This document shows positions 1 through 35,912 of a DNA stretch of 35,912 nucleotides, piece after piece (position 1 is the first letter of the stretch; every line of letters starts with the position of its first letter). The DNA lies in assembly GCA_016223045.1 (NCBI GenBank), contig JACRPT010000097.1, positions 1 through 35,912 on the forward strand, given 5' to 3'. This DNA comes from Candidatus Eiseniibacteriota bacterium. GTDB lineage: Bacteria > Eisenbacteria > RBG-16-71-46. A program made the position numbers and the translations under genes. Below the pieces are notes generated by a model. It did no database searches. It worked only from the letters and a program-made list of their open reading frames with translations, and had not been told where the DNA came from.

Positions 1-280
1 GGTTGCAGAAACGAAACAAAGCAAGGGCGTTGCATGAGCGCGAAAATAGCAGCCCGCGCTGCCGACCGGCCACCACCGGCCGAACCCCCGGAAATCAGGG
101 CTCAGAACGCGGCGGGCTCAGGGGGCTTCCGAAACTGCTGCGCGATCGGCGCGGGTGGGGAGGGGCGCCGGAGGCGCGCCCGGGAGGGAGCCCGGACGCG
201 CGCGATCCATTGCCTGCGTGCGGCGCGTGTGCTACCTGTCATCCCGCACACGGAATCCCGCCCGCGGAGGGTCGTTCATC
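1..280. other. Leader region upstream of the NtrB-type kinase
   Basis: No convincing gene is visible here; the short ORFs on the track are GC-driven shadows. A weak sigma-70-like promoter can be drawn near the right end: TTGCCT at 210-215, a 17-nt spacer and TACCTG at 233-238, preceded by TG to give the extended form TGCTACCTG. It matches the TGnTA style of other promoters in the window. The ribosome binding site CGGAGG lies at 265-270, ten bases before the ATG at 281. Confidence 0.4.
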
Positions 281-1390
281 ATGCGCAGTGAAGCCCCGGG
301 CCGCACGGTGGAACCGGAGGCGCCGCCCCGGCCGTTCTCCTGGCCCATCCAGGTGCTCGATGCGCTCGAGCAGGGGGTGGTCGCGCTCGACCGCGAGCGG
401 CGCGTCACCTACAACAACCGCCGCATCGAGGAGCTGCTCGGCGTCGAGCCGGGTGCGCTGCTGGGCCTGCCCGGGGGGAGGGTGTTTCCGGGCGCCGATG
501 CCCGCTGGCTGAAGGGCGCCTCGCGCGAGCCGCGGGACTTCCGGCTGGAGGCCGAGGGCCGGCAGGTCACGCTCAAGGCCGAGTCCCTGCCGCTGCGCGA
601 CGACGACGGCGACCTGGCGGGCTCGGTCGTGCTGGCCGAGGCGATCTCCGAGACCGAAGAGGGCGAGTTCCAGAAGAAGATCGACCGCCTGGTTTCGCTG
701 GGCGAGCTGTCGGCCTACGTGGCCCACGAGATCCGCAACCCGCTGACCGGGATCCGCACCACGGTCCAGTTCGTCGGCTCCAAGCTCAAGCCCAACGATG
801 CCCGGCGGGAAGACCTCGAGGACGTCATCAAGGAGCTCGACCGCATCGAGCAGATCATCACCGGGCTGCTGATGTTCGCCCGCCCGCCCGCCGCGCGGCC
901 GCAGCCCTGCGACGTAGGCCAGGTGCTGGACAAGACCCTGGACATGCTCGAGCTCCAGCTCGGGGACGCCCGGGTCAAGCTGTTCAAGGAGTACGCCGAG
1001 CTCGAGGACGAGATCCCGCAGGTCTACGCGGACCCCGACCTGACCCAGCAGGTGTTCCTGAACCTGTGCCTGAACGCCGTGCAGGCCATGCCGGAGGGAG
1101 GCGAACTGCACGTCGCGGTGGGCGTGCGGCGTTACCGCACGCGGCGCTCGGTGGTGGACGTGTCGTTCGGTGACACCGGGGTGGGGATCCCCAGGGACCT
1201 GATGGAGAAGATCTTCGACCCGTTCTTCACCACGCGTTCCATGGGGACCGGGCTCGGCCTTCCCATCTCGGTCCAGATCATGCGCGAGGCGGGAGGCGTC
1301 ATCACGGCGAAGAACAACCCGGGTGGCGGCGCCACGCTGCGGGTTTCCTTCCCGATCCCGGCCGAGCCGCCCGGCCGGCCCGAGGAGTAG
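281..1390 (+). CDS. NtrB-like PAS-containing histidine kinase
   Basis: This is a cytosolic sensor kinase of 369 residues that should autophosphorylate and pass phosphate to the sigma-54 activator encoded immediately downstream. A PAS-like domain covers about residues 20-110 (VLDALEQGVVALDRERRVTYNN). The HisKA box YVAHEIRNPL carries the phospho-acceptor at about His149. A HATPase_c domain follows with an N box (NLCLNAVQAMPEGG), G1 (DTGVGIP), F box (FDPFFTT) and G2 (GTGLGL). No membrane segment is visible, so it probably senses an internal signal, as NtrB does. I chose ATG 281 over the upstream GTG at 155 because it has CGGAGG ten bases upstream and the extra N-terminal sequence is low complexity. 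The stop is three bases before the next gene's start, so the two form an operon. Symbol ntrB is withheld because the input signal is unknown. Confidence 0.9.
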   Translation: MRSEAPGRTVEPEAPPRPFSWPIQVLDALEQGVVALDRERRVTYNNRRIEELLGVEPGALLGLPGGRVFPGADARWLKGASREPRDFRLEAEGRQVTLKAESLPLRDDDGDLAGSVVLAEAISETEEGEFQKKIDRLVSLGELSAYVAHEIRNPLTGIRTTVQFVGSKLKPNDARREDLEDVIKELDRIEQIITGLLMFARPPAARPQPCDVGQVLDKTLDMLELQLGDARVKLFKEYAELEDEIPQVYADPDLTQQVFLNLCLNAVQAMPEGGELHVAVGVRRYRTRRSVVDVSFGDTGVGIPRDLMEKIFDPFFTTRSMGTGLGLPISVQIMREAGGVITAKNNPGGGATLRVSFPIPAEPPGRPEE

Positions 1391-1393
1391 CGC

Positions 1394-2767
<1,374 letters not shown>

Positions 2768-2979
2768 CACCCACAAGGAAGTGGACACCGATCCGGAATC
2801 TCCGTTCCGACAATCGCTTGTGCTCCTCGTGCCGCGTAATCCACCACGAATTTGACACTTACGGCGGTTCCTCACAGCCTTCTCCACAACCGCCGCGCCG
2901 GCTCGACCCCTTGAGCCGATTTTTCATCTCTTTCACTCACAACTGATTGCACCGTTCTGCCGTCACCAGTTCCGAGGTG
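2768..2979. other. Intergenic region upstream of the sigma-54 promoter
   Basis: Together with the promoter and leader this forms a 370-bp non-coding gap. A short dyad CGGAA-N6-TTCCG occurs at 2794-2809, about 170 bp upstream of the -24/-12 element, which is the usual distance range for an enhancer bound by an NtrC-type activator. The arms are only 5 bp, so assignment as an upstream activating site is tentative. No ORF here has a convincing start or composition. Confidence 0.3.
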
Positions 2980-2996
2980 TGGCACGCACCCTGCTT
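2980..2996 (+). promoter_or_regulatory. Sigma-54 (-24/-12) promoter
   Basis: The sequence TGGCACGCACCCTGCTT matches the RpoN consensus TGGCACG-N4-TTGCW closely. The invariant GG (2981-2982) and GC (2993-2994) are separated by exactly ten bases. Transcription would start near 3006, about 130 nt before the Lys-rich micropeptide at 3138. An NtrC-type activator gene ends 213 bp upstream, and rpoN itself is at 35.2 kb in this window. The match is seen directly; activity is inferred. Confidence 0.7.
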
Positions 2997-3137
2997 GGGT
3001 CACACGCGAGGCCACGTGGGGAGCTCGGGAGCTCCGCGTCGGGCCGAAGCGGCCGTGCCGTACGCGGCCAACACCAGTGTCCCAGCGACGAGTTGGGGAC
3101 TCTCCGAATCGGATCAAGACCGAGGAGGTGATTCGGA

Positions 3138-3206
3138 ATGGCGAAGAAGAAGGCTGCGAAGAAGAAGGCCACGAAGAAGAAGGGCGCTGCCAAGAAGAAG
3201 AAGTAA
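3138..3206 (+). CDS. Lys/Ala-rich 22-residue histone-H1-tail-like micropeptide
   Basis: This short ORF encodes MAKKKAAKKKATKKKGAAKKKK followed by TAA, too short for the ORF track. It has a near-perfect Shine-Dalgarno (GAGGAGGTG, 3122-3130) at good spacing from the ATG, and it lies downstream of a sigma-54 promoter and upstream of a perfect hairpin, so it looks like a complete transcription unit. Fourteen of 22 residues are lysine and there is no acidic or hydrophobic residue. The composition resembles the AAKKK repeats of bacterial histone-H1-like proteins and could bind DNA, RNA or polyphosphate. No folded domain is possible. Alternatives are a leader peptide whose Lys codons (13 of 14 AAG in runs) control downstream speD by attenuation, or a chance low-complexity ORF. 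The ORF and its signals are seen; function is inference. Confidence 0.7.
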   Translation: MAKKKAAKKKATKKKGAAKKKK

Positions 3207-3234
3207 GCAGGTCTCAGGACCTGGCACGTCCTCT

Positions 3235-3270
3235 GGGGATTGGTCGGCGCTCGAATGCCGACCAATCCCC
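3235..3270 (+). terminator. Perfect 14-bp inverted repeat between micropeptide and speD
   Basis: The arms GGGGATTGGTCGGC (3235-3248) and GCCGACCAATCCCC (3257-3270) are perfectly complementary around an 8-nt loop. No T-tract follows, so it is either a Rho-independent-like terminator without U-run, an mRNA-stabilising 3' stem for the micropeptide transcript, or an attenuator for speD, whose longest start lies 44 bases downstream. Confidence 0.6.
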
Positions 3271-3313
3271 GATTGCTGAACCCACCACGCATCGCGAGAA
3301 GGACCAACTGCCC

Positions 3314-3886
3314 ATGCGCGCTCCGGCTGGCGCCTCCACGAAACCCTCGAGCTTGTGGAAGGACCCCTGGCCCGGCAGTGGAGCGCTCTCCCGGCCGGCG
3401 TTGCCGGCCGCGGCTGCGCCCGTCGGAAGGATCTGTGAGGTGGGCTTCGGGCCGCACCTGGTCTTCGACGGCTACGGCTGCCCGGCGCGCCGCCTGGGCG
3501 ACCTGGGCCGGCTCTACGCCCTGCTCGACCGACTCCCCGACCAGATCAAGATGACCAAGATCATGCCGCCCTACGTGTTCCGACATGGTTCTCCGGACGG
3601 CGTGGCGGGGGGGCTGTCGGGCTTCGTGCTCATCGCGGAGAGCCATATCAGCATCCACACGTTCCCTGGCCGGCACTTCGTCAACGTCGACGTGTTCTCG
3701 TGCGAGAACTTCGACGTGGAGGCCGTGCTCGCCGCGCTCAAGCGCGCATTCGCGCCGCGGCGCGTCGAATGGAAGCTGCTCGACCGCGGCCGCGAGTTCC
3801 CCAAGAACATCGGCCCGTCTCGGACCGCGGTGCTGCAGGACCGTGTCGCGCTGGTGCGCGAGATGGGGCTGGAGGTTTCGCGCTAG
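3314..3886 (+). CDS. speD: S-adenosylmethionine decarboxylase proenzyme (SpeD)
   Basis: The family decarboxylates S-adenosylmethionine to give the aminopropyl donor for spermidine synthesis. The short prokaryotic form self-cleaves to generate a pyruvoyl group. The diagnostic cleavage motif AESHISIHTFP is present, with the pyruvoyl-forming serine at residue 110 of this 190-residue call, followed by VNVDVFSCENFD. The family normally begins near the GFGPHLVFDGYGC segment. Start is therefore uncertain: ATG 3314 (GAGAAGGA upstream) gives a 42-residue low-complexity extension, whereas GTG 3440, with GGAAGG nine bases upstream, gives a 148-residue protein whose serine is at position 68, close to the family norm. 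No spermidine synthase (speE) is nearby. Some SpeD homologues are known to decarboxylate arginine or ornithine instead, which cannot be excluded here. Confidence 0.9.
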   Translation: MRAPAGASTKPSSLWKDPWPGSGALSRPALPAAAAPVGRICEVGFGPHLVFDGYGCPARRLGDLGRLYALLDRLPDQIKMTKIMPPYVFRHGSPDGVAGGLSGFVLIAESHISIHTFPGRHFVNVDVFSCENFDVEAVLAALKRAFAPRRVEWKLLDRGREFPKNIGPSRTAVLQDRVALVREMGLEVSR

Positions 3887-3918
3887 GGCTGGCCGTCTTC
3901 CTCCAGTTATCCAGCGGC

Positions 3919-3942
3919 GGCCCGTCCACGGAAGGACGGGCC
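3919..3942 (+). terminator. GC-rich hairpin after speD
   Basis: The arms GGCCCGTCC (3919-3927) and GGACGGGCC (3934-3942) form a perfect 9-bp stem with a 6-nt loop, 32 bp after the speD stop. No U-tract follows. Position and strength suggest a transcription terminator. Confidence 0.5.
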
Positions 3943-3973
3943 GTCCGCGCCCCGGCCGCCCCACCGTCCTCCG

Positions 3974-3982
3974 TGCTATAGT
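3974..3982 (+). promoter_or_regulatory. Extended -10 promoter for uvrA
   Basis: TGCTATAGT is an extended -10 element (TATAGT preceded by TGn). There is no recognisable -35 at the usual distance. Transcription would start near 3989, about 64 nt before the chosen uvrA start. Confidence 0.45.
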
Positions 3983-4052
3983 CCGGCGCTCACCGACCGC
4001 ACCGCGCCCGGCCCGGGCGCGGCGGCCCGCGATCCCTGCGCCCGAGGCACCG

Positions 4053-6872
<2,820 letters not shown>

Positions 6873-6903
6873 AACGCGGCCCGGGGCCGGGCAGACTCGA
6901 GCC

Positions 6904-8361
6904 ATGGCCGAGGAGAGGCCGGTCCCCGCCGGCGTCGTGCAGCTCGACGCCTACCGCTGGATGCTGCCGCGGGAAGGCGGCATGCGCGTGCCCGGCGTGC
7001 TCATCGCGAACCGCCCGCTGCTCGAGAAGATGCTCTCCGACCGGACCCTGGACCAGGTGAAGAACGCGGCGCACCTCCCGGGCATCCTCGAGGCCTCGAT
7101 CGCGATGCCCGATGCGCACTGGGGCTACGGCCTGCCGGTGGGGGGCGTGGTGGCCACGCATCCGGACGAGGGCGTGGTTTCCCCCGGCGCGGTGGGCTAC
7201 GACATCGGCTGCGGCGTGCGGCTGCTGCGCAGCCGGCTCACCCGCGCCGATCTGGAGCCCCATCTCGACGCGCTGGCCGACGCGCTCTACCGCGAGGTGC
7301 CGTGCGGCGTGGGCTCGTCGGGCGCGGTGCGCTGCAGCCTCCCCGAGCTCGACCAGGCGCTGCGCCAGGGCGCGCGCTGGGCGGTGGCGCGCGGGATGGG
7401 GCGGGCGAGCGACCTCGAGCACTGCGAGGAGGCCGGCGTGCTGGCCGACGCCGACCCGGACGCCGTGAGCCAGGCGGCACGGCTGCGCGGCAAGGACCAG
7501 CTCGGCACGCTCGGCTCCGGCAACCACTTCCTCGAGGTGCAGGAGGTCGAAGAGGTCTACGACGAGGACGGCGGGCGGGCGCTGGGGCTCGAGCCCGGCA
7601 CGGTCACCGTGATGATCCACTGCGGCTCGCGCGGGCTCGGCCACCAGGTCTGCACCGACCACGTGCGCGAGGTCGTGCACAGGCTCGCCGGCTGGGGCAT
7701 CTCGCTGCCCGACCGGCAGCTGGCCTGCGCGCCGCTCCGGAGCCCCGAGGCGCAGTCCTACCTCGCGGCGATGCGCGCCGCCGCGAACTTCGCCTGGGCC
7801 AACCGCCAGTGCATCGCGCACGGGGTGCGGCGCGCCTTCGAGCAGGTGCTGCGGCGCGGCGCCGACGACCTCGGGCTCGATCTGATCTATGACGTGGCGC
7901 ACAACATCGCGAAGTTCGAGACCCACCAGACCTCGGCGGGACGCGTGCGCTGCCTGGTGCACCGCAAGGGGGCCACGCGCTCGTACCCACCCGGTCACCC
8001 GGACGTGCCGGCGGCCTACCGCGCGGTCGGCCAGCCGGTGCTGGTGCCCGGCGACATGGGCCGCTACTCGTTCGTGCTGCTCGGCCGCCCGGGCGCGATG
8101 GCGCACGCGTTCGGCTCCTCGTGCCACGGCGCCGGCCGGCAGATGAGCCGCACCCAGGCGGTGCGCGAGACGCGCGGGCGCGACCTGGTGCAGGAGCTGC
8201 GGGCGCACGGCGTCATCGTGCGCTACGAGGGCCGCGACACGCTGCGCGAGGAGACCAGCGAGGCCTACAAGGACGTGGCCGAGGTGGTGCGAGTGGTGGA
8301 GGGCGCAGACCTGGCGAAGACGGTGGCGAAGCTCCGGCCCTTCGTCGTGGTGAAGGGCTGA
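6904..8361 (+). CDS. rtcB: RtcB tRNA-splicing/RNA ligase
   Basis: RtcB joins RNA 2',3'-cyclic phosphate (or 3'-phosphate) ends to 5'-OH ends using GTP and Mn2+, repairing or splicing RNA in the cytoplasm. The metal-binding cysteine in GAVGYDIGCGVR (Cys103), the segments HCGSRGLGHQV and DVAHNIAKFE, and the guanylylated histidine in GSSCHGAGRQMSR (His408) are all present. The 485-residue length is normal. I use ATG 6904, 31 bases after the uvrA stop; the Shine-Dalgarno there is weak, suggesting coupling to uvrA. No archease or rtcA/rtcR lies next to it. Adjacency to uvrA puts two nucleic-acid repair activities in one transcription unit. Confidence 0.95.
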   Translation: MAEERPVPAGVVQLDAYRWMLPREGGMRVPGVLIANRPLLEKMLSDRTLDQVKNAAHLPGILEASIAMPDAHWGYGLPVGGVVATHPDEGVVSPGAVGYDIGCGVRLLRSRLTRADLEPHLDALADALYREVPCGVGSSGAVRCSLPELDQALRQGARWAVARGMGRASDLEHCEEAGVLADADPDAVSQAARLRGKDQLGTLGSGNHFLEVQEVEEVYDEDGGRALGLEPGTVTVMIHCGSRGLGHQVCTDHVREVVHRLAGWGISLPDRQLACAPLRSPEAQSYLAAMRAAANFAWANRQCIAHGVRRAFEQVLRRGADDLGLDLIYDVAHNIAKFETHQTSAGRVRCLVHRKGATRSYPPGHPDVPAAYRAVGQPVLVPGDMGRYSFVLLGRPGAMAHAFGSSCHGAGRQMSRTQAVRETRGRDLVQELRAHGVIVRYEGRDTLREETSEAYKDVAEVVRVVEGADLAKTVAKLRPFVVVKG

Positions 8362-8400
8362 CGGGCGAGCGGGGTCCCGCCGCAGGCTGGCGGCGCCCGT
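8361..8400. terminator. Hairpin between convergent rtcB and eIF-2B-like gene
   Basis: Nested inverted repeats, outer ACGGGC/GCCCGT and inner GCCGC/GCGGC, begin at the last base of the rtcB stop and lie before the convergent gene's stop at 8483. A stable stem of this kind is likely a terminator, perhaps bidirectional. No U-tract is seen. Confidence 0.4.
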
Positions 8401-8482
8401 CGCAACGCCGGCGATCCCCGGCCGACCCTCCGCGATGCGTCCTCATGGCGCGCCGGAGCGCGAGGGCCGGGGCGCCGCCGCC

Positions 8483-9388
8483 CTACGCCCCGGCCAGCTC
8501 CGCGGGGAGCGGGCGCTCGCGCGCCACCGTCGCGGCCTCGGTGGGGCCCAGCACGCCGTCCTCCACCACGACGCCGCGCAGCAGCTCCATCGGCACCAGC
8601 TCGAAGTACACGTTGCGCGGGCGCACGCCGGGGGCGGGCTCGGCCCACACCTCCGCGGGCGGCATCTCGGCGATGCGCAGCGCCGCGGTGGCGGCGGGCA
8701 GGAACTTGCGGCGCACCGCCAGCGCGTACACCGGCACCGAGTGCTCGCGCGCCGCGAGCGCGACGGCATAGGATCCCACCTTGTTGAGCACCCCGCGCTC
8801 GGTGACGGCGTCGGCGCCGAGCCACACCGCCGCGACCTGCGAGAGCAGCAGCGGAAGCGCGGCGTCCACCACCAGCCAGACCGGAATACCGGCCGCGGCG
8901 AGCGCGGCGGCGAGGGAGCGGCCTTCGAGGCCGGGACGGCCCTCGGCCAGCAGCGCCCGTGGCTCGCGTCCGGCCTGGTGCGCGCACAACAGCGCCGCGC
9001 GCACCGCGCCGCTCGCCGACAGCGTCGCGATCCAGCCGCCCCTGCAGTCGAGCAGCGCGGCTGCGGTGCGCGCCACCGCGGCCTGGGACGCCGCGAGGTC
9101 GGCGCGCTCGGCGGCGCACGAGCCGGCGAGCGAGTCGCGCAGCGCGGCGGGCGCGTCGCCGCGCGCCAGCCCCGAGTCCGCCACTTCCAGGGCGCGCGCT
9201 GCGAGCTGGTGGACGAGCGCGAGGGTGGGCTGCGCGGCCTGCGCCGCCCGCAGGCGCGCCAGCAGCGCGGCGCGCAGCGCGGGTGCGGAGGTCGAAGTGT
9301 CGGTGGCGGTCCAGCGCTCGAGCTCGCGGAGGAAGGCCAGCGCCACCTCGCCCGAACCCGAGGCCCGGTCCTCCGCGAAGCCGCTCAC
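8483..9388 (-). CDS. eIF-2B alpha/beta/delta-family protein
   Basis: This 301-residue protein belongs to the IF-2B superfamily, which includes MtnA (methylthioribose-1-phosphate isomerase), archaeal ribose-1,5-bisphosphate isomerase and eIF2B regulatory subunits. The C-terminal Rossmann-like half contains the diagnostic run VWLGADAVTERGVLNKVGSYAVALAAREHSVPVYALA, followed by NVYFELVPMELL. The N-terminal half is Ala/Leu-rich helical and poorly conserved. The start is GTG, nine bases after the sdhB stop, so it is most likely the last gene of the sdhCAB transcript. In bacteria such proteins probably isomerise a phosphosugar, but the substrate cannot be deduced. It is shorter than typical MtnA, so I give no symbol. 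Confidence 0.85.
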   Translation of the reverse strand: MSGFAEDRASGSGEVALAFLRELERWTATDTSTSAPALRAALLARLRAAQAAQPTLALVHQLAARALEVADSGLARGDAPAALRDSLAGSCAAERADLAASQAAVARTAAALLDCRGGWIATLSASGAVRAALLCAHQAGREPRALLAEGRPGLEGRSLAAALAAAGIPVWLVVDAALPLLLSQVAAVWLGADAVTERGVLNKVGSYAVALAAREHSVPVYALAVRRKFLPAATAALRIAEMPPAEVWAEPAPGVRPRNVYFELVPMELLRGVVVEDGVLGPTEAATVARERPLPAELAGA

Positions 9389-9397
9389 GGGGCGCGC

Positions 9398-10150
9398 CTA
9401 CCTGCGCAGCAGGTTCTTGAGCCAGAGCACCGTGGTCTGGCGCCCCAGCTCGCCGAACGCCTCGGTGAGCGGGATCTCCTTCGGGCAGACCTCGACGCAG
9501 TTCTGCGCGTTGCCGCAGTCCACCAGGCCGCCGCGGCCCATGATGGCCTCGAGCCGCTCGTGCGCGTTCATCGCGCCGGTGGGGTGGGCGTTGAACAGGC
9601 GCACCTGGGCGATGGGGGCGGGGCCGAGGAACTCCGAGCGGCCGTTGTACTGCGGGCAGGCCTCCATGCAGCAGCCGCAGGTCATGCAGCGCGAGAACGC
9701 GTAGGACAGCTCGCGCTCGGTCTCGGCGATCCGGGGCCCGGGGCCCAGGTCGTAGGTGCCGTCGATCGGGATCCATGCCCGGACCCGCTTGAGCGCCTCG
9801 AACATCGGGGAGCGGTCCACGATCAGGTCGCGCACCACCGTGAACCGCGTGAGCGGCTCGAGCGTGATCACGCCCTCGGGAAGCCCGTCCACCAGCGCCG
9901 CGCAGCTCTGGCGCGGGGTGCCGTTCACGAGCATGGTGCAGGCGCCGCAGACCTCCTCCAGGCACGAGGCCTCCCACATCACGGGCGAGGTCTTCGCTCC
10001 CTGCTTCGTCACCGGGCGCTTGCGGATCTCCATCAGGCAGGAGATCACGTTCATCCCCGCTCGCCAGGGGATCGAGAACTCCTCCCAGCGCGGCGGTCCG
10101 GAGGGTCCGTCCTGGCGCTTGATGCGCAGCTCGATCGCGGTGCGGGGCAT
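9398..10150 (-). CDS. sdhB: Succinate dehydrogenase/fumarate reductase iron-sulfur subunit
   Basis: SdhB carries electrons from the flavoprotein to quinone in complex II at the cytoplasmic face of the membrane. In this 250-residue protein the [2Fe-2S] ligands are in CLEEVCGAC...C (Cys63, 68, 71, 83). The two C-terminal clusters are bound by CMTCGCCMEACP (from Cys155) and CGNAQNCVEVCPKEIPL. Sequence style and the single cytochrome b subunit match the Bacillus-type SdhCAB. It starts 13 bases after the sdhA stop. Confidence 0.95.
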   Translation of the reverse strand: MPRTAIELRIKRQDGPSGPPRWEEFSIPWRAGMNVISCLMEIRKRPVTKQGAKTSPVMWEASCLEEVCGACTMLVNGTPRQSCAALVDGLPEGVITLEPLTRFTVVRDLIVDRSPMFEALKRVRAWIPIDGTYDLGPGPRIAETERELSYAFSRCMTCGCCMEACPQYNGRSEFLGPAPIAQVRLFNAHPTGAMNAHERLEAIMGRGGLVDCGNAQNCVEVCPKEIPLTEAFGELGRQTTVLWLKNLLRR

Positions 10151-10163
10151 CGCAGGCTCCGGG

Positions 10164-11978
10164 CTAGTCGTACTTGCGCTCGACCGGCGTGACGAGCGAC
10201 GTGTCCACCGGTTCGTCGTGGAACGAGGGGCCGTCGGGCGAGGACGTGGCGATGGTGGTCCTGAGCCAGCGCGCGTCGTCGCGCTTAGGCGCCGCGGGCT
10301 TGTAGTGCGAGCCCCGGCTCTCCTCGCGCCGCAGCGCGCCGAGCGTCACCACGCGCGCGAGCGCGAGCATCTTCTCGAGCTGGTTCAGGAACGACAGCGG
10401 TCCGTTCGCCCACGGGCTCTGGTCGAGCACCGCGGCGCGCTTCCAGCGCCCGGCCAGTTCGAGGATCTTCGCGTCGGTGGCCTGAAGCCGGTCGTTGTGA
10501 CGCACGATCGTGACGTTCTCGAGCATCGACTGACCGAGCTCCTCGGCGAGCACGTAGGCGTTCTCGTCCCCGCCGCGCTGCGCCAGCTCCGCGAAGCGCC
10601 GGGTCCAGCGCTGCTCGGACTCCTCGAACACCGAGGCCGCCACGTCGGCCGCGGCGGTCTTCTGATTGCGCGCCCAGGTCACCGCGGCCGGGCCGCCCAC
10701 CTGGCCGGCATAGATGCAGGAGAGCAGCGAGTTCGCGCCCAGCCGGTTGGCGCCATGGTACTGGTACTCGCACTCGCCCACCGCGTAGAGGCCCGGGATG
10801 TTGGTCATGTGGTTCTTCGGGCTCGCCAGGTCCAGGAACCCGTCCGCGGTGCGCTCGTAGTCCACCCACAGGCCGCCCATCGAGTAGTGGACGGCGGGGA
10901 AGATCTTCATCGGCGCCGTGTGCGGATCCTCGCCGGTGAACTTCTCGTAGATCTCGATGATCCCGCCGAGCTTGCGGTCGAGCTCCGCGCGCGGGATGTG
11001 GGTCAGGTCGAGGTAGACCATCATCTTCCCGTCCACGCCCAGCCCCTCCTCGACGCACACGCGGTGGATCTCGCGGCTCGCCACGTCGCGCGGCACCAGG
11101 TTCCCGTAGCGCGGGTACTTCTCCTCGAGGAAGTAGCTGCGCTCGGCCTCGGGGATATCCTGCGGGCGGCGCGGGTCGCCCTTCCGGCGCGGCACCCACA
11201 CCCGGCCGCCCTCGCCGCGGGCGGACTCGCTCATGAGCCGCAGCTTGTCCTCGCCCGGGATGGCGGTGGGATGGATCTGGATGAACTCGCCGTTCGCGTA
11301 CCAGGCGCCCTCGAGGTACGCGGAAGCCGTGGCCGAACCCGAGTTGATCGCGGAGTTGGTGGTGCGGCCGAACAGCAGGCCCGGGCCGCCGGTCGCCAGC
11401 ATCACCGCGTCGGCGCGGAAGGCCCTGGGCGTCATGCGGCGCTGGTCGAGCGCGACCAGGCCCACGCAGCGGCCCGCGCCGTCCCGGGCCATCCCCAGGT
11501 ACTCCCACTGCTCGTACTTGGTCACCAGCCCCGCGGCCTCGTGGCGGCGCACCTGCTCGTCGAGCGCGTAGAGCATCTGCTGCCCGGTGGTGGCGCCGGC
11601 GAACGCGGTGCGGTTGTAGAGCGTGCCGCCGAAGCGGCGGAAGTCGAGGAAGCCCTCGGCGGTGCGGTTGAACATCACGCCCATGCGGTCGAGCAGGTAG
11701 ATGATGCCGGGCGCGGCGTAGCACATCGCCCGGGCCGGCGGCTGGTGGGCGAGGAAGTCCCCGCCCTTCACGGTGTCGTAGAAGTGGATCTCGGGCGAGT
11801 CGTCCTCGCCCTTCACGTTCACCGCCCCGTTGATGCCGCCCTGCGCGCACACCGAGTGCGAGCGCTTGACCGGGACGATCGAGAACAGGTCCACGGGCAC
11901 GCCGGCCTCGGCGATCCGGATCGTGGCCATGAGGCCGGCGAGTCCGCCGCCCACCACGGCGATGCGGGGCTGCGCCAT
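10164..11978 (-). CDS. sdhA: Succinate dehydrogenase/fumarate reductase flavoprotein subunit
   Basis: SdhA oxidises succinate to fumarate in the TCA cycle. The 604-residue protein begins with the dinucleotide-binding motif VVGGGLAGLMA. The covalent FAD histidine lies in KRSHSVCAQGGINGA (His41). The substrate region includes FIQIHPTAIPGEDKLRLMSESARGEGG and HYSMGGLWVDYE. Its ATG shares one base with the sdhC stop (TGATG), indicating translational coupling in the order C-A-B. Confidence 0.96.
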   Translation of the reverse strand: MAQPRIAVVGGGLAGLMATIRIAEAGVPVDLFSIVPVKRSHSVCAQGGINGAVNVKGEDDSPEIHFYDTVKGGDFLAHQPPARAMCYAAPGIIYLLDRMGVMFNRTAEGFLDFRRFGGTLYNRTAFAGATTGQQMLYALDEQVRRHEAAGLVTKYEQWEYLGMARDGAGRCVGLVALDQRRMTPRAFRADAVMLATGGPGLLFGRTTNSAINSGSATASAYLEGAWYANGEFIQIHPTAIPGEDKLRLMSESARGEGGRVWVPRRKGDPRRPQDIPEAERSYFLEEKYPRYGNLVPRDVASREIHRVCVEEGLGVDGKMMVYLDLTHIPRAELDRKLGGIIEIYEKFTGEDPHTAPMKIFPAVHYSMGGLWVDYERTADGFLDLASPKNHMTNIPGLYAVGECEYQYHGANRLGANSLLSCIYAGQVGGPAAVTWARNQKTAAADVAASVFEESEQRWTRRFAELAQRGGDENAYVLAEELGQSMLENVTIVRHNDRLQATDAKILELAGRWKRAAVLDQSPWANGPLSFLNQLEKMLALARVVTLGALRREESRGSHYKPAAPKRDDARWLRTTIATSSPDGPSFHDEPVDTSLVTPVERKYD

Positions 11979-12691
11979 CAGCGGGTCCCTCCGGGGGGCG
12001 CCGGTGCGGGCAGCGGCGGGTGCTCCACGACCTTCGTCTCCGGCGCGCGCTCGAACAGGCGCACCGGCCGGTGGACGAAGGCCAGCAGGCTGTTGATCCC
12101 GACCAGCGAAAGGACCAGGAACACCGCGAGCCCGAGCCGCGCGACGTTGCGCTGGGCGCGCCGCCCGGTGGCGAGGCCCCAGTGGATGGCGAAGCCGAAC
12201 AGGCCGTTGCCGAAGTGGTAGGAGGCCGCGATGACGCCGAGCACGTAGAAGGCGAACAGGCCCGGGCTGCGCAGGTCGTCGCTCATCATGCCGAACAGGT
12301 CGGTCTCGCCGCGCATCACCTCGGGGGAGAGCCGCGTGGTCCAGACGTGGTAGAGGATGTAGGCGACCAGGAACAGGCCCGAGACGCGCTGGAGCAGGTA
12401 CATCCAGTTGTTCTGGTAGCGGTACTTCGCCGCGTTGGCCTGTCCGGTGGTGACGATGACGAGCCCGAGCACCATGTGGAAGAGGATGGGCAGCCCGATC
12501 CCGAAGACCTCGATGAGCACGACGTAGGGGATCTCGGCGAGATGTTCGGCGGCGCGGTTGAAGGCGTCCGGGCCCTGCACCGCGAACGAGTTCGTGAAGA
12601 AGTGCTCGAGCAGAAAGACGCCGACGGGGACCACGCCGGACAGCGAGTGCAGACGCCTGAGCGTGAAGTAGGTCCGATCCGAAACCGTCAT
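11978..12691 (-). CDS. sdhC: Succinate dehydrogenase cytochrome b558 subunit
   Basis: This membrane anchor binds haem and quinone for complex II. It has about five hydrophobic segments and histidines placed like the di-haem ligands of Bacillus-type SdhC: His15 or His30 (RRLHSLSGVVPVGVFLLEH), His72 (ILFHMVLGL), His115 (YILYHVW) and His158 (AASYHFGNG). No separate SdhD is present, as expected for a type B enzyme. I start at ATG 12691 (MTVSDRTYF), preceded by GGAGGAGG, rather than the ORF-track start 14 codons upstream. The resulting protein has 237 residues. Its last 25 residues are a Pro-rich tail. Confidence 0.93.
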   Translation of the reverse strand: MTVSDRTYFTLRRLHSLSGVVPVGVFLLEHFFTNSFAVQGPDAFNRAAEHLAEIPYVVLIEVFGIGLPILFHMVLGLVIVTTGQANAAKYRYQNNWMYLLQRVSGLFLVAYILYHVWTTRLSPEVMRGETDLFGMMSDDLRSPGLFAFYVLGVIAASYHFGNGLFGFAIHWGLATGRRAQRNVARLGLAVFLVLSLVGINSLLAFVHRPVRLFERAPETKVVEHPPLPAPAPPGGTR

Positions 12692-12844
12692 GAACGCGCG
12701 CCTCCTCCGGTCAGAGGGACAGAGCGCCGGCACCTTACCAGAACGCGCGCGCCGCTCCCAGGCCGGGCAGGCGCGCGCGCGGGATGAAATCGTAGCCCTC
12801 GCCCTGCTTCGGAAGGACCAGTGCAGCGGCGGAGCGCAGCCGCG

Positions 12845-12890
12845 GCGGCCGCGTTCGGCGAAGCGGCCGCGCCCGGGCGCGCCCGGGCGT
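12845..12890 (-). terminator. Inverted repeats downstream of otsB
   Basis: Just past the otsB stop (minus strand) are GCGGCCGC-N10-GCGGCCGC (12845-12870) and GCCCGGGC-GC-GCCCGGGC (12871-12888). These self-complementary GC blocks would form strong RNA stems and are likely the otsB terminator, ahead of sdhC. No U-tract is present. Confidence 0.4.
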
Positions 12891-12904
12891 CCGGACGCGG
12901 CAGG

Positions 12905-13774
12905 CTACAGGTGCGCGTGCGCCTCGACCGCCGTGGCGGCCTCGGTCCGCGCCGCCGCCGGGGCGTCCGGTCCGCGCGCCGGACCGGACCGGTCCGCCCA
13001 CTCGCGGTCGAGCCACTCGAGGAACCAGACCACGTCGTCGCACGACGGCAGCACGTACTCGGCCCGCGACACGATGCGGCCGACCGCGACCGCGACACCG
13101 CCGCGGCGGCGGACCATCGCGTGCACCGACTCGTCCTCCGTGTCGTCGCCGAAGAACAGCAGCGTCGCGACCCCCGGCGCGCTCCCGAGCCAGGCCTCGA
13201 GCGCCGCGGCCTTGTCCCAGCCGGTCGCGGGCATCACCTCGAACACCGCCCGGCCGTGCACCAGTCTCGCCTGGCCGCGGAACGGGCGCACCCGGCGGCG
13301 CACGCCCGCGCCGAAGGCCGGCTGGAGGCCGGGCGTCACCACGCGATAGTGGAGCGCGCACGAGCCGGGCTTCCGCTCGACCCACGAACCGGGGAAGCGC
13401 TGGCACCAGCTCTCGAGCTGGCGCACCAGCTCCACCGGCACGGACTGGTCGGGGCCCACATGGACCTCGCGGCGCCCGGCCTCGTCCAGGGTCTCGAGCC
13501 CGGCCGAGCCCACGAAGAACGCCCGGCCGAGCCCGGTCTTCGCCCGCAGGTCGTCGAGCGCTCGTCCCGACAGCAGCGCCAGGCGGGCGCCCTCGCGGCG
13601 CGAGAGGCGCTCGATCACTTCGCGCGCGCGCGGCGACAGCTCGACCGCTTCCGGCTGGTCGAGGATCGGCGTGAGCGTCCCGTCGAAGTCGAGTCCCAGC
13701 ACCAGGGACTCGCTGCAGCGCAGGCGCTCGCAGAGTGAGCCGACGTGGAGCCAGAGGGGCTTGAGGCTTGCCAT
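12905..13774 (-). CDS. otsB: Trehalose-6-phosphate phosphatase
   Basis: OtsB removes phosphate from trehalose-6-phosphate to give the compatible solute trehalose. This HAD-superfamily protein has motif I LDFDGTLTPI (nucleophile about Asp29), motif II LLSGR, a catalytic Lys region (GWDKAAALEAWL) and motif IV FFGDDTEDE, with the OtsB cap segment VERKPGSCALHYR. I start at ATG 13774 (MASLKPLWL), giving 289 residues; the longer ORF-track form adds a low-complexity stretch. The last 25 residues are Ala-rich. No trehalose-6-phosphate synthase (otsA) is adjacent, so the partner must be elsewhere. A promoter is predicted at 13886-13913. Confidence 0.92.
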   Translation of the reverse strand: MASLKPLWLHVGSLCERLRCSESLVLGLDFDGTLTPILDQPEAVELSPRAREVIERLSRREGARLALLSGRALDDLRAKTGLGRAFFVGSAGLETLDEAGRREVHVGPDQSVPVELVRQLESWCQRFPGSWVERKPGSCALHYRVVTPGLQPAFGAGVRRRVRPFRGQARLVHGRAVFEVMPATGWDKAAALEAWLGSAPGVATLLFFGDDTEDESVHAMVRRRGGVAVAVGRIVSRAEYVLPSCDDVVWFLEWLDREWADRSGPARGPDAPAAARTEAATAVEAHAHL

Positions 13775-13885
13775 GACGTGGCCCTCGCGGATGGGTGCCG
13801 CGCGGCCCGGGCCCGGTGGACTTCGCGGGCCGGCCGCCTCGCCCTCGGAGGACGGCGGCGCGACGCCACCCATCGCTTGGAGCGG

Positions 13886-13913
13886 AGACTACTCCCGGGC
13901 CCGCCGAAGTCAA
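13886..13913 (-). promoter_or_regulatory. Sigma-70-like promoter for otsB
   Basis: On the minus strand TTGACT (13913-13908), a 16-nt spacer and TAGTCT (13891-13886) resemble a housekeeping promoter. Transcription would begin near 13879, about 105 nt before the otsB ATG. Confidence 0.45.
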
Positions 13914-14067
13914 CGGCCCGGTGCCCCCCGGCATTCGCGGCCGGCGCGCGAGGCAAGGCCTTTCGCGGCGCGGCCGCGCAAGGCGCCTGCCGGGGAACGC
14001 CGCCGCCGCGGGGGAAGGAGGGTGCCACGGCACCCGCCCACCGCCGGCCCGCAGCCGGCCCTGCCGG

Positions 14068-14096
14068 TTGGCAGCCCGGAGTGCCTGTGCTAACTT
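14068..14096 (+). promoter_or_regulatory. Sigma-70-like promoter for the radical SAM-rng operon
   Basis: TTGGCA (14068-14073), a 17-nt spacer and TAACTT (14091-14096) preceded by TGTGC, giving an extended -10. Transcription would begin near 14103, leaving a leader of about 130 nt before ATG 14235. Confidence 0.55.
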
Positions 14097-14234
14097 GGCC
14101 GCCGTCCGGTCGCGGGCCGCGTGCCGCCGGTCCGGACCTTCCGACCGACCACCAACGATCCCGCCCCGGCGCGCGCCGCCACGAGCTCACCCGGCCACGG
14201 TCGGTGCCCGCCTCCCGGAGGCAGCCCTTCACCC

Positions 14235-16934
<2,700 letters not shown>

Positions 16935-16968
16935 CAGCGAGGCCTTGATACGGCCTCACGGGATCCCC

Positions 16969-18522
16969 GTGAAACAGCAGATCATCATCAACGCCGATTC
17001 GTACGAGACCCGCATCGCCATCCTCGAGGACGGCGAGCTCGCCGAGCTCCTGGTCGAGCGGGCCGACCAGCGCCGCCACGTCGGCGACATCTACAAGGGC
17101 CGCGTCAACGCGGTGCTGCCCGGGATGCAGTCCGCGTTCGTGGACCTCGGGCTGCCCAAGACCGGGTTCCTGCACGCCTCCGACCTGGCCGAGAGCCTCT
17201 CCGAGATCGAGGACCTCTCCGACGTCGAGGAGAACGGCGAGCGCGGCGGACGTCGCCGGCGCGCGCCGGTCCCCAAGATCGAGGACCACCTCAAGAAGGG
17301 GCAGGAGATCCTGGTGCAGATCACCAAGGAGGCGATCGGCACCAAGGGCCCGCGCGTCACCCAGCAGGTGAGCCTGCCCGGGCGTTTCTGCGTGCTGATG
17401 CCGGGGGTGGACCACGTCGGCGTCTCCCGCCGCATCGAGGACCGCGCCGAACGCCAGCGCATCAAGGCCATCATCCACGACCTGAAGCCCAAGGGCGTGG
17501 GCCTGATCGCCCGCACCGCGGGCGAGGGCAAGGGCGATCCCGAGTTCGCCGCCGACGTCAAACACCTGGTCAAGCTGTGGCAGAAGGTGGACCGGAAGGC
17601 CGCCTCGGTGCGCGCGCCGGCGCTCGTGCATCGCGAGCTCGAGATGACCGCGGGCCTCATCCGCGACCTCTTCACGGACGACGTGGAGGAGGTCATCATC
17701 GACGACAAGGATTCCTTCGCCGAGACCCAGACCTATCTCAAGTCGGTGTCGCCCGAGCTGCGCGAGCGCGTCAAGCTCTACAAGGGCCGCGAGCCGATCT
17801 TCGACGAGTTCGGCATCGAAACGCAGATCGAGAAGACCTTCGAACGCAAGGTGTGGCTCAAGAAGGGCGGCTACATCTGCATCGACCACGCCGAAGCGCT
17901 GGTGGCCGTCGACGTCAACACCGGCCGCTTCACCGGCAAGAAGAACCAGGAAGAGACCATCTTCCGCACCAACATGGAGGCGGCGCACGAGATCCCGCGC
18001 CAGCTGCGGCTGCGCGACATCGGCGGCATCATCGTCATCGATTTCATCGACATGGAGGTGGAAGGGAACAAGCGCGCCGTGCTCGACGAGTTGCGCAAGG
18101 AGCTGCGCAACGACCGCGCCCGCACCAAGGCGTTCGCGGTCTCCGACCTGGGCCTGGTCGAGATGACGCGCCAGCGCGAGCGCTCCAGCCTGCTCCACTA
18201 CTACACCGAAGACTGTCCGCACTGCGCCGGGCTCGGCAAGGTGCCGAGCCCCGAGACCATGCTGGTGAAGCTGGAGCGCGCGATGCGCCGCGTGTCGGCG
18301 ATGGGCGGGGAGAAGCGCATCACGGTGAAGGTGGCGCCCGAGATCGCGCTGTTCTTCGTCGAGCAGGAGGCGCGCCGGTTCGCCGAGCTGGAGAAGCGCT
18401 TCCGGATCCAGGTGGACCTCAAGGACGACCCGCAGCTCAAGCGTGGCGAGATGAAGGTGTTCTCGGGGAGCCGCAAGACCGACATCACCAGGCAGGTGGT
18501 CGGCACGGTGCCCGGGACGTAG
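16969..18522 (+). CDS. rng: Ribonuclease G/E family endoribonuclease
   Basis: RNase G processes the 5' end of 16S rRNA and degrades mRNA from 5'-monophosphate ends. The N-terminus KQQIIINADSYETRIAILEDGELAEL matches the family and leads into an S1-like RNA-binding domain (RHVGDIYKGRVNAVLPGMQSAFVDLG), interrupted by an acidic/Arg insertion (SEIEDLSDVEENGERGGRRRR). The DNase I-like catalytic core has Mg2+-binding aspartates in AVDVNTGRFTGKKN and GGIIVIDFIDM. The zinc-link CPHCAGLG follows. I prefer GTG 16969 because the family starts there; TTG 16945 would add eight residues. The 517-residue length fits RNase G rather than RNase E, with no long scaffold tail. Confidence 0.94.
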   Translation: MKQQIIINADSYETRIAILEDGELAELLVERADQRRHVGDIYKGRVNAVLPGMQSAFVDLGLPKTGFLHASDLAESLSEIEDLSDVEENGERGGRRRRAPVPKIEDHLKKGQEILVQITKEAIGTKGPRVTQQVSLPGRFCVLMPGVDHVGVSRRIEDRAERQRIKAIIHDLKPKGVGLIARTAGEGKGDPEFAADVKHLVKLWQKVDRKAASVRAPALVHRELEMTAGLIRDLFTDDVEEVIIDDKDSFAETQTYLKSVSPELRERVKLYKGREPIFDEFGIETQIEKTFERKVWLKKGGYICIDHAEALVAVDVNTGRFTGKKNQEETIFRTNMEAAHEIPRQLRLRDIGGIIVIDFIDMEVEGNKRAVLDELRKELRNDRARTKAFAVSDLGLVEMTRQRERSSLLHYYTEDCPHCAGLGKVPSPETMLVKLERAMRRVSAMGGEKRITVKVAPEIALFFVEQEARRFAELEKRFRIQVDLKDDPQLKRGEMKVFSGSRKTDITRQVVGTVPGT

Positions 18523-18532
18523 GCGGGGCCGC

Positions 18533-18566
18533 GGCGCGAGCGGGTGACGGCCGGAAGGCTCGCGCC
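18533..18566. terminator. Hairpin between convergent rng and lipoprotein gene
   Basis: Perfect 9-bp arms GGCGCGAGC (18533-18541) and GCTCGCGCC (18558-18566) lie between the stops of the two convergent genes, suggesting a shared bidirectional terminator. Confidence 0.5.
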
Positions 18567-18580
18567 CCCCGGCCGCGGGT

Positions 18581-19189
18581 TCATTCCACCACCTTCCGGA
18601 AGCTGAGCGGGCGCTGCAGCCGTTCGAACCCCGCGCGCGACGGCTCGTCCATCTGCGCGATCACGCGCTCGAGGGAGCGCATCGTGTTGAGGTCCTGCAG
18701 CACGCCGCGGTCGGACGGCGGGCCCGCCACCACCAGCACCAGCCGCAGCCGCGCGCCGACGTAGTTCCACGCCTCGGCGGCCTCGCGCGAGGGCGGGTAA
18801 CCGGGCAGCACGACGATGACGTCGGCCTGCTCGGGCAGTTGGCTCAGCACCGCGAGCGCCTCGTAGTCCCGCGGCCAGGCGGGGAGCGCCAGCACCACGT
18901 GAGCGAGCCCCATCGCGTAGGCCTGGCGGGACATCTGCGAGAGGTCGTTGATCTCCGCGGCGGTGGGGAGGCGCGCGAACTGCACGGTGGTGCCGGGCGC
19001 CAGGTCGGTGCGGTCGATGACCAGCGGCGTGCCGGCCCCGCCGCCACGCCCGTAGTTGTCGCGGAACGGGCTGCCGAGGGGCGAGCGCGGCTCGGCCGGC
19101 GGGCTCTGCGCGGTAGTGACCGGGCCGCCCGCCATGCAGCCGGCGAGCATGCCGGCGGCCAGCAGCGCAGCCGGCTTCAGGATCCTCAT
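18581..19189 (-). CDS. Putative lipoprotein of unknown function
   Basis: I do not recognise this 202-residue protein. It starts MRILKPAALLAAGMLAGC, a type II signal peptide with lipobox LAGC, so the mature protein is probably lipid-anchored at Cys18. A Ser/Pro/Gly linker follows to about residue 55. The remainder alternates helices and hydrophobic strands (HVVLALPAWPRD, ADVIVVLPGYPP, LRLVLVVAGPPSD), and could be an alpha/beta or OmpA-like periplasmic domain, but no motif decides this. It is convergent with rng and lies just downstream of the unusual response regulator, possibly in the same transcription unit (86-bp gap). Confidence 0.75.
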   Translation of the reverse strand: MRILKPAALLAAGMLAGCMAGGPVTTAQSPPAEPRSPLGSPFRDNYGRGGGAGTPLVIDRTDLAPGTTVQFARLPTAAEINDLSQMSRQAYAMGLAHVVLALPAWPRDYEALAVLSQLPEQADVIVVLPGYPPSREAAEAWNYVGARLRLVLVVAGPPSDRGVLQDLNTMRSLERVIAQMDEPSRAGFERLQRPLSFRKVVE

Positions 19190-19274
19190 GGAACCTCCAC
19201 GATCCGGCGGGCGATGTCAGGCGCCAGCGCCGTCAGGGTCGGGTGCGGGGCGCGCCGCACGGAGCTGGACGGGA

Positions 19275-20348
19275 TCAGGCGTCGTCCGCCTCTGGGTCGT
19301 GCGCACCCGGGTCGGCGCGCAGGACGCCGTGCCGGCTCATCAGCCGCTTGAAATTGGGTCGCGTCATGCCCGCGAGGCGGGCGGCAGCGCTCACGGTGCG
19401 GACAGTCCGCAGGCAGAGCAGCACCGCCTCGCGCTGTCCTTCCTCTTTGGCGGCATGCAGAATGGCGTCCCGGGGAAGTGCGTCCCGGGGCAGGTCTGAT
19501 GCGACGATCTCCGCCCGGTCTCTGGCGCGTTGCGCCGCCCGCCACAGCACACCCTGCAGCTCACGCACGTTGCCCTGCCAGTCGCGCTCCATCAAGTTTC
19601 GCAAGGCGTCGGGCCCGAGCCGCTTCGCGGGTCGCGGAGGTGTGAGCCCGTCGGGCGCGAAGGCGCGCGCGCACAACCCCGGGATGTCCTCGACGCGCTC
19701 GCGGAGTGGAGGCACGGCGATCACACGCACGGGCTCCTGCGGATTCACACGGCGCCACTCGAGCCCTGCGCGGCCCGCCCACACCCGGCGCCACTCGCAC
19801 AGCGTGCGCCTGGCGAGGTGCCTGCCGCTGCCACTTTCGCCGTGCACGTAGGTCGTGGCGCAGGACTCGGCCGCGGGGCGCAGCTCGTCGAGGAAGCGCT
19901 GGGTGCGCGTAGAAGCAGCGCACCAGGCGGAGGCGTCGGCTGAGCCTGGTTCTGGCCAGGCCGGCAGTTCGGGCGCGCGGGCGTTCACGAGCGTGCACAG
20001 CGTGCAGCGCAGCTCGTCGAGGAACCCGGCTGGCCGGGCGTCGAGCGCGGCTTGCGCGTGCGCAGTGCGGGCCGCTTCCTGCGCCAGACCGCCGCTGAAG
20101 TAGGAGGTGTACAGCACGCGTGCCGCTCGTTCGGCCAGCATGACCGCGCCGCGGAGCACGGTGAAGCCCGTTCCGTCGCTCGCGAGATCGAAGTCCACGG
20201 CGACTGCGGCCCAGCCCCCGACCGAGAGCGCGCGCAACGCCTGATCCGCGCTGCACGCCACCTCGCAGGCGAAGTCCCGCTGCAGCGCATACACGATGGT
20301 GGCAGCGCGGTCGCTGTCGTCGTCCACAACCAGGACTCGGGGCCTCAC
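19275..20348 (-). CDS. Response regulator with degenerate AAA+ domain and Fis-type HTH
   Basis: The 357-residue protein has an NtrC-like layout with the motor removed. Residues 1-120 form a receiver (VLVVDDDSD; acceptor Asp52 or Asp54 in AVDFDLASDG), but the conserved KP near the end is replaced by ARPAGF. Residues 165-265 keep Walker-A-like GESGSGRH (Lys replaced by Arg), PPLRERVEDIP and WQGNVREL, yet only about 35 residues separate the first two. The GAFTGA loop, Walker B and arginine-finger region are therefore gone. A Fis-type HTH follows (SAAARLAGMTRPNFKRLMSRHGV). It should bind DNA but cannot act as a sigma-54 ATPase. The GTG start at 20348, with GGAGG seven bases upstream, overlaps the kinase stop (GTGA), so the two are translationally coupled. 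Confidence 0.88.
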   Translation of the reverse strand: MRPRVLVVDDDSDRAATIVYALQRDFACEVACSADQALRALSVGGWAAVAVDFDLASDGTGFTVLRGAVMLAERAARVLYTSYFSGGLAQEAARTAHAQAALDARPAGFLDELRCTLCTLVNARAPELPAWPEPGSADASAWCAASTRTQRFLDELRPAAESCATTYVHGESGSGRHLARRTLCEWRRVWAGRAGLEWRRVNPQEPVRVIAVPPLRERVEDIPGLCARAFAPDGLTPPRPAKRLGPDALRNLMERDWQGNVRELQGVLWRAAQRARDRAEIVASDLPRDALPRDAILHAAKEEGQREAVLLCLRTVRTVSAAARLAGMTRPNFKRLMSRHGVLRADPGAHDPEADDA

Positions 20349-22663
20349 CGCGTCGCCTCCTTCGGTACAGGTCGCGTCTCGGCGTTTTCCTCGTCGAACG
20401 GGAAGAGCACGCGCAGCATGAGCTTCATCATCGTGCCCGTACCCTCGGGTGAATCCTCGATGGATAACTCCCCGCGCCACCGGCGCGCCGTTTCGCGGGC
20501 GTGGGGGAGGCCGAATCCACCGCCGGGCCGCGTGGAGCAGTCGGGCCGGAATACGGCCTCACGCCGATCGTGCGGAATGCCAGGGCCGTTGTCGGCGACG
20601 AGCAGCACCACCCAGCGGTGGTCGAGCGGGTCACGAAGCACGCTGACCTGCAGGGTCGCCCCCGGCACGCCGTGCAGCGCCTCCGCCGCGTTCTCTACGA
20701 GCTGGCCCGCCAGCTCGCGCAATTCGGCGGGGTCGAAGAGCACGTGGGCGCCACCGCCCGGATCGCCGGAGAAGTGGGCGGTCACCCCGCGCTCCACAAG
20801 CAGGCGCTGCTTGGCGAGCATCGCATCGTGTGCCGCGATGTCGGCGCGGCAGCGCAGATGGCTGGCGACATCACGCCAGACGGCTGCGCACGCGTCAGAG
20901 AGCCCCTGCATCGCCGCCGACAGTTCGCGGGCGCGGTGCCCGTCCGGCGGCTCCGGGTGGCTCAGCCCCTCCTGCAGGGCGCGGGTCAGGTCTTCGATCT
21001 CCCGCACGCGGGCGGGCTCGACCGCGAGCTCTGCGGCACGCGCGGTGAACCGACACAACGCGCCCGCGCCGATCCGCACGAACTCGTCGCGCGCCCGCTC
21101 GAAGACATCGAGGGGGACCGTCTGCCCGTCCACGGTGCGCTGCGCCCACAGCCGCAGCGCACCGAAGGGCCGCACTTCCTCGAGCACTTCATGCCGGACT
21201 TGGAGGTAGTCCACGAGGAAATCGCGCGATTCCGCCGGCGTGGGCAGGCGACGGCGGCGGCGCTCGCGGCGCACGACACCGGCAGCAGTACCTGCTGCGA
21301 GCGCCGCGCCCAACACCCACGCAAGGCGGCGAGGGTCGCGTAGCGGCGACACGGGGATCAGGTCCATCGCCAGCGCACGCTGCCCGACGGCGCACACGCG
21401 CCACCGTTGCAAACCGGCCCGCGCAGGGAGGAGACGCGTCGGAGGCCCGGCTGCATTCTCGTGCCTCCGACGTCCCATGACCCTGAGGTTGCTGTCCAGC
21501 ACCAGGACATCCCGCGCCGTTGAGGCGAGCACCTCGTTGGCGCCGTCGCCGTCCACGTCCACGCAGGCCCATGCCTCGACCGCCGAGGGTTCGCCATGCG
21601 TGGCCAGCGGCTTCAAGTCACGGTTGAAGAGGCGCAGCACGCCGTCCGCCCCGCCCACGACGAAGCGCCCGGCCGCACCGTCGAGGACGCGCGGCTGGCC
21701 GAGGCCGCGGGGAAAGGACAGGCTGCGAATCTCGGCGCCGCTCGCGCCGTCGAGCACCGCGAGCCCGCAGCGCTCCGGGTTCGCGCCGCGGTGGCTGCTC
21801 GCCGCGACCACCACCCTTGCCGGGTGCCCCGGCTCACCCGGCAGCGCCGCGCCCTTCGCCTCGGTGAACCCACCCGCCAGCTCCCGCAACCAGAGCCTGC
21901 GGCCTTCCCCCGAGAGCGCGAGCACGTACGCGTGCGCGTCGTCAGTGCCATTCTCGCTCACTCCATTCGCGGGTGAAGACGTGGTGACGAGCAGCCCCGG
22001 GCGGCCGTCGCCGCGCAAGTCCGCCACGACCACGCCGTGGGGCCAGCCTCCCATCGCGTAGAACCACTCGCGCCCGCCGCTCGCCGGGTCGTAGCACGCG
22101 ATTCCGCGCGGTCCCTTCCAGACCCCACATACGAGACAGACCACGGCCGGCCCACGCCCGGGCCGGGGCAGCATCGCCACCGGGCGCAGCCAGCCCACCC
22201 AGGGTCTTCCGCGCGCGGGTGCGCCGGCGACGGGGCCGAGAGTGTCGCTCTTCATCCCGTCGCGGCTCATCAAGATCGCTCGCGTGGTGCCGTCACCATC
22301 GCGCGTCGTGACGCACACCTCGTCGAAGCCGTCGCCGTTCACGTCGAGCGCGGCTTCGACCATCGCTGGCCCTGTGAGGTTCTGCTGCCAGACCGCGCGG
22401 CATTCACCCTCCAAGAGGCGCGCGAGAACCACCTGCGAGCTGTCGCCGATGGCGAAATCGTCCACGCTGTTGCCGAGGGCATTGACGGGTGCCACGGAGA
22501 CGGGACGCGGCGCCAGCCCGACCGCTCGGAAGGCGACCCGTGGAGAGAGGCGGGAGAGCAGGCCCAGACCCGCGGCGCCCATGAGGGCGGCCGCCGCAGC
22601 GGAATACAAGAGGCTCCGGGGGCTCAGGAGGCGACCCAGGGGGTGCGGGGGCACGTGCGGCAC
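20345..22663 (-). CDS. Membrane histidine kinase-like protein with extracytoplasmic beta-propeller sensor
   Basis: This 772-residue protein has a membrane segment at about residues 17-37. A long extracytoplasmic region to about residue 445 contains FG-GAP/VCBS-like repeats with Ca2+-type loops (DVNGDGFDEV, DLRGDGRPGL, DVDGDGANEV) typical of beta-propellers. A second membrane segment is at about 450-470, followed by an Arg-rich stop-transfer stretch. The cytoplasmic part ends in a HATPase_c domain with N box LVENAAEALHG, G1 DNGPGIPHD and G2 GGGFGLPHA. I find no HisKA phospho-acceptor box (HExxNPL); candidate histidines are scattered in the helical linker. It starts with GTG. It probably senses a ligand outside the inner membrane and signals to the overlapping regulator gene, but phosphotransfer is unproven. 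Confidence 0.85.
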   Translation of the reverse strand: MPHVPPHPLGRLLSPRSLLYSAAAAALMGAAGLGLLSRLSPRVAFRAVGLAPRPVSVAPVNALGNSVDDFAIGDSSQVVLARLLEGECRAVWQQNLTGPAMVEAALDVNGDGFDEVCVTTRDGDGTTRAILMSRDGMKSDTLGPVAGAPARGRPWVGWLRPVAMLPRPGRGPAVVCLVCGVWKGPRGIACYDPASGGREWFYAMGGWPHGVVVADLRGDGRPGLLVTTSSPANGVSENGTDDAHAYVLALSGEGRRLWLRELAGGFTEAKGAALPGEPGHPARVVVAASSHRGANPERCGLAVLDGASGAEIRSLSFPRGLGQPRVLDGAAGRFVVGGADGVLRLFNRDLKPLATHGEPSAVEAWACVDVDGDGANEVLASTARDVLVLDSNLRVMGRRRHENAAGPPTRLLPARAGLQRWRVCAVGQRALAMDLIPVSPLRDPRRLAWVLGAALAAGTAAGVVRRERRRRRLPTPAESRDFLVDYLQVRHEVLEEVRPFGALRLWAQRTVDGQTVPLDVFERARDEFVRIGAGALCRFTARAAELAVEPARVREIEDLTRALQEGLSHPEPPDGHRARELSAAMQGLSDACAAVWRDVASHLRCRADIAAHDAMLAKQRLLVERGVTAHFSGDPGGGAHVLFDPAELRELAGQLVENAAEALHGVPGATLQVSVLRDPLDHRWVVLLVADNGPGIPHDRREAVFRPDCSTRPGGGFGLPHARETARRWRGELSIEDSPEGTGTMMKLMLRVLFPFDEENAETRPVPKEATR

Positions 22664-22870
22664 CCGGGCATGCTACCGCAGGCGGTCCGGCGGGAGAATC
22701 GGGCTCCCTGACCCGACGGAGGAATCCGTTTCAGCGCAACGCGATGCCAGCCGCGTCGATGATCAATCTTTTCGATGTGAAGGCTTGTCGTCCGGCGGGC
22801 TGCCGCCCCCTGCGGCTCCAAGATGAGTCCTCCCTCTGCGTCGCGTCGGAGCGGTATCGATGGGAAGCAT
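22664..22870. other. Intergenic, kinase leader to transposase remnant
   Basis: About 200 bp without a credible gene. It must hold the minus-strand promoter of the kinase operon, but no confident -35/-10 pair is visible; TAGCAT close to the GTG start is the only candidate. Local AT content is slightly higher near 22750-22790. Confidence 0.35.
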
Positions 22871-23320
22871 GAAGCGCGCAACCTCGAGGTGGCGGGCAAC
22901 ACGCTGGCCATCTGGAAACCCGGGTGGAGCTGATTCAGGCCCTGATTCCGTAGGGGCTGAAGGCAGTCGAGGGGAAGTTCCAGCAGGCGGTCATAGAACT
23001 GGTGGGGCCACGCTACCGGCGGGTCCTGGGGCTCGGCGTTATTGCCGATGGGGTCCGCAGGGCGGCTCCGTGTATCTGGCGGATCAGAAGGTGCCGGTGC
23101 GGGTGGCGCGGATGCGCGGCCAGCATGTGGGGCGCAAGGTGCGGCTGGCGCTGTACGTGCGGCTGCAGGCGCTGCGCAACGGAGACGCGCAGCTGATGGG
23201 TCGGGTCCCGCGTGGGCTGGGATGCAGCAACTACTACGACTGCCCTCGACGGTGTCGCGGCGTTTCATCCGGGCCAGCAGCGCGACGCTGCGGCGTATCC
23301 GCCCGGTGACCTCGGGTGGG
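22871..23320 (+). pseudogene. Decayed IS256-family transposase (N-terminal part)
   Basis: Three reading frames successively show pieces of an IS256/Mutator-type transposase N-terminus. Frame one carries VELIQALIP, an in-frame TAG at about 22951, then GLKAVEGKFQQAVIELVGPRYRR. A second frame carries RWGPQGGSVYLADQKVPVRVARMRGQHVGRKVRLALYVRLQ and GLGCSNYYDC. A third carries STVSRRFIRASSATLRRI. Matching order and spacing show one gene broken by at least two frameshifts and a nonsense change. The catalytic DDE portion is missing after about 23320 and no terminal inverted repeats were found. Family recognition is from memory of these motifs. It marks the accessory character of the 18.6-25 kb segment. 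Confidence 0.75.
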
Positions 23321-23469
23321 GTCGGCCACACGGGTACCGGCAGGACGTTGGAGGGGATCAGCCGACGGGCGGGGGCTGTTGTGCGTGCTGCACGGCACGA
23401 ACGGATTCCACATTGCTCAGCAGGTCGCGTGAAACTGCGCACGATCGAACTCAGACGGGAGGTGTGACG

Positions 23470-24459
23470 ATGACCACACAGCGGAAGAGGCAGCGTTGGG
23501 GGCCGTGCACCGCCGCCCTCATTCTCCTGGCGTGTGCGGTCGCGCGGCCGGCTGCGCAAGCACGCGCGTCCATTCTCTTCACTGAGACCTTCGAGGGAGC
23601 GTTCCCGGGCACGGTCTGGTGCATCGGCGACCTCAACGCCGGGAACGGATCGGATTATTGGGGGAGCGTCCCGTGTCCCTGTGTCGGATCGTATGCTGCT
23701 TGGTCCGCCCAGAACGGTGGGCAGTCGGGGTGCTCTACCTACGACGACAACATGGATGCCTACATGTACACGTGCAACGGTATTGACGTATCCGGATACT
23801 ACGACATCACAGTTGCGTTTGACAGGAAGTTCAACACGGAACCGATCTATGATTATCTGTCACTTCAATACTCCAGCAACGGTGTGACATGGAGTGAGTC
23901 GTCGTTCAGTCAGGTGTCAGGAACGAGTAGCGGTTGGCCCGACAATTGCGGCAGCGTTACCGTCGCCATTCCAGGTATGTACAGCCGGCTGTATCTCCGA
24001 TTCCTCTTCCACTCGGACGGGTCTGTACACCCTTCACAGGGTGGCGCCTACGTCGACCATATTGTCGTGCGCGGCAGTTACGGGCCCCGCATTGACTGCA
24101 GTCCGACACAGACCTTCAACGCCGGAACGCCGAGGAACTGCCCTGCAGGGCGCGACACGTTCGTGGACTATACGGTCGTGAACTTTGAGCCGTCCTCCAT
24201 GGGTATTACGTATCAGCTGAACAGTACCAGCCCGTGGGGCGGATTCCCGAAGACAGGCACGGCGACGATCCCGGTGGGGGCGAGCATCCTGCGGGTTCCG
24301 TTCCGAGTACCGTGTCTCGGGAATCCGGCGGAGCCGCCGAATCCGCTGAGTCTCTTCGTCGGGGTGCAGGGTGTTGCTGCGTGGTCGGATTCGTGCCGGG
24401 AATGGACCGTCCCGGTCGTGCGGCAGACATGGGGAGGTCTCAAGGCCCGCTACCGATGA
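23470..24459 (+). CDS. Secreted protein with jelly-roll-like domain, lower GC than neighbours
   Basis: This 329-residue protein has a Sec signal peptide (basic N-terminus, hydrophobic AALILLACAVA, cleavage near AQARA). The mature part begins SILFTETFEGAFPGTVWCIGDLN and is rich in Ser, Gly, Tyr, Asn and Cys. The pattern LFxETFEGxFPG...W...SGYYDITVAFDRKF...DYLSLQYSSNGVTW...YSRLYLRFLFHSDGS...GAYVDHIVVRG resembles MAM/concanavalin-like beta-sandwich domains seen on the surfaces of FCB-type bacteria. An Ig-like segment follows. It ends in TWGGLKARYR, without an NPF/FlgD-type domain. ATG 23470 is preceded by GGGAGG. Codon use is visibly more A/T-rich than flanking genes, suggesting transfer or relaxed selection. 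Function is unknown; adhesion or carbohydrate binding is a guess. Confidence 0.8.
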   Translation: MTTQRKRQRWGPCTAALILLACAVARPAAQARASILFTETFEGAFPGTVWCIGDLNAGNGSDYWGSVPCPCVGSYAAWSAQNGGQSGCSTYDDNMDAYMYTCNGIDVSGYYDITVAFDRKFNTEPIYDYLSLQYSSNGVTWSESSFSQVSGTSSGWPDNCGSVTVAIPGMYSRLYLRFLFHSDGSVHPSQGGAYVDHIVVRGSYGPRIDCSPTQTFNAGTPRNCPAGRDTFVDYTVVNFEPSSMGITYQLNSTSPWGGFPKTGTATIPVGASILRVPFRVPCLGNPAEPPNPLSLFVGVQGVAAWSDSCREWTVPVVRQTWGGLKARYR

Positions 24460-24943
24460 ATGGGTACAGGGTGGGTGCGGCGCGGGCGGGACGCATTTCG
24501 GCAGCTGGCTGGCCAACGTCGGACGCGCGAGCGAAAAACCGGGCACGCATCTGCTGGTGGGCGCCAATGTCCCGAGCGGAGACCAGACGGTCAAGGCGTA
24601 CCTGTACTGGTTCCCTGCCGGCGGGTACGTGGTGGCCGTGGATGAGGGCGGGCCGGGCGCGAGTGTCGGACTGCTCCTGCGGGTCTCGAACCGGCCCAAT
24701 CCCTTCCGCTCGACCACGACCATCGAGGCCGACGTCGCCCGACCGGGGCCACTAACGGCGGATGTCTTCGACATCAGCGGCCGTCGCGTGCGCCACCTGG
24801 AGACCATGGGGACTCCCGGCAGGGTGCGGCTGGAGTGGGATGGCCGCGCCACCGACGGCAGTCGGGCTCCGGTGGGGACCTACTTCGCGGTCGTGCGCAG
24901 CGACGGTCAGGTGGCCACGCGCAAGGTCATCCAGATCCACTGA
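24371..24943 (+). CDS. C-terminal fragment with FlgD-Ig/T9SS-like sorting domain (probable remnant)
   Basis: Recognisable sequence starts after the previous gene's stop (about 24465): GTHFGSWLANVGRASEKPGTHLLVGANVPSGDQTVKAYLYWFPAGG. It continues into a typical C-terminal domain, RVSNRPNPFRSTTTIEADVARPGPLTADVFDISGRRVRHL, ending VRLEWDGRATDGSRAPVGTYFAVVRSDGQVATRKVIQIH. The NPF...T..I and DxxGRxVR motifs are those of FlgD-Ig/T9SS type A-like domains. The nominal GTG start at 24371 lies inside the previous gene in another frame, has no Shine-Dalgarno and gives no signal peptide. I therefore read this as the tail of a larger secreted protein whose 5' part was lost. Confidence 0.6.
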   Translation: MLLRGRIRAGNGPSRSCGRHGEVSRPATDEWVQGGCGAGGTHFGSWLANVGRASEKPGTHLLVGANVPSGDQTVKAYLYWFPAGGYVVAVDEGGPGASVGLLLRVSNRPNPFRSTTTIEADVARPGPLTADVFDISGRRVRHLETMGTPGRVRLEWDGRATDGSRAPVGTYFAVVRSDGQVATRKVIQIH

Positions 24944-24969
24944 CTCCCTGCGCGCACAACTCTCGAGAC

Positions 24970-25001
24970 GCCCCGACCCCCCAGCCGAAGGGGGGCGGGG
25001 C
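24970..25001 (+). terminator. Strong GC hairpin downstream of the secreted-protein fragment
   Basis: GCCCCGACCCCCC (24970-24982) pairs with GGGGGGCGGGGC (24990-25001), with one bulged A and a 7-nt loop. It separates the accessory segment from the ribosomal protein genes and is probably a terminator. No U-run follows. Confidence 0.55.
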
Positions 25002-25078
25002 TCATGGTCGTGGGCACGTGTTGCCGGTTCCCCACGCCGACTACCGCCTGGAGGTTCCTGATTGCGCGCCCGGTCGCC

Positions 25079-25108
25079 TTGACCATGCCCGCGCCCGCGT
25101 GGTAGAAA
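25079..25108 (+). promoter_or_regulatory. Sigma-70-like promoter for rplU-rpmA
   Basis: TTGACC (25079-25084), an 18-nt spacer and TAGAAA (25103-25108) form the best housekeeping-like promoter near rplU. Transcription would start near 25115, leaving a leader of about 100 nt. The rest of the 24944-25216 gap holds only the upstream hairpin; I could not establish an L21-leader RNA structure. Confidence 0.5.
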
Positions 25109-25216
25109 TACGCGCTTCGCGCCCACCTCAGCGGGCGCCTTCGCCTGTCCTCGGGGCGCAGCCGCGGGTCGCGGCCGCCCGTGCGGCCCGGCGCGATCCA
25201 GGGAGAGACCCCGAAG

Positions 25217-25528
25217 ATGTACGCCATCGTCAACATCAACGGCATCCAGACGAAAGCTGAGCCGGACGCCATCCTCGAGGTGGCGCGCCTCAAGGGCGAG
25301 CCGGGCAGCCAGCTCACCTTCGACCAGGTGCTTCTGCTGGCGGAGGGCGACCGGGTCGCCGTCGGCCAGCCCTACGTCAAGGGCGCGAGCCTCACGGCGG
25401 AGGTGCTGGAGCACTTCCGGGGGCCGAAGCTCAAGATCTTCAAGTACAAGCGCCGGAAAGACTACCGGCGCCGCAAGGGCTACCGCAGTGAGCTCACGCG
25501 CATCCGCGTGACCGGCATCCAGGCGTAG
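25217..25528 (+). CDS. rplU: 50S ribosomal protein L21
   Basis: The 103-residue protein begins [22 protein letters not shown] and ends with the basic L21 tail [28 protein letters not shown]. These are the L21 signatures for binding 23S rRNA near L20. ATG 25217 is chosen over the track start 12 codons upstream because the family begins MYAIV and GGGAGAG lies ten bases before it. rpmA follows after eight bases. Confidence 0.97.
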
Positions 25529-25536
25529 GAGAGGCA

Positions 25537-25809
25537 ATGGCTCACAAGAAAGGTCAGTCCTCATCGAGGAACAATCGCGAGTCGAACGCGCAGCGCCTCG
25601 GCGTCAAGCGCTTCGGCGGCGAGCGCGTGCGCGCGGGGAACATCCTGGTGCGGCAGCGCGGCACGCGGTTCTTCCCCGGGCACAACGTGGGCATCGGCAA
25701 GGACGACACCCTGTTCGCGATGATCGACGGCGAGGTGAAGTTCACCCGCTACCTCGGCACGCGCCGCAAGGTGCACGTCCTGCCCCCGGCCACGGCCGAG
25801 ACGAACTAG
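25537..25809 (+). CDS. rpmA: 50S ribosomal protein L27
   Basis: L27 lies at the peptidyl-transferase centre of the 50S subunit. The 90-residue protein begins [61 protein letters not shown], the canonical sequence without the cleavable N-terminal extension of Firmicutes L27. GGAGAGGC precedes the ATG. obgE, often next in this cluster, is absent; mdh follows instead. Confidence 0.98.
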
Positions 25810-25910
25810 CTTCCCAAGCCGCACGCACGACGCCGCGCTGCCCGGGGCCCGAGAGCCCTCGACGGCGTGGCGTTCCCGTTTCAGGTCGCTCAAGACACGA
25901 GGAGGTCGCC

Positions 25911-26846
25911 GTGAATCGCAAGGTCGCCGTCATCGGCGCAGGGAACGTGGGGGCGAGCGCAGCGCTCTATGTCGCGGAGCGCGGGCTCGCGGACGTGACG
26001 CTGGTGGACATCGTGGAAGGGATGCCGCAGGGCAAGGCGCTGGACCTGACGCAGACCACGCCGCTGTGGCACCAGGGCGGGAGGATCGAGGGCGCGAACG
26101 ACCTCGCCGCGGTCAGGGGCGCGGACCTGGTCATCATGACCGCCGGCTTCCCGCGCAAGCCGGGCATGTCGCGCAGCGACCTGCTCAAGGCCAACGCCGA
26201 CATCGTGCGGCCGGCGGCCGAGGCGGTGCGGCAGCACGCCCCGAACGCCTACGTCGTGGTGGTGACCAACCCGCTTGACGTGATGGCCTGGCTGTTCTGG
26301 AAGGTGTCGGGCTTCCCGAAGAACCGCGTGCTCGGCATGGCCGGCATCCTGGACGCGGCCCGCATGCGCGCCTTCATCGGCATGGAGCTGGGCGTGTCTC
26401 CCGCGGACGTGGACGCCATGGTGCTGGGCGGCCACGGCGACTCGATGGTGCCGCTGCCGCGCTACACCACGGTGGGCGGTATCCCGGTCGCCGAGCTGCT
26501 GCCGGCCGAGAGGATCGCCGCCATCAACGAGCGCACCAGGAACGGCGGGGCCGAGATCGTCAAGCTCCTGAAGACCGGCTCGGCCTACTACGCGCCGGCG
26601 ATGTGCTCGGTGGACATGGCCGAGGCCATCCTCACCGACACCAAGCGGCTGGTGCCGTGCTCGGTGCACCTGGACGGCCAGTACGGGATGAAGGACCTGT
26701 TCATCGGCGTCCCCATCGTGCTGGGCGGCCGGGGCGTCGAGCGGATCGTCGAGCTCAAGCTCTCGGCCGAGGAGACGGCCGCGCTCCAGAAGTCGGGCAA
26801 GGACGTGGCCGACATGATCGCCGAGCTGAGTGTCGGCGTCTCCTGA
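25911..26846 (+). CDS. mdh: Malate dehydrogenase (LDH-like type)
   Basis: This 311-residue NAD-dependent enzyme interconverts malate and oxaloacetate in the TCA cycle, functionally linked to the sdhCAB genes in the window. The Rossmann motif is VAVIGAGNVGASAA, and the acidic residue in VDIVEG favours NAD. Substrate-binding arginines are in GFPRKPGMSR, which marks malate rather than lactate specificity, and in the ILDAARMR segment. The catalytic histidine is His175 in GGHGDSMVP. It starts with GTG behind the strong site GAGGAGG. The stop lies four bases before the end of the convergent secreted-protein gene. Confidence 0.97.
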   Translation: MNRKVAVIGAGNVGASAALYVAERGLADVTLVDIVEGMPQGKALDLTQTTPLWHQGGRIEGANDLAAVRGADLVIMTAGFPRKPGMSRSDLLKANADIVRPAAEAVRQHAPNAYVVVVTNPLDVMAWLFWKVSGFPKNRVLGMAGILDAARMRAFIGMELGVSPADVDAMVLGGHGDSMVPLPRYTTVGGIPVAELLPAERIAAINERTRNGGAEIVKLLKTGSAYYAPAMCSVDMAEAILTDTKRLVPCSVHLDGQYGMKDLFIGVPIVLGGRGVERIVELKLSAEETAALQKSGKDVADMIAELSVGVS

Positions 26847-26850
26847 GGGG

Positions 26851-28569
26851 CTATCGCAAGACCACCAGCTTCGCCGTGTTGGATTCTCTGCCGGTGGTAT
26901 CCAACGCCCGAAGGAAGTACACGCCGGCGACGAGCGGGAAGGAACCAGTCCTGAGGTCCAGCCGGAACGTGTCCGATCCCGCGCCGGAGGAGGCAACTCG
27001 CCGGTGGAGCACGAGGCGGCCCTGCAGGTCGAAGACCTGAAGGTCCAGGGGACCGGCGGTCGCATCATTCAGTTCGAGCGACACTGCCTCTGCGACCGGA
27101 CCGCCATGAACTTCCAGGCGCAGCGGCTTGCGGCATCTGCTTGGCCAACGGGCCTCTTCACTCAGCCACTCGTAGCGCTTGCCCACCGACTCGCGGCGAA
27201 TGCGGTACGCGAGCTGCCCCCGGGGAGGCGAAGAATCCGTCCAGCTCATGCTTCGCGAGTCGCCGGCCCGCAGGCGGGCGACCGGCTCGAGCTCGCCACC
27301 ATCCCGCGAGCGCAGCACGCTCCACCACGAGCCCGGGGCAGCCGACGACAGCGTCCACTGCACGGTCCGGCGCCGGCCGGCGCCGACGATGTAGGGTCGG
27401 CTCGCGGTGGCGGAACAGAACGTGTGGGCGTACCAGATCTCGGGAGCGCGCCGGCGATTCCACACCACCCAGATGTCGCCGTTCCAGTCCCGGAAGGGAT
27501 ATACCTCCGTGTAGAGATTCTCCGACCCGGGGACTTCGTCGGCCCACCAGCGACCGTTCTCCTGCCAGGCGATCGTGGCGATGTCCCGGTACGTGAACCC
27601 GTAGCCCATGTCCGACCAGGCGAGGACCGGAAGTTCTGTGCTGTCGGTGGTGGCCTCGACCCAGCCCGCGGCATAGGTTCCCTGGTCGGGATGGACGTAG
27701 CGGAGGCTCTCGGGCTGCGACCAGGCACCGTTCGCGTAGGCGATCAGATGAACCCAGTGCCAGCCTGTGTACGTCAGCCACCAGCCGCCGGACGGCTTCT
27801 TTCTGAATCGAGGGTGCAGGGCGTGCCACGGCCGGGGATCGAGGACGCCTCCGGTACCCCATGCGGGGGGATCAGCGACGATCCATCTGAGCCCCGTGTC
27901 TCCGGCGTACACCACAAGTGCTGCTCCATCCTCCAAGGGAGCGATGGCGCACATCGAGGCCGGTGCCTCCAGATCCGGCATGGCATTCCACCGGCCGGCG
28001 CTGTCGGAGAAGAAAGCTCGCAGGTACTCGCGGCCACTGTTCAGCCGGGTGTCGCTGCGGACTACCCAGCGTCGAGTCGGGGTGGCCGCTGCCGAGTACT
28101 CGTTGGCAGCATCAGAGCCTGTCGCCACCGTCTCGCGGGCTGACAGGGAGTTGCCGCTGACTCGAGCGACTTGCAGATAGCCGATTGCTGTCAACCACTC
28201 GGACGTCATCCACGCCAGGAAGGGTGGTGTTCCACGGCTGATCTCAGGAAAGTAACCTCCCTTGAAGCCGCTCAGGTCTCGCAGCATCCATGAAGAGTCC
28301 TGCCAGCCCAGAATCCCCCAATACCGAATTAGGCTCGTGTCCGCATCGGTACCGGCGACGAGCCTTGGCCAACCGGCGGAATCAGGCAAGAAGCAGGTGA
28401 AGCCGAAGCTCCGGATGCGCGGGAGGCTCACCTGGGCTGTTGGCGCCCAGGCCCTCCCTTGGGGGGCGGCCGCCGCGGGCAGCGGCGCGCAGACCAGGTA
28501 GCCGGCAGTGGCTGTTCCTGCCAGCCAGGACAGCGCGGCCAGCTGCGGTCGTGCGGGCCATCTCAGCAT
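26851..28569 (-). CDS. Large secreted protein with C-terminal sorting-like domain
   Basis: I do not recognise the body of this 572-residue protein. A signal peptide is visible (MLRWPARPQLAALSWLAGTATAGYLVCAPLPAAAA). The mature region is Trp-rich with repeated units of the kind IAWQENGRWWADE, IAYANGAWSQPESL, WGILGWQDSSWML and FFSDSAGRWNAM, suggestive of a beta-propeller made of divergent 40-50-residue blades. An Ig-like segment precedes the C-terminal domain SLELNDATAGPLDLQVFDLQGRLVLHRRV...LVAGVYFLRALDTTGRESNTAKLVVLR, which fits FlgD-Ig/T9SS-like tails. I choose ATG 28569, with GAGGG upstream, over 28599 and 28638, which lack a ribosome site. It is probably surface-exposed or secreted. Confidence 0.8.
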   Translation of the reverse strand: MLRWPARPQLAALSWLAGTATAGYLVCAPLPAAAAPQGRAWAPTAQVSLPRIRSFGFTCFLPDSAGWPRLVAGTDADTSLIRYWGILGWQDSSWMLRDLSGFKGGYFPEISRGTPPFLAWMTSEWLTAIGYLQVARVSGNSLSARETVATGSDAANEYSAAATPTRRWVVRSDTRLNSGREYLRAFFSDSAGRWNAMPDLEAPASMCAIAPLEDGAALVVYAGDTGLRWIVADPPAWGTGGVLDPRPWHALHPRFRKKPSGGWWLTYTGWHWVHLIAYANGAWSQPESLRYVHPDQGTYAAGWVEATTDSTELPVLAWSDMGYGFTYRDIATIAWQENGRWWADEVPGSENLYTEVYPFRDWNGDIWVVWNRRRAPEIWYAHTFCSATASRPYIVGAGRRRTVQWTLSSAAPGSWWSVLRSRDGGELEPVARLRAGDSRSMSWTDSSPPRGQLAYRIRRESVGKRYEWLSEEARWPSRCRKPLRLEVHGGPVAEAVSLELNDATAGPLDLQVFDLQGRLVLHRRVASSGAGSDTFRLDLRTGSFPLVAGVYFLRALDTTGRESNTAKLVVLR

Positions 28570-28697
28570 CAGGGGCCCTCGCCCTTCAGGCGAAATCATG
28601 CGGCAATGTTCCCACCTTCTGAGCGTTGAGCAAACCAATAGAGGACTCTTCCGGGGATCGTGGGGGTGAAAGTGCTGGCGCAGGGGGCGCGAGGGCC

Positions 28698-28706
28698 TGA
28701 TAGGCT
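28698..28706 (+). promoter_or_regulatory. Extended -10 promoter for the kdsB-pyrG-kds cluster
   Basis: TGATAGGCT fits the extended -10 pattern TGnTAnnnT seen elsewhere in the window. No clear -35 is present. The start would lie near 28713, about 24 nt before the kdsB GTG, with GGGAGGA between. Confidence 0.35.
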
Positions 28707-28736
28707 GCGCCCGGGCCCTTTTCGGGAGGATGCGCG

Positions 28737-32019
<3,283 letters not shown>

Positions 32020-32027
<8 letters not shown>

Positions 32028-32535
32028 TCCGGCCGCGGGCGCGGTGCGCGTGCTGTTCCTCGACGTGGACGGCACGCTCACCGACGGCGTGATCGTCGAG
32101 AGCGCGGCGGGCGACGCGCGCCACTTCTGGGTGCGCGACGGGCTGGCGCTCCAGTGGGCGCGCGACCTGGGCGTACTGCCGGTGGCGATCTCGGGGCGGG
32201 CCTCGCGCGCGGTCGAGGGGCGCATGCGTGACCTCGGCATCGAGTGCTACGCGGGGGAGAAGGACAAGATCGCGGTGGCCGAGCGGGTGCTGGCGCGCGA
32301 GGGCGCGCGCTGGGAGCAGTGCGCGATGCTGGGCGACGACCTGCCCGACGTGCCGCTGATGAAGCGCGTGGGCTGGCCCATCGCGGTCGCCGACGCGCAG
32401 CCCGAGGTCCTGGCGGTGGCCCGCACCGTCACCGCCCGGCCGGGCGGCAGGGGCGCGGGGCGCGAGGTGGTGGAGCTGATCCTCCGGCACAACGGCACCT
32501 GGGACCAGGTGCTGCGCCGCTACGAGGCGCTGTGA
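32020..32535 (+). CDS. kdsC: Kdo-8-phosphate phosphatase (HAD superfamily)
   Basis: KdsC hydrolyses Kdo-8-phosphate to Kdo. The 171-residue HAD protein has motif I FLDVDGTLTDG, FWVRDGLALQWARDLGV, motif II AISGRAS, motif III lysine in YAGEKDKI and motif IV MLGDDLPDVPLM. Tetrameric KdsC enzymes have no cap and this length. It overlaps kdsA (8 nt) and kdsD (GTGA). Confidence 0.95.
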
Positions 32536-33521
32536 GCGCGCAGCCGGGGAAGAGCGACCTGCTGGCGCGGGCGCGCGAGGTGGTGCGCATCGAGGGCGCG
32601 GCGGTCGCGGCGCTCGAATCGAAGCTGGATCAGCGCTTCGTCGAGGCGGTCGAGATCCTGCACGGCTGCCGCGGCAAGGTCGTGGTCGCCGGCGTGGGGA
32701 AGTCGGGCCTGCTGGCGCACAAGCTCGCCGCCACCCTGACCAGCACCGGCACGCCCGCGGTGTTCCTGCACCCGGCCGACGCGCTGCACGGCGACGCCGG
32801 CCTGTTCACGCCCGGCGACGCCGCGCTGTTCATCTCGAAGAGCGGCGCCAGCGACGAGCTGCTCGCGCTGATGCCCTACCTCGAGCGCCACGGCCTGCCG
32901 CTGGTGAGCATCGTCGGCACGCCGGGCTCGGCGCTCGGGAAGCGCAGCACGGTCGAGCTGGTGACCGGTCCGGCGCGCGAGGCCTGCCCGATGGAGCTGA
33001 CGCCCACCACCAGCATCACGCTCGCCCAGGTGATGGGCGACTGCCTCGCCATCGCCCTGCTCGAGCGGCGCGGCTTCAAGGCCGAGGACTTCCGCTTCCT
33101 GCACCCGGGCGGCCTGATCGGGCGCTCCGCGGCGCGGCGGGTCGAGGAGCTGATGCACGCCGGCGACGATGTGCCGCGCGTCACCGAGGGCGCCTCGCTG
33201 CGCGAGGTGATGCTCGAGATCATGGCCAGGTGCCTCGGCATCACCACCGTGGTGGACGCCGCGGGCGCGCTGGCCGGGGTGATCACCGACGGCGACTTCA
33301 AGCGCATCCTGATGCGCCATGCCGACCCGTGGCGGCTCCGCGCCGCCGAGGTGATGAGCCGCACGCCCAGCACCATCGGCCGCGACGCGCTGGTGGCCGC
33401 GGCGGTGCGCGCCATGGAGGAGCGGCCGGGTGGCCCGATCACCGCGCTGGTGGTGGTGGACGGGCAGGGCGTCCCGGTGGGGGTGCTCCACCTGCACGAC
33501 TGCCTGCGCGCCGGCGCCTGA
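32532..33521 (+). CDS. kdsD: Arabinose-5-phosphate isomerase (KdsD/KpsF family)
   Basis: KdsD converts ribulose-5-phosphate to arabinose-5-phosphate, the first step of Kdo synthesis. The 329-residue protein has an SIS domain (KVVVAGVGKSGLLAHKLAATLTSTGTPAVFLHPADALHGDAGLF, FISKSGASDELL). Two CBS domains follow (VEELMHAGDDVPRV...GVITDGDFKRIL and VMSRTPSTI...GVLHLHDCLRAG). GTG 32532 overlaps the kdsC stop. All four Kdo steps are therefore encoded between 28.7 and 33.5 kb. Confidence 0.96.
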   Translation: MSAQPGKSDLLARAREVVRIEGAAVAALESKLDQRFVEAVEILHGCRGKVVVAGVGKSGLLAHKLAATLTSTGTPAVFLHPADALHGDAGLFTPGDAALFISKSGASDELLALMPYLERHGLPLVSIVGTPGSALGKRSTVELVTGPAREACPMELTPTTSITLAQVMGDCLAIALLERRGFKAEDFRFLHPGGLIGRSAARRVEELMHAGDDVPRVTEGASLREVMLEIMARCLGITTVVDAAGALAGVITDGDFKRILMRHADPWRLRAAEVMSRTPSTIGRDALVAAAVRAMEERPGGPITALVVVDGQGVPVGVLHLHDCLRAGA

Positions 33522-33750
33522 GCCGTCGCGCGCCAGCCGGCCCGTTCGCGCACCGCGCGGGCACGCGCGTGACCTGCCCCGCCTCCGGCGCGCTCGCCGC
33601 AGGCCCGGAAGGAGGACGCCGAACCCCTGAACCGACAGCGCGCGGCATCCGCGTCGCGTCGCGGACGTCGTTCGGCGGTCAAGTCGGGGACGGCCGAGTC
33701 CGATAACCTCCAGAGATATCAACCGGCAAACGCGCTGGCATATGCCCTGC
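33522..33750. other. Intergenic region before lptC
   Basis: About 230 bp without a credible gene. The first half is very GC-rich with short inverted repeats of the GCCCG...CGGGC kind, possibly ending the kdsD transcript. The second half (33690-33760) is more A/T-rich and leads into the lptC promoter. Confidence 0.4.
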
Positions 33751-33779
33751 TTGCGACGGTGTGGACCCTTTGTTAGCGT
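33751..33779 (+). promoter_or_regulatory. Sigma-70-like promoter for lptC-lptB-rpoN
   Basis: TTGCGA (33751-33756), a 17-nt spacer and TAGCGT (33774-33779) preceded by TGt. The start would be near 33786, only about eight bases before ATG 33794, implying a leaderless or nearly leaderless lptC message. This fits the lack of a clear Shine-Dalgarno there. Confidence 0.4.
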
Positions 33780-33793
33780 GGCCCTCGAACGCG

Positions 33794-34374
33794 ATGAACC
33801 GGGCACCCTCGAAGCATCCGAAACCCGCGGCGCGGCCGCGGCGCGCGCTCCACGACGCAGCGCGCGCACGGCTCGCGGTGCTGTCCGTGGCGCTGCTCCT
33901 GCTGGCGGGCTGCGATCGCCAGCGCTCGGTGGTGCCGTCGCGGGCCAAGCCCCGCAGTGGAAGCTCTACGCGCGCTACTCGGCCACCTACAACGCGCGGA
34001 ACGTCGTGGTGGCCCGCGGCGTGCGCGTGGACTTCTACGACGACCGGGGCCAGCAGTCCTCGGAGCTGACCGCGCGCGAGGGCGAGATCCAGCTCCGGAG
34101 CCACAACATGACGGCGCGCGGGAACGTCGTGCTCCAGACCCGCGAGGGCACGCGCATGTCCACCGAGGAGATCCACTTCCTGAACCGCGAGCAGAAGATC
34201 ATCTCGCCGGTGGAGCAGCTGGTGCGGGTCGAGCGCGGCGGCGACGTGCTCAAGGGCTATGGCTTCGAGAGCGATCCCGGCCTCAAGCGCTTCGAGTTCA
34301 AGAAGAACGTGTCGGCCGTGGTCCACACCCAGTCCGGCGGAGGCGCCCTGAAGCGCGAGGGAGAGAGGCGTTGA
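33794..34374 (+). CDS. lptC: LPS export protein LptC, apparently frameshifted
   Basis: LptC links the LptBFG extractor to the periplasmic LPS bridge. The N-terminus reads in one frame from ATG 33794 (MNRAPSKHPKP...LAVLSVALLLLAGCDRQRS), a lipoprotein signal with lipobox LAGC. The LptC beta-jelly-roll reads in another frame: WKLYARYSATYNARNVVVARGVRVDFYDDRGQQSSELTAREGEIQ...MTARGNVVLQTREGTRMSTEEIHFLNREQKIISP...LKGYGFESDPGLKRF. Joining the frames needs one extra base, most simply in the CCCC run at 33950-33953, giving AKPPQWKLYARY. It is either a sequencing/assembly indel or a true mutation. The ORF track's 33742 call lacks the signal peptide. The stop overlaps lptB (TTGA). Confidence 0.8.
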
Positions 34375-35141
34375 GCGACGGCGCGGCGTTCGTTCCGCCC
34401 ACCGGGGAGGCCCGCCCGGAAGACGGTCTGGTCGCGCGCGGCCTCGAGCGCTACTACGGCCGCTGGCGCGTGGTGAGCGAGGTCAGCTTCAACGTGCGCC
34501 GCGGCGAGGTCGTCGGGCTGCTGGGGCCGAACGGCGCGGGCAAGACCACCTCGTTCTACATGATCGTGGGCCTGCTGCGGCCGAACCACGGGAGGATCGT
34601 GCTGGAGGGCCGGGACATCACGAACGAACCGGTCTACCGGCGCGCGCGCATGGGGCTCGGCTACCTGGCGCAGGAGCCCAGCATCTTCCGGCGGCTCACG
34701 GTGCGGGAGAACGTGATGGCCGTGCTCGAGACCATGCCGATGACCAGGGCGGAGCGCGAGGCGCGGCTCCATCAGCTGCTGGAGGATCTCAACCTGACGC
34801 ACCTCGCGACCCGCATGGCGACCAGGCTCTCCGGCGGGGAACGCCGGCGCGTCGAGATCACGCGCGCGCTGGCCCGCCGGCCGTCCTATTTCCTCCTCGA
34901 CGAGCCGTTCGTCGGCATCGACCCGATCGCGGTCGCCGAGATCCAGGACATCGTCGCCCGCCTGCGCGACCGCGGGCTGGGCGTGCTCATCACCGACCAC
35001 AACGTGCGCGAGACGCTGCGCATCACCGACCGCGCGTACATCATGTACGAGGGCCGCATCCTGCTCCAGGGCACCGCCGAGGAGCTGGCGAACGACACGA
35101 CGGCCCGCGAGATCTACCTGGGCGAACGTTTCAGCCTCTGA
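34371..35141 (+). CDS. lptB: LPS export ABC transporter ATPase LptB
   Basis: LptB powers extraction of LPS from the inner membrane by LptFG. The 256-residue ATPase has Walker [10 protein letters not shown] (Lys58), Q-loop region [18 protein letters not shown] (typical LptB), signature [11 protein letters not shown], Walker [14 protein letters not shown] and H-loop [11 protein letters not shown] start at TTG 34371 with GAGGGAGAGAGG upstream, overlapping the lptC stop; there is no better in-frame start before the [12 protein letters not shown] segment. lptA, often between lptC and lptB, is absent here. Confidence 0.95.
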
Positions 35142-35172
35142 GGACGCACCAACGACGGGGAGCCTCACATCC

Positions 35173-35721
35173 ATGGAAATGAAGCCTTCGCTCAACCTGA
35201 CGCTCCGCCCGGCGCTCATCATGACGCCGCGCCTGCAGCAGGCGTTGAAGCTGCTGCAGGTGCCGACGCTCGCGCTCCAGCAGATCCACAAGCAGGAGAT
35301 CATGCAGAATCCCCTGCTCGAGGAGGTGGACGACCGCACCGACAGCGAGGACCTGGCCAAGGAGGACTCGCCGGAGGAGAAGGCGAACCAGGAGGCCGAG
35401 GACCCGGCCGAAGAGGATCCGATCGACTGGTCGGAGTACATGCAGGACGGCGCCTTCGACCGCGCCTACATCCCGCAGCAGGAGACCGCGACGGAATTCC
35501 TCGAGCGCGTGCCGGTCACGCGCACCACGCTGGCCGAGAGCCTGCTCGAGCAGCTCCACTTCCTGAACCTGCCGGAGCGCGAGCTGGCGCTGGCCGAGTT
35601 CATCGTCGGATCGCTCGACGACCGCGGCTACCTGGCGACGCCGCTCGAGGAGGTGGCGCAGGCCACCGGGGCGGACCCCGGCCTGTGCGAGCGCCTGCTC
35701 CGGGTCATCCGAACCTTCGAC
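35173..35721 (+). CDS. rpoN: RNA polymerase sigma-54 factor, truncated at a chimeric junction
   Basis: RpoN recognises -24/-12 promoters such as the one at 2980 and needs activators such as the NtrC-type protein at 1394. Region I is clear ([51 protein letters not shown]). The acidic region II follows ([30 protein letters not shown]) and the core-binding region begins ([31 protein letters not shown]). After LRVIRTFD the family continues with P-P-G-V-G-A-R, but the sequence here changes to unrelated codons that read as TopA on the other strand. Only about 183 of the usual 450-500 residues remain. The frame stays open to the window end, but that part is not RpoN. GGGGAG precedes the ATG. Confidence 0.93.
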
Positions 35722-35912
35722 GTACGCCTTCAAGAAGCCAGGAAAACGCGTCGTGCGCCCGCTGCTGCGGAACTGCGCATCCTAGACCGCGATGTCGACC
35801 GTCGTTTGCTCGACTTGCGCATCGACCATCTGGCTGGCGACCGTCCGCTTCCAGATCAGCTCATACAGCCGGCTCGCGTCGCGCCCCATGGCGTGCTCGA
35901 CTTGGGGCATGC
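35722..35912 (-). pseudogene. topA: DNA topoisomerase I (topA) internal fragment with in-frame stop
   Basis: On the minus strand from the window end the sequence reads GRDASRLYELIWKRTVASQM, a stop (TAG at 35784-35782), then [34 protein letters not shown] and FPGFLKAY are hallmark segments of the type IA topoisomerase TopA after the active-site domain. The similarity may continue to about 35698 (VEGSDDPE), overlapping rpoN codons in antisense. It has no proper start or end, carries a stop, and lies in a context where rpoN should continue. It is best explained as a joined foreign or distant fragment. Confidence 0.75.

Follow-up and report, generated by a model that had tools for sequence, protein, structure and literature searches.

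A motorless NtrC-like response regulator family in two genera of Candidatus Eiseniibacteriota

What becomes of an NtrC-like response regulator when the core of its AAA+ domain is missing: an eroding activator or a regulator of a different kind? The question is raised by a gene on contig JACRPT010000097.1 of a Candidatus Eiseniibacteriota assembly (GCA_016223045.1), of which the window, i.e., the whole stretch of DNA analyzed here, covers 35,912 nucleotides. An initial annotation, made from the sequence alone, regarded the product as a sigma-54-type activator converted into a probably functional, non-ATPase DNA-binding regulator. The gene, here termed C66, has an open frame on the reverse strand from a GTG start at 20348 to a stop codon at 19275–19277. 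Its parts are:

19275–20348, reverse strand: motorless NtrC-like response regulator C66, 357 aa, GTG start (reading frame and translation; architecture common to four homologues)
19995–20348, reverse strand: receiver domain, residues 1–118 (alignment and residue table)
19794–19856, reverse strand: Walker A relic and next helix, residues 165–185 (sequence, alignment and residue table)
19725–19793, reverse strand: deletion junction, residues 186–208 (about 100 extra residues here in other sigma-54 enhancer-binding proteins, bEBPs)
19479–19724, reverse strand: PPLRER strand and AAA+ lid, residues 209–290 (AAA_lid_14, structural model and Foldseek)
19308–19478, reverse strand: linker and Fis-type helix-turn-helix (HTH), residues 291–347 (structural model and Foldseek match to Fis)

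The extent of the loss can be read from the spacing of the remaining motifs. Between GESGSGRH (residues 170–177), the degraded Walker A of the initial annotation, and PPLRERVEDIP, which begins at residue 213, exactly 35 residues were counted, as had been estimated. From the GExG motif to the PxLRxR strand, C66 has 43 residues. In a comparison set of 76 further bEBPs, drawn from related genomes and from viral contigs, this distance is 106–149 (median 141), two short family members also caught by the pattern being kept out of the set; about 100 residues are therefore missing from C66. No segment corresponding to GAFTGA, Walker B or the arginine fingers is present, in line with the original claim, and given the order of motifs along the AAA+ domain, the missing residues are those predicted to carry the GAFTGA loop, Walker B, sensor I and the arginine fingers. 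Profile searches gave a similar picture: AAA_lid_14 was the only Pfam family above cut-off (residues 216–293, E 2.4e-11), neither Pfam sigma-54 activator family was reported for C66 at E up to 1, and NCBIfam returned weak partial matches to sigma-54 regulators (ZraR, PEP_resp_reg), all far under cut-off. Some bEBP-like proteins of viral contigs (L131, L134, L135, L136, L139 and L141) keep Walker A and Walker B, apparently miss the GAFTGA loop, and have 106–111 residues from GExG to PPLR.

The deletion is not private to this gene. A homologue search in 59 genomes yielded four more full-length proteins, all with the deletion of C66: C2 and C140 from the same genome (G000), and C103 and C216 from a genome of another genus of the same family (G010), with C103 as the cross-genus orthologue of C66 (48% identity). 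All five lack the same GAFTGA-to-arginine-finger segment, have 40–57 residues between GExG and PxLRxR, and contain AAA_lid_14 (Pfam). The Walker A lysine is present in two members and replaced by R, R and V in the other three, while the sensor-II arginine is kept in three and is V or I in two. With Walker B missing, none of the five members would be expected to hydrolyze ATP, and from the missing motifs we infer that ATPase function has been lost. When aligned to a HMMER profile of the family, longer bEBPs matched in two stretches (about 1–182 and 203–340) and the five short proteins in one. In a tree of the lid-HTH region (48 rows; 50 were extracted and two dropped beforehand), the five members form one clade with 100/100 support, within which the cross-genus pairs C66/C103 (98/86) and C2/C216 (94/91) are recovered. 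Each pair spans two genera, so that, barring an exchange of copies from one genus to the other, the deletion is older than both the duplication and the separation of the genera.

Selection on these genes is purifying. For C66/C103, dN/dS is about 0.41 overall (0.30–0.53), with 0.31 in the receiver, 0.34 in the lid, 0.36 in the HTH and 0.70 (0.30–1.44) at the junction; for C2/C216 it is 0.59 overall, 0.76 (0.49–1.15) in the receiver, 0.55 in the lid and 0.14 (0.04–0.33) in the HTH, the most strongly constrained part. All values come from a simple Nei-Gojobori-type calculation with Jukes-Cantor correction and, as the genes are diverged and rich in G+C, are crude and indicative only. The initial annotation had reasoned that orthologues with full AAA+ domains would expose C66 as a recent deletion pseudogene; instead, the shared deletion, the single clade and purifying selection rule out a recent pseudogene, and five independent loci in two genomes rule out an assembly artefact. 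A slower decay, in which an activator killed by the deletion persists as gradually eroding copies, is disfavored. It would account for the degenerate Walker A and receiver, the near-neutral C2/C216 receiver, and a third-position G+C of 0.84–0.85 in the operon of C66 and its upstream kinase gene (19275–22663) versus mostly 0.92–0.98 in surrounding genes, which may also mean that the operon is lowly expressed or acquired. However, five open frames, cross-genus orthologues, constraint on the receiver, lid and HTH of C66/C103 and the strongly constrained C2/C216 HTH make such a relic very improbable.

The family seems narrowly distributed. A profile search of 47 genomes of the phylum at E 1e-22 recovered the same five proteins, carried by two of these genomes, besides three longer frames of other genomes that matched over lid and HTH. 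One wider genome-contig scan gave a single match, a bEBP with a full AAA+ domain, and a first viral-contig scan returned no family member; two other phyla, sampled with 4 and 40 genomes, yielded nothing at E 1e-30 and 1e-26, respectively, a result that shows little. In these searches, no close sister clade retaining the complete AAA+ domain was found.

What remains of the protein beyond the junction retains a recognizable fold. A single-sequence model of the whole protein was unusable (mean pLDDT 42.6), which leaves the Walker A relic and junction without structural support. Residues 205–357, modelled with 29 pieces of other bEBPs, reached a mean pLDDT of 87.3, so that the structure prediction proposed at the outset succeeded for this part and failed for the entire chain; only this region was modelled with an alignment because MAFFT misplaced the deletion once longer bEBPs were added. 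The best Foldseek matches of the model were NtrX (5m7n, E 2.5e-5), ZraR (1ojl) and FleQ, and the HTH matched E. coli Fis (1ety) with 1.1 Å over 48 columns. Among the best full-length matches the rmsd is high, which reflects either a flexible linker or a lid and HTH that are placed differently relative to each other; it does not favor any one arrangement. The excision would spare strand 1, the P-loop, helix 1, strand 5 and the lid. Since strands 1 and 5 are neighbors in the sheet of the AAA+ fold, the remnant could plausibly still fold into a small core that, together with the lid, acts as a spacer or as a surface for dimerization.

At the opposite end of the protein, the description of receiver and HTH as intact holds for the HTH only: the receiver is divergent, with a sub-threshold match to Pfam Response_reg (E 0.084). 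It retains the acidic pair D9 and D10, the phospho-Asp D52 and T81 at the Thr/Ser position. The canonical conserved lysine, reported missing at first inspection, is indeed replaced by an aspartate (D103, T81 + 22), as it is in five of five members. Loss of this lysine usually impairs phosphorylation-driven switching, and with a Lys-less receiver, the C66 switch may be atypical. The partner of C66, noted in the initial annotation as a coupled kinase, is:

20345–22663, reverse strand: sensor histidine kinase, 772 aa (FG-GAP propeller and HATPase_c; two transmembrane stretches, by eye)

The kinase gene lies directly upstream of C66, and the two overlap by 4 bases (20345–20348). Its product matches FG-GAP_3 (E 2.1e-7) and HATPase_c (E 1.8e-13) in Pfam, and its DHp region gave no Pfam family match. 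An FG-GAP kinase gene is directly upstream at three of the five loci (C66, C2 and C103); in G010 it is split into two parts that end at the ends of contigs C117 and C103. Alignment of the three homologues revealed a conserved His as well as N, G1 and G2 boxes (boxes read by eye). A RH[E/D]...RPF motif is conserved in all three and suggests an unusual phosphoacceptor helix, with H491 (codon 21191–21193) as candidate phosphoacceptor. Three other genomes encode related kinases (L047, L048 and L050) next to regulators of 475–478 aa, and a further one in the genome of C66 (L051) adjoins a 488-aa regulator, lengths that derive from frame-G+C gene calls; at L049, in a fourth genome, the caller listed no gene. 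Comparison of the neighbors of the family copies identified none that is conserved except the kinase, and no common target genes.

The remaining members, C140 and C216, have no FG-GAP kinase alongside, and a search for a kinase remnant beside C216 found none. Where the kinase gene of this orphan would be expected, there is a short frame whose stop codon runs into the regulator start (ATGA, by eye; L027, 5731–5810, reverse strand). The acidic pair, D52 and T/S81 are kept in all three kinase-paired receivers. One orphan receiver carries D10V and T81A and the other D52N, a pattern that, among five proteins, fits loss of phosphorylation along with the kinase. The orphans are probably phosphorylation-independent DNA binders. 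The same could hold for the entire family if the kinase bound the Lys-less receiver without phosphotransfer, or if the receiver were a constitutive dimer. The invariant aspartate in place of lysine and the orphans, which retain the HTH while losing phosphorylation residues, are consistent with such a switch; retention of the acidic pair, D52 and T/S81 in every kinase-paired member and of the nucleotide-binding motifs in the kinase argues against it. We give this scenario a modest chance, as a variant of our main reading with which its probability overlaps.

Our main reading, which we consider likely, is that C66 represents a lineage-specific, non-ATPase DNA-binding two-component regulator derived from a sigma-54 bEBP and acting at ordinary sigma-70-type promoters. 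Its basis is the old shared deletion, frames that are open and under purifying selection, a kinase partner for three of five members, and the fold of lid and HTH; phosphorylation, DNA binding and promoter type of C66 we infer. In this mechanism, a sigma-54 enhancer-binding ancestor would have permanently lost its ATPase. The membrane kinase with its FG-GAP propeller probably phosphorylates D52, which probably shifts the dimer state of the receiver and hence DNA binding by the Fis-type HTH, and C66 would then activate or repress sigma-70-type promoters in the ordinary way, perhaps its own among them.

Alternatively, C66 might still modulate sigma-54 regulation without an ATPase, either by competing with intact bEBPs of the same cell for enhancer sites or, via its lid and HTH, as their dominant-negative or co-assembly partner. 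Its genome contains an rpoN gene and, among 24 Sigma54_activat matches listed, 19 that are strong (E 2.7e-56 or better), and the lid is kept in five of five members. Yet the residues of the ring interface (arginine fingers, GAFTGA) are gone, and the stem of the lid-HTH clade is long, at 1.01 changes per column, with no intact bEBP of the tree as close partner. We regard this role as improbable. As to the sigma factor itself, the window ends in the N-terminal part of an rpoN-like (sigma-54) gene (35173–35910, by eye), cut by the contig edge, and a Sigma54_DBD match is located on contig C5 of the same genome.

Hints at sigma-70-type transcription of the operon itself come from the region upstream of the kinase:

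22670–22675, reverse strand: TAGCAT, a hexamer resembling a -10 box, 6 bases ahead of the GTG of the kinase gene (a leaderless start of sigma-70 type is predicted)

TAGnnT occurs 6 bases before the GTG of all three kinase genes (C66, C2 and G010 loci), which are homologous, so that these are not three independent events. The looser TAnnnT is found 6–7 bases before the start of 9 of 93 called genes, three of them these kinases (6 of the 90 others). The hexamer is an indirect hint at leaderless transcription of the kinase operon. A second potential control element, 62 nt long, lies upstream of the C2 kinase (L024, 3080–3141, forward strand) and of the orphan C216 regulator (L027, 6083–6144, reverse strand). 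Its copies share an identical 23-base core and an identical run of 28 bases, with unconserved flanks (about 30% identical), and are capable of forming a hairpin. Both genomes hold a single copy each; allowing three mismatches or fewer, none turned up in the other 18 genomes of the taxonomic family. A covariance model placed the element in 2 of 47 genomes of the phylum, and an Rfam search gave no match. It is a candidate operator or RNA leader. Within the window, no clear copy accompanies C66, so the element does not bear directly on this gene.

Regulators that combine a receiver with a Fis-type HTH and lack an ATPase are familiar from the two-component systems RegA, PrrA and ActR. C66 resembles these in its endpoints but differs in the AAA+ lid and Walker A relic between them; by its architecture, the family is set apart as bEBP-derived via internal deletion. 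With intact NtrC, ZraR and NtrX it shares lid and HTH in sequence and fold, without the catalytic core. Several bEBPs without GAFTGA are reported to act at sigma-70 promoters, and TyrR, DhaR, HupR, VpsR and the NtrC proteins of Rhodobacter capsulatus and Caulobacter have lost sigma-54 activation, the last with an eight-residue deletion at the GAFTGA loop (PMC3162934, PMC10274813; Caulobacter deletion, PMC10274813). The C66 family is like these proteins in its NtrC-type ancestry, lid, Fis-type HTH and absent or changed GAFTGA. They keep most of the AAA+ domain with changes or deletions at the GAFTGA loop, whereas the C66 family is without about 100 residues including Walker B, such that, judged by motif content, its loss is deeper than in TyrR, HupR and VpsR: the catalytic half is gone. 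No response regulator with an AAA+ excision this large was met in the literature surveyed, which included few subscription journals.

A fuller scenario, which we propose only tentatively, is that one old excision removed the outer half of the AAA+ sheet and left the remainder (strand 1, P-loop, helix, strand 5 and lid) as a nucleotide-independent coupler between the HTH and a receiver with an invariant Asp in place of Lys. Duplication would then have given rise to switches paired with a kinase and to orphan, phosphorylation-independent DNA binders, and one branch or more would have carried its own upstream 62-nt element along as self-recognition site. For the annotation of related genomes, the family illustrates that an "NtrC family" label from a lid or HTH match does not imply sigma-54 control. 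Its five members provide natural constructs for studying the role of the bEBP lid and P-loop remnant without ATP hydrolysis. More generally, they indicate that one internal excision can turn an ATP-dependent activator into an ordinary DNA-binding regulator, and that the product can be maintained, undergo duplication and diverge into forms with a coupled kinase and orphan ones.
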